The notes under the pieces: model-generated
Told to the model about the DNA's origin: nothing
The model's input: only the letters and a program-made list of their open reading frames with translations
Databases searched by the model: none
Position numbers and translations under genes: made by a program
Shown: piece after piece, positions 1 to 55,950 of the stretch
How positions within the stretch are numbered: the stretch's first letter is position 1
Layout: each line of letters begins with the position of its first letter
Source of the DNA: Dysgonomonas sp. Marseille-P4677
GTDB taxonomy: Bacteria; Bacteroidota; Bacteroidia; Bacteroidales; Dysgonomonadaceae
Direction: 5' to 3'
DNA length: 55,950 bases
Assembly (NCBI RefSeq): GCF_016652235.1
Contig: NZ_JAEPKU010000013.1
Coordinates: 1 to 55,950 of the forward strand

Positions 1-48
1 AATGAAAATATTTTAATAAATGCAAACAAAATAGTTTGATCAAAGAAT

Positions 49-83
49 AGCTCTATCATTTTTCGAGATGATAGAGCTTTTAT
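49..83 (+). terminator. Intrinsic terminator at left edge
   Basis: A perfect 11-bp inverted repeat (49-59 with 68-78, loop of 8) is followed by TTTTA. It probably ends a rightward gene lying off the left edge. An ATG at 68 falls inside the right arm, which argues against a gene starting there. Confidence 0.7.
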
Positions 84-1018
84 ACTTTTCAGCTGCTTTA
101 TGGCTACCGGTACTTACGTACCTGATCCGGGAAAGCCGCTTCGTGCGAACTCAAACCATATCTCCGATGGAAAATGCAAACAGCCGGCTACGCCATACAC
201 TCCAACATCTTTGTATCATTTCATTTTTCAAATTCATTCATGGAAAGAAATCTCTGTGTAGAGTAATCTATATTTCGCCTGTCGGATCTATCTGCAGGCG
301 AATGCCTGCTTTAAAATCTTGAAGTGAATAAGTGCCTATTCCGGGAGCGAAGGTTTACCTGAGCGATTGAAATGGGTACTTAATGAACGAACACCACTTA
401 CAAACACCAATGTACTCTCATTATCACAATGCCTGGTGTAGCAACACCCATATATACCCTTTCATACATGCACAGGTATGTATATAATATACCCAAGATA
501 ACATCAAAGATAAGTAATGTCAACAGACATACAAAAACATTGACTATTATTAACATAATCGAGTGTATTCCAGCTAGTTGGCTTGCTTCCCTTTTTCCCC
601 TTCCCCCTTTTCTCACTATAAAAAAATGTAACTCTGTAACTAATGTTTGAAGAAAATGTAAAAATGTGTTAACTAATTAAATAGGTTAAAAAAACAAGTT
701 ACATTTTCGTTTACAGAAAGGTTACAAAAAAAAATATAGATGTAACTCTGAACTATAAACAGTTCCCGTTACATTTTTTTTTCGGATAAAAACAAAAAAT
801 GTTTATTTAAATGCTACTTATAATATGTTGTTTTACAATATATTACAAAACAAAATCACAGAAATACAAAAAAACATTTTTTTGTACCCTAAAGCACCCC
901 GCCCTACTTTAATAAACATCCATAAAACTATTTCGCACAAACGAAATTAACCATATTTAACACGGTTTTTATTTTATTTTTTCGTATATTTATTAGTTAT
1001 AGCGCTTTGAGAATCAAT
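84..1018. other. Gene-poor AT-rich stretch
   Basis: No convincing gene is seen in about 930 bases. Short open frames on both strands have odd composition and no recognisable motifs. Structures present are a hairpin at 294-309 (arms of 6, loop of 4), whose left arm could alternatively pair with 276-281, and a run of TGTAAC/GTTACA motifs at 625-773. The last 200 bases before the gene at 1019 are strongly AT-rich and may hold the late promoter, but I cannot place it. Confidence 0.5.
625..780. repeat. Clustered TGTAAC/GTTACA repeats
   Basis: AATGTAACTCTG occurs near 625-635 and ATGTAACTCTG near 740-750. The inverted form GTTACATTTT occurs at 699-708 and 769-778. At 741-773 the outer TGTAAC/GTTACA pair encloses a GAACT/AGTTC pair, so a nested hairpin is possible. 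The spacing and both orientations suggest a protein-binding cluster upstream of the structural genes, but no binding partner can be named. Confidence 0.5.
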
Positions 1019-1501
1019 ATGGTAACGACTAAAATCAAAATCAAACCCCATCTGGCAGAATGGACAAACAAAAAATACTTCAACGCAGATAACGATTGTG
1101 TGATAATCCCCGATAAACTGGATTTATACCACACAATTTGGGACTTGCTCGAAAAACGTCCTGAAAATTGCCTGAGAGACGATGGTAACATTACGCTCGG
1201 ACTTCCAGACCGTCGTATAGGTAAAGATCCTGAGTATTACAACTACTTAGGTTTTCGCAGTGTGGAGATTATACAGAAACGCATCGAGATAATGTTTCAT
1301 GCTGAATACCGTGCCTTGATGGATGAACGTAAGCACCGAATGGGTTGGACCTATCTCCATACGACCTATGAATTTATAAACCGATATGGTATAGAATCCA
1401 TTTCTCCTGATGCACTCTATAAGGATTTTTACCGATGGCGGCGAACGGTAGCCGGACGAATGAACACAACCCGGAGTTATGAATATAAAAATCAAAAATA
1501 A
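1019..1501 (+). CDS. Phage protein of unknown function (160 aa)
   Basis: The function is not recognised. The protein is basic and rich in charged and aromatic residues, and it looks soluble, with no signal peptide or membrane segment. Its N-terminus is Lys-rich (MVTTKIKIKPHLAEW) and the middle holds an Arg/Lys/His-rich predicted helix (around residues 90-115), which would suit nucleic-acid or capsid contact. I chose the ATG at 1019 over an in-frame TTG at 1007, since ATG is the norm in this genome. It is the first confident gene of the rightward series and comes directly after the repeat-rich non-coding stretch. A small regulator or a head-associated protein are both possible. Confidence 0.75.
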   Translation: MVTTKIKIKPHLAEWTNKKYFNADNDCVIIPDKLDLYHTIWDLLEKRPENCLRDDGNITLGLPDRRIGKDPEYYNYLGFRSVEIIQKRIEIMFHAEYRALMDERKHRMGWTYLHTTYEFINRYGIESISPDALYKDFYRWRRTVAGRMNTTRSYEYKNQK

Positions 1502-1608
1502 TTGCTCGACCAAGTGTGCTATAATGTCCGATAATTCACAAAATAACGGACATAAACCCACAATAAAACAACAATTTGTTATATATCAATTTATTACATC
1601 GCAATTCT

Positions 1609-2064
1609 ATGACTAAATTTGATAACATGGGCGGCTTTATTTCCGCTGACTTCGTACACCGTGATGAAATCAATTATTTTGCAACGTTCGGAAGCACATG
1701 CAATGTTTCCTTGAAAGGTGACCTGAAATGGAAAAAAGCCGACATGAAACATGGTGGATTAACCATAACCGTTACCCCGAAATCAGCTGATGCCGGTAGA
1801 TATTTTGAAATAAAAGGTACGATTACAATTAAAAGCGATTCATCTGACGAAGAAAGGCTTTTACTTCGCAGGCTCGAATTAAAACCCTATATTTTGATTC
1901 GCTACCAGACACCGGATAAAGTTTACCATGTTGCCGGCACTGATGAATATCCATTGGAATGCACTCTGAAACCGTTAACCCCGAATAAGCCTTCCGGATT
2001 TAACGGATACGAACTTTCATTCGAGGGAAAACAGCTTTTCATACCGCCAGTACTTAATATTTAA
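1609..2064 (+). CDS. Putative phage structural protein (151 aa)
   Basis: The function is not recognised. The sequence alternates hydrophobic and polar residues throughout and ends in a pattern of short predicted strands, as expected for a beta-rich virion protein. It has no signal peptide or membrane segment. The ATG at 1609 is preferred to an in-frame TTG at 1576. It sits directly upstream of the S49 head protease and is probably co-transcribed with it. The position suggests a virion or head-tail role, but this is inference from context only. Confidence 0.65.
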   Translation: MTKFDNMGGFISADFVHRDEINYFATFGSTCNVSLKGDLKWKKADMKHGGLTITVTPKSADAGRYFEIKGTITIKSDSSDEERLLLRRLELKPYILIRYQTPDKVYHVAGTDEYPLECTLKPLTPNKPSGFNGYELSFEGKQLFIPPVLNI

Positions 2065-2090
2065 GTCCTTTAGGGCTTACCTGTATTGAA

Positions 2091-2123
2091 ATAACATTGC
2101 ATAAAATAATATTGCAATGTTAT
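2091..2123 (+). promoter_or_regulatory. Hairpin enclosing the start codon of the S49 protease
   Basis: A perfect 11-bp inverted repeat (2091-2101 and 2113-2123, loop of 11) places the ATG at 2117 inside the right arm. In the mRNA this would occlude the start codon, so it could limit protease synthesis relative to capsid protein. Confidence 0.5.
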
Positions 2124-2974
2124 ATCTACACCACATTTTCAACGGTATATGGATGATCGACAGCGATTATGCCGCTAACTTTCTTCCTGTTATCGCCGCC
2201 TACATCAAAGGTGAAGCTATTCAAAACACTTCTCCCGATAAGCAATCTACCGACAAAGTTGCCTTTGCCACACTACAGGCCTCTAAATATTTTGTCACAC
2301 CCCACAGCTCGTTTTATGCTCCCGAAGATGCACCTGAAGACTCAGTGGCAGTAATGGCAATACGCGGAGCGATCACAAAACACAGCCAGTTCTGCGGACC
2401 CGCCGGCATGGTCGCCCAGGCTAACCTTTTAGATCGCTGCTATGCCAATGATAATATAAAGGGAATTGTTATCGTCACCGAATCCGGAGGTGGCGAAGCT
2501 TATGCCATGCAAATATTAAACGAAGCCATTGCCAGAAAAAACAAACCTGTAGTTGGGTTTATAGATGATTTCTCTGCCAGTGCCGCATATGGAATAATCT
2601 CCGGTTGTGATCAGATCGTAGCCAACAGGACTCTGGCGCGCGTCGGCAGTATCGGGGCTTATCAAACCATAGTGGATCATACCGAGTATTTCAAAAATAA
2701 AGGCATAAACCTGATTGAGATTTATGCAACTGCTTCCAAAGATAAAAATGGAGAACTCCGCGAAGCTTTAAACGGTAACCTGGAACCATTGCGCAAAATG
2801 GTAGATGTGTTTAACGAATCTTTCCTCTCCCAGGTTGAAACCAACAGAACCGGAAAACTGAAAACAGAGCGTAAAGATTGGGGAACCGGCAAGATCTTCT
2901 TTGCTGACGAAGCCTTAAAACATGGGCTTATAGACCGTATTGATTCATTTGAGAACGTACTCAATTATTTCTAA
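2117..2974 (+). CDS. S49-family head maturation protease
   Basis: This is a ClpP-fold serine peptidase of the SppA/S49 type, used by phages to cleave scaffold and capsid during head maturation. A Gly-rich substrate-binding loop (TESGGGEAYA, about residues 121-130) is followed by the nucleophile region DDFSASAAYG, with Ser155 as the likely nucleophile. The GSIGAY motif follows (about 177-182), then a candidate general-base Lys near 208. Its 285 residues fit phage S49 proteases. It has no signal peptide, unlike cellular SppA. The scaffold and putative major capsid genes follow directly, the classical protease-scaffold-capsid order. The start codon lies in a hairpin. Confidence 0.88.
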   Translation: MLYLHHIFNGIWMIDSDYAANFLPVIAAYIKGEAIQNTSPDKQSTDKVAFATLQASKYFVTPHSSFYAPEDAPEDSVAVMAIRGAITKHSQFCGPAGMVAQANLLDRCYANDNIKGIVIVTESGGGEAYAMQILNEAIARKNKPVVGFIDDFSASAAYGIISGCDQIVANRTLARVGSIGAYQTIVDHTEYFKNKGINLIEIYATASKDKNGELREALNGNLEPLRKMVDVFNESFLSQVETNRTGKLKTERKDWGTGKIFFADEALKHGLIDRIDSFENVLNYF

Positions 2975-2990
2975 TTAATAGTTTTACTCT

Positions 2991-3410
2991 ATGCCAAAAT
3001 TTCTTACAGACAAAGAGTTTGAGCGACTTACTAACAGATCGGCAATGCTTGACAGCATTGTTGCTGCAGTTGTTAAGACGAATCCCGAACTCAAAGCGGA
3101 AGATGTTACGGCTGAATTGATAATTCAGGCCTTGACATCTACAGATAATGCTTCCGATCCCGGACTTCAATCGAAGTTCGACGCTCTTCAGGAACAATAC
3201 GATGGTGTTGTTAGTGAACGTGACAACCTACAGTCACAAGTTGATAATCTTCTAAACGGTGCTGCAGAAGATAGCGCTTCTATTACCTCTGATTCAGAAG
3301 TAACAGCCAAGCCTGCTACATTATTGGATATCGCCAAAAATCTTAAAGGCGATACAGCTGCAATCATCAATGCTGCAATAGAAGATGGTTTTTTACCTAA
3401 ACAAAATTAG
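2991..3410 (+). CDS. Putative scaffolding or capsid-assembly protein
   Basis: This is an acidic 139-residue protein with a predicted coiled-coil from about residue 60 to 85 (heptad-like segment ending LQSQVDNLL). A low-complexity Ala/Ser/Glu linker follows, then a short C-terminal helical tail. Small size, acidity, coiled-coil and position between the head protease and the putative major capsid gene are typical of scaffold proteins, which often interact with capsid through the C-terminal helices. No sequence family is recognised, so the call rests on architecture and neighbours. Confidence 0.65.
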   Translation: MPKFLTDKEFERLTNRSAMLDSIVAAVVKTNPELKAEDVTAELIIQALTSTDNASDPGLQSKFDALQEQYDGVVSERDNLQSQVDNLLNGAAEDSASITSDSEVTAKPATLLDIAKNLKGDTAAIINAAIEDGFLPKQN

Positions 3411-3413
3411 TAT

Positions 3414-4445
3414 ATGTCTTTAGTAAAAATAGATGATCTGAAAAGGGAAGCGATTAACTACGCTAATCTGCTTCACGTCTTGCCGGCATTTCAGTTAAAC
3501 GAAATTTGCAAACGGCTAAAATTGAACATCGTAGAAGTTCAATATGAAGATAAAAGAGTAAACAAACGTAGAAAAGCGGGTGTTCTGCGCCCTTACTCAA
3601 GTAATGTTACCACCGGTAACAAACAGGAAATAATGAAGTTCTTCGAGACAAGCCTTAAGCCTGAGCTTATCTATGCCGAATTAGTTGATGACATCAACTC
3701 ATACAGGCCGAAGAAACTTCTTTCCAATCAGGGCGAATGGGTGAATAACAAAACAAAGAAGCATCCGCTTGAGGCTGAGATCCTGCGTGATGTTGTTTTG
3801 TCATTCTCCGAAGATATCGCCTTCCAGGTGTTTTTTGCAGAACGTGACGAATCCGAACTTAAACCCGATACGGCATTTAACGGATTTTATCCCGGTATCG
3901 ATGTTTATATTGCCGGTGGTGAAATTGCTTCAGGCAAAAACAATCTGAGGATTACTGGAACATTTGAAGCTCCGACAGATGAAAATGATTATGACTCTTA
4001 CCTCAAACTGGTAGAGTTTGTTGCAACGGGACATCCTTTGATGAGAAGCTATCCGGTAATTCTTTATTCTGCAGAGAACCCGCTTGATCAGGCGCTCGCT
4101 TGTTACAAAAACAAAGTGAAATACTACAAGGAGCCGACAATGGCTGACATGATCGAACGCCTGCGTCAGGATGCTAAATGTCCGAAACTTGAGGTCTTAA
4201 CCGATCCTATATTGGGTACAGGTGACCGCCTCACGATGGTTCAGCCCGGTCTGCTTGACATCGGTGTGAACAGTCAGTCCGATGCTTCATTCGTTCAGGT
4301 TCGCGACCCTTTCGAAAATCCAAATATGGTTCAGTTCTGGGTACAAGCCGCCTTTGGCACACGCTTAGGTGACGTTCACGAAAAACTTTTCCGGACAAAC
4401 GAACAGAAGAGTACAGCTCTCGATTTCGCCGGAGACTATAAATAA
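3414..4445 (+). CDS. Putative major capsid protein
   Basis: 343 residues, cytoplasmic, and starting 3 nt after the scaffold stop. The size, the position after protease and scaffold, and the mix of alpha and beta segments suit a major head protein of HK97 type, but I recognise no diagnostic motif. A basic stretch lies near residues 44-53 and a large beta-rich central part follows. A hairpin resembling a weak terminator just after the stop would help keep its mRNA abundant relative to downstream genes. An alternative is another abundant head protein. The call is from synteny. Confidence 0.65.
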   Translation: MSLVKIDDLKREAINYANLLHVLPAFQLNEICKRLKLNIVEVQYEDKRVNKRRKAGVLRPYSSNVTTGNKQEIMKFFETSLKPELIYAELVDDINSYRPKKLLSNQGEWVNNKTKKHPLEAEILRDVVLSFSEDIAFQVFFAERDESELKPDTAFNGFYPGIDVYIAGGEIASGKNNLRITGTFEAPTDENDYDSYLKLVEFVATGHPLMRSYPVILYSAENPLDQALACYKNKVKYYKEPTMADMIERLRQDAKCPKLEVLTDPILGTGDRLTMVQPGLLDIGVNSQSDASFVQVRDPFENPNMVQFWVQAAFGTRLGDVHEKLFRTNEQKSTALDFAGDYK

Positions 4446-4450
4446 TAATA

Positions 4451-4487
4451 AATTGTATCGGTATCTCCTGCCGGTACAATTATTTTT
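4451..4487 (+). terminator. Hairpin after the putative capsid gene
   Basis: Arms 4451-4461 and 4471-4481 pair over 11 bp, with one G-U pair and a loop of 9, and are followed by ATTTTT. The next gene starts 28 nt later without a visible promoter, so this may be a partial terminator that sets expression ratios, or a 3' stabiliser of the capsid mRNA. Confidence 0.5.
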
Positions 4488-4508
4488 CAATAACATAAAT
4501 TTCTACTT

Positions 4509-5078
4509 ATGTCAGACGATAAAAAATTTTATAAATCTATCCTGCGCCGTCCAGGTGGTGAAAATATGGGCGGTTACAAGAACCGTGTTTTATTTTATCC
4601 TGAGCATCTGTTTAAAGCCGTTCCGACTTTAATAGAAGCCCCTATCGATACTGCAGACCTGGCAACAGCTGAAGGAGCTTTTGAGCCGGTTGCAGCCGGA
4701 ACTGAGCCTATGGCTATCTATGCCACTGATAAAACTGTAGGTATGAAAGCTGAAAATCAGGGCGAACTTGATGGTCAAAGCTTCAAAATTACCGGTGAGC
4801 TCTTCCATCCGGGCACTCAGACCGAAGTAGCCGGAGTTTGTCGTAAGATCAACAATACACCTGGTTACCTTGTGCTGGAAAGTCCTGAAGGCGAACAGTT
4901 CATCGTAGGTCAGAAAGGCTTGCCTTGTTATATAAAGCCAAGCTTTGACGGTGGAACACAACGGTCTGACCGTCGTGGATTTGCCTTTACATTCGAGAAT
5001 GACAGCTATGCTCCATTCATCAAATTAAAGGTGAAGATTGATATGGACTTGTACTTTAACCCTGTAACCCAACCGTAA
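4509..5078 (+). CDS. Putative major tail tube or related virion protein
   Basis: 189 residues, beta-rich and acidic, with no membrane segment. The pattern of alternating strands with Gly-rich turns (for example GQSFKITGELFHPGTQTE near the middle) resembles tail-tube or decoration proteins of long-tailed phages. It follows the putative capsid gene after a hairpin, and its stop overlaps the next start (TAATG). Tail tube is my first choice because no other gene in the cluster fits better, but a head-decoration protein is a real alternative. Confidence 0.5.
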   Translation: MSDDKKFYKSILRRPGGENMGGYKNRVLFYPEHLFKAVPTLIEAPIDTADLATAEGAFEPVAAGTEPMAIYATDKTVGMKAENQGELDGQSFKITGELFHPGTQTEVAGVCRKINNTPGYLVLESPEGEQFIVGQKGLPCYIKPSFDGGTQRSDRRGFAFTFENDSYAPFIKLKVKIDMDLYFNPVTQP

Positions 5079-5977
5079 TGTTAGAACAAATAGACAACTG
5101 GCTAAAGGACGTAAAGCGTAAATACGCTTTCGGCCTTGCCATATTTATGGCTCTTGCATCCATTGAAGTCAAGAAAAAATATGGCGATTTTTTCAAAGAA
5201 GGTGATACGGAGGATGTAGAACCGAACGATCCCCGCTTTCCTATGCTCATAAACAAGGTGACAGCCATCTACAATATTGTCAGAGCCAATCCCGATAAGT
5301 ACGCTGAAGCTTTGTCTAAAATCGGGGCTCCGATCATTCGTACCAATGATCAGGTTAAACAGATCATCGCCCTGAATGAAGAAAGAGAAACTCTCCAGGC
5401 TAAGATATCAGAACTTGAAGATTTAGACGAAGACAAAGCCGCAGAAATTGACAATCTACAGGAAGAGATCGAAGATAAAGACAAAACTATCGACGAACTC
5501 AAAGAGCAACTGAAAACTCAAGGTGTCAAGGTGATGGAAGGTAAAGACCTGCCTAAAACCATCAAATCAAAGTATGACCGGGTTAAAGATATAGTTCCGC
5601 TGATGGCAGCCATACACGCTGAGCTGAAAGATACTTCCATCACTGATGAACAGCGTAAGGCTAAAGCTGCAGAACTCTGCAGGCTTGATGACGAACGCCG
5701 GACACTCTGGGACGACATCGACGCTTACCTGAATGAGTATAATTCAGTTCTTACCGAGGAAAATAAATTCCGGTATTCAGAAGATCCTGTTATTCGCGGA
5801 ACTCAAATTGCAAATCGCATGGTACGCCTGAAGGAAAATATCAGGCGTAACCAGGAAGCCGCTGAAAGGCATAAGGCAAGCAATAAGCCGAATCTGGAAC
5901 AGAAAGCACTTGAGAAAGTTTCTCAAATGCAGGTTGAACTTGATGAATTGACAGTGATGATAAATGAAACAAAGTGA
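5078..5977 (+). CDS. Long coiled-coil phage protein, function unknown
   Basis: The first 30 residues contain a short hydrophobic stretch (FGLAIFMALAS). The centre, from about residue 100 to 155, is a strong heptad-repeat coiled-coil rich in Glu, Asp and Lys. A second helical part runs from 170 to the end. No catalytic motif is seen. The gene is coupled to its neighbours (TAATG start, 14-nt overlap with the next gene), so it belongs to the structural operon. A head-tail connection, internal scaffold or tail-chaperone role is possible; the sequence does not decide. Confidence 0.65.
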   Translation: MLEQIDNWLKDVKRKYAFGLAIFMALASIEVKKKYGDFFKEGDTEDVEPNDPRFPMLINKVTAIYNIVRANPDKYAEALSKIGAPIIRTNDQVKQIIALNEERETLQAKISELEDLDEDKAAEIDNLQEEIEDKDKTIDELKEQLKTQGVKVMEGKDLPKTIKSKYDRVKDIVPLMAAIHAELKDTSITDEQRKAKAAELCRLDDERRTLWDDIDAYLNEYNSVLTEENKFRYSEDPVIRGTQIANRMVRLKENIRRNQEAAERHKASNKPNLEQKALEKVSQMQVELDELTVMINETK

Positions 5978-6371
5978 ATTTGATAAGCTTTTTCCTGGCG
6001 GAATTAAACCGAATCAAATAACACCTTATGTTCACAAAGGGAAATGGGCAATACATGAGTTATTGCCCATTTTGTTAGAGTACATAGGCACGGCAACCGT
6101 CCGGATCGCAACATTCAATATCAGCGAAGACAGCCTGCGCCCTTTGATATTGCAATCCTGCTTAGAATACCATTCGACAAGCACGATTTATTTGTACAGA
6201 TATGCAAAAGCCATAAGCATACTGCGATATATGAACACTATCAACGGGGCAAGCTCACAACAAACCTTGAGCTTCGCAAGACTATTGTTAAGCTTGCTAA
6301 AGCCGGCTCTCCTGCAGCCGAACCCATTGCTCAAAAATTTATCCGTGACCAAAATATTGATGAATAATTAA
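5964..6371 (+). CDS. Composite gene: zero-frame start, coding continues in the -1 frame
   Basis: Residues 1 to about 60 read as a normal protein (begins MKQSEFDKLFPGG), and I recall similar N-termini in Bacteroides phage phospholipase-D-like proteins. After DSLRPL the zero frame stays open to 6371 but turns into Leu/Ser-rich text typical of an out-of-frame reading. The -1 frame from 6146 reads as good protein (DIAILLRIPFDKHDL... to ...FIRDQNIDE) and stops at 6367. That frame has no ATG or GTG start after its last upstream stop, near 6060. The switch lies exactly at C CCT TTG (6140-6146). Either a programmed -1 frameshift yields one protein of about 134 aa, or a deletion fused two genes out of frame. 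Confidence 0.65.
   Translation: MKQSEFDKLFPGGIKPNQITPYVHKGKWAIHELLPILLEYIGTATVRIATFNISEDSLRPLILQSCLEYHSTSTIYLYRYAKAISILRYMNTINGASSQQTLSFARLLLSLLKPALLQPNPLLKNLSVTKILMNN
6140..6146 (+). other. Candidate -1 ribosomal slippery heptamer C CCT TTG
   Basis: The heptamer fits X XXY YYZ (X=C, Y=T, Z=G), aligned with the zero-frame codons CCT (6141-6143) and TTG (6144-6146). Slipping back one base gives CCC TTT and joins the zero-frame N-terminal half to the well-formed -1 frame half. I did not find a clear downstream pseudoknot by eye. Confidence 0.5.
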
Positions 6372-6372
6372 T

Positions 6373-6380
6373 TACATTTG
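6373..6380 (+). promoter_or_regulatory. Candidate Bacteroidetes -7 promoter element
   Basis: TACATTTG matches the TAnnTTTG consensus and lies 35 nt before the ATG at 6416. No good -33 TTG is seen at the usual spacing, so this is moderate evidence that the 6416 gene has its own promoter. Confidence 0.4.
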
Positions 6381-6415
6381 CTTATGTCTTAAATGCAAAT
6401 TAACAAGTAGATATT

Positions 6416-6916
6416 ATGAATGTAGAAGTTACGATTAAAGATTTATTGACAATTTATTGGAGCCAAACAGTATTGATATTGGGGTTATTTTTTGGTATTA
6501 TTGGATATTTTGGTAAAAGACATTTCGATTTAAAAGCGAAAAAAGGAGAGATCAACTACAACGCTTTTCAAAACTTTGGGATGCAAGCATTTAGAAGGTA
6601 TCTTGATACTTTCATTGATTTTAAGCGGACTGTTTCAATTGCAAAGGATATGACTCAAGTTAATGAAAGTCTTTTGCTTTTAGAAAAAGCAGAAGCTGAA
6701 TTTTCTACTTTTCTTGATAAAAAGGACAATAAAATACTGAATGAGATTACACAAAAACTTTCTAAATTACCGAAGTATTTTAATTTTAATAATCATTCGG
6801 AAATATTAAACTTAGTTATAAATGATGTATTTAGAGCAGAAATCATTGAAGAATGCGAAATTTTAGTAGAAGATTTGAAACAGGCATTTAGAAGGAAGTA
6901 CCTTTATATTGATTAA
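6416..6916 (+). CDS. Single-pass membrane protein, possible prophage cargo
   Basis: 166 residues. A membrane segment at about residues 17-33 (SQTVLILGLFFGIIGYF) is followed by a basic Lys/Arg stretch and a long, charged, helical cytoplasmic part, giving an N-out, C-in prediction. No family is recognised. The gene is visibly more AT-rich than its structural neighbours, with many AAA, ATT and TTA codons. It has a candidate promoter in front and a strong terminator behind, and it separates coiled-coil and terminase genes that would otherwise be one operon. These are the usual signs of a moron. A superinfection-exclusion role would fit such a topology but is speculation. Confidence 0.65.
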   Translation: MNVEVTIKDLLTIYWSQTVLILGLFFGIIGYFGKRHFDLKAKKGEINYNAFQNFGMQAFRRYLDTFIDFKRTVSIAKDMTQVNESLLLLEKAEAEFSTFLDKKDNKILNEITQKLSKLPKYFNFNNHSEILNLVINDVFRAEIIEECEILVEDLKQAFRRKYLYID

Positions 6917-6970
6917 ATTCTATTTATTTGGAGAGGAATGTGTCTATAAATATTTAAATCGTCCTTTCAG

Positions 6971-6994
6971 AGCTCGCAATTGCGGGCTTTTTTT
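6971..6994 (+). terminator. Intrinsic terminator after the membrane-protein gene
   Basis: AGCTCGC (6971-6977) pairs with GCGGGCT (6982-6988), loop AATT, followed by seven T. An almost identical stem recurs at 16994-17017. Confidence 0.85.
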
Positions 6995-7016
6995 GTATCT
7001 ATCAATTTAGATATCT

Positions 7017-7622
7017 ATGCCAAACGCTAAAGACCGGGCTTCAGATAAGATTAAACGGAACCTGTTCAGACCCAAGAAAGAGATTGCCGATGAATTTTCC
7101 GAAGCCGAATATGAACGCAAGAAACGTGTCATGCTTGCTGTTACCAGGAAGATCGATGATCCGATTATTCCGGATAAAGAAATAATCGAATTTCTTGAGA
7201 CAGGCTGCGATGGAACATGCAAGCCTGTCTCTACATCCACAGCCTACAGAGACTTATTGCTGATCAAAAATATTACCGGCAATATAAAACTTGCTTCCAA
7301 AGATTGGGAGCGCTATATGGTTGTAGAAACGGCTAAAGCGGAAATACGCAAATCTACAGGCAAAGACTCCAGAGCTGTTGCTTCTCTTCTCAAAGTGATA
7401 ACTGAAGTCCGTCAATTGGGCCAGGACGATAAAGAAAACTTTTTTGATCTTATGGTTCCCCCTGATTACGAAATAACAGGTGATCCTGAAGCACTGGGTG
7501 AAATGGAAGGAGAACAGACTGAAAAGATCGACTATAATCAAAGGCGCAAAGAACTGCGTGAATTATATAAACCGGGTGACATAGAAGATATTGAGGTTAT
7601 ATATGTCAAAGACGATGAATAA
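7017..7622 (+). CDS. Putative terminase small subunit
   Basis: 201 residues, highly charged, and directly upstream of and overlapping the terminase large subunit. A Ser/Thr-rich segment (VSTSTAYRDLLLIK, about residues 70-83) looks like the recognition part of a helix-turn-helix. Predicted helices with many Lys/Glu follow, then an acidic C-terminal tail. Small terminases bind the packaging site and regulate the large-subunit motor. No diagnostic family signature is certain, so the call rests on position, HTH-like segment and size. It begins 23 nt after a strong terminator and no promoter is evident, which implies transcription from upstream. Confidence 0.6.
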   Translation: MPNAKDRASDKIKRNLFRPKKEIADEFSEAEYERKKRVMLAVTRKIDDPIIPDKEIIEFLETGCDGTCKPVSTSTAYRDLLLIKNITGNIKLASKDWERYMVVETAKAEIRKSTGKDSRAVASLLKVITEVRQLGQDDKENFFDLMVPPDYEITGDPEALGEMEGEQTEKIDYNQRRKELRELYKPGDIEDIEVIYVKDDE

Positions 7623-9342
7623 TCAGGATAAGCATATCTTCTCCGTTGATCAACTTCATACCAGAGAAGAAAAGGTTAAGAAATATCTTAACCTTATGCA
7701 GCGTGATTTTGTGAAAGTCAACGCACATAGCAGTTATATCATCGCAGCTCGCGGTACTGGAAAATCTGAAGGGATCGACGCTATTCGCCTGCGTGATTGC
7801 GTCTGGTCGATGCCCGGCTCTACCGGTGGGCTTATTTCGCCCTCATACTCCAAAGCATGGGGCAATACACTACCGGCTATTTGTAAAGCTTTGGCTGAAT
7901 GGGGACTCATTCAGGATGTTCATTACTATGTAGGTCGCAAAGCTCCTGCAGCTGCAGGCTTTAAACAGCCTAAACGCCCGCCTCTACGTGATGCCTGGGC
8001 AAACTGCTTTCACTTCTGGAATGGCACGGTTCTGGTCATTCTGTCGTTTGCTCAGGGTATGTCTGCCAACTCAATGTCACTCGATTGGCTGATCGGTCCC
8101 GAAGCAAAATTCCTGAATTATGATAAGATAAAGTCTGAAATAAACCCTGCCAATCGTGGTAACAGGAAAGATTTCGGCTATTCTCCGCTTCATCACAGCG
8201 TTTTGTATAGTTCGGATATGCCAACATCCAAGATGGGCAGATGGTTGCTTGAGAAGCGTGAAGCCATGCGCCCTGAACATATAGACCTGATCAGAGAATT
8301 ATACAGAGATTGGCTCAGGTTAAAAAGATTACCCGATCAGAACGATTATGTAAAACGCCAGATTAAAGAGGTTCTACGCGATATCAGTATCGCCCGTAAG
8401 TATCAGAAGCCTGTAAAGGAAACAAAGCGCAAAAAAAGAGAATATGCCGTGTTCTACGGCGAATATGATGTATTCGATAACCTTGAAGTCCTGGGCGAAG
8501 ACTTTATACATGAGATGTACCGTGATAGTCCTACTCTGATTTGGCTGACTGCATTCCTGAACAAACGGCTACTCAAAGTAGCTAACGGTTTTTATTCCGC
8601 TTTGGATGATGATTTACATTTCTATATTCCGGACGATCCGGGCGGACTAAGCCTGGAAGGATTCAAATCCACAAACAAACAAAGTGAGTCCTGTCTTACC
8701 GACTATGATCTGGATATGTATGCTCCCCTGCATGTTGCATTCGATAGTAATGCCGCTATATCATCGATTGCTATCAGCCAGGTGGACAGAGATGCCAACA
8801 AACTCAGAACTGTTCGTTCTGATTTTGTGAAGACTCCTCTCAAGCTGCAGGATCTTGTACAAAAGACCTGCAAGTATTATGCCCTCAAGCCGATCAAAGA
8901 AGTAGTAGTCTACTATGACCAGACCTTTACATGGACAACAGGTACAACAGATGAAAGCTATGCGGACACAATAAAGAAATACTTTGAAATGAATGACTTT
9001 GATGTTACCATGGTTTATATAGGACAGCAACCCCCGCATGAATGGAGACACAAACAGATCGACCTGGCCATGAAAGGAGATGCAAGCTTACTATATCCTT
9101 TATTTAACCTGTTCAATAACGAGTATCTTAAACTGGCAATGGAACAGGCTGCTGTGAGAACCGGCAAAGATGGATTTGAAAAGGATAAGACCCCTGAGAA
9201 GCTTGCCGATAGTGAAGACAACCCGGACGAATATAAAACACACATCACCGACGCATGGGATACTCTTTTCGTTGGTACGAACTTCTTCTACACTGAGCCA
9301 TACCAACTCGGAGGCGGTGTTATATTCTTAGGCAAGAATTAA
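7603..9342 (+). CDS. terL: Terminase large subunit
   Basis: This is the ATPase and nuclease motor that packages phage DNA through the portal. An adenine-binding-like N-terminal segment is followed by Walker A (AARGTGKS, about residues 48-55) and a hydrophobic strand ending in acidic residues (SLDWLIGPEA, about 160) that fits Walker B. The RNase-H-fold nuclease domain starts at about 385 with an Asp-containing strand (HVAFDSNAAISSI), followed by a second acidic strand (EVVVYYDQTF) and a late Asp cluster (THITDAWD). At 579 residues it has full length. I used the ATG at 7603, which overlaps the upstream gene; an ATG at 7615 is also possible. The portal gene is not adjacent: about 2.9 kb with a leftward cargo gene intervenes. 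Confidence 0.9.
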   Translation: MSKTMNNQDKHIFSVDQLHTREEKVKKYLNLMQRDFVKVNAHSSYIIAARGTGKSEGIDAIRLRDCVWSMPGSTGGLISPSYSKAWGNTLPAICKALAEWGLIQDVHYYVGRKAPAAAGFKQPKRPPLRDAWANCFHFWNGTVLVILSFAQGMSANSMSLDWLIGPEAKFLNYDKIKSEINPANRGNRKDFGYSPLHHSVLYSSDMPTSKMGRWLLEKREAMRPEHIDLIRELYRDWLRLKRLPDQNDYVKRQIKEVLRDISIARKYQKPVKETKRKKREYAVFYGEYDVFDNLEVLGEDFIHEMYRDSPTLIWLTAFLNKRLLKVANGFYSALDDDLHFYIPDDPGGLSLEGFKSTNKQSESCLTDYDLDMYAPLHVAFDSNAAISSIAISQVDRDANKLRTVRSDFVKTPLKLQDLVQKTCKYYALKPIKEVVVYYDQTFTWTTGTTDESYADTIKKYFEMNDFDVTMVYIGQQPPHEWRHKQIDLAMKGDASLLYPLFNLFNNEYLKLAMEQAAVRTGKDGFEKDKTPEKLADSEDNPDEYKTHITDAWDTLFVGTNFFYTEPYQLGGGVIFLGKN

Positions 9343-9377
9343 CTTGCGACGCACATATCATTAGGATCATCATTGGT

Positions 9378-9416
9378 ACGGCAAAGCTGTCATTTTGCCG
9401 TATTCTTCTCATTTTT
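9378..9416 (+). terminator. Hairpin after terL
   Basis: ACGGCAAA (9378-9385) pairs with TTTGCCGT (9394-9401) over 8 bp, followed by a T-rich tract (ATTCTTCTCATTTTT). It is a probable terminator or read-through point for the packaging genes. Confidence 0.55.
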
Positions 9417-10010
9417 AGAGGTGTAACCCGTGCGAATTGTCGATTTTCACGTGCGCGGTTACGATTTGGGGAGGCATATTACGAAAATTTTGATTTTTGC
9501 GAAGCGAAATCCCATTCAGGACGGTGCGTGGTTCTTTGGTTCACAAATGGGAAATATTTTCCCCTTGACCCCCTTTTTTAATTGATAGCCAAATAGTTGA
9601 TATTTGAAACATGAGAAAAGAATGCTTTTAATGCTTTTTGACTATAAATTATTTATATTTAATATTTTAAATAAATATGAGCGAAATAGAGACGATTTAA
9701 GGACTTATTTTAACTTTTCCATCTGAAAAGGATTAAGAAAGTAGGCAAAGAAGTGCATCTAATGTGGCATCGTTTGTTATTGGTCGGTGGCACAAAGCGG
9801 TATATTTCTATAGGCATGGTCGCCCATCGTGCTCTCTTACTCTTCCGAAATATGATTTATTTTACTCCGTTCATCTTCCTGATGTAACGGTTTTTTATAT
9901 CGAAAATATTATATCAAGTAATTGATTTAAATATTGCTTTTTTTGTTACTTTGATGGAGAAAGAAAATCTTTTGCAATAGAAAAAAGAATGTGCCTAATT
10001 TAATATACTA
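9417..10010. other. Non-coding stretch after terL
   Basis: No gene is seen in about 590 bases. The first 160 are unusually GC-rich for non-coding DNA here. They carry GTAACC/GGTTAC inverted copies enclosing repeated GTGCG motifs (9422-9471), another GTGCG near 9523, and a GGGAAA/TTTCCC hairpin near 9549-9564. Conserved-looking DNA next to terminase genes could be a packaging (cos or pac) site. The remainder is AT-rich without recognisable motifs. Confidence 0.4.
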
Positions 10011-10042
10011 AAGAACCGATGAATATTAATCCATCGGTTCTT
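10011..10042 (-). terminator. Terminator of the toxin-like gene
   Basis: A perfect 11-bp inverted repeat AAGAACCGATG/CATCGGTTCTT with a loop of 10 lies about 90 nt downstream of the leftward gene. Both flanks are A/T-rich, so it may act in both directions. Confidence 0.75.
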
Positions 10043-10129
10043 CTTCATTATTATTATATATATCTAGTCAAACTATTCTTAGGATGAGACAAATGCTTGT
10101 TCAAGAATCTTATATTTTGGAATATCTTT

Positions 10130-11263
10130 CTATTTAGAGCTTTTCAGCAATCGATTACTTGAATCATATATTTTTATTTTTCCATCTTGTACTATTGTAC
10201 CTGACCATTTGCCTGTCGTATATATTATTTTAGTAGGATCTAATAGACTTCTTAATGTAAGGATATAAGATATATTTGCTCTATATTCAGACACAATGAA
10301 TTCTGCAGTAACTGTATCATAAGGATTGATTTCTTGTTTCATAGTTTCATTAAAGGTTATTTCGTTAGTTAAAATTTTTCCCGTAGTATAACTCCAATTT
10401 GTATTAGTGGTTGTTTCAGTAGTCATATTACCATCTGCAAACAACGGCACCTTAAATCCAAAGCTCGAAGAAACTTTTGTCGTAACAGATAAACCTGTAG
10501 TCTCTTTAAATTCTGATGTATTTTTTACTGTTTCTGTAAAGCTAAATGTTTTTTCAACTTTAGTATCGTACATATTTTCATATGTCATTCTTCTTACAAT
10601 GATAGGCTTAAAATCTAATTTGTCTCCAGCTAATATTTTGTAATCAATATCAATTATCTCATACTCTCCTATTGGAGACATAACCCACTGTTGGCGCGCT
10701 GTTCCTTTATTTTTAAAATGTATTTTGCTTCCTACAGCGGTTAAATATACATCACTCCTATTTGTATAACCTTTTGCTAAACGAATCAAATACCTATCAG
10801 TATTCGATACATTTTCAAAATCAACATTAAACATATATCCTGCTTTCGACATCGCTGCATCGTCAGTAAGATAGGCTACTGTTTGAGTCGGATTGCTCAT
10901 GCATAAATTTCGCCACCCTTTATGATACCCTCCTACTACTTGCAAGTAAAATCCTCTATAGTCACGCTTTATGTACCAACGTTCTCTTCCTGTACCAACA
11001 TCCCGTCCATCGAGTTGAACCTGTCCAGAACTTTGTCTTGCGGCCATAAAACTATTTGTCTCTCCAAATAAAGTTATATTCAAAGGGATGTTGGCTGAAT
11101 ACAATTGAGTAATAAGATCAGGGACATTAGTTGTAACACTACTTTTAGTCTTAGAAACTTCGGAAGCATCAATGTTGTCGCTATTTAGAATATCCTCATT
11201 ACAAGAGGATAACATGAAAAGCGACACAACTAGAAAAATACTAAAAATAAATGAATGTTTCAT
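10130..11263 (-). CDS. Surface lipoprotein: lectin-like domain plus aerolysin/ETX-MTX2-type pore-forming domain
   Basis: 377 residues. The signal peptide ends in a lipobox (FMLSSC, Cys21). The residues after Cys (CNEDILNSD) are acidic, like the Bacteroidetes export signal that places lipoproteins on the cell surface. Residues about 50-200 look like a beta-trefoil lectin, with spaced RERWYI and RQQWVM motifs of the QxW type. Residues about 205-355 have the Ser/Thr-rich alternating-strand pattern of aerolysin-like toxins, with an interrupted hairpin (about 255-285) that would be the membrane-inserting loop. It is the only leftward gene inside the structural operon and has its own terminator, so it is likely lysogenic-conversion cargo. 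Target is unknown: rival bacteria, protists or host cells. The pore-forming call is from pattern, not alignment. Confidence 0.7.
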   Translation of the reverse strand: MKHSFIFSIFLVVSLFMLSSCNEDILNSDNIDASEVSKTKSSVTTNVPDLITQLYSANIPLNITLFGETNSFMAARQSSGQVQLDGRDVGTGRERWYIKRDYRGFYLQVVGGYHKGWRNLCMSNPTQTVAYLTDDAAMSKAGYMFNVDFENVSNTDRYLIRLAKGYTNRSDVYLTAVGSKIHFKNKGTARQQWVMSPIGEYEIIDIDYKILAGDKLDFKPIIVRRMTYENMYDTKVEKTFSFTETVKNTSEFKETTGLSVTTKVSSSFGFKVPLFADGNMTTETTTNTNWSYTTGKILTNEITFNETMKQEINPYDTVTAEFIVSEYRANISYILTLRSLLDPTKIIYTTGKWSGTIVQDGKIKIYDSSNRLLKSSK

Positions 11264-11773
11264 AAAAGTTAAATTTAATAAATATAAAAATAAATATGCA
11301 AATGAAAAATAATGTTTATTATTGAATATATCAAGCTTTATATCTACTATCGATAAGTCATAAATATTAATTATTGGTTACCTATACACCTATAAAGTAA
11401 TTTTAATCGATTTTTATTTAATTAAAATTAAGTAATCATAATTAATAAAATTTAAAAAATCTTATACTGAAATTTTCGCTTTCTGTCGGCATATACTAGA
11501 CCGTCAGAAAGTTGTTTGAACATCGCTTCAACAGTAGTTTTACGATGCTTTTTTTATAGCTTAATTCAAGCCATTTTAAGGCACTTTGTGCCGTTTCGAA
11601 ACAATGTTCCATGAGTTATAGTGCGAAAATAAGCCTCTAAATGGGCTAAACAGCGGTGTTTTAAAACCTGAGAAACCCCTGTTTTTAGCCCGAAAACCGC
11701 TATTAACAGCCGTTTTATTTTGTCCTTTAGTTTCGTTGGTCCTTCCAATAATTTTGAAAGAAAAAATAAAATT
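11264..11773. other. AT-rich upstream region plus unidentified segment
   Basis: Bases 11264-11460 are extremely AT-rich and should hold the promoter of the leftward toxin-like gene, but no exact TAnnTTTG element is seen there. Bases 11470-11770 are less AT-rich. The leftward frame at about 11475-11550 reads as a short protein-like string (VEAMFKQLSDGLVYADRKRK) without a start, and other short frames are open further right. This may be the decayed end of an inserted element that came with the toxin gene, but I recognise no insertion sequence. Confidence 0.35.
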
Positions 11774-12004
11774 ATGGCACTGATCAATATTACAAAACAA
11801 GTACAGAGACGAAAACTCAGGACATATATAAGTTCGGGCAGAACTTGCAGTATTAATCTTTCAGAAAGCGAAAGAGAAAAAGATCACAGCGAAGAAGTAC
11901 TGGTTACTACCGTTCATATCATAGCCGTTCCTCTTTATAAAAAGATTGAGGTTATTCCAATCAAAGCTCCTATACCCGGAGTAGGATATAAAACTAATAT
12001 TTAA
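11774..12004 (+). CDS. Small phage protein of unknown function (76 aa)
   Basis: Begins MALINITKQVQRRK, strongly basic at the N-terminus, then short predicted strands and a Pro-rich C-terminus (IPIKAPIPGVGY). It lacks a signal peptide and a membrane segment. The ATG at 11774 is preferred to an upstream in-frame ATG at 11720 that would add residues of poor composition. It is followed after 2 nt by another small gene and then the portal gene, so it belongs to the portal operon. A small head-tail or head-decoration role is conceivable, but there is no direct evidence. Confidence 0.65.
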   Translation: MALINITKQVQRRKLRTYISSGRTCSINLSESEREKDHSEEVLVTTVHIIAVPLYKKIEVIPIKAPIPGVGYKTNI

Positions 12005-12006
12005 CT

Positions 12007-12258
12007 ATGGATCGTATTCACTGGACGAAGATATGGAAACTCATGGAGAAGAAAGATAAGAACGGTAAATCTGTTCCATTCTCTCTTTCTTATGTAAAGA
12101 AGAGTACAGGCACTATCGTAAATGTGCCCAGCTGTACCCTTACATCCATTCATTCCAAAGGCTCAACCCTGAATATACTTTATGCCTGCGAAGATAAGCC
12201 GCGAACTATTCGCAAGTGCCTGATAATAACGTTTAACGGAAAATCAGTTTATCTATGA
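12007..12258 (+). CDS. Small phage protein upstream of portal (83 aa)
   Basis: A basic protein that reads as compact and beta-rich: TGTIVNVPSCTL and SKGSTLNILYAC look like strands of a small barrel or SH3-like fold. It overlaps the portal start by four bases (ATGA), indicating translational coupling. No family is recognised. Tight coupling to portal and to the small gene in front suggests a head-tail joining or portal-associated function. Confidence 0.68.
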   Translation: MDRIHWTKIWKLMEKKDKNGKSVPFSLSYVKKSTGTIVNVPSCTLTSIHSKGSTLNILYACEDKPRTIRKCLIITFNGKSVYL

Positions 12259-13649
12259 GTAAAAAGCAAACTATTTTTGACTTTGGTACGACCGCTTATC
12301 TCGGAAAATCCAGTTCTTTTGTCAGTTTTGAAAAAGATACCGGATTCCTGGACGATACAAAGAATACTTATGCAACTGTCGAGCCTAAGAATATAAAAAA
12401 GGAAATTGAATTTGTATATTGGGGCAAAAGCAATAAGCTTCCTGTAGAGATACTGGATAAAGTACATGGAAATATTACCGTTGCTTCAAACACGGATTTC
12501 AATGCACGTATCTCATATGGTGACGGATTGATCGTTGCCAAAAAAGTCAAGAAAGACAGTCTAATCAGTTATGAAGAACTATTGCCTTCCGAGAATCCCG
12601 AAATTTTTGAATTTCTCGAAAATAACAACGTAACACGTATCCTACAGGAAGCAGGAAACGACCTGGTTACTTTTGCCGATGGTTATATCGAATTGATCTT
12701 CAATAGGAAAGAAAAGGCTCAAATTGTAAAGGTACGGCACAAAGAAGTAGCTTTCAGCCGCCTGAGCAAGCAGCATGAGAAAACTGGAATAATCGAATAT
12801 CACGGCTATTCATCCAAATGGGGAGAAAGCCAACAGGACGATATAATTGCAACTCCGTTTTTAGATCGGGCAGCACCGTTATACGATCTGAAAAAGCGCT
12901 TGGGAATACTTCCTGATGAGAATACCGGAAAAGTATCGAAAACGTCAGAGAAACGGTTTATTTTGTCGTTAGGCTTGCCGGTTCCCGGACGCTTCTACTA
13001 TAACAAGCCTTACTGGTGGTCGATCTTTAAATCGGGATGGTATGATATTTCGTGTGCAATGCCGCTTTTCAAACAGGCTTTGATAGAAAACAAAATGAAG
13101 ATTTTGTTTGAAGTGAAGATCAACGAAACTTTTTGGGAAAAGTTATTTAAATCTGAAGGCATCACCGACCCAAAGAAAAAGGCTGATAGAAAGACTCAGT
13201 TCCTGAAAGAACTGGATGACTTCCTAGCCGGAAAAGAAAATGCTGGAAAAAGCTTCGTAAGCCATTTTAAATACGACCAGATCAAAGGCTACGAAATACA
13301 TGACATCATCATTAAGCCTATCCAATCTAATCAGGATGGCGGCGAATATAATGAAGATGTGGAAGAAGCAAACAATGTTATTTCTTATGCGATGGGTGTA
13401 CACCCATCTTTACAGGGTGCAACTCCCGGTAAATCCAAAAACATAAACGGAACTGAAGCAAGAGAGCTGTTTATCATAAAACAGGCTATGACAAAACCGC
13501 TGCGTGACGCTTTACTGCAGTTTCTTTATGTTTGCAAAGCTATAAACGGATGGGATCAGGATATTCACTTTGTAATTCCGAATATCATGCTTACCACCCT
13601 GGATAAAAACACCGGAGCTGAAAAGAGCATCGGTAATCAAAAAATGTAA
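12255..13649 (+). CDS. Phage portal protein
   Basis: 464 residues. The portal forms the dodecameric ring at one capsid vertex through which terminase pumps DNA and to which the tail attaches. It has an alpha/beta wing region (residues 50-250) and a long helical region. The C-terminal crown-like segment carries a Gly/Asn-rich stretch with SYAMGVHPSLQGATPG, followed by NGTEARELFIIKQAM (about residues 375-425). I recognise this combination from Bacteroidetes phage portals. Length and synteny with terminase and adaptor-like genes agree. The only oddity is its distance from terL, caused by the cargo insertion. Confidence 0.82.
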   Translation: MSKKQTIFDFGTTAYLGKSSSFVSFEKDTGFLDDTKNTYATVEPKNIKKEIEFVYWGKSNKLPVEILDKVHGNITVASNTDFNARISYGDGLIVAKKVKKDSLISYEELLPSENPEIFEFLENNNVTRILQEAGNDLVTFADGYIELIFNRKEKAQIVKVRHKEVAFSRLSKQHEKTGIIEYHGYSSKWGESQQDDIIATPFLDRAAPLYDLKKRLGILPDENTGKVSKTSEKRFILSLGLPVPGRFYYNKPYWWSIFKSGWYDISCAMPLFKQALIENKMKILFEVKINETFWEKLFKSEGITDPKKKADRKTQFLKELDDFLAGKENAGKSFVSHFKYDQIKGYEIHDIIIKPIQSNQDGGEYNEDVEEANNVISYAMGVHPSLQGATPGKSKNINGTEARELFIIKQAMTKPLRDALLQFLYVCKAINGWDQDIHFVIPNIMLTTLDKNTGAEKSIGNQKM

Positions 13650-13653
13650 TTGT

Positions 13654-14595
13654 ATGGCTATTATCAACTCAATAGAACAGTTAAGGGAAACGGTCAGAGT
13701 CAATAAAGATGCACCGTTCGCAAATTTTGTGATGTTCCTGAATGATGCCCGCGATCATTTTTTGCTTCATTATCTGGGTTCCAAACTTATTGATAAACTG
13801 GAGTCCGTTGATTCATCCGGTACGACAGATGAAGACGCAAAATATATCAAGATCCTACCAATGGCACGGCGTGTTTTAGGCCCGTATGCCGTTATGCTAT
13901 CAACCGATGAATTGAGTATCAACACCGGTGACAGCGGACATACTGTAACTAAAACGGAAAAACTTGCGCCGGCTTCGGATGCCAAAATTGCGAAAGCTGC
14001 AAACAGCCTGCTTGAAAGATCTTGGAAAAACCTTGAGTTTCTACTTGAGTATTTAGATACGAATATTTCTTCTTTCCCGGAATGGAAAGAAAGTAAGTAT
14101 TACCAAAATTGCCGTACAAAATATTTCCCGTCTGCAGCAGTATTCCAAGATGCCGGACTGATTGATATTGAATATAGCCGCCTGACGTTTGAAAAACTCA
14201 GGCAACTGATCATCCGTATTGAAGAATCGGAAGTGACCGACTTTATTACTGACGACATAGAGAAGTTTATTATTGATTCTACGGATGAAAATAAACAGAA
14301 AGCGGCTTCACTTCTGAAAAAAGTGAGAGCATATATAGGTTCTAAAGTCGGTGAACTGCACACTAGCCAGAATACAAGAGTGCAACGATCAAGACATAAC
14401 AATCCGGAATATAAAGCGATAATCAGACCTTTATACAAGGACGAATCGGACAATAATCCGAATTATTATACAACACAGGCACTTTACTGGCAAGAACAAA
14501 TTATTTCAATGCTTCCGGAACTTGGCTTCGGGAATACTTCGGGTAAATTGGAGTGGAGTAATGAAGGTAAAAAAATCTTTTCTGCGATTACATGA
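13654..14595 (+). CDS. Putative head-tail adaptor or neck protein (DUF6712-like)
   Basis: 313 residues, mainly helical, without a signal peptide or membrane segment. It begins 4 nt after the portal stop and overlaps the next gene by ATGA. The pattern (N-terminal helices, an SSGTTDED-type acidic loop, then LPMARRVLGPYAVMLST) resembles proteins annotated DUF6712 that follow portal genes in Bacteroidetes phages. That family call is from memory of synteny and is not certain. The position after portal would suit a neck or completion protein. Confidence 0.6.
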   Translation: MAIINSIEQLRETVRVNKDAPFANFVMFLNDARDHFLLHYLGSKLIDKLESVDSSGTTDEDAKYIKILPMARRVLGPYAVMLSTDELSINTGDSGHTVTKTEKLAPASDAKIAKAANSLLERSWKNLEFLLEYLDTNISSFPEWKESKYYQNCRTKYFPSAAVFQDAGLIDIEYSRLTFEKLRQLIIRIEESEVTDFITDDIEKFIIDSTDENKQKAASLLKKVRAYIGSKVGELHTSQNTRVQRSRHNNPEYKAIIRPLYKDESDNNPNYYTTQALYWQEQIISMLPELGFGNTSGKLEWSNEGKKIFSAIT

Positions 14596-15374
14596 GAAAT
14601 TTAAAGTTTATGGATGAAAGCCAAACGGAATATTCTTATATTCTACCCGGTGAATGGGACGAACTAACCGCCGGACAGTTGCTCTTCCTTATCGGACTGG
14701 TAAATAAAAATATATCCGCGGAAGAGATAAAGCTCAAGATGTTTCTTTTCTGCCTGAAGGCACGGATAGGAAAAAGAAACACAGATGACAGTTTTCGGCT
14801 TAAAGTAGGTAAAAATTATTTTGACCTGTCTGCAGATGAATTGTATGCCATAAGTGAAATCTTTGATTTTTTATTCCTTGAGACTGAAGACGGAATCCGG
14901 ATAAATCCGTTACTTGTAAAGAATCCGTTTCCTGTAATCCGTATCGGATGGGTTAGACTGTATGGTCCCGCCGACGGATTGACAGACTATACATATCAAC
15001 AATTCATGGAGCTGCAGATTGCTCAGGCTGATGCCGCCGGTTCAGAGAAAAAAGTGAATGAGTTTATCTCTTCCCTTTACAGGCGAAAGAAAGGTAAACC
15101 TTCCCAATTGTCTTTTCTGATCCCGAACAAAAAGAAGACCGCAATTGTTTGGTTTTACATGGGGTGTATGGCGTTCATTCAGGAACGGTTCCCTCTGGTG
15201 TTCTCCGGTGTCGGCTCTTCCGATCTAGCAGACGGTCAGATGAGAATAGTAGATGCGTTGGCTAAAAATGACGTAACTAAGAAAAAAGAAGTACGAAACG
15301 CTGATTTATACGAGGCTCTATATACTATGCAGATTGCAGCCGAAGAAAGCGAGAAGTTAAGGAAAAAAGAATAG
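14592..15374 (+). CDS. Phage protein of unknown function, possibly tail assembly
   Basis: 260 residues. It opens with a segment seen in other Bacteroidetes phage proteins (LPGEWDELTAGQLLFL), followed by helical regions, a basic patch near residues 160-175 (SLYRRKKGKPSQL) and a charged C-terminal helix (EESEKLRKKE). There is no membrane segment or catalytic motif. It is coupled to the preceding gene (ATGA), and a strong terminator follows after about 45 nt. It probably belongs to the head-tail connector or tail-assembly set, but the exact role is not known. Confidence 0.65.
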   Translation: MRNLKFMDESQTEYSYILPGEWDELTAGQLLFLIGLVNKNISAEEIKLKMFLFCLKARIGKRNTDDSFRLKVGKNYFDLSADELYAISEIFDFLFLETEDGIRINPLLVKNPFPVIRIGWVRLYGPADGLTDYTYQQFMELQIAQADAAGSEKKVNEFISSLYRRKKGKPSQLSFLIPNKKKTAIVWFYMGCMAFIQERFPLVFSGVGSSDLADGQMRIVDALAKNDVTKKKEVRNADLYEALYTMQIAAEESEKLRKKE

Positions 15375-15420
15375 TTGTTTGTTTTTTGTAGTTTTATTAA
15401 GGTTGTTTGTTTATTGAGAA

Positions 15421-15450
15421 AGTGTGAGCAGAGCTGCTCGCACTTTTTTT
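15421..15450 (+). terminator. Strong terminator before hicAB
   Basis: AGTGTGAGCA (15421-15430) pairs with TGCTCGCACT (15435-15444) with one T-G pair, loop GAGC, followed by seven T. It insulates the hicAB promoter from the portal operon. Confidence 0.85.
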
Positions 15451-15480
15451 GAAAATAGTTGTAAAATAAGTACTTTTTTA

Positions 15481-15512
15481 TTTGCATAGTTGTAAAATTA
15501 CAACTATATTTG
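15481..15512 (+). promoter_or_regulatory. hicAB promoter with palindromic operator
   Basis: TTTG at 15481-15484 and TATATTTG at 15505-15512 match the Bacteroidetes -33/-7 consensus with 20-bp spacing. Between them, and overlapping the -7 box, lies a perfect palindrome with arms ATAGTTGTAA/TTACAACTAT and a 2-bp spacer (15486-15507). A half copy (ATAGTTGTAAAATAAG) occurs near 15455. This is the expected binding site for the HTH-containing HicB antitoxin, giving autorepression of the operon. Confidence 0.82.
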
Positions 15513-15538
15513 TATAGTCAAATAAACAAAAGAGGTCT

Positions 15539-15733
15539 ATGAAAATTTGGAAAGTACGAGAAATGATCAACTATGTGGAAGGTGACGATTGGTATCTTGT
15601 AGCACAGAAAGGCAGCCACCGACACTTTAAGCATCCGACAAAGAAAGGCCGTGTCACGATTCCGGGTAAGCTAAGCGATGACTTAGACCCCAACACGGCA
15701 AACAGTATTTTAAGACAAGCAGGGCTGAAATAA
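15539..15733 (+). CDS. hicA: HicA-family mRNA interferase toxin
   Basis: 64 residues, the usual HicA size, with the double-stranded-RNA-binding-like fold. The core motif KGSHRHFKHP (about residues 24-33) holds the conserved catalytic His. It is followed by the typical IPGKLSDDL loop and a C-terminal helix (NSILRQAGLK). HicA cleaves mRNA and blocks growth when unneutralised. An AGAGG stretch sits 3 nt before the ATG. It is co-transcribed with hicB, 24 nt downstream. Its place within the late structural region of a prophage is unusual; plasmid-like stabilisation of the lysogen or anti-phage activity are possible roles. Confidence 0.9.
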   Translation: MKIWKVREMINYVEGDDWYLVAQKGSHRHFKHPTKKGRVTIPGKLSDDLDPNTANSILRQAGLK

Positions 15734-15757
15734 GCCCTGCATAAAACTAAAAGAGCA

Positions 15758-16165
15758 ATGGAAAATATTATTGTAACAGTAGGAATAACAGAAAATAATT
15801 ATTCGGCTAGCGTCGATATAGGCGACGGTATCGCCGTAGCAACAGGCGAAACATTTGATGAATTGAAAAAAGAAATGAAATCGGCAGTAGAATTTCATTT
15901 GGAATGTATGCGCGAAGATGGAGAAGATATACCGGCTCCCTTCGATAAAGACTATGAACTGGTATATAAATTCGATCCGCAAAGTTTATTAACTCATTAT
16001 AAGGGTATATTTACAAATACTGCGCTGCATCGCCTTACAGGTATAAATGAACGTCAGCTGCAGCGTTATGCTTCGGGTGAAAGCAAACCACGTCCGGAAC
16101 AATCTCAAAAAATAGCTAACGCCTTACATAAGTTAGCAGATGAATTGCGAGTTGTGGATCTCTAA
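15758..16165 (+). CDS. hicB: HicB-family antitoxin and repressor
   Basis: 135 residues. The N-terminal half has the HicB partial RNase-H-like fold (IIVTVGITENNYSASV, then GIAVATGETFDELKKEM). The C-terminal third is a XRE-type helix-turn-helix (LTGINERQLQRYASGE). The N-terminal part binds and masks HicA, and the HTH should bind the palindrome at the operon promoter. The gene order hicA-hicB is the common one, and a terminator follows about 35 nt after the stop, so the pair forms a self-contained transcription unit. Confidence 0.9.
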   Translation: MENIIVTVGITENNYSASVDIGDGIAVATGETFDELKKEMKSAVEFHLECMREDGEDIPAPFDKDYELVYKFDPQSLLTHYKGIFTNTALHRLTGINERQLQRYASGESKPRPEQSQKIANALHKLADELRVVDL

Positions 16166-16199
16166 TGTTTATTTGACGATTAACGTTTTCACAATGAGC

Positions 16200-16228
16200 A
16201 GCCCGGACTTTTATAGTTCGGGCTTTTT
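16200..16228 (+). terminator. Terminator after hicB
   Basis: AGCCCGGACT (16200-16209) pairs with AGTTCGGGCT (16215-16224) with one G-T pair, loop TTTAT, then a run of five T. Confidence 0.85.
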
Positions 16229-16273
16229 CATTTTATTTCTTATCTTCCGATAGAATAATTCAAAAATTCTTGC

Positions 16274-16480
16274 AATCTTTGCATCGCGACAATTATTATG
16301 TTTTTTAAACAGCTAGCTGGAATTGCTCCCTATCATTGGGAGCTGTTCCCGCTTTTGATTTTTATGCACTATAGGCGGTTGTCTATCCGTAACATGAAAC
16401 AGCTAGCTGTTCATAATTGTTGTCGCAACGGGTATGGCAACCGCTTTCTTTTGCCATAGTTTTAAATGCGACAACAATGG
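16274..16480 (+). promoter_or_regulatory. Structured leader A: direct-inverted-direct repeat switch
   Basis: A -7-like box AATCTTTG (16274-16281) is followed almost at once by copy D1 (GCGACAATTAT from 16286). The inverted copy I (16416-16427) is perfectly complementary over 12 nt to D3 (TGCGACAACAAT, 16467-16478), which overlaps the ATG at 16477. I can pair with D1 (imperfectly) or D3, so start-codon access could be switched. AAACAGCTAGCTG occurs twice, at 16307-16319 and 16397-16409. GGCGGTTG (16374-16381) can pair with CAACCGC (16438-16444), which competes with a TATGGCA/TGCCATA hairpin (16433-16458). Leader B at 25439-25644 has the same plan. Confidence 0.6.
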
Positions 16481-16596
16481 ATAAAACAGAAGCACAAAGC
16501 CTGCTCGATATTCTCTACAGCGAGAAATCGACACCGGAAGAAAAAGAACTCGCTTATCGCCGCCTATCTGAATTAATTTTGTTACTTTTGGTATAA
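16477..16596 (+). CDS. 39-residue protein, paralogue of the gene at 26096
   Basis: A small, acidic, probably all-helical protein. The central part (SLLDILYSEKSTPEEKELAY) is identical at protein level to the 40-residue protein at 26096-26218, and the DNA differs at only about 4 of 80 positions there. The C-termini diverge (here a Leu-rich end, ILLLLV). There is no signal peptide and no known motif. The start codon lies in repeat D3 of leader A. Retention of both coding frame and leader in two places argues that the protein is expressed. Function unknown. Confidence 0.65.
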   Translation: MDKTEAQSLLDILYSEKSTPEEKELAYRRLSELILLLLV

Positions 16597-16611
16597 TAAA
16601 TCATTATAAGC

Positions 16612-16971
16612 ATGGGAATTATAGCATATTTCAGACAAAAAAGAAAAGCATATAACAATCAGAAGGCTACAACAAAAATTTCTGCAGTGGAGAAGCTGAT
16701 CGAAAGCAAGTTTATGCTTATCGATACGAAAAATTATCAAGTGGCGATGCTTGATAATCTTTGGGCTTTATATCCTGAAGGTGAAAAGCAAATAAATTTT
16801 TGTGAAAGTCTGAAATATTATTGTGATATACAAAATGCGTATAAAGGGTATAAGGTTAATAAGAAAGCAAAGCTCCTTATATCACTCAAGTATGAGAATA
16901 ACGATGTTTTGCCTTATGCTTATTTTGATGGTAAAAACATAACCTTATACCGGGAAGAAAAAGAAAACTGA
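16612..16971 (+). CDS. Small cytoplasmic protein of unknown function (119 aa)
   Basis: Begins MGIIAYFRQKRKAYNN: a short hydrophobic start followed by a very basic stretch. The remainder mixes helices (AVEKLIESKFMLID) and C-terminal strands (AKLLISLKYENN, PYAYFDGKNITLY). No family is recognised. It lies 15 nt after the 39-residue gene and before a strong terminator, so the two form a small operon behind leader A. Base composition is AT-rich compared with the tail genes that follow, consistent with an inserted module. Confidence 0.65.
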   Translation: MGIIAYFRQKRKAYNNQKATTKISAVEKLIESKFMLIDTKNYQVAMLDNLWALYPEGEKQINFCESLKYYCDIQNAYKGYKVNKKAKLLISLKYENNDVLPYAYFDGKNITLYREEKEN

Positions 16972-16993
16972 TTCTATATTCTTGTCCTTTAGA

Positions 16994-17017
16994 AGCTCGC
17001 TCCGGCGGGCTTTTTTT
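16994..17017 (+). terminator. Terminator of the leader A operon
   Basis: AGCTCGC (16994-17000) pairs with GCGGGCT (17005-17011), loop TCCG, followed by seven T. The stem is identical to that at 6971-6988; only the loop differs. Confidence 0.87.
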
Positions 17018-17038
17018 GTATCCATAAATTAGTCACTT

Positions 17039-17542
17039 ATGGATAACGGAAAGTACAATCATTATCAGTATTGCGAAGCTATCGCACGCAAACTGAAACC
17101 TATCCAACACAGCGAAGATAAAAAGCAATTCTTTGAAGCTACCGAACAGGATGAACTGGAGACTCTTGAAGCACGGCTTTCTGACACAAGCGGAATCCTT
17201 TTCATTGCTATTGACGGTAGTGAATCCGCTTTCGGTTGGAAAAACTCCGACTCCCTGATGGAGCAACCTACATACAAGTTTGCCATTGTGGAGAAAACCC
17301 TCTCTGATGATTCCAGCACTATTTTTAAGGCACAACAGCATTGCAAAGCCATTGCCATGCAAGTTATTGCTCAGATGATGCAAGATGCTCAGGACTACAA
17401 AGCCGGTATGGAATTGCTAGATCCCGGCAGCTTCCAGTTGAAAGGCTTCGGCCCTATTGGAAATAATTACTACGGCATTCTTGTAGGTTTTTCGTTCGAC
17501 CAGGGCATTAACTACAATATAAATCCAGAGCTATGGGTATAA
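17039..17542 (+). CDS. Putative tail completion or terminator protein
   Basis: 167 residues, acidic, without a membrane segment. N-terminal helices carry many charged residues (DELETLEARLSD), followed by alternating strands and a Gly/Tyr-rich C-terminus (FGPIGNNYYGILVGFSF). Small proteins of this kind between head-joining genes and a tape measure commonly cap the tail tube. No family signature is certain. The gene starts 22 nt after a strong terminator without a visible promoter, so it must be reached by read-through or antitermination. Confidence 0.55.
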   Translation: MDNGKYNHYQYCEAIARKLKPIQHSEDKKQFFEATEQDELETLEARLSDTSGILFIAIDGSESAFGWKNSDSLMEQPTYKFAIVEKTLSDDSSTIFKAQQHCKAIAMQVIAQMMQDAQDYKAGMELLDPGSFQLKGFGPIGNNYYGILVGFSFDQGINYNINPELWV

Positions 17543-18111
17543 TGAAAAGACTGAGCGAACAGTTGCTCTCATCCCGCAGGAAACCAAAGGCAAACCTACA
17601 TCATTTACCGTTTGAGATTTCCTTAGAAAGTATGTCTGAAGCCGATAAATTCGCACGTCGCCAAGATAAAGACAGCGTAGAGCAATTTAATAAAGACGTA
17701 TCCGGTTGGAGCATCAACACGACACGCCGCCTGAAAGCGAATGTCCGTATGATGGTAAGAGAAGACCGTAAATTGTCGGACAGTATAAACCCAAATGTTT
17801 ATTACGACAATAAATACGGTGTGAAAGAAGCAAACCGCATCGGCTTCTCCTTTGTGCGTGAAGGTATTCACATCCACAAAGGAGCCGGACGCGGACAAGG
17901 CGGATATAAAGGCTCTAAGTGGTACAATCAGTATGGAGAACAGAAGACTACACAGCTGTCGAGCCTCGCAAAGATGGGAACCGGCAACCGTAAACCGATT
18001 GAATGGTTCGATCCTGTCATTGACCAGGAACTTCCTCAATTAGCAGATTTAGTAGCTGGCTATTCTGTAACCTTATTTATGGACGCATCACGCATTTACA
18101 TTGATAAATAG
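17533..18111 (+). CDS. Putative head-tail connector or minor tail protein
   Basis: 192 residues, strongly basic. The centre has VREGIHIHKGAGRGQGG (about residues 112-128), a Gly/His-rich loop seen in gp10-like tail completion proteins of Bacteroidetes phages as I remember them. The protein ends in predicted strands (SVTLFMDASRIYIDK). An ATG at 17542, overlapping the upstream stop as TAATG, is an equally good start. The tape-measure gene follows after 2 nt. The location between tail-terminator-like and tape-measure genes supports a connector or completion role. Confidence 0.6.
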   Translation: MGIMKRLSEQLLSSRRKPKANLHHLPFEISLESMSEADKFARRQDKDSVEQFNKDVSGWSINTTRRLKANVRMMVREDRKLSDSINPNVYYDNKYGVKEANRIGFSFVREGIHIHKGAGRGQGGYKGSKWYNQYGEQKTTQLSSLAKMGTGNRKPIEWFDPVIDQELPQLADLVAGYSVTLFMDASRIYIDK

Positions 18112-18113
18112 TT

Positions 18114-21100
18114 ATGGCAAAGGATTTAAACAGAAGTATAAAAATTTACATCGACAATTCCGATGCTATGAAGAAATCATCGGATTTTGCCAACCGTATC
18201 GAAAAGGTTAAACAAAAACTGGAAGAACTCAATGCGCAAGGAAAAAAGGGTTCTCCGGAATATAAAAAAGCCGAAGACGAGCTTAGAAAACTCACCGCAT
18301 CCTATGACAGATACCAGGCTAAACTGAAAGATACGGAACGTGTTCTGAAGAATCTTTCAGGCGCTACCCGTGGTGAACTGGAAGCCCTCAAAAAAGAACT
18401 GACACGTTCACTTAAGAACGTTGCACAAGGTACTGAAGAATATAAAGCGAAAGTACAGGCATTAATTGCCGTAGAAAAGCAACTAAGTATCGTAAAGAAA
18501 GAACAGAACGGAACATTAAGTGAAAATGAATCTATGTGGAGCCGTGCTGCTGGCGGCTTCAATAAATATTTTGGTATCGTTACATCTATTGTTGCCGGTA
18601 TTACAGGTCTATCATTTACTCTCCGTAAATTATCCGAAGACGTTGCAAAGATGGATGATGTCTATGCAGACGTGATGAAAACAACCAATCTTACACGTGA
18701 TGAAGTCGTTGATCTGAATGAGTCGTTTAAACAAATGGATACCCGGACTGCACGTGAAGAGCTTAATAACCTGGCACGTGATGCCGGTAAGCTCGGTATA
18801 AATGCGTCTAAAGATATTCTTGATTTTGTCGAAGCCGGAAACCAGATTAACGTTGCTCTGGGTGAAGACCTGGGCGAAGGTGCAATCAAAAATATCGGTA
18901 AAATGACCGATGTTTACAAGCTTTCTACCAAAGAACTTGAAAATATGGACCTGAAAGGCAAGATGCTTGCTATCGGTTCGGCTATAAACGATCTTGGTAT
19001 GACTTCCACTGCGTCTGAAGCCTATATGGTAAGCTTCACTCAACGGCTCGGCGGTGTGGCTTCTCAAGCCGGTATATCCATACAGAATATTCTTGGCTAT
19101 GCTTCGGCTCTCGATCAGTCCGGACAGTCCGTTGAAATGTCTGCAACAGCTTTACAGAATTTCATCATGAAGCTGATGGGCGAACCGTCCAAGTTTGCGA
19201 AACTTGCCGGGCTTGAAGTAAAAGCGTTCAATCAGCTTTTGCAGACTGACACTAACGCAGCGATTAAACAAGTTCTTACGGCTCTATCCGAGAAAGGCGG
19301 TTTTCAGGCTCTTATCCCTGTATTCAAAGATATGGGACTGGATGGTGCACGTGCTGTCGGTGTATTGTCTGCCTTAGCTTCCAATATTGACAAGGTGAAT
19401 ACTGCTCAGGAAATATCGAATAAAGCTTTCGTTGCCGGAACTTCTATTACCGACGAATACAGCATCAAGAATAATAACCTGAATGCCCAGCTGGAGAAAG
19501 CACGAAAAAATTTCAAAGATGCTTCCCTGGAACTCGGTGAGACTCTAAACCCGGTACTCCTTACTTCTACGAAATGGACTACATATTTAATCAAGGCATT
19601 ACCTACAGTTATATCTTTCTTTGAAAAATACGGCAAATATCTACTGTATTTGACTGTGGTGTACGGTTTATATATTGCCGGTGTAAAAACTGCTGCAGGT
19701 ATAGAAACCGTTTATAACGGTATTCTTACTATTGGCAGGTTGAGACGCATACAGATTGCTCTTGCATCTACTCAATCAACTGCAGCACAGACTTTGTACA
19801 ACTCGACGTTGCAAAATGGTTCTTTAATAACCAGAGCTTATACAGCCGTTACCTCGTTGTTTTCTGCAGCTAAATTTCTTCTTACCGGCAACATTACTAA
19901 AGCTCGTATTGAAATGCAAGCATTTAATACAGCCACGAAATTAAATCCTGCCGGATTAGCTACTGCACTAATTATGGCTCTTGCTGCAGCAATGGCTTAC
20001 TTATTCTATAAAACGTCCCAGGTTATTACAGCTCAAAAAGCAATAAAAGAGGCGACACAGCAATTTAACGGAGAATTGGCTAAGGAACAAAGCGAAGTGA
20101 ACCGGCTTTTTTATGCTTTGAAAAGTGCAAATCCGGAAAGTGAAGAGTTCAGAAAAATCCGCAATAAAATAATCAGTCAGTACGGACCTTATATAAGAAA
20201 TTTAATCAATGAAAAAGGTGAGATTATAAATATATCCCTGGCACATCAACAGGTAAATGATAAGTTGAGAGAACAAATTGCACTCAAAATAAAAAATGCT
20301 GCCTCAAGTAAAATTTTAGAAAAATCAATAGAAGATCAGCGTGACGGCGTAAGTTCGGTAATTAAAAATGTTCAAAAGCAATTATCCTTGTCTGATGATA
20401 TGGCTAGTGATCTCCAGGCAAATATTAATAAAATCATAACCGATTTTACAACAAATAAAGGTTGGGAAAATAACCGTCTCGATCTGAATAAGAAAATTAA
20501 GGATCACTTAGATGCCTTTGCCGGACTCAAAAAAAGTATTGACTATAAATACAAGTCAAACTTCTTTGGAGATATATTAAATATTGAAATAGAATCGCTA
20601 ACATCAAACATAACTCGTGCTGGAAAAGAAATTAAGTCAGTTGAAAATCAATTCAAAGGATTAATATCTCAAGCTACAGAAGTTCAAAATATAATTGGAG
20701 ATGGTGACGATAACGATGACGGTGGCGGCGACAAAATACCACCGGTAGACCCGGACAAAGACCTTGTTGCCAAACAGAAAAAAGAACTCGATCTGATTCT
20801 GGAAAATCTTGAAACAAAACATCAAGATAGATTACATGACATAAAAAAGAAGTATCAAAGCGGAGAGATCGATTCCGAATCAGAATTTAATTCACAGATT
20901 TTCGCACAAAGTCAGGCTTATTATATTCTACAAGAGCAGGCTCTTACCGAATATTTGGAAAAAGTATCCGATAAAGCCCTGCGTTCCGATATTCAGAAGC
21001 AAATTTCCGACGTTCAGAATAAGCAACTGGATGAAACTTTGAAACATCAAAAGGCAGTCGAACAAATTATACTTGATGCTGATCCTGAGAAAAAAGAAAA

Positions 21101-22352
21101 GTTGACTTTTGAAAACAGGCTTCGTGAAGCTGGTCTATATGGTATAGATCGTGAGAATCTGACCAAAGATCAGCTTGAAGCCCTTGAATTACTGGAGAAG
21201 CAACATAATGACAATCTTGTTCAAATCCGGAAAGATGATAAAGCCAAAAAGAAAGCGGCATCGGAAGAAGAGTTTGAAGAATCTTTTACCTCACGTAAAG
21301 AACAACTTCAACAGGAAATAACAGCCGAAGAACAGCGTGTTTCTGTTCTCACCGGAATAGGAGCACTTTCCGGAGAAAATGCTTTTAATGCAGAAGTAGA
21401 GCTTCAGCGTAAACGTATAGCACTGATACGTGAAGAAATTGCTGCCCGTCAAAAGGCTGGTCTTGACGTAACTAAGTTGATGCAAAAGCAGCGCTCCGAT
21501 GAACTTTCCCTAACCCAATTATATGTAAATGAATACAAACGCCGTACACAGCAATTTGCCCAATACGGAGAGTCGATGGGGAACTCATTAGGTAATGCTA
21601 TCAATAATCAGGAAAACCTCCTTGCTGCATTTGCCGATACAGCCATAGATATACTTTTCGATGTACTTTCGCAAATAATATCAGCTGAAATAGCAAAAGT
21701 TACCGCTGTAGGTGTAGGAGCGATCGCTCAGACAACAGCAAAGGAGATCTCATCTAAAAGTTTTGCTGGTATTGCAACGGCTGCTGTACTCACAGGTGCA
21801 ATCATGGCGGCAATGACTGTAGCTAAAACAGCATTGAAAGGGATGCTAGGTAAAAAAAATTCTGTATCAACGTCTTCTTCAAGCTCTACAACTACACAAA
21901 AAAGGGTGGTCAGTCAGCAGGCTGCAGGTAAATATGACGTAATTGGAGCTGATGATGGTAAACTATACAGAAATGTCCCTTTTGCTGGCAGTCCAAAGAC
22001 CGGAATAGTAACACAGCCTACCCTTATAGCCGAAGATGGCGGTGAGCTAGTCGTTTCGAGTCCTGATCTTAAAGCACTTCAAAAACATATGAATTATCCA
22101 TATATCGTAAAGGCTATTAATGATGTGAGAGCCGGAACTGTTCAGCAAAGGGCTTCAGGTAATTATGAGAATATAAATACTTCTCAAGTACCAGTAACCA
22201 ATGATGGAGTAATTATACCAGTTGATATTTTACATGAATTAGTGAAAACGATGAAAGAGGTTCGTGACAAAGAGCTTGACTTCAATATTTACGATTTTGA
22301 GAAAAAGAAAAAAACAGTAGATAATGCACGTAATCTAGGTAAAAGAAAATGA
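18114..22352 (+). CDS. Tail tape measure protein (TP901-like)
   Basis: 1,412 residues, the second longest gene here. It sets tail length and is ejected during infection. N-terminal coiled-coil (residues 1-140) is followed by a hydrophobic segment (FGIVTSIVAGITGLSFTL). The TP901-type core (about 185-480) has the typical pattern ...MTDVYKLSTKELENM... and SFTQRLGGVASQAGISIQNI. Further membrane-like segments lie near 505-525 and 615-640. An acidic Gly/Asp linker (GDDNDDGGGDK, about 865) precedes long coiled-coils, then another Ala/Gly-rich hydrophobic part near 1180-1250. The stop overlaps the distal-tail gene start. Length suggests a tail of roughly 200 nm by the usual rule of thumb, which is inference. 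Confidence 0.92.
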   Translation: MAKDLNRSIKIYIDNSDAMKKSSDFANRIEKVKQKLEELNAQGKKGSPEYKKAEDELRKLTASYDRYQAKLKDTERVLKNLSGATRGELEALKKELTRSLKNVAQGTEEYKAKVQALIAVEKQLSIVKKEQNGTLSENESMWSRAAGGFNKYFGIVTSIVAGITGLSFTLRKLSEDVAKMDDVYADVMKTTNLTRDEVVDLNESFKQMDTRTAREELNNLARDAGKLGINASKDILDFVEAGNQINVALGEDLGEGAIKNIGKMTDVYKLSTKELENMDLKGKMLAIGSAINDLGMTSTASEAYMVSFTQRLGGVASQAGISIQNILGYASALDQSGQSVEMSATALQNFIMKLMGEPSKFAKLAGLEVKAFNQLLQTDTNAAIKQVLTALSEKGGFQALIPVFKDMGLDGARAVGVLSALASNIDKVNTAQEISNKAFVAGTSITDEYSIKNNNLNAQLEKARKNFKDASLELGETLNPVLLTSTKWTTYLIKALPTVISFFEKYGKYLLYLTVVYGLYIAGVKTAAGIETVYNGILTIGRLRRIQIALASTQSTAAQTLYNSTLQNGSLITRAYTAVTSLFSAAKFLLTGNITKARIEMQAFNTATKLNPAGLATALIMALAAAMAYLFYKTSQVITAQKAIKEATQQFNGELAKEQSEVNRLFYALKSANPESEEFRKIRNKIISQYGPYIRNLINEKGEIINISLAHQQVNDKLREQIALKIKNAASSKILEKSIEDQRDGVSSVIKNVQKQLSLSDDMASDLQANINKIITDFTTNKGWENNRLDLNKKIKDHLDAFAGLKKSIDYKYKSNFFGDILNIEIESLTSNITRAGKEIKSVENQFKGLISQATEVQNIIGDGDDNDDGGGDKIPPVDPDKDLVAKQKKELDLILENLETKHQDRLHDIKKKYQSGEIDSESEFNSQIFAQSQAYYILQEQALTEYLEKVSDKALRSDIQKQISDVQNKQLDETLKHQKAVEQIILDADPEKKEKLTFENRLREAGLYGIDRENLTKDQLEALELLEKQHNDNLVQIRKDDKAKKKAASEEEFEESFTSRKEQLQQEITAEEQRVSVLTGIGALSGENAFNAEVELQRKRIALIREEIAARQKAGLDVTKLMQKQRSDELSLTQLYVNEYKRRTQQFAQYGESMGNSLGNAINNQENLLAAFADTAIDILFDVLSQIISAEIAKVTAVGVGAIAQTTAKEISSKSFAGIATAAVLTGAIMAAMTVAKTALKGMLGKKNSVSTSSSSSTTTQKRVVSQQAAGKYDVIGADDGKLYRNVPFAGSPKTGIVTQPTLIAEDGGELVVSSPDLKALQKHMNYPYIVKAINDVRAGTVQQRASGNYENINTSQVPVTNDGVIIPVDILHELVKTMKEVRDKELDFNIYDFEKKKKTVDNARNLGKRK

Positions 22353-24274
22353 AAGTACTTGTTAATAACTATGAGCCACTCGATTTGGCTCCTGATTTTG
22401 AATTGAACATACAGATAACAAACCCGTTGCTCACAGATCAAGGTTCAATGTCATTGCCGATGTCACTCCCGGCATCACCTCAAAATCTGAAAAATCTTGG
22501 ATTTCCAAACAGGATCGACAGATCATATAAACTCCGAAAAAAAACTCCTGTTACAATCGAGGCCAGTGTCATGCAAAAGCGAGCTATATTGGAAATTTTG
22601 TCTTATAATAAAGATGATGGTATAGAATCTGTTATTTTACTTAATGAAGCTCAGATGTATACAAAGATGCAAGAGGTAAGTATGACTGCCGCCTTTCAAA
22701 TAAAAAGAGAAGCAGCTTCTTTCTCTATACCAAATCAGACAATTTCAGATCCTATGGATAGGATGATCAAGTATATGGAACTTGTTATGTTAGGTCAAAT
22801 AGCAGATCCTGATTTTTATCTCTTTCCTGTCGGAACAGATAATTATAAACACACGTATGAAACGAGATCAGAACAGTTCGAAGTGACTGTCTACAATTTG
22901 TTGAACGAAAAGATGACCTGGTCACAAGGAAGTAATTTTGACGATATGCAGGATATTGACCTTAATGGAAACAAATATGCTGTATTCAGGGGTAGAAGGC
23001 CCTTTAAGGTGAAGAATGGCGGTGAAGAATACGACGTGCCGAAAGGCTATGGCATAACACCCTTTCTGAAGGAAAATTTTATATTGCACCAAATTTTCAA
23101 TTATTTCGGTTATGAACTACGAACGTCAATTTTCGATACAGATCCGGACTTATGCCGAATGGTATTAATCAACAATACGGCCGATGCTTTGGTTAAGGGT
23201 GTTGTCGATTATTCGCAGCTAGTACCCACATGTACTATACACGAATATCTGGAGACGGTTCGCCAAAGATTCGGTTGTGAATTTTTTGTTTCTGAAGACC
23301 TCAAATTTGTTATTCCTGTTTTTTGGAAAGATGTACTAAATAGTAATCCTCGCAGAAACTATACTGACAAAGTAGCCGGTGAGCCTACTATAGATTATGT
23401 AACACCTAAACAACTGAAACTTTGCTACAAGAGGGAAATAGATTTTACAGAATCATCTGTAGATACTTATCAGAAATTTGAGAGAGATTATGGCAAGATT
23501 ATAAGATCAATGAATGATTTGCCCGGCAGGGGATGGAAAGAAGAAGATTATGATCTTGGATTTTATCTGATTCGGAAATATTGTGCGATATATGAATGTT
23601 ATGAATATTGGAGTAGCAATCAGAATAAAAATGTGAGGTCTTTTCGTTATGTAACCAAGGCTTTGTTCGATTATTATCTTGAAGGTGAAGATACTGAATA
23701 CGAAGAACCTACTTCAGGTATGCAGTGTGTGCCTTTTATGTATGGTGCGGTTTTATATTCTGGGGGTGGGGGTGTGTATTCATCTGACTATGGTCCAAAT
23801 CTTCCTTTTTTATACATAGGTGAGCGTCGGCATATGAATACATCTTTAAAGATTATTGTAACAAGCGAAAGCGGTTCAGAATCTATTACCCACAAAGAAG
23901 AAGATCCCGGTAGTTGTTCTCTTATGGCTGCATTATATACAAAGGGGATAGGTACAATGCACCGTTTTGATATCGATGGCAATATAGTAGGTGAACTCGA
24001 TCTAACTTTTGGAGGTGAGAATGGATTATACCAACGTTTTTGGAAAGATTACGACGATGTCCTAAAACATTCTTTTAACAAGCTTACATACGATTTAAAT
24101 TTCACAGTACTCGATATTATAAATTTCCGTATGGATGAACTAGTCTTTATCGATGGACAATATCTTCTTCCGGAACAATTAGAATATACAATTAAAGAGG
24201 ATGGTGTGAGAATTAATAAAGTAGAGTTCCGAACAGTTCGCTTATATTGGGATCCACTCGATATTAAAACATGA
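22349..24274 (+). CDS. Putative distal tail / baseplate protein
   Basis: 641 residues, coupled to the tape measure by an ATGA overlap. It begins with a beta-rich N-terminal domain (MKVLVNNYEPLDLAPDFELN) that reads like tail-tip hub proteins. A Tyr/Asp-rich body follows, with a Gly-rich loop (SGGGGVYSSDYGPN, about 470-483). It lacks a signal peptide or hydrolase motif. Proteins encoded directly after the tape measure in long-tailed phages are usually the distal tail protein or the tail-associated hub. I cannot decide between these two. Confidence 0.68.
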   Translation: MKVLVNNYEPLDLAPDFELNIQITNPLLTDQGSMSLPMSLPASPQNLKNLGFPNRIDRSYKLRKKTPVTIEASVMQKRAILEILSYNKDDGIESVILLNEAQMYTKMQEVSMTAAFQIKREAASFSIPNQTISDPMDRMIKYMELVMLGQIADPDFYLFPVGTDNYKHTYETRSEQFEVTVYNLLNEKMTWSQGSNFDDMQDIDLNGNKYAVFRGRRPFKVKNGGEEYDVPKGYGITPFLKENFILHQIFNYFGYELRTSIFDTDPDLCRMVLINNTADALVKGVVDYSQLVPTCTIHEYLETVRQRFGCEFFVSEDLKFVIPVFWKDVLNSNPRRNYTDKVAGEPTIDYVTPKQLKLCYKREIDFTESSVDTYQKFERDYGKIIRSMNDLPGRGWKEEDYDLGFYLIRKYCAIYECYEYWSSNQNKNVRSFRYVTKALFDYYLEGEDTEYEEPTSGMQCVPFMYGAVLYSGGGGVYSSDYGPNLPFLYIGERRHMNTSLKIIVTSESGSESITHKEEDPGSCSLMAALYTKGIGTMHRFDIDGNIVGELDLTFGGENGLYQRFWKDYDDVLKHSFNKLTYDLNFTVLDIINFRMDELVFIDGQYLLPEQLEYTIKEDGVRINKVEFRTVRLYWDPLDIKT

Positions 24275-24346
24275 AAAATAAAAACATTTAGCCTGAAATG
24301 TTAAAATTATGCTATATTTACACCTTAATATTAACAAAACTATTTT

Positions 24347-24802
24347 ATGAAAAACTATTCTATTCTTTTACTTTTTTGTTTTCTTTTTGCATGTGACAGT
24401 GATAAGGAAGAGACAGATGAAGATATAATAAAAAGATACAATGAGTATTTAATTGGAATATGGGTACCCACTTTTGATGGGCAATCCTATTCCGGTAATA
24501 CTATAGATATTTACCGTTCAGACAAGACAGCAACTTTTCATGCAATAGAAAGTTATAAGGATGGAATTTATAAAGTTATATCGACTAATAACGTTTTTAA
24601 TGCCCAAGTAGGTAGGACTTCGACCGGAGCTTTAAAAGTTTACTATGACTATTATAGTAAAGATAGCCATGGCAATCAGGCTGTCTATGGTGGAGAGATA
24701 GATCTTTACTCAATAACTAATGAAACTATAGAATATTATGATCCATATTTAAGGAAAAGAGAGGTTTATCAAAAAGTACCTAGTATAAATATTGTAGAAT
24801 AA
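24347..24802 (+). CDS. Small surface-type lipoprotein, prophage cargo
   Basis: 151 residues. The signal peptide ends in LFACDSDKEETDED, a lipobox with Cys16 directly followed by acidic residues, like the Bacteroidetes surface-export signal. The mature part starts with a segment (YLIGIWVPTFDGQSYSG) that resembles the opening of lipocalin-like lipoproteins and then alternates strands. Strong AT bias and position between tail genes mark it as a moron. A -7-like TATATTTA lies near 24312. It is paired with a second lipoprotein gene 4 nt downstream, and both could alter the lysogen's surface, for example to block superinfection. That role is speculation. Confidence 0.72.
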   Translation: MKNYSILLLFCFLFACDSDKEETDEDIIKRYNEYLIGIWVPTFDGQSYSGNTIDIYRSDKTATFHAIESYKDGIYKVISTNNVFNAQVGRTSTGALKVYYDYYSKDSHGNQAVYGGEIDLYSITNETIEYYDPYLRKREVYQKVPSINIVE

Positions 24803-24806
24803 AATT

Positions 24807-25268
24807 ATGAAAAAAGTATTACTATCATTATTATTTATCCTTTTTATTATTTCTTCATGTGTTACTGTTAAGTTTAAATCATTTGAAGCAGTCGATTTTT
24901 GGGATTATACACCATTAATAAAGAAAGGTTTATTTGTAACCGAATCCAATTCTGTAAATTTTGATTATACAGCTATTGGCAGTGTGTATATAGAAATAAG
25001 AGCTGGAGAAGATAAAGACAAATCAAAAGCTGTAAAAAAAGAACAATATTTGGACTCAGATATATACATTCAGAAAAATAAACGTACTGTAGAATACACA
25101 TCAGCAACAATAGATGATGCACTCAAAAAATTATCTAACCAATTGTCTGATGTCGGGGCAAACGGTATTATAAATCTTAAGATTTCTCAGGTGTCATCAA
25201 TGCAAATATCTCCTGATACATATTATGGACCAGGTTATATTATAACTGGAATGGCTATAAAGAAATAA
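24807..25268 (+). CDS. Small lipoprotein, probably periplasmic-facing
   Basis: 153 residues. The signal peptide ends in FIISSC (Cys18), and the next residues (VTVKFKSF) are not acidic, so surface export is not predicted, unlike the neighbour upstream. The mature domain holds a KKEQYLDSD segment and a helical part (IDDALKKLSNQLSDVGANGI) followed by strands. That helix-plus-Gly-Ala-Asn pattern recalls small YbjQ-like or heavy-metal-binding folds, but I am not confident. It is co-transcribed with the lipoprotein gene at 24347 and ended by a terminator. Confidence 0.72.
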   Translation: MKKVLLSLLFILFIISSCVTVKFKSFEAVDFWDYTPLIKKGLFVTESNSVNFDYTAIGSVYIEIRAGEDKDKSKAVKKEQYLDSDIYIQKNKRTVEYTSATIDDALKKLSNQLSDVGANGIINLKISQVSSMQISPDTYYGPGYIITGMAIKK

Positions 25269-25276
25269 GAAATATA

Positions 25277-25304
25277 AAAAAGCGAGATTTTCTCGCTTTT
25301 TTTA
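25277..25304 (+). terminator. Terminator of the lipoprotein pair
   Basis: AGCGAGA (25281-25287) pairs with TCTCGCT (25291-25297), extended by flanking A/T pairs, followed by seven T. Confidence 0.87.
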
Positions 25305-25359
25305 TTTCCCATCAGAAGTATACCTATAACAAAAGATTTTATATAAAAAAAATAATAAT

Positions 25360-25434
25360 CACGAATAATTATTTCCTGTTCACGAATAATTATTACTATT
25401 TCCCAACATTTTATCTACTTTTTCCATATATTTG
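25360..25434 (+). promoter_or_regulatory. Promoter with two operator-like direct repeats
   Basis: CACGAATAATTATT occurs twice (25360-25373 and 25381-25394), with starts 21 bp apart, so both lie on one face of the helix. TATATTTG at 25427-25434 matches the Bacteroidetes -7 consensus. No clear -33 element is seen, so the promoter may need an activator bound at the repeats. Confidence 0.6.
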
Positions 25435-25438
25435 TAGT

Positions 25439-25644
25439 GTCAAACAATTTATAAGTTAGTGGTAGGCTAAGGTTCTGCCTAATTTTAGGCTTTTTTTATG
25501 CCTGTATTTTAAGATATTTATATAAAGGCGGTTGCCTGTTCCAACATTTTTTCGGTTCTACCGTTAACTTGTAATTGTTTGACGACACGGAACATGGCAG
25601 CCGTTCTTTTTTCTGCCTAAAACGTCAAACAATTACAAGTTATG
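25439..25644 (+). promoter_or_regulatory. Structured leader B: direct-inverted-direct repeat switch with attenuator
   Basis: D1 (25439-25457) lies at the expected transcript 5' end. I (25566-25584) is the exact complement over 19 nt of D3 (CGTCAAACAATTACAAGTT, 25623-25641), which touches the ATG at 25642; D1 differs at only a few positions. A short terminator GCCTA/TAGGC with seven T (25477-25497) competes with an upstream TAGGC at 25463. GGCGGTTGCC (25527-25536) can pair with GGCAGCCG (25596-25603), which competes with GGCAG/CTGCC (25596-25617). The plan matches leader A, although the D/I sequences are unrelated. Confidence 0.62.
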
Positions 25645-25884
25645 AAAACAGAAAAAACAAAAGAAACCACAGAGCTAACCTTAGCAAGGCAAGGAGAATT
25701 ATCCCTTCGGAAAGCTCAGAAAACAGTAAACTTTACACTCAAGGAAATGGCAGCCGGCCAAAAGTTGGATGCACAGATGCACATCGGCGACGGTGAAACT
25801 CTCTTTGTTTTTATTGCGAACGGTATTTGCGCCACACTGCATTTACAGGCATTCGACCCTGTTATGGAAGGAGGTATAGGATGA
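25642..25884 (+). CDS. Small protein of unknown function (80 aa)
   Basis: Begins MKTEKTKETTELTLARQG, very polar and charged, and then turns more hydrophobic (IGDGETLFVFIANGICATLH). Predicted alpha at the N-terminus and beta at the C-terminus, with no signal peptide. The start codon directly follows repeat D3 of leader B, so translation should respond to the leader's fold. It overlaps the next gene by three bases. No family is recognised. Confidence 0.68.
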   Translation: MKTEKTKETTELTLARQGELSLRKAQKTVNFTLKEMAAGQKLDAQMHIGDGETLFVFIANGICATLHLQAFDPVMEGGIG

Positions 25885-26090
25885 GTTCTAGATCAATTCA
25901 ATTATCAGAAAATTCCATTAAGGCATTGAGTTATATTCAACAGAATTATAGTGATGTTATCGATCTGTTTTATCAGTTGGAGTCTTATATTATGAAAATA
26001 GAAAATGAAACAGTACCTGCAGAAGATACTTTACAAGCTATGAGAAATGTGAGAAAGTTGAATGAAATTGTTTCACCTTTAGAATTTTAA
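25881..26090 (+). CDS. Small helical protein (69 aa)
   Basis: An acidic, all-helical prediction: SIKALSYIQQNYSDVIDLFY and a second helix (LQAMRNVRKLNEIVSPLEF). Its start overlaps the stop of the 80-residue gene (ATGA), so the two are translationally coupled. No signal peptide or motif. It is the second gene in the operon of leader B. Size and charge would suit a small regulator or antitoxin-like partner, but nothing in the sequence proves it. Confidence 0.68.
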   Translation: MSSRSIQLSENSIKALSYIQQNYSDVIDLFYQLESYIMKIENETVPAEDTLQAMRNVRKLNEIVSPLEF

Positions 26091-26095
26091 TAACC

Positions 26096-26218
26096 ATGAC
26101 ACAAAGTGAAGCACAAAGTCTGCTCGATATTCTCTACAGTGAGAAATCGACACCCGAAGAAAAAGAACTCGCTTATCGCCGTCTATCAGAGATGATATCA
26201 GTCTTACTACCTGATTAA
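26096..26218 (+). CDS. 40-residue protein, paralogue of the gene at 16477
   Basis: Begins MTQSEAQSLLDILYSEKSTP. It shares about 29 consecutive residues with the 39-residue protein at 16477, with about 95% DNA identity over that part. The differences fall mostly at third codon positions, so selection on protein seems likely. It ends SEMISVLLPD. It is the third gene behind leader B and is followed by a strong terminator. Acidic and helical; function unknown. Confidence 0.65.
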   Translation: MTQSEAQSLLDILYSEKSTPEEKELAYRRLSEMISVLLPD

Positions 26219-26236
26219 AACATATTACGATATTTG

Positions 26237-26267
26237 AAAAGCCGTGCAAATCTGCACGGCTTTTTTT
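26237..26267 (+). terminator. Terminator of the leader B operon
   Basis: AAAAGCCGTGCA (26237-26248) pairs with TGCACGGCTTTT (26253-26264) over 12 bp, loop AATC, in a run of seven T. Confidence 0.9.
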
Positions 26268-26319
26268 GTCCTTTCGTTTTCAGCTCGAAAGCTTGACTTT
26301 TGAATAAAAAACAAAAGTT

Positions 26320-26844
26320 ATGCACCGAATTATCTCCTTTTTTGAGAAATTGTTAGAAGCGATATCCTCTGTTTTGAAAGGTATTTGGGTATTGATTGTA
26401 ACTTCATTTACAAGCTTCTTCAACCCGATACACGATTTTCTTCTCGTGGTGTTTGTCTTGTTTATTCTCAATTTTTTGTATGGACTCATTTCCGACCTTG
26501 TACAAGGCAGCGATTTCAGTTTAAAGAAAGCATTCCAATCAATCTGGTATGTCGCGGGCTTCATGCTTTTGCTATTTATGACTTTCGGAATTGGTAAGAA
26601 AATGCACCTGGAGCATCAGTCCGTCATCAATTTTACTTCGTGGATAACATGGGTAGTGATCTATTTCTATGGAACAAACATTTTACGCAATTGGAATATT
26701 ATACAGCCCAAAAACCAAGTCGTTTCCCTTCTCTACTGGGTTGCTTCAGTAAAATTCGTGGAAAAAATCAAATATCTGAATGAATATTTTAAAAATAAAT
26801 CAAATGAAAAGACTCCTGATAATCCTGGATCCGGCACACGGTGA
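26320..26844 (+). CDS. Putative holin
   Basis: 174 residues with about four predicted membrane segments: near 20-37, 40-60 (FLLVVFVLFILNFLYG), 72-92 (WYVAGFMLLLFMTFGIG) and 105-122. A polar, Lys-rich C-terminal tail follows (KNKSNEKTPDNPG). It overlaps the amidase gene by 41 nt in another frame, giving the classical holin-endolysin order. Holins form the membrane lesions that release the endolysin at lysis time. The N-terminal helix is amphipathic. Holin families are too diverse to name one by eye. Confidence 0.72.
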   Translation: MHRIISFFEKLLEAISSVLKGIWVLIVTSFTSFFNPIHDFLLVVFVLFILNFLYGLISDLVQGSDFSLKKAFQSIWYVAGFMLLLFMTFGIGKKMHLEHQSVINFTSWITWVVIYFYGTNILRNWNIIQPKNQVVSLLYWVASVKFVEKIKYLNEYFKNKSNEKTPDNPGSGTR

Positions 26845-27424
26845 AGAAGTAGAAGGTAAACGTTCGCCTGATGGCCGTCATCGTGAATACAGATGGTCAC
26901 GAGAAAGGCTCAAGCAAATAGAACTATTGCTTACAGCTTGCGGATACACTGTAGTTTGGACAAATACTACAGATGCCGAAATTGGCCTGACCAAACGTAA
27001 AAATGTAGCGACTCAGTTGGGCAAACAACATCCCGATCTGGTTCCGTTGTTAGTGTCCCTGCATAACGATGCTTCAGGTGTAACCCCCGAATGGAGGCAA
27101 GCCAGAGGTGTTAGCGTATGGACATCGAAAGGGCGTACAACCTCCGATATATTTGCTGACTATTTTATTCAGCGAATACAGGAATGGATGCCTGAAGTTC
27201 AACGCAGGATCTATTCCCCCACCTACCTCGATCGAGACTTTGAAAATGACTTCACCGTCCTGATGGGTGACTACTCGGCCCTCTTGATCGAATGTGGATT
27301 TCAGGACAACAGGGAAGATCTTTCATTACTTGAAGATCCGAAATTCTGTAAACGTATTGAAGACAGGATTGTAGACTCTATCGAAGATTGTGAGAATTAT
27401 ATAACTCAAAAACTCTCAAAATGA
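26804..27424 (+). CDS. N-acetylmuramoyl-L-alanine amidase (Amidase_3) endolysin
   Basis: 206 residues with no signal peptide. It is a zinc amidase that cleaves the bond between N-acetylmuramate and L-Ala in peptidoglycan. Zinc ligands visible are His12 (LDPAHG), Glu28 (REYRW) and His87 (SLHNDAS), and the late catalytic Glu is in LIECGFQDN. It is full-length for the catalytic domain, with no binding domain. The ATG at 26804 gives the proper MKRLLIILDPAHG start; an upstream in-frame ATG at 26780 would add eight residues. It lies between holin and spanin-like genes and its stop overlaps the next start. Confidence 0.9.
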   Translation: MKRLLIILDPAHGEEVEGKRSPDGRHREYRWSRERLKQIELLLTACGYTVVWTNTTDAEIGLTKRKNVATQLGKQHPDLVPLLVSLHNDASGVTPEWRQARGVSVWTSKGRTTSDIFADYFIQRIQEWMPEVQRRIYSPTYLDRDFENDFTVLMGDYSALLIECGFQDNREDLSLLEDPKFCKRIEDRIVDSIEDCENYITQKLSK

Positions 27425-27906
27425 AAATTCATGTTCTTATATCTTTTATCATTTTATTTACTCTTATCGCATGCCGGAGTAATAAGAACCTTAACAAGGT
27501 TTCTGAGTTTGAATCGCAAACAGAAAGTATTGTTTCTTCCCAATCGAAAGACAGTACGGGCATCACAACCAACACCCGTGACAGTATATCGAATACCACC
27601 ACCGAAAAACAATATATTCGAACAACCTGGTATCGACCTGACGGAACAATACAAAAAATACAAGAAGAAGGGCGGGATACTCGACAAGAAGGCCTGGCTG
27701 TTCGCCATACAGGATCATCTGCTATATCCCTGACTGAGCAAAAAGCTGATAGTACGCAGAAAACTACTGTAAAGGAGAACGAGACAGAGCAGCTTCAGTC
27801 AACGACCGATTCACGCTTAATACAAGGTTCAGACTGGCTGTGGATAGGCATTTTTGTTAGTATAGCCCTGTTCTGCACCTTTATTCTGATTAAAATAAAA
27901 CGATAG
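27421..27906 (+). CDS. Candidate unimolecular spanin
   Basis: 161 residues. N-terminal lipoprotein signal (LFTLIAC, Cys18) and a C-terminal membrane helix (DWLWIGIFVSIALFCTFIL, about 138-156) ending in IKIKR. Between them lies a polar Ser/Thr/Gln/Lys-rich periplasmic stretch. Outer-membrane lipid at one end and inner-membrane anchor at the other is the architecture of unimolecular spanins such as phage T1 gp11, which fuse the two membranes in the last step of lysis. It overlaps the amidase stop by four bases. No acidic residues follow Cys, so surface export is not predicted. Confidence 0.72.
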   Translation: MKIHVLISFIILFTLIACRSNKNLNKVSEFESQTESIVSSQSKDSTGITTNTRDSISNTTTEKQYIRTTWYRPDGTIQKIQEEGRDTRQEGLAVRHTGSSAISLTEQKADSTQKTTVKENETEQLQSTTDSRLIQGSDWLWIGIFVSIALFCTFILIKIKR

Positions 27907-27910
27907 AAAA

Positions 27911-28135
27911 ATGAGAGATATTGTAAGTACTGAAGATATATCCGGTATGGACCGGCTCTTTGAAATATATAAGACATTGCCCGGAAATGAAGCTTCGACT
28001 GTTTCCGAATTTAATGATTTTATGAGTGTCAATTCTTCAGGCAGAGCTGTCTTTTTAAATACTTATTGCGACTATTCATTCATGAGGGTAGAGCGTACAA
28101 CCATTCTTAAAGTGAAACCAAAAGAGGCAGAATGA
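27911..28135 (+). CDS. Small phage protein of unknown function (74 aa)
   Basis: An acidic, compact protein beginning MRDIVSTEDISGMDRLFEIY, without membrane segment or signal peptide. It lies 4 nt after the spanin-like gene and overlaps the following baseplate-like gene by four bases (ATGA). Tight coupling suggests that it belongs to the tail-tip and baseplate set, perhaps as a small tail or chaperone protein. No family is recognised. Confidence 0.65.
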   Translation: MRDIVSTEDISGMDRLFEIYKTLPGNEASTVSEFNDFMSVNSSGRAVFLNTYCDYSFMRVERTTILKVKPKEAE

Positions 28136-29337
28136 TTACCGATGTCACATATCCCAGAAAACATTGTTTTACCGGCAATCCCATCATAATAAAAGTAATG
28201 GCTAACACGGCCGATGATATTAATTTGATAATGGAAGTAGAATCGGAACCGGAAATAACCTTGTCTATTACACCATACACACCAAAGACACAATTCCTTT
28301 CGGAGGGCGAGTTTGATGTATCCGATATTCTGAATACCTATTTTGAGTCGTCAAAAGGTTCAATCACATCATTGGTGAATAACTTTAGAATCCATTACCG
28401 AATAACTATCGACGGGTATTCCGGTGGTATCTTTGAAGGCTATGCCTATAGAGGGGGAGTAAGTAATAAGAATTACACCCTTCTTAAATCGTGGGGCTTG
28501 GATATGTTCGATTACAGGCTTAATAGCTTAGAAAAAAGACAGTTCCTGTTTACTACCAGAACCAATCATAATAGTATCCGCCTGCGAGAAAGAGAACTCT
28601 ATCCTTTTGTTTTCCTTCATCCGGGCAACCCCATTTCCTTTATATCTTCCAATGGACGTGTAATAACTTTGCCTTCAAAAGTGAAAGATTCTGTCTGTTC
28701 AATGAATATAGAAACAATCCGAAACATGTTTGTCAGCCTTTATAACGAACTACCGGCTTTCATTGCTGTACATGTCGACGGTAAATCTATTTTCAATATA
28801 ACAATAACACCTAGCCAAATCGCTGAAGAACATGTGGTCCTTCGTTTTAGAAATTCATTAGGTGCTTATGAACAAATTGAAATAACAGGATCTTCCCTTT
28901 TTACATCTCAATTTTCAGAAGAAAGGACATGGCTTACTCCCCATCAAGACGGATACTATGAAGAATTACGTGACAGATTAGCCTCCAAAGAAGGTGTAAA
29001 AGTAGAAACCGGATATAAGAATAAAGATGAAATTGCACTATTGAAAGATCTATTGAAAAGTGACGAGATCTATTACATAGATTCTGGAATAAGCTACAAT
29101 GAGGTTAACAATAGATGTCATGTTACTGCAGAGAAATTTGAACTTTTGAAAGTAAATACAACACCTAAATCAATTGCATTAACGATCCGTTTCGCCACAG
29201 AAGACATTTATGAATCACCAGATATCGTTCTGGAATATTCGACGGCCACATTCCAAAATCTTACGGCTCCCGGTAGCCCCGAGATCGAAGCTGATGGCTT
29301 TATTTATGATGATGATTATCCATTCTATGCAGAATAA
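28132..29337 (+). CDS. Putative baseplate or tail-tip protein
   Basis: 401 residues, beta-rich, with no signal peptide. It opens with a domain read as immunoglobulin-like (KHCFTGNPIIIKVMAN), continues with strands (FRIHYRITIDGYSGGIFEG) and ends in acidic residues (EADGFIYDDDYPFYAE). It lies directly before the giant fibre gene and is coupled to the small gene in front. Position and composition suit a baseplate or upper fibre component that connects the tail tip to the receptor-binding fibre. No signature family is recognised. Confidence 0.6.
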   Translation: MITDVTYPRKHCFTGNPIIIKVMANTADDINLIMEVESEPEITLSITPYTPKTQFLSEGEFDVSDILNTYFESSKGSITSLVNNFRIHYRITIDGYSGGIFEGYAYRGGVSNKNYTLLKSWGLDMFDYRLNSLEKRQFLFTTRTNHNSIRLRERELYPFVFLHPGNPISFISSNGRVITLPSKVKDSVCSMNIETIRNMFVSLYNELPAFIAVHVDGKSIFNITITPSQIAEEHVVLRFRNSLGAYEQIEITGSSLFTSQFSEERTWLTPHQDGYYEELRDRLASKEGVKVETGYKNKDEIALLKDLLKSDEIYYIDSGISYNEVNNRCHVTAEKFELLKVNTTPKSIALTIRFATEDIYESPDIVLEYSTATFQNLTAPGSPEIEADGFIYDDDYPFYAE

Positions 29338-29345
29338 AATAAAAT

Positions 29346-32300
29346 ATGGCAAAAAAATTTACAAGTAAAATAGGACTCCAGCCGGTCTATTCAACCAAAG
29401 ATCCTAACGGAAACCCGGCAACTAAAGGTGAAAAATTTACTCAGATCACCCGTGACAACTATGAGCTGATAGAGGAAGAACTTGAAAATAAAGCGGATGA
29501 AGTAAACGAAACCGGAAAAGTCGTACGTACCTCTGATGGTACTGTAGATATATCAGATAAAGCGGACAAAACAAATGATGCCGGTGATTTTGTTGCCTAT
29601 TCCAAAGATGGCAAAGCAATCACTCCGACCGATTTTGAAGCTGAGCTCAAGAAAAAAGCCGACGGCCTGTATGTCGATCAGGACAATAAGCTATGGCTCA
29701 AGTCCGGAGAGAATACAATCGGCACAGGCATTGAACTGCCTAAGAGTAGCGGTGGTGTTCCTAATGTATCTGAGATCAATGATAAATACGATTACACATC
29801 CAAGCAGGCAGCACGTATTGCGCTACCTGTTGATGATCGCAAAAAAGGTCAGGTGATCACCTATCAGCTTGCCTCCGGGGTATGGGTACTGGATCAGTTC
29901 AACGGTGATTCGCTCGGCTCATGGAATAATGACGGCAGCTGGAGAAGCTTTGTTAGCGAATCCGAACTCAAGGGTATAACAACGGATATCGAATCACTAA
30001 AGAACAACATTATCCGGATTGATACCAAAACGGAAAAGATACCCAGTGACTTCGATCTGGATGATGATAACAAGTTATATCTGATAACATCATCCGGTGA
30101 ACGTATTAATGACGGAATACAATTGCCTGAGGGTGGCGGTGGCGGTTCAACGGATGGAGTCCTGATGAAATTGCGTATTGTCGGATTATCGACCATGACA
30201 GTAGGAGAAGATAAGGATGTATTTATAAAATACGATTTTACTTCTATAGAAAGGGGCAGTGGAGATGCTACAGGACCCGGTACTTATTCCATCAGCGTAA
30301 ATGGCATAAACGTCGCCAATGGAGCTGCTAACCAAGGTGAAAATACATTCAATCTGAAAGGATTGATATTTCTGGGTTCGAATATCGTGGTTGTGCGTGT
30401 AATCGACAATGAAGGTACTGCCAAAAAAGTAACCTGGAATATCCAGGTAGCGGCTTTATCCCTGACATCGACCTTTGCCGATGATACCGTTTACAATACC
30501 AATCCTGTATTGTTCCGCTATACCCCGATAGGAATAGGCAATAAAACGATCCGTTTCTTTCTCGATGGTACCGAACTAAGTCCTGATCAAACCGAAACCT
30601 CAGGGCGTCAAATGACCAAAAACCTTACCGGATTGACAAACGGCAGCCATACGATCAGGGCTATTGCTGAAAGTACAGTTGCCGGCAGTGCATTGACAAG
30701 TAACGAATTGTATTATGAGTTTATCTATGCCGATGCTGCGGCCAATAAGCCTGTAATAGCCCTGTCTTATAATAAAACAGAGGTAGAACAATTCTCAATG
30801 ATCGATATCCCTTTCTTAATCTATAATCCGGCAGGCCCTACAGCCGGTGTTACCATACGAGTCAACGGACAATTAGTTTCTCAACTGACCGTTCCACGGA
30901 CAAAACAGAACTTTACCTATCAGGCAAATACTGAAGGTCCGTTGGCGATTGTGTTTACCTGTGGAGCTATAAGCAAAACGCTGAACATAACGGTGAATAA
31001 ATCAGGATTCGATATCCGGGAAGAATTGTCCGATCTGGAATATAAAGCTTTTGCTGTGGGTAAATCCAATTCAGGAAACGATCGTGATAATTGGAATTAT
31101 AACGGACATGCATCACGCTTCACCGGCTTCTCGTGGGCCGATGACGGATGGCAGAAAGATGCTGCGGGAAATAACTGTCTGAGACTGATCGGCGACAGTA
31201 AGGTTGAAATAGATATCCATCCTTTTACTAACGATATCCTCATTACAGGTGCAACGCTGACCGTTGAATATTCGACCAAACAGGTGACAGACGATCAATC
31301 CGTAATAATGTCGTCCGTTTTTTCGGGTATCGGTGTTGTATTTACCCCAACTTCTGTGACTTTACAATCGGCGCAATCTATCCTGACAACAAAATTTAAT
31401 AGTGATGAAAAGATCTCTATTTCGATTGTAGTTCAAAAGCTATCCGAAAACAGGCTTGCTTATTTATTCGTGGACGGTGTAGCCTCGGGAACATTACAAT
31501 ATCCTGCCAGCGATAACTTTACCCAAAGTGCTCAGAAACCGTTTGAGCTGTCTACAGGAAACCGTTCCTGCCAGTTGCAAGTGTATGGTATAAGATGGTA
31601 TAAGAACTCTTTGAACTTCGATCAGATATTAGGCAATTATATCTTCGATATTGAGAATCTGGAAGAAAAAATGATTGTTTATACCAGAAATCAGATTGTA
31701 GATGCTTATGGCAACATCGATTATAATAAAGCACTTCAGTTTTTGCCTTGCCTTACATATATCGGTGATGAACCTAGTTATAAAGGCGATAAAAAAATAA
31801 ATGATATAATTTTCGAGGACCGGCAAAGACCGGCAAATTCATTTACGTCTATAGGTGCTCAGGTAGATGTACAGGGAACCTCCTCGCAGTTTTATCCACG
31901 TACAAATAAAAAGATAAAGCTCCAGAATGGCGTAACTTATACGGAAAGTGGATTGGAGTCGAGTAAATATCAACTCGAAGAAGGAGGTATTGCCGCAAGT
32001 GTACTTTGCGAAAAAGTTGATTTTGCCGAAAGTTCGGGGATGCACAATGTGGGAATGGCTAAACTCGTGGATCAAATGCTGAAAGAATATGGAATATTTA
32101 CCCCGCCCCAGGAAACAAACCCGAAAGTGAGGGCCACAATCTATGGACGTGCGGTGTTGTCATTCCGTAAAGAGACAGCTTCTTCACAGGCTGTATTCAG
32201 AGGAAAAAGTAATCTTAATTTTGACAAGGCAGCCCTGGAGGTGTTCGGTTTTACAGCAGGATGCCAGTCATGGGAGTTTAAGAACAATACCTCAAAACTC

Positions 32301-35078
32301 TGTTTGTGGAAAAATGCCGACTTTTCAAACTGGAAAGATGATATTGAAGCCCGTTATCCCGAGGATTCGGAAGATATAAGCGACATCAGGGAGTTGTGGG
32401 AATGGGTGATATCATGTATCGGTAATCCCGATAAATTTAAAGCGGAATGTGATCTGCATTTCGATGTTCAGAACTTATTGTTCTACTACCTGCATACCGA
32501 ACATTACGTGATGACCGACCAAAGAGCCAAGAATCAATTTGTAACTACCTATGGTAAGGTTGGGCGAACAGGGAAAAAAATATTCTGCTTTCTCGATTAT
32601 GATAACGATACACTAGGACCTATCAATAACGAAGGGCGTACTGCTTTCTCTCCTTATGTCGAAGATATGGATCGGGTAAATACTTCTTACGTGTGGAACG
32701 GATGGGATAGTGAGCTTTGGAGGCTTGTCAGGGTAGCATATCCCGAAGAAATAAAGTCGATGTATCAGAATTTAAGACAAAGACAAATCCTGTCGCTATC
32801 AAGAACAATGGACGTTTTCCAAAAAGAACACGCTCTGAAATGGTGTGAGCTGGTTTATAACAAAGATGGGAAATTTAAGTACATAGATCCATTGGTAGAA
32901 GGATACTACGATTGGTCGAGTGGAAATCCTATACATAGATATACAAGCGAATTCATATATGCCTTGCAGGGAAGCCGTCTACGCTACGAATCCTGGTTCT
33001 TTAAAGAAAGGTTTGATTATATGGATAGTAAATACAATATCGGAAATCACAGAACTGATACCGTATCGATGCGTCTGTATACACCGACCGATTTGAATGG
33101 TCTGGCATCTGATCTTAACTTCAAGGTCACAATGTGTAAACCCGGTTATGTGCGAATCCTTTTCGGTTCGTATTTGACAACAGGAATCAGATGTGTTAAA
33201 GGAGAATCCTATCAGATAGATGCACCTACAGGTGTACAGCTGAATGATACTGAATGTGTCGTATATGGGGTTTCGGCCATAAAATCACTGGGTGATTTGT
33301 CCGGTAAATATATCGGAACAATAGATATCTCCAGAGCCTATACCCTTGAGGATGCAATTGTAGGAAGTACGGCTGTAGGGTATAAGAATACGAACCTTAA
33401 ATCTTTTGGAACAGGAGCAAATGGTAAACTGCGGAAAGTAAACGTGGCGAATTGCCCGGATTTGAAACAAGCCCTCGATTTCAGCCAATGCTATTCGCTT
33501 GAAGAGATCGAAGCCAGAGGCTCCGGCATCACCGGTATTTCTCTTACACCGTCAGGTGTTTTGAAAAAAGCCTACTTGCCTGCTACGTTTGCAGCCATAG
33601 TTTTAAGAAACCAGCCTCATTTGGAAGTATATACACTGGAAGGTTATGCAAATGTGAATACGGTGATTATAGACAATGTTCCCGGTATTGATGGATATGC
33701 CCTGGTTAAGAATTGTATTAATACAGCAGGTTCGAAATTAACGAAGGTCAGGCTGATCGATATCAATGCTTCGGATACGAATTCGGCTATATTGAATGCC
33801 ATCGCATCGATGACCGGAGAAGATGAAAACGGTATTCCGACAGATAAAGCCATCGTGACCGGAAAGATACATCTGCAGTCGATCACTCAGGGTGCTTTGG
33901 ATCGGTTTAAGATAGCATTTCCAAATCTGACAATTACTTATTCAAACTTGCTACAAGTCATAGATTTTGAAGACAATATTGTTAAAATGCTCATGGTCGC
34001 TAATTATGATACTAATAAGGATGGGGAAATCAGTCCGAGTGAGGTGGCATTAGCAGAATTGCCGACCGGGTTACTTTCCGATTCGGGTGCTAAGTTATTT
34101 AGTGAAGCTCATTATTGGGGTGGTACTTCTGTTGTCGACCTATGTGATACTTTAAAATCAGCTAGCTTATTGACAGGTAAGACTACATTGAGAAATCTTA
34201 GTGAATTGAAGGAGGTTACTGTGCACCAAAGTGCAGAGGATACCTTAGATAAGACTCCGTTGCTATGGAGTTCGCAATCTGTAACTAATTGTTATACGAT
34301 TGAAAAATGGAATCTGTCGGGGAGGTATTCCGAGAATAGTAAAAAAGGGGTTGTATTAGGGCGTGTAAATGCTGATTGGGGAATATATTACCAGTATTGC
34401 TATGCCCTTAGGGGTTATACGGATATCGTTATAGATGAGAATTGTGCTTTCGACGATACATACGAAAGTACTTACCCACATGGATCGGCTATTAAGTCTC
34501 TTACATTAAATTATTTAGCAGGATTGACGGTAGGCAATTTACCAAATCTGGTTACAGTAAATATAAATGGGTTTTCTAGACCGGCTACGATTCAGGCGAT
34601 AACTCTACAAGCAAATAGATCATTTAGATATCTTAATATAGGAGGTATTGGCATTTTGGGTAATTTTAGACAAGCAGGTATTGCTAACGTAGGAAATACT
34701 AATCCAATAGAGATTATAATAGGCGATGGTATTTCAAGTGGTACAGGCACATCTTCTATAGGTCCGATTTGTGCGACAAGCAATACTGCTACCTATATTA
34801 ATAAATGGACTAAGTTAGATTTGGGTAAAAATATTAATAGTACTATTGTGGTAGGGAGTCTGGGACATACAACTGGGCATAGAAATACAGCCTGTATCGG
34901 TACTCTTATCATACGTAATGAAAATAGTGTATTGCCACTAAGTTTTTCGCCGGGAGGTTGGTATTCCAATCTATTTGAAGCCGTTTATGTACCGGATAAT
35001 CTAGTTGCGTCTTATAAAGCAGCAACCAATTGGAGTAATGCTTCTTCTGTAATTAAAGCTCTAAGTTTATTGGGATAA
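29346..35078 (+). CDS. Giant tail fibre / receptor-binding protein with CotH-like and BspA-LRR-like parts
   Basis: 1,910 residues. Residues 1-260 hold short repeats (VDISDKADKTND). About 270-560 reads as consecutive immunoglobulin-like domains. About 580-770 resembles a concanavalin/laminin-G-like module (VDGVASGTLQYPAS). About 830-1260 has elements seen in CotH-type atypical kinases (QVDVQGTSSQFYPR, later CFLDYDNDTLG near 1083). About 1300-1900 is leucine-rich and BspA-like, with an EF-hand-like loop (DTNKDGEISPSE, near 1555) and a typical BspA end (YVPDNLVASYKAA). Probably recognises surface glycans or proteins. The CotH link is from motif recollection and less certain than the fibre call. 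Confidence 0.75.
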   Translation: MAKKFTSKIGLQPVYSTKDPNGNPATKGEKFTQITRDNYELIEEELENKADEVNETGKVVRTSDGTVDISDKADKTNDAGDFVAYSKDGKAITPTDFEAELKKKADGLYVDQDNKLWLKSGENTIGTGIELPKSSGGVPNVSEINDKYDYTSKQAARIALPVDDRKKGQVITYQLASGVWVLDQFNGDSLGSWNNDGSWRSFVSESELKGITTDIESLKNNIIRIDTKTEKIPSDFDLDDDNKLYLITSSGERINDGIQLPEGGGGGSTDGVLMKLRIVGLSTMTVGEDKDVFIKYDFTSIERGSGDATGPGTYSISVNGINVANGAANQGENTFNLKGLIFLGSNIVVVRVIDNEGTAKKVTWNIQVAALSLTSTFADDTVYNTNPVLFRYTPIGIGNKTIRFFLDGTELSPDQTETSGRQMTKNLTGLTNGSHTIRAIAESTVAGSALTSNELYYEFIYADAAANKPVIALSYNKTEVEQFSMIDIPFLIYNPAGPTAGVTIRVNGQLVSQLTVPRTKQNFTYQANTEGPLAIVFTCGAISKTLNITVNKSGFDIREELSDLEYKAFAVGKSNSGNDRDNWNYNGHASRFTGFSWADDGWQKDAAGNNCLRLIGDSKVEIDIHPFTNDILITGATLTVEYSTKQVTDDQSVIMSSVFSGIGVVFTPTSVTLQSAQSILTTKFNSDEKISISIVVQKLSENRLAYLFVDGVASGTLQYPASDNFTQSAQKPFELSTGNRSCQLQVYGIRWYKNSLNFDQILGNYIFDIENLEEKMIVYTRNQIVDAYGNIDYNKALQFLPCLTYIGDEPSYKGDKKINDIIFEDRQRPANSFTSIGAQVDVQGTSSQFYPRTNKKIKLQNGVTYTESGLESSKYQLEEGGIAASVLCEKVDFAESSGMHNVGMAKLVDQMLKEYGIFTPPQETNPKVRATIYGRAVLSFRKETASSQAVFRGKSNLNFDKAALEVFGFTAGCQSWEFKNNTSKLCLWKNADFSNWKDDIEARYPEDSEDISDIRELWEWVISCIGNPDKFKAECDLHFDVQNLLFYYLHTEHYVMTDQRAKNQFVTTYGKVGRTGKKIFCFLDYDNDTLGPINNEGRTAFSPYVEDMDRVNTSYVWNGWDSELWRLVRVAYPEEIKSMYQNLRQRQILSLSRTMDVFQKEHALKWCELVYNKDGKFKYIDPLVEGYYDWSSGNPIHRYTSEFIYALQGSRLRYESWFFKERFDYMDSKYNIGNHRTDTVSMRLYTPTDLNGLASDLNFKVTMCKPGYVRILFGSYLTTGIRCVKGESYQIDAPTGVQLNDTECVVYGVSAIKSLGDLSGKYIGTIDISRAYTLEDAIVGSTAVGYKNTNLKSFGTGANGKLRKVNVANCPDLKQALDFSQCYSLEEIEARGSGITGISLTPSGVLKKAYLPATFAAIVLRNQPHLEVYTLEGYANVNTVIIDNVPGIDGYALVKNCINTAGSKLTKVRLIDINASDTNSAILNAIASMTGEDENGIPTDKAIVTGKIHLQSITQGALDRFKIAFPNLTITYSNLLQVIDFEDNIVKMLMVANYDTNKDGEISPSEVALAELPTGLLSDSGAKLFSEAHYWGGTSVVDLCDTLKSASLLTGKTTLRNLSELKEVTVHQSAEDTLDKTPLLWSSQSVTNCYTIEKWNLSGRYSENSKKGVVLGRVNADWGIYYQYCYALRGYTDIVIDENCAFDDTYESTYPHGSAIKSLTLNYLAGLTVGNLPNLVTVNINGFSRPATIQAITLQANRSFRYLNIGGIGILGNFRQAGIANVGNTNPIEIIIGDGISSGTGTSSIGPICATSNTATYINKWTKLDLGKNINSTIVVGSLGHTTGHRNTACIGTLIIRNENSVLPLSFSPGGWYSNLFEAVYVPDNLVASYKAATNWSNASSVIKALSLLG

Positions 35079-35096
35079 AATAAAAGAAATTGTAAT

Positions 35097-35330
35097 ATGA
35101 AAAATATCGAAAAAGCAGAAACAACTTATACACCTGAACCGGAAATTTCACCTACACCCGATCTAGCCGATCCGGGTGAAGGCAAAGGGTGGCGTAGAAA
35201 ATCGGACGGATATATTTATATAGGTTCGGTCTATTTAGGAAAACTATTCTTTATAAATGGTAAACGTCTCGATGAACCGATAGATGAAAAACCCGAGGAT
35301 TTCGAACTGGTAGATTTACTAGAAGGATGA
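35097..35330 (+). CDS. Small protein after the fibre gene (77 aa)
   Basis: Acidic and Pro-rich at the start (TYTPEPEISPTPDLADPG), then a small beta-rich part (DGYIYIGSVYLGKLFFIN). It lies 18 nt after the fibre stop and before a terminator. Small genes right after tail fibre genes often encode fibre assembly chaperones or tip proteins, so that is the most likely class, although no family is recognised. Confidence 0.6.
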   Translation: MKNIEKAETTYTPEPEISPTPDLADPGEGKGWRRKSDGYIYIGSVYLGKLFFINGKRLDEPIDEKPEDFELVDLLEG

Positions 35331-35338
35331 AAGAAGTG

Positions 35339-35370
35339 AGCAGGATAGTATTTTATCCTGCTTCATTTTT
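35339..35370. terminator. Terminator between convergent fibre and integrase genes
   Basis: AGCAGGATA (35339-35347) pairs with TATCCTGCT (35354-35362), then TCATTTTT. It separates the rightward late operon from the leftward integrase and could serve both. Confidence 0.7.
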
Positions 35371-36547
35371 AAAGCATACCATCATGTTTTATAATTAAAG
35401 GATTCGCTTTAATACGATCTTTCGGTGTATATTTATCGGTCATCTTGATATCTGAATGCCTGGCCTGATCCCTTACAGTCAATACATCATATCGTTGCAA
35501 CATATCTGTAATACCGGTATCCTTTAATGAGTAGAATTGATATCTGTCTGGAAACTTCAGATTCTTACGTACATGGTAAGCCCAGTAATCCGTAAATTGT
35601 TTTTCGTGCTTCCGTTCAGTTCCAGGTCTGAAATCCTTCGAAAACAAATAATAGTGTCCGGGATTATCGAAAATACGAAGTTCTAACATTAAGTGGATGA
35701 TTTTCTCTGGAAGAGTCACTGTTGCACTGTCTCCATTTTTTGCAATTTCTCCCGGAATAAATAACGTTTGATTCTGAATGTTGAAATAAGAGAGCTTCAA
35801 AAGGCTCATTTCTTTACGACGAACAAAACAATAGTGTAGAATATAACAAGCCAGTAAATAATACCGATTCTCTTTAGAGAGATAATCACATAGACGTATG
35901 ATGTCATGTTCATCTATTATTGTTCTCTTTTTCTGTAAACGCTTAGTGCTTATGGGATTTATACCCTCGGACGGCTTTGATTTTAAATACTGTTTATCGA
36001 CAAGGAACTGACTGAAGTTACTTGCAAATAACAGATAGTTATTTCTAGTTACAACGGAGCGTTGGAGTTCTTCATATATATAGTCCAAAAAATCAGAAAT
36101 AAACTCCCTGTTAAACTGATAAATATATTCAATGGGGATGGTTTTGCTTTTATTCCAGTTTTCAATATTCTGCAATTGTGATTTGTAGGACCGATGCGTA
36201 TCCTCTCTAAGTACCCCATCATCCAGGAGTTTCTTGATATATTTGCGGTAATGCTCGCAGGCTTCGGTAAATGTTTTATAAGCCTTTTCGTTTTCCACTT
36301 CAATCCATGGATTCCACCCTTTCTCCAGTTTGACCACAAGCCGCTTCATCAGGCCATCAGCATATTTACGACGGTCGCCAATCTTATCAATATGATTGAG
36401 CTTAATACGTTTTTGACGAAGTTTCTTCATCGCAGGATCGTATGCCCTGAACCCGACATACCACATTTTGCCTGTATAAAGCTTTGGATAAGAAAAGCCC
36501 TTTATTTCTTCTATAGCGGGATTTCCGTTTTTTTGAATTGTATCCAT
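35369..36547 (-). CDS. int: Tyrosine recombinase (phage integrase), variant active site
   Basis: 392 residues. N-terminal arm-binding domain (to about 95), SAM-like core-binding domain (about 95-190) and catalytic domain (200-385). Catalytic residues: Arg243 (FVRRKEMSLL), a Lys near 270, His364 (ARHSDIKMTD) and nucleophile Tyr373 (KYT). The second box, normally HxxR, reads Y339-S-L-K342-D-T, so both the His and the second Arg are replaced. I recall this YSLKDTG form in other Bacteroides phage integrases, so it may be a functional variant. The gene points away from the tRNA-fMet and starts 140 nt from its 3' end, as for tRNA-integrating prophages. Confidence 0.9.
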   Translation of the reverse strand: MDTIQKNGNPAIEEIKGFSYPKLYTGKMWYVGFRAYDPAMKKLRQKRIKLNHIDKIGDRRKYADGLMKRLVVKLEKGWNPWIEVENEKAYKTFTEACEHYRKYIKKLLDDGVLREDTHRSYKSQLQNIENWNKSKTIPIEYIYQFNREFISDFLDYIYEELQRSVVTRNNYLLFASNFSQFLVDKQYLKSKPSEGINPISTKRLQKKRTIIDEHDIIRLCDYLSKENRYYLLACYILHYCFVRRKEMSLLKLSYFNIQNQTLFIPGEIAKNGDSATVTLPEKIIHLMLELRIFDNPGHYYLFSKDFRPGTERKHEKQFTDYWAYHVRKNLKFPDRYQFYSLKDTGITDMLQRYDVLTVRDQARHSDIKMTDKYTPKDRIKANPLIIKHDGML

Positions 36548-36649
36548 TTTTTTTTTACCCTCTCCGATTAGTAAGAAAGTGTAAAAAGGAACAAACTGTA
36601 CTTTTTATATGTGTACCGTATCTGTGCCGGCTGAATATTGTAAAATGAA

Positions 36650-36676
36650 GAAAATCCTTTCTATGAAAGGATTTTC
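36650..36676 (-). terminator. Terminator of tRNA-fMet
   Basis: GAAAATCCTTT (36650-36660) pairs with AAAGGATTTTC (36666-36676) over 11 bp with a loop of 5. It lies 11 nt downstream of the tRNA 3' end. Confidence 0.7.
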
Positions 36677-36687
36677 AGTATTCTCAG

Positions 36688-36759
36688 TTGCGGAGACCGG
36701 ATTCGAACCGATGACCTCCAGGTTATGAGCCTGGCGAGCTACCACTGCTCCACCCCGCG
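36688..36759 (-). tRNA. tRNA-fMet (anticodon CAU), initiator type
   Basis: The 72-nt cloverleaf begins CGCGGGGTGG and ends CTCCGCAA, with CAU in the loop CTCATAA and no encoded CCA. The C1-A72 mismatch is the initiator hallmark, and the sequence closely follows E. coli tRNA-fMet. The anticodon stem has only two of the three usual G-C pairs next to the loop (CCAGG/CCTGG). The integrase next to its 3' end makes it the likely prophage attachment site, with the gene regenerated intact. Confidence 0.95.
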
Positions 36760-36884
36760 ATATTGTGAGTGCAAAAGTATGGAATAAACCATTACCTTCC
36801 AAATAAAATGATATAAATATGTGAATTTATTTTTCTAATTATGGCTAATTACGCTATACTAAGTGTATTAGCTCTTGCTTTTTT

Positions 36885-38396
36885 TTACCAGGTATAAGTG
36901 AGACCAAACCTGATCATCTGGTTATAATTGAAATATCCCCATGTTTTATCGTTATTTTTGTTAGCATAAGGAATGCCATCGTCATATTTCATATAAAAGT
37001 ATAGGGTTGTTGAAAAATAATTATTCAAAGCAAAGTCAAGCGAACTTTCCCATTCTACATACACTTTTTCATAATTGGTAAAATATTTTACGCGCGATGC
37101 GAATTTTGTGTATCTGTTATGAGAATAAGATAAGTTTACGTTAAATGTAGATCCGAATTCAGTATTACTTCTTTTTCCTTCTTCAATACCGAATGATGTT
37201 GCAGGAATGCTATCGTCACGAACCCATTTATAATTGACTGATAATACGGATAAGTCGGCAGCTATATTAAATTTTCGGTATTTGCTTTTTTTAGAAACAT
37301 TTTCTGTCGCATAGCGCATACCAACCCCCATGTTGGCTTCAAATGGAGAAAGAAAAGATCTTTGTTTTATTCTAACCTTGTCGTTAGTAAATTTTTGAAA
37401 AATAGGGGTTTTCATTTCTAAGTTTGCAGAATAGGACCATTTATTAAAGGCCTTGACACCAAAGTTGCTATATGTTCTAACATAGTCTTCAATAATATTG
37501 ATTTTCCCTTTATTTTTATTTTCTTCTTTATCTTTATCATCTACAGATGTAATTTGTTTTAGCTGTAATCTCCATTCTACAAGGTTGTTAAATTCAATTT
37601 TATTTTTTTTATAATTGAAATTGAATTTTTGATTACTAAATAGGTCGAAATTATTATCACTTCCCCATCTCTCTGAATATGTATTATATGTGAGTTGTAG
37701 ACGATGTTCACCGTTTCTTAACCAAAATACAGGTTTGATTCTTATTTTCTCTATCTCAGGAGTAAAGATACTGATAGCATCATCAGTAGATAATAGTTCC
37801 TTAAATGGATTTCTTTGCTCAACTACTTTTTCATCAATAACAGTGCTACCCTTAAATGCCAAAGCATTTAATTTGATTTTTTGAGGGTTATCCATATAGT
37901 ATTCACGCCTCATATTTTGTATCTCCTCAATGCGTTTTAGTTTCGGCGCGAAGGTACTGTCAGGAGATATAAGATGAAACTCTTTAATGTCAGCAGCCTC
38001 TGTCTTGGTTGTAAAATCTAGATTTGTAGGTAATATTTTACCGTCAAAAACAACAGGTAGAAATGCTGGTTCAAAAATTACGGTATCTCGAAACGAAACA
38101 TTATTTGAAAAGGGAGTCCATTCGGACGACATTATCAATAAGCCGTTCTCATCTCGGAGAGGTTGTAAATTTGCTTCTTGGATACTATTTGTAAAAACAG
38201 TATCTATCTTTAGAGGTGCAGAAAACCCAATTGTTGTATCTTTTATTGATAATTCTTTCAGCTTACTTCCAATATCTGTTATTTTGTTTAACAAACTATC
38301 CCTATTAGCCTGTATTTTATCTGAATTCTGGGCATTCAGGGAAGTAAACGCAAATAGTAGTATTGTCAGGTTGAAATAGAACTTATTCACTTTCAT
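36885..38396 (-). CDS. DUF3078-type outer-membrane protein
   Basis: 503 residues. A cleavable signal peptide (LLFAFTSLNAQN, cut near residue 22) is followed by a coiled or linker region (to about 190) and a C-terminal half rich in Tyr, Phe and alternating residues. The end, RFGLTYTW, has the terminal aromatic typical of outer-membrane beta-barrels. I recognise the pattern of Bacteroidetes DUF3078 proteins, whose function is unknown. First chromosomal protein gene beyond the prophage. No partner gene follows; the tRNA-fMet is 125 nt downstream on the same strand. Confidence 0.75.
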   Translation of the reverse strand: MKVNKFYFNLTILLFAFTSLNAQNSDKIQANRDSLLNKITDIGSKLKELSIKDTTIGFSAPLKIDTVFTNSIQEANLQPLRDENGLLIMSSEWTPFSNNVSFRDTVIFEPAFLPVVFDGKILPTNLDFTTKTEAADIKEFHLISPDSTFAPKLKRIEEIQNMRREYYMDNPQKIKLNALAFKGSTVIDEKVVEQRNPFKELLSTDDAISIFTPEIEKIRIKPVFWLRNGEHRLQLTYNTYSERWGSDNNFDLFSNQKFNFNYKKNKIEFNNLVEWRLQLKQITSVDDKDKEENKNKGKINIIEDYVRTYSNFGVKAFNKWSYSANLEMKTPIFQKFTNDKVRIKQRSFLSPFEANMGVGMRYATENVSKKSKYRKFNIAADLSVLSVNYKWVRDDSIPATSFGIEEGKRSNTEFGSTFNVNLSYSHNRYTKFASRVKYFTNYEKVYVEWESSLDFALNNYFSTTLYFYMKYDDGIPYANKNNDKTWGYFNYNQMIRFGLTYTW

Positions 38397-38579
38397 TTCA
38401 CTTATCTTTTTTCGATAAAGAATATTCTATGGTTCAATTAATTTACAAATTTAGTAATTAAATATTAATTTTCATTTTAATTTATATTAAATAGCTTCTA
38501 GTTTACAAGCCCTTTATAAACATCTCTTAGTTTATAAAGCTAATTTTGTGTATTTGTCTTATTATTGAATATTTTCCCG

Positions 38580-38587
38580 TAAATTTG
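38580..38587 (+). promoter_or_regulatory. Candidate aroC promoter -7 element
   Basis: TAAATTTG matches TAnnTTTG, about 98 nt upstream of the aroC start. A TTTG at 38553-38556 is 23 bp upstream, slightly farther than usual. Confidence 0.5.
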
Positions 38588-38684
38588 TAAGGTGCAATAA
38601 TTAAATGATGGTGTTTTCACTCTGTCATTTCGCTAGTATTTATAAGAACAATGAAGGGTCAAAGCCCTATTCACATTATATTAG

Positions 38685-39761
38685 ATGAATACATTTGGTA
38701 ATATTTTCAGACTTACTTCCTATGGAGAATCTCATGGTGCAGCTATAGGTGGGGTTATAGACGGTTGTCCGGCAGGAATAACTGTAGATATGGATTTTAT
38801 CCAGAACGAGCTGAACCGTCGTCGTCCGGGACAATCTAAGATAACAACACCGCGTAAAGAAGCGGATGAGGTGGAGTTTCTATCGGGGATTTATGAAGGT
38901 AAAACAACAGGGACTCCAATCGGTTTTGTTATTAGAAACAATAATCAACATTCTTCCGATTACGATAATTTGAAAGATATATATCGTCCTTCTCACGCTG
39001 ATTATACATACACCCAGAAGTATGGTATACGCGATCATAGGGGAGGGGGGCGCTCGTCGGCGCGCGAAACTATAGCACGTTGCGTTGGTGGGGCTTTAGC
39101 TAAGCTAGCTCTTAAAGAACTAAAGATGGACATCGTAGCTTATACATCTCAGGTGGGTAATATAAGATTGACAAAAGCATATAATGAATATGATTTATCT
39201 CAAATAGAATCTACTCCGGTACGCTGTCCTGATACGGAAAAAGCATCTGAAATGATTTCTCTTATCGAAGAAGTAAAGTCAAAAGGAGACACAATAGGAG
39301 GTGTGATAACTTGCGTTGTTAAAGGTGTGCCTGTTGGTCTGGGTGAACCTGTCTTTGGAAAACTTCATGCAGCATTAGGTAGTGCTATGTTGGGTATCAA
39401 TGCGGTGAAGGGATTTGAATATGGCGATGGATTCGATGTTAATCATCGAGGATCGGAAGTCAATGATGTCTTTTATAATGATAACGGGAAGATTAAAACT
39501 CAGACTAATCACTCCGGAGGAATTCAGGGAGGAATTTCGAATGGCCAGGATATATATTTTAGAGTTGCCTTCAAGCCTGTCGCAACTATTCTGATGCACC
39601 AGAATACTGTAAATAAAGATGGTGAAGATACGGATCTGAAAGCTCGTGGGCGTCATGATGCTTGTGTCTTGCCTCGTGCTGTACCTATCGTTGAGGCTAT
39701 GGCAGCTATGACTATATTGGATTATTATTTGTTGAGTAAAATGAATAAAGCATTTTTGTAA
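38685..39761 (+). CDS. aroC: Chorismate synthase
   Basis: 358 residues, full length. It catalyses the last step of the shikimate pathway: 5-enolpyruvylshikimate-3-phosphate to chorismate with loss of phosphate, needing reduced FMN. Signature stretches visible are [18 protein letters not shown] near residue 13, [15 protein letters not shown] (about 45-59) and the Arg/Gly-rich [14 protein letters not shown] (about 118-131) that binds substrate and FMN. The C-terminal [17 protein letters not shown] is also typical. A single-gene transcription unit is probable: neighbours on both sides read leftward. Confidence 0.97.
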
Positions 39762-39792
39762 ACTATTCCAATAATTTTTGTCTTTCAGGTGA

Positions 39793-40209
39793 TTATGGAT
39801 TTACTACAACTTCTATTTTAATGTCTGATTTGGTGTTAGGGTATGAAAATTGTGAGATCTTATCCTTATAATTATTACTTATGATGAGGAGAGTTATTTT
39901 ATCATTAGGTTGCTCTGATATAAATTCACATTTGCCTGTATTGCTTATTTTATGATGTTTGTTGGGGTATATATTTTTATCTCCAATTGTCAGGATACCA
40001 TTTTTATCAATGATATATCCAGCTATGTCGCTGGTATAAATACCATAGTAGACAAATATGTCAGTATTGGTGTCAGCGAATAATAGTTCATTGTTTTCTA
40101 TTTTATAGTATGATTCAATTTGAATGACATATTCTTTTTCAAACTCAAGTTCATTATTATTACAAGAGAATAAAAAGAATAATATTGATAAAATAAAAGT
40201 ATTTTTCAT
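39793..40209 (-). CDS. Small lipoprotein of unknown function
   Basis: 138 residues from the ATG at 40209, which gives a clean signal peptide ending in LFFLFSC (lipobox Cys), followed by NNNELEFEKE. An upstream in-frame ATG (40260) would bury the signal. The mature part is beta-rich with many Ile, Asn and Lys residues (VIQIESYYKIENNELLF, DIKIEVVVNP). No family is recognised; the AT-rich composition resembles accessory genes. It is convergent with aroC and leads no obvious operon. Confidence 0.65.
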   Translation of the reverse strand: MKNTFILSILFFLFSCNNNELEFEKEYVIQIESYYKIENNELLFADTNTDIFVYYGIYTSDIAGYIIDKNGILTIGDKNIYPNKHHKISNTGKCEFISEQPNDKITLLIISNNYKDKISQFSYPNTKSDIKIEVVVNP

Positions 40210-40379
40210 ATTAAGGGAGATTAAAAGTAAGTTTTTGTATAGATTGTCGTTTATCAACAAGAATCAAATGACATGTTTAGATCTTAAAATTATATAATAA
40301 ATTTTAAATACAATCGTAAATTAACTTTTTTTATCTAAAAATTTAGATGGGTATTCAATGGGGGTATTAACATAAAAAT

Positions 40380-40413
40380 ATGAGGGTGTGTTAAAATCTA
40401 AACACACCCTCAT
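40380..40413 (-). terminator. Terminator of the S46 peptidase gene
   Basis: A perfect 13-bp inverted repeat (40380-40392 with 40401-40413), loop of 8, followed on the minus strand by ATTTTTA. It lies about 37 nt after the peptidase stop. Confidence 0.8.
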
Positions 40414-40449
40414 AGCTCTGCTTCTTATGATAATCCTAAGCTTTCAGAC

Positions 40450-42570
40450 TTATTTGATTATTTTCAATTCTTCTATAAGTCGTGGACATTTCATCACTTT
40501 ATCTATTGTGTATAGTACATAGCGGATATCTACGCTAATAGTACGTTGTACCTCCGGTTCGAAAACGATGTCACCGCTTAAGGCTTCCCAGTTTCCGTCA
40601 AAAGCCAAGCCTATAAGCTGCGCTTTACCATTAAATACAGGGCTACCCGAGTTTCCTCCTGTAATGTCGTTGTTGGATAGGAAGTTCACATGCATTTTAC
40701 CATCTGTATCTGCATATTGTCCAAAATCACCACCTTTCAGATCGTTTAGGATATATTGCTGTACGGCAAATTCAGGATCATTGGGGTTTTCTTTTTCCAA
40801 TACACCTTTCGATGTAGAATAATAGTCGTATGTGACAGCGTCTGCCGGTTTATAACCTCCAATAGAGCCATAGCTCAGACGTTGGGTGAAATTTGCGTCA
40901 GGAGAGAATGTTTTATCCGGTTCCATTTCCATTAGCCCTGCCATAAATAAGCGCTCGCCTTTATCTATCTGAGTGTAATATTCTCCGGCTTCTTTTTGTA
41001 GTAATTTAAGGCAAGGTTCCAATGCTTTAGAAAGTTCTATTGCTGGGTCTTTGTCCACGTCTTTTGCTTTTCCATTAGAAATAAGGGCAACTACACCATC
41101 AAGAGTGGTAAGCTTAGTGTTCTTAAAGAACCAGTCTGCATATTTATCGTAGTCACCTTTAAATTTCTTATTGATTGTTTCATATATTGCAGGTCGGTAT
41201 TCAGCAGGAACACGTTCTGCATAAAGCTTTAATAATACAGGCATTACTTTACGATCCAGAGACGGTTCGTAATCCTTATAAGCATTTGTCATGCGAGCTC
41301 TCAATTCTTCCGCTTTATCCGCCTCATCCATTTTGTTTACGAACAATGCGGTGTTAGCAAAGCGAACCATTTCTATTCCATTGTAAAATGTTTCGAACAA
41401 ATAGGTTTGAATCTCACTTGTTCTCATTGTAGATGTGTATCCTTCTTTTAGCATAGGAAGCACCTCTCCATATTTTGCAGACTTGCCGGAAGCTGAAATC
41501 CATTCGCCAAATTTGGTTTCCAGATCTTCTTTATTCTTTATTACTCCTAACTTTGCAATAGCTTCGTTCATACCCATTGCGTTTTTCCAATAGTTAGAAC
41601 TTCCTGCATATTTAGAAGCATATTTAATACGTACAGCATCGCTGGCATTCATTGCTTTTTTCCATATCTCTTGTTTGGCTCCACGAACCTCTATACGAGG
41701 TTTGTGTTGTGATTCTACCATTTGATTGATTCCCCAAGAAGACATATAACGTTCTGTACTACCCGGATAACCAATAGTCATTGCATAGTCTTTATCCTTA
41801 AATCCTTGTACAGATACAGGCACTGAGTATTTAGGTGAGTAAGGAACATTGTCAGGACTATAATTTGCAGCTTTATTATCTTTGTTGGCATACACACGGA
41901 ATACAGAGAAATCGCCTGTGTGTCTTGGCCACATCCAGTTGTCAGTCTCCCCTCCGAATTTACCAATCGAAGATGGTGGGGTAAAAACTAATCTTACGTC
42001 TTTGAATACTTCGTATACAACCAAATAATACTTGTTGTGAGAGTAGAAAGGGACAACCTCGGCACGAATAAATTCATTTATCTTACTTTTTTCTATGCAA
42101 ATGTTTGATAATGAATCTATTTTTTGATCACGTGTACTTTCGTCATCGTCGGGTGATAATGTAGATGTTACAAAGTCTGTCACATCTTCTGTTTTTTGCA
42201 AGAATGAAACGGTAAGTCCTTCTGCCGGCAATTCTTCACTAAAAGATTGACTAACGAATCCATCCTTCAGGTAATCGTGTTCTACAGAACTTAACTTTTG
42301 AATATCACCGTATCCGCAATGGTGATTGGTAAAAATAAGCCCTTTCTCAGAAACAGCGACACCGGTACATCCACGTCCAAAAATAACGACTGCATCTTTT
42401 AACGAAGGATTGGTTTCACTATATATACTATCGGTAGGGAATGAAAAGCCCAACTCTTGCATTCGGGCAAAACTTTGTTTGTTTAATTCTTTCAGTAGCC
42501 ACATGCCTTCGTCGGCTTTGATAAGTAATGCCGAAAGCAATAACACTGAAAATAAAAATATTTTTCTCAT
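40450..42570 (-). CDS. S46-family dipeptidyl-peptidase, DPP7-like
   Basis: 706 residues with a signal peptide (LLSALLIKAD). This periplasmic exopeptidase removes dipeptides from peptide N-termini and feeds amino-acid uptake in Bacteroidetes. The chymotrypsin-like domain shows His84 in TNHHCGYGD and Ser641 in GGNSGSPVFNG. The catalytic Asp should be near TGDFSVFRVY, around 220. The residue 18 after the catalytic Ser is Gly659. In Porphyromonas enzymes the equivalent position is Gly in DPP7 (hydrophobic P1) and Arg in DPP11 (acidic P1), so DPP7-like specificity is inferred. A helical insert between the halves is typical. Confidence 0.92.
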   Translation of the reverse strand: MRKIFLFSVLLLSALLIKADEGMWLLKELNKQSFARMQELGFSFPTDSIYSETNPSLKDAVVIFGRGCTGVAVSEKGLIFTNHHCGYGDIQKLSSVEHDYLKDGFVSQSFSEELPAEGLTVSFLQKTEDVTDFVTSTLSPDDDESTRDQKIDSLSNICIEKSKINEFIRAEVVPFYSHNKYYLVVYEVFKDVRLVFTPPSSIGKFGGETDNWMWPRHTGDFSVFRVYANKDNKAANYSPDNVPYSPKYSVPVSVQGFKDKDYAMTIGYPGSTERYMSSWGINQMVESQHKPRIEVRGAKQEIWKKAMNASDAVRIKYASKYAGSSNYWKNAMGMNEAIAKLGVIKNKEDLETKFGEWISASGKSAKYGEVLPMLKEGYTSTMRTSEIQTYLFETFYNGIEMVRFANTALFVNKMDEADKAEELRARMTNAYKDYEPSLDRKVMPVLLKLYAERVPAEYRPAIYETINKKFKGDYDKYADWFFKNTKLTTLDGVVALISNGKAKDVDKDPAIELSKALEPCLKLLQKEAGEYYTQIDKGERLFMAGLMEMEPDKTFSPDANFTQRLSYGSIGGYKPADAVTYDYYSTSKGVLEKENPNDPEFAVQQYILNDLKGGDFGQYADTDGKMHVNFLSNNDITGGNSGSPVFNGKAQLIGLAFDGNWEALSGDIVFEPEVQRTISVDIRYVLYTIDKVMKCPRLIEELKIIK

Positions 42571-42601
42571 TAGTTTTTATAATTATATATTGATTAATTA
42601 A

Positions 42602-44116
42602 TTATTTAGCGTTTTTATGTTTAAAGTATCTGTTTATAAAAGGAATCTCGCTTAAAGGCAAATCTCTTTTTATGACGATTGCTGTAAATGCAATGAGGAA
42701 TAAAGTACGATACCCTAAACGTAGGACTTCATTGTCAATAGTAGGGTACATGGCCGTAATATAAAATACTATAGCCAATATAAAATATAGGAATATATTT
42801 TTTACATCATATTTGATAGGAAAATATTTCTGTCCTATCGAATAAGATATCAATACAAGGATAAGATTACAGATAAAAGTAGCCCAAGCACTGGCTATAT
42901 ATCCATAGATAGGAACAAGAATGATATTCATTGCTACTTGGATAATACATCCTAATATTGAAAAATAAGCTCCATATTTTGTTTTGTCTGTCAGTTTATA
43001 CCATACAGATAGATTAAAGTAAACCCCAAATAGAATTTCTCCCATCATGGCAATAGGTACAATGACTATTCCCACAGTATAATTTTCACTGATAATATAT
43101 TTTATAATGTCAAGATAAAACATTACCCCAAGGAAGACAAGCAAAGCAAATATTATGAAAAACTTCATTGCATCGGCATAAGCCTTTGTATTACCATCGT
43201 TCTTGTTCTTGCTGAAAAAGAAAGGTTCATAAGCGTATCTGAATGCTTGTGTAAACATGGTAATGATAACCGTTATTTTTATACAAGCCGAATAGATTCC
43301 TAATTGGTTGAATGCCTCTTCTTTACTGTCGAAAAGAAACGGATAAGTCAATTGGGCTACTGCCTGATTGATAACTCCGGCCAATCCCAATATTAATAGG
43401 GGAAATGAATATTTTAATATACGACGTAATAAAGCTGGATCGAACTGAAATTTTAGATTTTTCATTGTATTCGGTATCAGCATAATAAGTACAGCCAATG
43501 TCGAAATCAAATTAGCAAGGAATATGTAACCGATGCCGATATCCTGATGATAGAATTTATTTAATATAAAATCAGGATAACTTTTACTTAACCATGGACA
43601 TACAACAAGGAAAAGTACATTGAAAAGTATATTAAAGAATATAAATGCTAATTTGAGGGTTGCAAATCGTATAGGCCTTTTTTGATATCTCAGGTAAGCG
43701 AAGGGGATTACCATAAAGGCATCTAAGGCGACTACTATAGCCATGATCATTATATGTTCTCTATGATCGGTGTATTGCATCCATTCCGATATGGGGCCGA
43801 TAAAAGAAAAACAAAAAAGAATAAATAAAAGGGATGTTGTACCTAATGATATAAGCGATGTAGAATAGACCTTGTCCGAATTTTCATCTTGTTTATTCAT
43901 AAAACGGAAAAAGCTGGTTTCCATACCATAGGTTAATAGGACGAAAAATAAAGCCGTGAAACCTAAGATGTAGTTGACTTGTCCGTATTCTGAGGGATTC
44001 GTAAAAATATATACATGAAGTGGTACTAAACAATAATTAAGAAGTCGCCCGACAATACTACTCAATCCGTAGATTGCAGTATCTTTTGCCAAACTTTTCA
44101 TTCCGCTTCCCGCCAT
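42602..44116 (-). CDS. Oligosaccharide flippase family protein (Wzx-like)
   Basis: 504 residues with about 14 predicted membrane segments, for example FALLVFLGVMFYLDIIKYI-type stretches throughout. The N-terminus fits the polysaccharide-transport family (DTAIYGLSSIVGRLLNYCLV). These proteins move undecaprenyl-linked glycans across the inner membrane. Unlike most, it is not in a glycan gene cluster here: neighbours are a peptidase and an acyl-CoA synthetase. The start could be Met1 or Met6. It lies 31 nt upstream of the S46 peptidase gene on the same strand and may be co-transcribed. Confidence 0.88.
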   Translation of the reverse strand: MAGSGMKSLAKDTAIYGLSSIVGRLLNYCLVPLHVYIFTNPSEYGQVNYILGFTALFFVLLTYGMETSFFRFMNKQDENSDKVYSTSLISLGTTSLLFILFCFSFIGPISEWMQYTDHREHIMIMAIVVALDAFMVIPFAYLRYQKRPIRFATLKLAFIFFNILFNVLFLVVCPWLSKSYPDFILNKFYHQDIGIGYIFLANLISTLAVLIMLIPNTMKNLKFQFDPALLRRILKYSFPLLILGLAGVINQAVAQLTYPFLFDSKEEAFNQLGIYSACIKITVIITMFTQAFRYAYEPFFFSKNKNDGNTKAYADAMKFFIIFALLVFLGVMFYLDIIKYIISENYTVGIVIVPIAMMGEILFGVYFNLSVWYKLTDKTKYGAYFSILGCIIQVAMNIILVPIYGYIASAWATFICNLILVLISYSIGQKYFPIKYDVKNIFLYFILAIVFYITAMYPTIDNEVLRLGYRTLFLIAFTAIVIKRDLPLSEIPFINRYFKHKNAK

Positions 44117-44334
44117 AGATAAAAATTTAGCTACAAAAATAGTAAAATAAGTTAGGAGTTTTTGTCTATGTGTTATAACTTTTTGTTTCGTTCTGTAAAG
44201 CGAATTGTCATATTGTAATTAATTATTGTGTTTTGTAAGAATCTTATATCAGGAGCTTATTGGTTGTTTGGATAATAGCTGTCTGTGCAATTATAAAAAG
44301 TGTCTGTAGATAACGTTTTTTTCATATTTAAAAC

Positions 44335-44342
44335 TAACTTTG
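44335..44342 (+). promoter_or_regulatory. Candidate promoter -7 element of the acyl-CoA synthetase gene
   Basis: TAACTTTG matches TAnnTTTG, 30 nt before the ATG. No clear -33 TTG at the expected position. Confidence 0.5.
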
Positions 44343-44372
44343 CAACAGTAAATAAATCAAAAAGAAACCTCC

Positions 44373-46181
44373 ATGAATTATTATCATCTGTCTATTTTAG
44401 TACATCGTCAGGCCACCAGGTATGGTAGAAAAACAGCTCTGAAGTATAGAAATCCATATGAGAAAAAATGGAAAAGTATATCTTGGAAAAAGTTTTCTGA
44501 AAATGTAATGAAAACAGCCTGGGCTATGGCTGAAATTGGAGTTGAGGAAGGCGATAAAATTGCAGTTTATTCGCAAAATATGCCACCATATTTATTTACT
44601 GATTTTGCCTCATATGCCAATCGTTGTGTATCTGTTCCTATCTATGCAACATCATCGCCTACGCAGGTGGAATATATTGTGAATGATGCCAATGTGAAAT
44701 TACTTTTTGCCGGGGAACAATTTCAATATAATAATGCGTTTAAGGTACAGCAGAACTCCTCTGTTCTTAAACGGATCATTGTTTTTGACAAAAATGTAAA
44801 GTTACATGCTGAAGATAAGACATCCCTCTACTTCGAGGATTTTATGGCTTCGGGTGAAAACTCCAATGCAGAGGTAGCAGTTCGCGTGCGTATGAAGTCA
44901 AGACAAGATGATGATATTGCATGTATAATCTACACATCGGGAACAACAGGTGAACCTAAAGGAGTTGTAATACCTCATTCATGCTTCCTGCAAGTATTTA
45001 AGATTCATGATATTCGTCTGACAATGACTTCGAATAAGGATGTGTCGATGAATTTCCTTCCTTTGGCTCATATTTTCGAGAGAGCTTGGACTTGTTATGC
45101 GATCCATAAGGGGATGACCATTGCTATTAATCAGGACGCAAAAGAAATTCAGAAATCGATAAAACAAGTGAAGCCTACAATTATGTGTAGTGTTCCTCGT
45201 TTTTGGGAAAAGGTATATGCAGGTGTAGATGAAAAGATTTCAGAATCTACCGGAATAATGAAGTGGTTATACACTCATTCTATCAAGACGGGGAAGAAAT
45301 ATAATCTTGACTACAAAAACAAAGGTATCCGTGCTCCATTTGGAACAAGAGTAAAATTCTTTTTATATAATAATACTGTCTTTCGTATTCTCAAGATGGT
45401 GATAGGTATTGAGAAAGGAAATATTTTCCCTTGTGCCGGAGCTCCGTTGTCTGATTCTATTATTGAGTTTCTGCATTCTGTAAATATTCCTATTGTTATA
45501 GGATATGGACTCACCGAAACTACTGCTACAGTTAGTTTTTATCCCGAAAAGGGCTATGTTATAGAATCTATTGGTACTCTTATGCCGGAAGTAGATGTGA
45601 AAATCGATTCGCAGAATAACGAAATTCTGGTGAAAGGAAAAACTGTAATGCGCGAATATTATAACAAGCCCGAAGAAACAGCAAAAAGCTTTACCGAAGA
45701 TGGCTATTTTCGTACTGGTGATGCAGGGCGCTTGGAAGGTAATGTCTTGTATATAACAGAACGTATTAAAGATCTTTTCAAGACAGCTAATGGTAAATAT
45801 ATAGCTCCTCAGGCAATCGAAACAAAGGTTGGAGAAGATAAGTTTATTGACATGATTGCAGTTATTGCCGATGAACGTAAATTTGTGAGTGCTCTTATTG
45901 TTCCCGATTATAAAGCTCTTGAAGAATATGCTATTTCTCAAAATATCAGCTACAATGAAATTGAGGACTTATTCTCGAATGTAGATATTCTGCGGATGCT
46001 TGACGGACGTATCGAATTGCTGCAGGCAACTTTTGCTCCTTACGAGAAGATTAAGAAATATAGACTTCTATCCGAACCATTTACTATGGAAGGTGGTGAG
46101 TTGACCAACACGCTGAAAATTAAGCGTAAATTTGTTGCTGAAAAATATAAGAATCTTATTGATAAGATGTATCAGGAATAA
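44373..46181 (+). CDS. Long-chain-fatty-acid--CoA ligase
   Basis: 602 residues of the AMP-forming (ANL) superfamily. It activates long-chain fatty acids to acyl-CoA by an acyl-adenylate. The phosphate-binding loop is YTSGTTGEPKG (about residue 189-199). A later GYGLTETTATV holds the acyl-binding/adenylate motif, and RTGDAGRLEGN with ERIKDLFKTANGKYI (about 445-480) covers the hinge and catalytic Lys region. The bacterial type lacks the long insert of FadD proteins from Proteobacteria and resembles Bacteroidetes FAA1-like enzymes. It is followed by hemW with 32 nt between, so co-transcription is likely. Confidence 0.93.
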   Translation: MNYYHLSILVHRQATRYGRKTALKYRNPYEKKWKSISWKKFSENVMKTAWAMAEIGVEEGDKIAVYSQNMPPYLFTDFASYANRCVSVPIYATSSPTQVEYIVNDANVKLLFAGEQFQYNNAFKVQQNSSVLKRIIVFDKNVKLHAEDKTSLYFEDFMASGENSNAEVAVRVRMKSRQDDDIACIIYTSGTTGEPKGVVIPHSCFLQVFKIHDIRLTMTSNKDVSMNFLPLAHIFERAWTCYAIHKGMTIAINQDAKEIQKSIKQVKPTIMCSVPRFWEKVYAGVDEKISESTGIMKWLYTHSIKTGKKYNLDYKNKGIRAPFGTRVKFFLYNNTVFRILKMVIGIEKGNIFPCAGAPLSDSIIEFLHSVNIPIVIGYGLTETTATVSFYPEKGYVIESIGTLMPEVDVKIDSQNNEILVKGKTVMREYYNKPEETAKSFTEDGYFRTGDAGRLEGNVLYITERIKDLFKTANGKYIAPQAIETKVGEDKFIDMIAVIADERKFVSALIVPDYKALEEYAISQNISYNEIEDLFSNVDILRMLDGRIELLQATFAPYEKIKKYRLLSEPFTMEGGELTNTLKIKRKFVAEKYKNLIDKMYQE

Positions 46182-46213
46182 GTAAACTAAGTATTTAGTG
46201 ATACTTTAAAATA

Positions 46214-47344
46214 ATGGCAGGTATATATATACATGTTCCTTTCTGTAAGACAAGGTGTATTTACTGTGATTTCTACACACGTACCGATATGTCACCGAAG
46301 CTTAATTATGTTGCTTCTGTATGTAAAGAAATCGAACTACGAAAAAATTATATTTCGGATGAAACAGTTGACACAATCTATTTTGGAGGAGGAACACCTT
46401 CTCAACTTTCCTTCGAAGACTTTTATCGTATATTCGAAACTATTTTAAAGAATTTCGATGTATCGCCTAATGCGGAAATAACGATGGAAGCAAATCCCGA
46501 TGATTTGGATATTCGATATTTAGAAGCATTGAAGAATCTTCCTTTCAATCGTTTAAGTATGGGGGTGCAAAGCTTTGATGATAATGAATTGAGATTCCTG
46601 AAACGGAGGCATTCATCAGAAAAGGCGATAGAAGGAGTAAATGCTTGTAAGGCATTGGGCTATGATAATATTAGCATCGATCTTATGTATGGTCTCCCCA
46701 ATCAGACAATGGATATTTGGAACAAGAATCTAGATAAAGCTATATCTCTTGATATACAACACATTTCGTCCTATCACCTGATATATGAACAAGGAACCCG
46801 TTTGTATCGTTTGTTCAAACTCGGGGATGTAAAAGCAGTTGATGAAGAATTGAGTGTTGAGATGTTTTCTGTAATGATAGATAAGTTAACTTCAGCCGGA
46901 TTCGAACATTATGAGATATCCAATTTTGCAAAGGATAGGCTTTATTCGAAGCATAATAGCTCATATTGGTTGGGTGAAAAATATCTTGGTTTAGGGCCGG
47001 CGGCACATTCTTTTGATGGACAGGATCGAGCTTGGAATATTCCTTCTATATCTAAATATATAGTAAAGATAGGAGAGGGGAAACTTCCTTTAGAGATTGA
47101 AAATTTGGATAAGAATACTCGTTACAATGATTTTATTCTTACAGGGATGCGTACAATGTGGGGAGTAAACTTGTTAGAATTGGAAAGACTATTTGGGGTG
47201 GCTTTAAGGGATTATTGTCTGAAAAATGTACAAAAGTATATTGAGGAAGGCTTTGTGTGTAGAAATAAAGAAATATTGACGTTGACGCGAGGTGGCATTT
47301 TTATATCGGATGGAATAATGAGTGATTTGATGTGGGTAGACTGA
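46214..47344 (+). CDS. hemW: Radical SAM heme chaperone HemW
   Basis: 376 residues. The N-terminal CxxxCxxC cluster (CKTRCIYC, residues 11-18) binds a [4Fe-4S] with SAM. A Gly-rich FGGGTPSQL follows (about 58-66), then NPDDL and LSMGVQSFDD (about 118-127) typical of the HemN/HemW class. HemW lacks the oxygen-independent coproporphyrinogen oxidase activity of HemN and inserts heme into proteins; older annotations use hemN. The length (376) and a start with only a short N-terminal strand before the first Cys support HemW. Confidence 0.92.
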   Translation: MAGIYIHVPFCKTRCIYCDFYTRTDMSPKLNYVASVCKEIELRKNYISDETVDTIYFGGGTPSQLSFEDFYRIFETILKNFDVSPNAEITMEANPDDLDIRYLEALKNLPFNRLSMGVQSFDDNELRFLKRRHSSEKAIEGVNACKALGYDNISIDLMYGLPNQTMDIWNKNLDKAISLDIQHISSYHLIYEQGTRLYRLFKLGDVKAVDEELSVEMFSVMIDKLTSAGFEHYEISNFAKDRLYSKHNSSYWLGEKYLGLGPAAHSFDGQDRAWNIPSISKYIVKIGEGKLPLEIENLDKNTRYNDFILTGMRTMWGVNLLELERLFGVALRDYCLKNVQKYIEEGFVCRNKEILTLTRGGIFISDGIMSDLMWVD

Positions 47345-47366
47345 CCTGATTATCTTATTAAAATAA

Positions 47367-47397
47367 AAAAAGCTCCAAACTAATGTTTGGAGCTTTT
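47367..47397. terminator. Bidirectional terminator between hemW and rpsP
   Basis: A 13-bp inverted repeat around AGCTCCAAAC/GTTTGGAGCT with loop TAAT has A-rich left and T-rich right flanks, so it can end the convergent hemW and rpsP transcripts. Confidence 0.9.
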
Positions 47398-47420
47398 TGC
47401 TGTGATATTTTTCAATAATC

Positions 47421-47978
47421 TTATTCAGCACTTTTCTCTTCAGCCGGAGCTTCTTCTGTAGCTACTGCTTCAGCCGGAGCAGCCTCTTCGGCAGCGGCTT
47501 CAGCTTTAGCTGCGTTTTCTTCAGCTTTTTTCTGAGCTACTGCTTCAGCTTTAGCTTTGTTAGCTGCAACTTCTGCTTCTAAACGAGCTTTTGCTTCAGC
47601 TTTAGCCTTTGTTTCGTTTTTGTTGATGATAGCTTGAGTGCCTTTTTCTTTGTCTGCTTTCCATGCTTCGAATTTAGCATTAGCGTCAGCTTCAGTAAAT
47701 GCGCCTTTAGCAACACCACCTAGAAGGTGTTTCTTCATTAAAACGCCTTGTTCAGAAAGGATGTTACGAGTAGTGTCAGTAGGTTGAGCACCAACTTGTA
47801 ACCAGTACAAAGCCCTGTCGAAATTTATAGTTATTGTAGCAGGATTTGTGTTCGGGTTATATGAACCAACCTTTTCAATAAATTTTCCATCACGTGGAGC
47901 TCTGCTATCTGCAATGACGATATGATAAAAAGGATAACCTTTCCTTCCTCGTCTTTGTAAACGGATCTTTGTAGCCAT
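47421..47978 (-). CDS. rpsP: 30S ribosomal protein S16 with long C-terminal extension
   Basis: 185 residues against about 82 in E. coli. Residues 1-85 are the S16 fold ([37 protein letters not shown]), which binds 16S rRNA during 30S assembly. A second small conserved segment ([15 protein letters not shown]) follows. The rest, from about residue 115, is a Lys/Ala/Glu-rich predicted helix ending in an acidic tail. Long S16 tails are common in Bacteroidales; their function is not known to me. It is separate from the usual rimM-trmD-rplS genes. Confidence 0.97.
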
Positions 47979-48097
47979 TTTTCTTTCTTGTTAATTATTA
48001 ATTAATACATAATTGTTATTAGCGGGTGCAAAGATATGAATAAGTTTTTGTTTTATAACAATATATCTTGTATTTGTTCCTTTGTTTCGCAAAAAAA

Positions 48098-48122
48098 AGC
48101 TAAACTCCCATGGAATTTAGCT
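48098..48122 (-). terminator. Terminator of rpsT
   Basis: Arms 48098-48108 and 48112-48122 pair with one mismatch, and are followed on the minus strand by eight T. It lies 34 nt after the rpsT stop. Confidence 0.8.
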
Positions 48123-48155
48123 TCGTCTTTATGTCGACAGTCTTAATTTAGTGTT

Positions 48156-48410
48156 TTAAGCTAGGTTTTTTACGTGAGCAGCTAATTTCGATTTTAAGTT
48201 ACCCGCTTTGTTTTTATGGATAACATTCTTTTTAGCTAATTTGTCAAGCATAGAACAAACCGAAGGGTATTGTGCTTGTGCTTCAGCCTTATCAGTTAAG
48301 GCACGGAACTTTCTAACTGCATTACGAGTTGTTCTTGCCACGTATCTGTTTCTCAAGCGTCTTACTTCTGCTTGTCTGATTCTTTTTTCTGCTGATTTAT
48401 GATTTGCCAT
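48156..48410 (-). CDS. rpsT: 30S ribosomal protein S20
   Basis: 84 residues, very basic and all-helical, with typical opening [19 protein letters not shown] and ending [12 protein letters not shown]. It binds 16S rRNA early in small-subunit assembly. Length is normal. A tRNA-Glu lies 46 nt upstream on the same strand and may share a promoter. Confidence 0.97.
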
Positions 48411-48455
48411 CTTGACTAATCCTTATTTTTTTATAATTATATTTTGTTTTTTTTG

Positions 48456-48527
48456 TAGCCCATAGGGGAGTCGAACCCCTCTTTCAAGAATGAAAATCTT
48501 GCGTCCTAACCGATAGACGAATGGGCC
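48456..48527 (-). tRNA. tRNA-Glu (anticodon UUC)
   Basis: The 72-nt cloverleaf reads from GGCCCATTCG to TATGGGCTA. The anticodon loop TTTTCAT gives UUC, closed by CAAGA/TCTTG, and the T-loop is GTTCGACTC. The first pair is G1-U72, as I recall for Bacteroides tRNA-Glu genes. CCA is not encoded. Confidence 0.95.
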
Positions 48528-48828
48528 ATCCTGTGGAGTTTTCCGTGTTTTCACATCTCGTTTCTCCTTCGATTGCGGATGCAAAGGTAATTCAATTTTG
48601 TTTACATGCAAATAAATGACCATCTTTTTTTTAATTTTATTTTCAGTTTTTTACTATATCATTGATTTACAGGTTTGTTTATTTTGAAAAAAATACTGGC
48701 TTTATGACTGTGTTTTTAGTCTTATATTGAAATAATGAAAAACAGATTCCAGCCTGAAAAAAGAGTATTTATATTTTCCATCATTATAAAGATTGCTTCC
48801 TCTGGATATGACACTAATATTCTACCTT

Positions 48829-48857
48829 GTATTACTCGTCTAAATACTCTATTTTTG
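48829..48857 (+). promoter_or_regulatory. Promoter of the M23 peptidase gene
   Basis: TTG at 48829-48831 and TATTTTTG at 48850-48857 fit -33 and -7 with 18 bp between. The ATG follows 29 nt later. Confidence 0.55.
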
Positions 48858-48886
48858 CATAGCTTTAAACCGAACGAAATAATCAG

Positions 48887-50578
48887 ATGAAGAAATTTTT
48901 TACATTTTTATTTTCTCTATTTACAATTACTTTAGTTGCTCAAATAACATATCGTTCTCCTCTCGATATTCCACTTATTCTCAGTGCAAATTTTGGAGAG
49001 CTTCGACCAAATCATTTTCATTCGGGCATTGACTTTAAAACACAAGGGGGCATAAATAAGCCTGTGTATGCCATCGCCGATGGATATATTTCGCGAATAT
49101 CTGTTTCTCCGTCAGGTTATGGGCTAGCTATATATATAAATCATGCGAATGGGCAAACCAGTGTATATGGGCATTTAGAGAAATTTGTTCCTGCAATTAC
49201 TGAATATGTGAAAGAGAGACAATATGAAAAGGAATCTTATCCGATAGATATAACATTAGATGCTTCGGTATTTCCATTAAAGAAAGGTGATTTGTTCGCA
49301 TATAGTGGTAATACCGGGTCTTCGGGAGGGCCTCATGTACACTTCGAAATAAGAAACACCGAGAATCAGATAGCTCTTGATGCTCTTGAATATTATAAAG
49401 ATAAAATAGATGACAATCTTTCTCCTATAGTAAAAGGTATAGCTGTATATCCCGTTGAAGGAGAAGGGGCTGTAAATGGAGGTAGTGAACCATATCGGCA
49501 GACTGTAGGCGGAGCAACGACTGCAAAGAGAAAAGGAGCAAAAGCGATAGCAGATTCTATTTTTGTATGGGGTAAAATAGGTATTGGCATCCATTCCATC
49601 GACCGAATGACGGGAACTAATAATATATATGGCGTAAAGGCTGTGCGTCTGTTTTGTAATGATAAAGAAATATTCTTCTCGGATATAGTTTCTGTCGATT
49701 TTGGCAATACGAGGATGATTAATAGTATGATCGACTTTGATTATTGGTATAAGAAGAAAGTTTTCTATATGAAATCTTTTATTGAACCAGGAAACAGGTT
49801 GCAGTTCTATAAAACTATAGATAACGGATATATTAATATCAACGAGGGAAAAGCATATAAGCTGAAATACGAACTTACCGATTTGTATGGTAACATTTCC
49901 ACGTATACTTTTTATGTATATGGGAAAAAACAGGATGTTTCTCAGGTGAGGGAATGTACTCAACTAATGGCTTGGGATCGGGATAATTATTACGAAGGTA
50001 ACATGTTCTCTATATCTATACCCAAAGAATCTTTGTATAATAATCTTTGTTTTAACCTAAAACGTACATTAACTAAGGATTATATGTCTGCTATATATGA
50101 AGTTGGAGATGAACATATACCTTTGGATAAGCCTTGTGATATTACTATAAAAATGACCAAAGATACACTTGTCAATAAAGCTCAATATGGCATAGTTCGT
50201 ATCAATGGTGCTCGCGAATCGTGGATTGGAGGCAAATACAATAATGGTGCAATAACTGCTCGTGTTCGCGAATTAGGGAGTGCTTATGCTGTTGCTATCG
50301 ATACTAAAGCACCAGTAATTACTCCGGTTCTTCCTGCAAAATGGGTGGCAAAAGGTGAAATGAAAATACGTGTTTCTGATAATAAGAGTGGAATCTCATC
50401 TTATCGCGGAACAATAGATGGAGACTTTGTTCTGTTCGAACACGATGTAAAGTCACCTGTATATACTTATAAATTCGATTCTAGACGATTGAAAAGAGGT
50501 CAGAATCATAAATTAATATTTACCGCTGCAGATGCTTGCGGCAATGAAAGTAGATATGAATATGAGTTTAAATATTAA
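48887..50578 (+). CDS. M23-family (LytM-like) metallopeptidase, exported
   Basis: 563 residues. The signal peptide (FTITLVAQ) is followed by the LytM domain in the first third: HFHSGIDFKT (His/Asp zinc ligands, about residues 45-54) and GGPHVHFEIR (about 146-155), where the HxH motif supplies the third ligand and general base. The remaining 400 residues are beta-rich, with two or more immunoglobulin-like domains, and end in KYEFKY-type strands. Such proteins cleave or remodel peptidoglycan cross-links in the periplasm. All zinc ligands are present, so it should be active rather than a regulator. Confidence 0.92.
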   Translation: MKKFFTFLFSLFTITLVAQITYRSPLDIPLILSANFGELRPNHFHSGIDFKTQGGINKPVYAIADGYISRISVSPSGYGLAIYINHANGQTSVYGHLEKFVPAITEYVKERQYEKESYPIDITLDASVFPLKKGDLFAYSGNTGSSGGPHVHFEIRNTENQIALDALEYYKDKIDDNLSPIVKGIAVYPVEGEGAVNGGSEPYRQTVGGATTAKRKGAKAIADSIFVWGKIGIGIHSIDRMTGTNNIYGVKAVRLFCNDKEIFFSDIVSVDFGNTRMINSMIDFDYWYKKKVFYMKSFIEPGNRLQFYKTIDNGYININEGKAYKLKYELTDLYGNISTYTFYVYGKKQDVSQVRECTQLMAWDRDNYYEGNMFSISIPKESLYNNLCFNLKRTLTKDYMSAIYEVGDEHIPLDKPCDITIKMTKDTLVNKAQYGIVRINGARESWIGGKYNNGAITARVRELGSAYAVAIDTKAPVITPVLPAKWVAKGEMKIRVSDNKSGISSYRGTIDGDFVLFEHDVKSPVYTYKFDSRRLKRGQNHKLIFTAADACGNESRYEYEFKY

Positions 50579-50587
50579 ATTATAGGT

Positions 50588-52042
50588 TTATAACTCATCT
50601 ATCAAATCTTTACTGTTCATTTCTTCCATACCATATTTTTGAGATCCTTTGTCTCCTGCCTTTCCATGCATATACACACCGAGTATAGCTGCATGTTCGC
50701 TGCTATACCCTCGGGCAAGTAGTCCTGTAATATATCCTGTAAGCACATCGCCGCTACCGCCTTTGGCCATTCCGCTATTTCCTGTCGAATTGAAGTAGCA
50801 ATTACCGTCAGGCAGGCAGATCATAGTATGCGCTCCTTTAACAATTACAATTGATTTTAGATTGGCGGCCAGCACTCTTACGCTCTCTATTTTTTCTTTT
50901 TCATCAGCCCATTCGCCGATCAACCGTTTAAGTTCACCTAAATGAGGCGTGAGAATGGAACCTGCCGGAATTCTTTGCCGCAATTTATAATGGTCTGCTA
51001 TTATATTTAAGGCATCTGCATCAATAACCATCGGTTTATGAGTTGTGTTGAACAGATGCTTTAAAGCCTCTATAGTTTGATGCGCCTGCCCCAATCCACT
51101 ACCTATACCAATGGAAGAATATTTGGAGATGTTGACGGGAACATTTGCGAAAAATGGTTCTTCGTCCAAACTTAGTATAGCAGAAGGATAGACTATATTT
51201 AAGGCATACCTTTCTTCGGCCGGAATATGCGTAGTGACTAATCCGCATCCTGATCGTAAAGCAGCTCCTGTGGCTAAGACGGCGGCTCCTGCCATTCCTC
51301 GCGAACCACAGATCAGCAATGCATGTCCATATGTTCCTTTATGTGCAAATTTATCCCGTTTCAATCTTATACCTTCGATGATGTCATCAGTTATATAGTG
51401 GTAATACGATTCGGTATTGTTCATATACTCTTTACTAAGTCCTATTGGTAATACATTGATTTCGCCACAGTATTCTCCTGCTTGGGGAAGCAGCATCGCT
51501 AACTTAGGAAATTCGAGGGTGAGTGTAATGTCGGCTTTGATGATTTTTTTGTTTTTATTTCCGAATTCACTAATCATACCTGATGGTAAATCGATAGATA
51601 TTATCCTATTAGATAGCGAATTTACTTTTTCAATAATGGACAGTAGTGGCTCTCTGAGTTCACCATTTACTCCTGTACCCAATAACGAATCTATGAGAAT
51701 AGTATAATATTTTATATTGTCCAGTTCGGTTTGAATAATATCTATAGGTAACCGGTCTAAATTATATTTGCATTCTTCGGTTAGATATTCTTTCTCAAAA
51801 GCCAAATATATGGAGCAGTTATAGCCGGAATGATATAATATACGAGCAACTGCCAATCCATCCCCACCATTATTTCCTTTACCTATAAGAAATAAAAGAG
51901 GAGATCGATTATCGATATTACTGCATATCCATTGAGCTATACTGTTGGAGGCCCTCTCCATCAGATCTATAGAATTGATCGGTTCGTTTTCGATCGTATA
52001 TCGATCTGCATTTTTAATTTGTTTACCTGTAAATATTTTCAT
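50588..52042 (-). CDS. nnr: Bifunctional NAD(P)H-hydrate epimerase / ADP-dependent NAD(P)HX dehydratase
   Basis: 484 residues. It repairs hydrated NADH and NADPH. The N-terminal YjeF_N domain (1-210) has FLIGKGNNGGDGLAVARIL near 50-68 and SIDLPSGM (about 150). The C-terminal YjeF_C domain (225-480) resembles ribokinases, with a HKGTYGHALLICGSRGMAG opening and the nucleotide-binding GMAKGGSGDVLTGYI near 430. Both domains seem complete. The gene is 39 nt downstream of the B3/B4-domain gene, on the same strand, so they probably share a transcript. Confidence 0.93.
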   Translation of the reverse strand: MKIFTGKQIKNADRYTIENEPINSIDLMERASNSIAQWICSNIDNRSPLLFLIGKGNNGGDGLAVARILYHSGYNCSIYLAFEKEYLTEECKYNLDRLPIDIIQTELDNIKYYTILIDSLLGTGVNGELREPLLSIIEKVNSLSNRIISIDLPSGMISEFGNKNKKIIKADITLTLEFPKLAMLLPQAGEYCGEINVLPIGLSKEYMNNTESYYHYITDDIIEGIRLKRDKFAHKGTYGHALLICGSRGMAGAAVLATGAALRSGCGLVTTHIPAEERYALNIVYPSAILSLDEEPFFANVPVNISKYSSIGIGSGLGQAHQTIEALKHLFNTTHKPMVIDADALNIIADHYKLRQRIPAGSILTPHLGELKRLIGEWADEKEKIESVRVLAANLKSIVIVKGAHTMICLPDGNCYFNSTGNSGMAKGGSGDVLTGYITGLLARGYSSEHAAILGVYMHGKAGDKGSQKYGMEEMNSKDLIDEL

Positions 52043-52081
52043 AATGATAATATTTAATTAATTGATACCAGATATTTCTTT

Positions 52082-52744
52082 TTAAAAATAAGTAACAAGC
52101 CCACCGTCAGAATCCGTAAATTCTTTTAATAAGGATTGCATGTATTCAGCTGTTTCTTGTAAACCTTCCTTTCCGCTGTATCCATTTATGATAGCTAGAA
52201 AATTACTTGTAGAAAGTTCTATTTTTGTTCGTTCATGATCACTTGTAGGTGTTCCTATTCCCCCAATAGCATCGCGATAGACGGGGAGCCCTTCTATGTT
52301 TAGTATACCTCGGCCTATACCTTCGTAGGGTTCGTTTATCATTCCGATACCTAAAGTTAGTGTGTTCCCTTCTATTTTATCAGCGTCGAATCCACCGATA
52401 GAATACCCTGTTCGGATAGAAGTCAGATTGATTAGATCTACTAATGTGTCTATTTGGTATAAAGGTAATTCTCTTAGTATTCGACGACAAAGAGCTTCGG
52501 ATGAAGGACGGTAGCGATTGGGGTCTTTTCCGAATTTCTTATAAGCTGTACGTGTAGCAGCTATAGCATGATTCTTTTTTATATCTTCTATCTGATGGTT
52601 GGCCCTGTATTCAGAGGAAGATTTGGTTATTAGTTTCCATAAATTTTCATTATGAGAACTGTTCTTTACTTGAGCAAAAATAGCTGCACCGGCAAAGTCA
52701 GGGCATAACTTTCTTATTTCGTCAGATACATTTATTGTTAACAT
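52082..52744 (-). CDS. B3/B4 (PheT-like tRNA-binding) domain protein
   Basis: 220 residues from the internal ATG at 52744, which gives MLTINVSDEIRKLCPDF. An ATG at 52774 would add a poor ten-residue lead. The domain is the B3/B4 fold of phenylalanyl-tRNA synthetase beta. Markers are AYKKFGKDPNRYRPSSEAL (about 75-93) and a later GRGILNIEGLPVYRD. Stand-alone forms are thought to edit misacylated tRNA or bind amino acids, though evidence is thin. An opposite-strand cobalamin riboswitch begins about 110 nt away. Confidence 0.85.
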   Translation of the reverse strand: MLTINVSDEIRKLCPDFAGAAIFAQVKNSSHNENLWKLITKSSSEYRANHQIEDIKKNHAIAATRTAYKKFGKDPNRYRPSSEALCRRILRELPLYQIDTLVDLINLTSIRTGYSIGGFDADKIEGNTLTLGIGMINEPYEGIGRGILNIEGLPVYRDAIGGIGTPTSDHERTKIELSTSNFLAIINGYSGKEGLQETAEYMQSLLKEFTDSDGGLVTYF

Positions 52745-52841
52745 TATATATAAATCTATATTCAATAATCTCAAAGGTACGATTTTTAAGAATCGGAGAG
52801 AATCTCTATAGATAGATTTCTGTTTACCCCAATAAAAATTT

Positions 52842-52849
52842 TATCTTTG
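52842..52849 (+). promoter_or_regulatory. Promoter -7 element before the cobalamin riboswitch
   Basis: TATCTTTG matches TAnnTTTG and places transcription start close to 52856, where the riboswitch begins. Confidence 0.6.
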
Positions 52850-52855
52850 TATCTG

Positions 52856-53075
52856 TTTTGGTGATGCAAACAGATATCCGTCTTTTGCATAAAAGGGAAT
52901 CCGGTCAGAATCCGGAACAGTGCCCGCTACTGTGGTCTTTTTATATTTTGAACATTACTCTTGCCACTGTTTATATTATACAGTTAACTGATAATCGGAA
53001 ACGGGAAGGTGTTCAAAAAACGAAGCTAGTCAGGAAACCTGCCGAACAAAGCACTATTGATCATTATTTCCGGGG
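52856..53075 (+). promoter_or_regulatory. Cobalamin riboswitch
   Basis: The conserved core AAAAGGGAATCCGG (52891-52904) is followed by TCAGAATCCGGAACAGTGCC and CGCTACTGT, the hallmark of B12 aptamers. The B12 box GTCAGGAAACCTGCC is at 53029-53043. Bound cobalamin should reduce expression of the cobQ operon, which begins at 53199. The long stem region between (52935-53010) is AT-rich. No distinct terminator is seen before cobQ, so control of translation initiation is more likely. Confidence 0.95.
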
Positions 53076-53198
53076 TCAGAAATATGATTTTAAGTAACGA
53101 GAGATGTTAAACGATACATTTTATCGCTATAAAAAGTAATAACAATTACACTTGCAAAGTAATAAATAGGTCTTTGACCTTAAAATTATAATTGGAAA

Positions 53199-54707
53199 AT
53201 GTCTCAACAAGAGCAAGAATCAAATACACTTTGTCCTATCATGTTTGCAGGAACAGGTAGTGATGTTGGTAAAAGTATCATTACATCGGCGTTCTGTCGT
53301 ATCTTCTTACAGGATGGGTATCATCCCGCACCGTTTAAGGCACAAAACATGGCTTTAAATTCATACGCGACTCCTGAAGGATTAGAAATAGGTCGTGCGC
53401 AAGCTGTTCAGGCTGAGGCTGCTGGCGTTTCATGCCATACAGATATGAATCCTTTGTTGTTAAAACCTACTACAGACAAGATTTGTCAGGTTGTGCTTAA
53501 TGGCCGGCCTGTCGGCAATCAGCATGCTTATGAGTACTTCAGAGTAGAAGGTCGTGAAGAGCTTCGTAAGGAAGTTAACGAGGCGTTCGATAGATTGGAA
53601 AAAAGATATAACCCTATTGTGATGGAAGGGGCAGGCAGTATATCCGAAATAAACTTGAGGGCTGTTGATCTGGTAAATATGCCGATGGCTATTCATGCAA
53701 AGGCCAATGTTATACTGGTTGCCGATATCGATAGAGGGGGTGTTTTTGCCTCTGTTTATGGCTCTGTAATGTTATTGACAGAAGAGGAAAAGAAATACCT
53801 GAAAGGTATACTCATTAATAAGTTCAGAGGTGATATTCGACTTTTCGAATCGGGCATTAAAACGATCGAGGAACTTTGCGGTATTCCTGTTATCGGAGTT
53901 GTTCCCTACTATAAAGATATTTATATAGAAGAGGAAGACTCGGTTATGCTTCAAACAAAGAATTTGCAGGCAACATATGGTAAAGTAAATGTAGTAGTAG
54001 TTTTATTACGTCATTTATCTAATTTTACTGATTTCAACGTTTTGGAACGTGACCCACGTGTACATCTTTACTATACAAATAATACGGATGAAATTGAAAA
54101 AGCAGATATAGTCCTTATTCCCGGCAGTAAAAGCACATTGTCTGATTTATATGAGCTGCGCCGTAATGGAGTAGCACAAAGTATTGCCAAGGCGCATAAG
54201 AATGGTGCTACTATAGTAGGTATTTGTGGCGGCTTCCAGATTATGGGACAAGAAGTTTGTGATCCTAATCATGTGGAAAGCAATCTCGATCGTCTTCCGG
54301 GGCTAGGCTTATTGCCGGTTACAACGCAAATGGAAGGCGAAAAAGTAACGCGTCAGGTCAGGTTTTCTTTTTTAGGATCAGAGACCGTTTGCGAAGGATA
54401 TGAGATTCACATGGGAGCAACTGTGCCTGTGGGTGGCGCGAAAGATTCTCCTCTAAACAAGCTTGATGATGGACGAGATGATGGATACTTCTTAAATGAT
54501 AAATGCTTTGGTACATATATTCATGGTATTTTAGATAACGAAGTAGTTATAGATTATCTGTTAGCTCCATATGCCGACAAGCTCTCGGATACGCCTTTCG
54601 ATTTCAACGCTTTCAAAGAAGAACAATATAATAAACTGGCCGATCATGTCCGTAAATATGTGGATATGGATTTGGTCTATAAAATAATGGGAGAGTCTGC
54701 ACAATGA
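53199..54707 (+). CDS. cobQ: Cobyric acid synthase
   Basis: 502 residues. It performs the ATP- and glutamine-dependent amidation of four carboxylates of adenosylcobyrinic acid a,c-diamide. The N-terminal synthetase domain has GTGSDVGKSIITSAF (P-loop, about residues 18-32), PFKAQNMALNS and GRAQAVQAEAAGV. The C-terminal class-I-like glutaminase domain has the nucleophile Cys in VGICGGFQIMG (about 345-355) and a late His in GTYIHGILDN. All are intact. It is the first gene after the riboswitch, and its stop overlaps the cobD start. Confidence 0.96.
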   Translation: MSQQEQESNTLCPIMFAGTGSDVGKSIITSAFCRIFLQDGYHPAPFKAQNMALNSYATPEGLEIGRAQAVQAEAAGVSCHTDMNPLLLKPTTDKICQVVLNGRPVGNQHAYEYFRVEGREELRKEVNEAFDRLEKRYNPIVMEGAGSISEINLRAVDLVNMPMAIHAKANVILVADIDRGGVFASVYGSVMLLTEEEKKYLKGILINKFRGDIRLFESGIKTIEELCGIPVIGVVPYYKDIYIEEEDSVMLQTKNLQATYGKVNVVVVLLRHLSNFTDFNVLERDPRVHLYYTNNTDEIEKADIVLIPGSKSTLSDLYELRRNGVAQSIAKAHKNGATIVGICGGFQIMGQEVCDPNHVESNLDRLPGLGLLPVTTQMEGEKVTRQVRFSFLGSETVCEGYEIHMGATVPVGGAKDSPLNKLDDGRDDGYFLNDKCFGTYIHGILDNEVVIDYLLAPYADKLSDTPFDFNAFKEEQYNKLADHVRKYVDMDLVYKIMGESAQ

Positions 54708-55708
54708 TATTAGGACACGGAGATGATATATATAGTCACAATAAGCCGATTGTAAGTAATTTCAGTTCGAATATTTATAGTCGTCAGAATCTTTCGGATT
54801 TGCAGCAATATCTTTGTTCCCATATCGATGCAATACATTCTTATCCTGAGCCTGACGCATCTTCGTTGTTGAAGTTATTGGCTCAAAAGCATAGTGTAGG
54901 TACAGAAAATATATCTGTAACCAATGGAGCGACAGAAGCAATATATCTGATAGCTCAAGCTTTTCAAAACTCTGTTTCATCCATTATATCTCCAACTTTT
55001 AGTGAATATGGCGATGCTTCCTGCGTAAATAATCATAAGGTGCAGTATGTAAGATGTTTGCAGGAAGTAGATCCGTATGCAAATCTGGTCTGGATTTGCA
55101 ATCCTAATAATCCGACTGGTACAGTTACATCTAAAGATTTGTTGAAGGAATATATAGTAAGCCATCCATTACAGTATATAGTTATAGATCAATCTTATGA
55201 ACATTTTACAACGAAAGATTTATTTTCAGTAGAGGAAGCATCCGGATATAAGAATGTACTACTGTTACACTCCATGACAAAGCATTATGCCATACCGGGC
55301 CTTCGCTTAGGATATATTACGGCACATACAGAGACATTGAGGATGATTTCAAAATATCGTATGCCTTGGTCTGTAAATGGACTAGCAATAGAAGCCGGTA
55401 GATTTTTATTGGAAAAAGAAGATGCGACAATAGATCTCAATAATTATTTGATAGAAACAAAGCGTTTGCAAAATGAATTGAACAGGATAGATGGCATCAT
55501 TGTTTTACCATCCGATACCCATTTCTTTTTATGTAAATTAGAAAACAAAAAAGCATCGGATTTGAAAAAATATCTAATAGATGACTATGGCATTCTTATT
55601 CGTGATGCAGCTAATTTTAATGGATTGAATGAACATTATTTTCGTATTGCTACGCAATCTAAAGAGGAGAATAATCTATTAGTGAAAGGGATAAAAGGAT
55701 GGATATAA
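54704..55708 (+). CDS. cobD: Threonine-phosphate decarboxylase-like aminotransferase
   Basis: 334 residues of the class I/II aminotransferase fold, with PLP. It should make (R)-1-amino-2-propanol O-2-phosphate from L-threonine O-3-phosphate for the lower loop of cobalamin. Marker stretches are VTNGATEAIYLIAQAF (about 66-81), CNPNNPTGTV (about 130-139) and the PLP-Lys in HSMTKHYAIPGLRLGYI (about 188-204). It is slightly short of typical CobD (about 360). Overlap with cobQ (ATGA) and cbiB shows one operon. In the absence of context it could be read as histidinol-phosphate aminotransferase, but the operon decides. Confidence 0.87.
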   Translation: MILGHGDDIYSHNKPIVSNFSSNIYSRQNLSDLQQYLCSHIDAIHSYPEPDASSLLKLLAQKHSVGTENISVTNGATEAIYLIAQAFQNSVSSIISPTFSEYGDASCVNNHKVQYVRCLQEVDPYANLVWICNPNNPTGTVTSKDLLKEYIVSHPLQYIVIDQSYEHFTTKDLFSVEEASGYKNVLLLHSMTKHYAIPGLRLGYITAHTETLRMISKYRMPWSVNGLAIEAGRFLLEKEDATIDLNNYLIETKRLQNELNRIDGIIVLPSDTHFFLCKLENKKASDLKKYLIDDYGILIRDAANFNGLNEHYFRIATQSKEENNLLVKGIKGWI

Positions 55709-55950
55709 GTTGTTTATATATTCTGTTACCTTTGTTCCTGGGTTGGTTAGCCGATCAGCTTATCGGTGACCCTTCGTGGCTACCACATCCAATTGTGGCG
55801 ATGGGCAAGGTTATTGCCTGGGGAGAAAAGATGTTGAATAGAGGAAAAGACAGATTGTTGAAAGGCGGATTGTTTTCTATTGTACTTATTTTATCAAGTT
55901 TCTTCTTAGTTTACTTTATTGAGAAAGGTTTAAATGCAATACATCCATTT
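55699..55950 (+). CDS. cbiB: Adenosylcobinamide-phosphate synthase CbiB, N-terminal part
   Basis: 84 residues are visible before the window ends; the full protein is about 320. It is a membrane enzyme that attaches aminopropanol phosphate to adenosylcobyric acid. The first membrane segment (LPLFLGWLADQLIGD) is followed by the signature GDPSWLPHPIVAMGK and a second membrane segment (GLFSIVLILSSFFLVYF). Its start overlaps the cobD stop, so it belongs to the same riboswitch-controlled transcript. Confidence 0.93.
   Translation, partial: MDISCLYILLPLFLGWLADQLIGDPSWLPHPIVAMGKVIAWGEKMLNRGKDRLLKGGLFSIVLILSSFFLVYFIEKGLNAIHPF

Follow-up and report, generated by a model that had tools for sequence, protein, structure and literature searches.

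The leader at positions 25439-25644 of the 55,950-nucleotide stretch of Dysgonomonas sp. Marseille-P4677 analysed here in full (the window; contig NZ_JAEPKU010000013.1), which we term leader B, is on the evidence of sequence comparison a member of a leader family found in phages and prophages of the Bacteroidales. This comparison gives solid support to the family, to its two rival pairings and to its likeness in design to the C4 region of phage P1. We consider it probable that this leader serves a temperate Bacteroidales phage as a C4-type antisense control region, in which an antisense segment, I, would block translation at a target segment, D3, and an upstream copy of the target, D1, would antagonise I. 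The direction of the effect of D1, an action in trans and a role in immunity are parts of the model that we infer. The window contains a prophage, with a tail tape measure, an amidase and a tyrosine integrase, the last of these on the minus strand (35372-36547) beside a tRNA-Met.

The Bacteroidota -7 box has the consensus TAnnTTTG. Leader B begins directly behind a box of this type, TATATTTG (25427..25434, plus strand, as are all parts of the leader), which by its sequence is the putative leader promoter. Then follow D1, the H hairpin, the 5' strand of the stem P2, an apical hairpin, I, the 3' strand of P2 with a U tract, the 3' strand of P3, D3 and the ATG. The parts listed by an earlier, sequence-only reading (the -7 box, D1, a small hairpin, GC elements, I and D3) were all found in the window. 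D1 (25439..25458), the upstream target copy and counterpart of P1 a1b1, lies near the presumed 5' end of the transcript, and the adjoining D1b (GGTAG, 25461..25465) lets long D1:I duplexes continue into the 3' strand of the apical hairpin. The H hairpin, AGGC-UUUUUUUAU-GCCT (25487..25503), which contains the GGC-U7-AUGCC element, is the small terminator of the earlier reading. P2 consists of GGCGGTTGCC (25527..25536) and GGCAGCCG (25596..25603), the latter with an alternative partner, CTGCC at 25613-25617 (P3). Within the P2 loop lie the apical hairpin CGGTTCTACCG (25553..25563), whose 3' strand can instead pair with D1b, and the antisense segment I (25565..25584), counterpart of a'b' in P1 C4. 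The U tract after P2 (25604..25612) is predicted as a possible intrinsic terminator, ending a short RNA that bears I. The two GC elements, at first taken for separate motifs, are instead the two strands of this one stem, which encloses I and covaries in relatives.

D3 (25623..25642), the target segment and counterpart of P1 a2b2, runs into the ATG, and its last base is the A of the start codon. I is the exact complement of D3, as had been claimed, over 20/20 nt and not the 19 nt first given, and it is nearly complementary to D1, again in line with the earlier reading; by sequence comparison, full pairing of I is possible with either D1 or D3 but not with both. I and D3 lie 38 nt apart and make up a perfect inverted repeat of 20 bp. 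When three mismatches at most are allowed, the 19-nt D3 sequence is present only at D3 and, on the opposite strand, at I, and matches of this kind numbered 0.07 on average in 100 shuffles. Only one of 200 shuffles of the 234-nt leader folds as well or better (z -3.4). Directly upstream of the leader B promoter, an exact 15-nt direct repeat, TCACGAATAATTATT, occurs at 25359-25373 and 25380-25394, 21 nt apart, and the 19 nt at 25362-25380 have a 95% complementary counterpart at 15787-15805, which lies upstream of leader A (see below). By analogy with P1 c4, which has a C1 operator according to the P1 record, the repeats upstream of the promoter are possible candidates for operator sites.

A second member of the family, leader A, lies in the same prophage at about 16286-16479 (plus strand) and has the same layout with other arm sequences. 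Its D1 is located at 16286-16300, P2 at 16374-16383 with 16437-16445, I at 16412-16427, D3 at 16467-16478 and the ATG at 16477; I and D3 match exactly over 12 nt. Leader A was recovered by R1, a covariance model of the leader core built from 47 sequences, among which leader A was absent, with an E value of 2.5e-4 in 98.5 kb and of 0.012 in the whole genome (span 16337-16462). An ORF of about 40 aa is common to 16473-16571, directly after leader A, and 26092-26190, the third behind leader B, with 88% identity at the DNA level.

Relatives were collected by DNA similarity, by pattern and by covariance model. Of 199 related genomes searched by DNA, among them that of the window, 15 had matches, some of them short and not leaders. 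The phage records gave one partial match to leader B and none to leader A. Viral contigs were searched with a pattern that drew only on the U7 element and a portion of P2, and on none of the three arms. Among the 115 stretches recovered, 79 had the P2 3' strand, 77 had flanks and 49 were non-redundant. In 39 of these 49 leaders, I and D3 of the same leader match exactly over at least 12 nt, compared with 13 of 2352 swapped pairs (median 16 nt for own and 7 nt for swapped pairs), and I and D1 match exactly over at least 10 nt in 34/49 leaders versus 45/2352 swapped pairs, with an own median of 12 nt; the I:D3 match of L022 reaches 8 nt. The proposal that D1:I and I:D3 compete at the start codon is borne out to the extent that the complementarity is kept in many relatives despite different arm sequences. 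Among the pattern matches listed from genomes, a repeat of at least 11 nt was present in 26 of 119 stretches, 24 of these in records named as Bacteroidales (with one, L189, unclear); L146 and L185, also among the matches listed, look like chance. The listed matches in other phyla were devoid of arms, and none with arms came from outside the phylum of the Bacteroidales.

The covariance search that had been suggested at the outset recovers, with the R1-type model, both leader A and relatives in Bacteroidales genomes: R1 matched 13 of the 101 genomes taken from the family, 11 of the 393 from the order and 1 of the 395 sampled across the phylum, counts which each include the window's own genome, from which the filter for large searches removes weak matches, and in which some matches have less than the full set of arms. 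L256-L258, relatives by tape measure, gave no good R1 match in the stretch examined (best E 0.67). A leader peptide after D1 was considered and dropped, as by eye it is not general among the leaders. The expectation that no named Bacteroidetes RNA family has this form agrees with Rfam, of which no model reaches its cut-off at the leaders tested: leaders A and B gave nothing in Rfam 15 at the curated cut-offs, and the matches near the leaders of 14 loci with relatives are all at chance level, including two that overlap leaders on the opposite strand (mir-315 in L004, E 2.2; L20_leader in L002, E 4.8). A search of the literature, mostly of open-access text, found no report of antisense RNA leaders at antirepressors of Bacteroides or Bacteroidetes prophages.

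The scaffold around the arms is supported by covariation. An RNAalifold consensus contains H and P2, the latter with an inner CCC:GGG helix, and 97.3% of the cells of the named pairs are paired compared with 28.6-54.1% in slid versions, with a covariation score of 0.308 versus 0.022-0.148 and 39 cells changed on both sides, values favoured by the fact that the consensus structure came from the same alignment that scored it. For the alignments, a length filter reduced 58 leaders to 50, of which 47 were used; in another set, filters left 55, of which 37 were used. The centre pairs of H and P2 are part of the search patterns, and their outer and inner pairs lie outside them. In P2, 97.1% of cells are paired, three of eight pairs have changes on both sides, and the outer and inner pairs covary in relatives; the outer pair of H, outside the search pattern, varies between GC, AU, GU and UA. 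The H motif is present in 54 of 56 leaders, a count that holds largely by construction because H belongs to the search pattern; of 12 leaders collected through DNA similarity, 10 have it. What had been read as a small terminator is in relatives a hairpin, (A/G)GGC-UUUUUUUAU-GCC(C/T). The U7 element was also considered as a general intrinsic terminator and set aside, since pairing with an upstream partner was found in 56/56 leaders and the test therefore says nothing. After P2, the leaders carry on average 6.9 T in 9 nt (54 leaders). The reported -7 box recurs: 25 of 56 leaders have an exact TAnnTTTG at most 42 nt before D1, compared with 23 of 567 control windows. When D1 was searched for without a bonus for the box, the box was still present in 25/56, at a distance of 4-10 nt in 23. 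These counts of box, H and U tract took in 56 of 58 leaders.

In near-identical leaders, the three arms change in concert while the scaffold stays. Ten near-identical leaders of Prevotella type (9 distinct, L105 being equal to L197) were taken from 15 aligned ones, after removal of two identical to L072 and three divergent ones. In this set the arms vary in 27 of 45 columns and the scaffold in 29 of 212 (Fisher p 4e-10, a value that ignores relatedness and the non-independence of paired arms), and the variable columns are spread over D1 (9 of 15), I (10) and D3 (8). Leaders that share a genome or contig also pair preferentially within themselves. In six groups picked by hand, I with its own D3 gave a mean of -26.3 kcal/mol (n=13) and cross pairs one of -11.0 (n=16); the closest cross pair, at -19.5, is stronger than the weakest own pair, at -16.2 (leader A). 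Orthogonal arms and the U tract after P2 are only suggestive of a separate antisense RNA acting in trans. L262 and L270 lie on the same contig, 17.5 kb apart, with near-identical ORF1 starts, and L270 has a different arm code.

A divergent branch of the family precedes genes of antirepressor type. The divergent R1 matches L267, L269 and L282 (Bro-N) and L280 (KilA-N) gave rise to a second pattern with 39 matches, of which 27 were read as leaders and 12 judged by eye to be chance. By R1 the two branches are one family, because the model finds nine of nine divergent-branch leaders tested and nothing in the P1 stretch. Among 25 of the 27 first ORFs (L299, a duplicate, and L312, where no ORF was found, being left out), 17 reached a Pfam cut-off: Bro-N in nine, KilA-N in three, AntA in one and Rha in four, three of them alike. 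Two of the nine Bro-N proteins carry a KilAC antirepressor (ANT) domain. The first ORF of L322 gave a weak Bro-N match, those of L293 and L300 match anti-repressor PHROGs, and those of L292, L298, L304, L305 and the truncated L306 gave no Pfam or PHROG match; the ORF of L290 begins 124 nt behind the pattern and not at D3. By analogy with the action of C4 on P1 Ant, the branch before Bro-N, KilA-N, AntA and Rha would likely keep an antirepressor-type gene silent in the lysogen. Here the pairing of I and D3 comes in two blocks, and block b reaches at least 6 nt in 21 of 26 leaders versus 56 of 650 swapped pairs and in none of the 12 chance matches. Duplex energy was rejected as a control, as eight chance matches gave I:D3 values of -11.5 to -33.6 kcal/mol, no weaker than those of the real leaders (mean of -17.0 for own pairs); several chance matches are GC-rich, and exact-block counts were therefore used instead of energies. 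Ranked by energy, I has its own D3 as the best partner in no more than 7 of 25 leaders. L299 was also left out of the pairing counts, and L322 in addition from the energy comparison.

In subfamily 1, at most 10 of 52 first ORFs match any Pfam family at E 0.01, and the ORF1 behind leader B does not, by sequence (Pfam, PHROG), class as an antirepressor. Genes of this kind occur around two leaders of the subfamily, with AntA upstream and KilA-N downstream of L006 and P22_AR_N upstream of L064. ORF1 of leader B (25642..25884, plus strand, 80 aa), the first gene of the operon proposed to be controlled, has no assigned family and no Pfam or PHROG match, and by protein no viral relative of it was confirmed. 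ORF2 (25881..26090, +, 69 aa; no assigned function) is preceded by GGAGG (25870..25874, +), which overlaps the end of ORF1 and makes translational coupling likely; ORF3 (26096..26218, +, 40 aa) is a copy of the ORF directly behind leader A, and a hairpin formed by an inverted repeat (26237..26264, +) is the likely end of this small operon. A GGAGG-N3..9-ATG of the next ORF over the end of ORF1 is present in 33 of 53 first ORFs of the family versus 9 of 448 background ORFs, the latter taken mechanically from the first ATG, and in 0 of 53 cases does a GGAGG-type site precede the ATG of ORF1 itself. Strong GGAGG sites that overlap the preceding stop codon were noted behind the leaders in the window (25870-25884), L004, L005, L011, L018, L025 and others. 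Because the ORFs appear to be coupled, control at D3 probably extends to the whole operon. The ribosomes of Bacteroidia are reported not to recognise GGAGG-type sites (PMC9976891).

The likeness to P1 c4/ant proved closer than the sequence-only reading had said, as a copy of the target (a1 and b1, annotated as putative) precedes c4 in the P1 record, which gives the order a1, b1, C4, a2, b2, icd, ant1. As a positive control, Rfam found C4 (RF01695, 68.8 bits) and c4-a1b1 (RF03163) in P1, and from the annotation and these matches D1, I and D3 correspond in order to a1b1, a'b' and a2b2. As in C4 of P1 and P7, the layout comprises an upstream target copy, an antisense segment in a closed stem, a downstream copy, a small first ORF and a controlled gene. 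An antisense segment complementary to the start of the first ORF was found in 39/49 leaders and leader B, with the exceptions L266, L281 and L283 elsewhere, and a second target copy upstream of the antisense in 34/49, with the exception L270. The two-block pairing of the divergent branch resembles a and b of P1 C4, and two of the genes presumed to be controlled there code for Bro-N proteins with a KilAC (ANT) domain. A hairpin before the antisense part is a further common point: its loop is UUCG in P1, and 12 of 37 leaders have TTCGG within the loop of P2. In contrast to P1 C4, I of subfamily 1 is one continuous block, an extra H hairpin with a U7 loop is present, many of the ORFs presumed to be controlled are small and of no assigned function, and the hosts are Bacteroidales. 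The C4 clan (RF01695; c4-2, RF02944) gave no match at leaders A and B at the cut-off, nor at the leaders of the 14 loci up to E 5 or 3. A c4-2-like stretch in L004 (2051-2136) scored 28.2 bits against a cut-off of 41; it falls within the second ORF of the leader-bearing operon and outside the leader. According to a review, C4 binds around the ribosome binding site of the ant mRNA and underlies the heteroimmunity of P1 and P7 (PMC12197685), and the c4-a1b1 motif is listed in PMC2864571.

Two further phage systems, the tested Gifsy-1 IsrK and P4 CI, share aspects of this design, each with an antisense part that has one partner upstream and another downstream, as described in PMC4825925. The CI RNA of P4 pairs with seqA upstream and seqC downstream, causing termination, and as in the leaders an antisense RNA is flanked by upstream and downstream complementary copies in one transcript; P4, as described, uses transcription termination (PMC4825925), whereas here D3 lies on the start codon. 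In Gifsy-1, the short upstream RNA acts as a trans activator (PMC4825925). Like the IsrK/STnc1160/orf45-anrP arrangement, the leaders would combine a short promoter-proximal RNA, a read-through mRNA with rival folds and a small first ORF to which a gene resembling an anti-repressor is coupled, but in Gifsy-1 the complementary part is described as lying inside orf45 and not in a separate stem ahead of it (PMC4825925). No isrK (RF01394) match was reported at the leaders tested (A, B and the 14 loci), and in the a1b1 region of P1 this model scored 35.1 bits, below its cut-off of 50.

In the preferred model, pairing of I with D3 would cover the landing site of the ribosome, in hosts that rarely use Shine-Dalgarno sites, and stop translation of ORF1 and the coupled ORFs. 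Pairing of D1 with I would leave D3 free and the operon ON. A short I-bearing RNA, whether it arises from termination at the U tract of P2 or from processing, may also act in trans on other copies, the sequence of the arms then serving as an immunity or insulation code. Such a trans-acting arm code would explain both the concerted change of the arms and the differing arms of leaders within one genome. A wider form of this idea, which is possible and on balance doubtful, is an RNA 'address' system, where one antisense scaffold would be reused before many operons, not only those of antirepressors, each with its own arm code. The codes would diversify fast, and a prophage would silence the matching leaders of incoming relatives while being blind to others, including its own second leader.

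The sign of D1 could also be the reverse of that proposed. By a mechanism like that of P4, I:D1 would itself be the OFF state, as CI with seqA, and favour early termination, I:D3 would be a second OFF state and D1 no antagonist, a reading that we regard as unlikely. It draws on the description of P4 CI pairing with seqA and seqC for termination (PMC4825925), on the U tracts on both the H element and the P2 stem, and on L281 and L283, which have short D1:I matches of 9 and 7 nt and are without I:D3. Against it, D3 sits right on the start codon, as would suit control at the level of translation, the short upstream RNA of Gifsy-1 is described as activating in trans (PMC4825925), and L270 retains I:D3 without D1 or H. 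The behaviour of such exceptions was followed in the 16 R1 matches at E of at most 0.001 outside the training set, 15 of which were tested together. Exact I:D3 matches of at least 11 nt occur in seven of the 15 (L262, L263, L264, L265, L268, L270, L278), and the sixteenth, L261, has 12 nt. Shorter ones are present in L269 (10 nt), L280 (9 nt) and L279 (8 nt; the L009 place), two short blocks were read by eye in L267 and L282, and L281, L283 and the truncated L266 gave no I:D3 match. Loss of the complementarity in relatives, named beforehand as what would speak against the switch, arises as an exception in L281 and L283, which match the scaffold model.

Rather less probable is a bistable leader acting in cis only, in which one RNA would switch between D1:I and I:D3 through a protein, a ligand, the ribosome or the kinetics of folding, with no action in trans. 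The arms do lie in one stretch behind a single promoter box, and the energies of the two folds are close, a balance that also counts for the preferred model: across 57 leaders, compared without a control set, the whole-leader folds with D3 free and with D1 free differ by a median of -0.1 kcal/mol (IQR -2.0 to 2.4), the D3-free fold being lower in 30/57. For leader B the values are -51.8 (D3 free) and -54.2 kcal/mol (D1 free), pseudoknots (P2 with I:D3) lying outside the model. Compared as isolated duplexes, D1:I is the more stable of the two pairings in 49 of 50 leaders, ahead of I:D3 by a median of 10.5 kcal/mol, an advantage that is biased because D1 was given the longer stretch (eight of 53 cut-outs with wrong ends were left out and five re-cut). 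Yet a leader acting in cis only predicts neither the fast concerted change of three arms on a near-fixed scaffold nor the poor cross-pairing between cohabiting leaders, and by eye the leader alignments contain no conserved region resembling a ligand pocket beyond P2 and H. The concerted change could come from the mutation process itself if template switching in replication copied changes between inverted and direct repeats, in which case the match of the arms need not be selected. The arms are indeed such repeats close together, and changes often comprise several adjacent bases, but we hold this to be very improbable, as D3 ends at the start codon in the leaders collected, the scaffold helices covary independently, the layout recurs before regulator genes, and in subfamily 1 the match of I to D1 (median 12 nt) falls short of that to D3 (16 nt), which neutral copying does not predict. 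The reading we find hardest to credit is that of a DNA-level element, such as an origin, a recombination site or an invertible segment, to which the perfect 20-bp inverted repeat with its 38-nt spacer would be suited; against it, a promoter box lies close upstream, G-U pairs occur among the pair types of the helices, and the element has a single orientation that ends in ATG.

If the C4-type reading is true, antisense control of the C4/CI kind extends to another phylum, and immunity groups of phages in gut and environmental Bacteroidales would be readable from sequence. Many small phage genes to which no function is assigned may then be controlled like antirepressors. The family supplies dozens of natural arm codes with matched partners, usable for tests of specificity.

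Other features of the window were noted in passing. A toxin-antitoxin pair similar to HicA/HicB, by PHROG matches, lies at 15539-16162, just upstream of leader A. The protein family ETX_MTX2 has an aerolysin-type fold, and the ORF at 10133-11263 on the minus strand matches it weakly (E 5.7e-4, under the Pfam cut-off). A cobalamin riboswitch is located at 52842-53060, probably outside the prophage.
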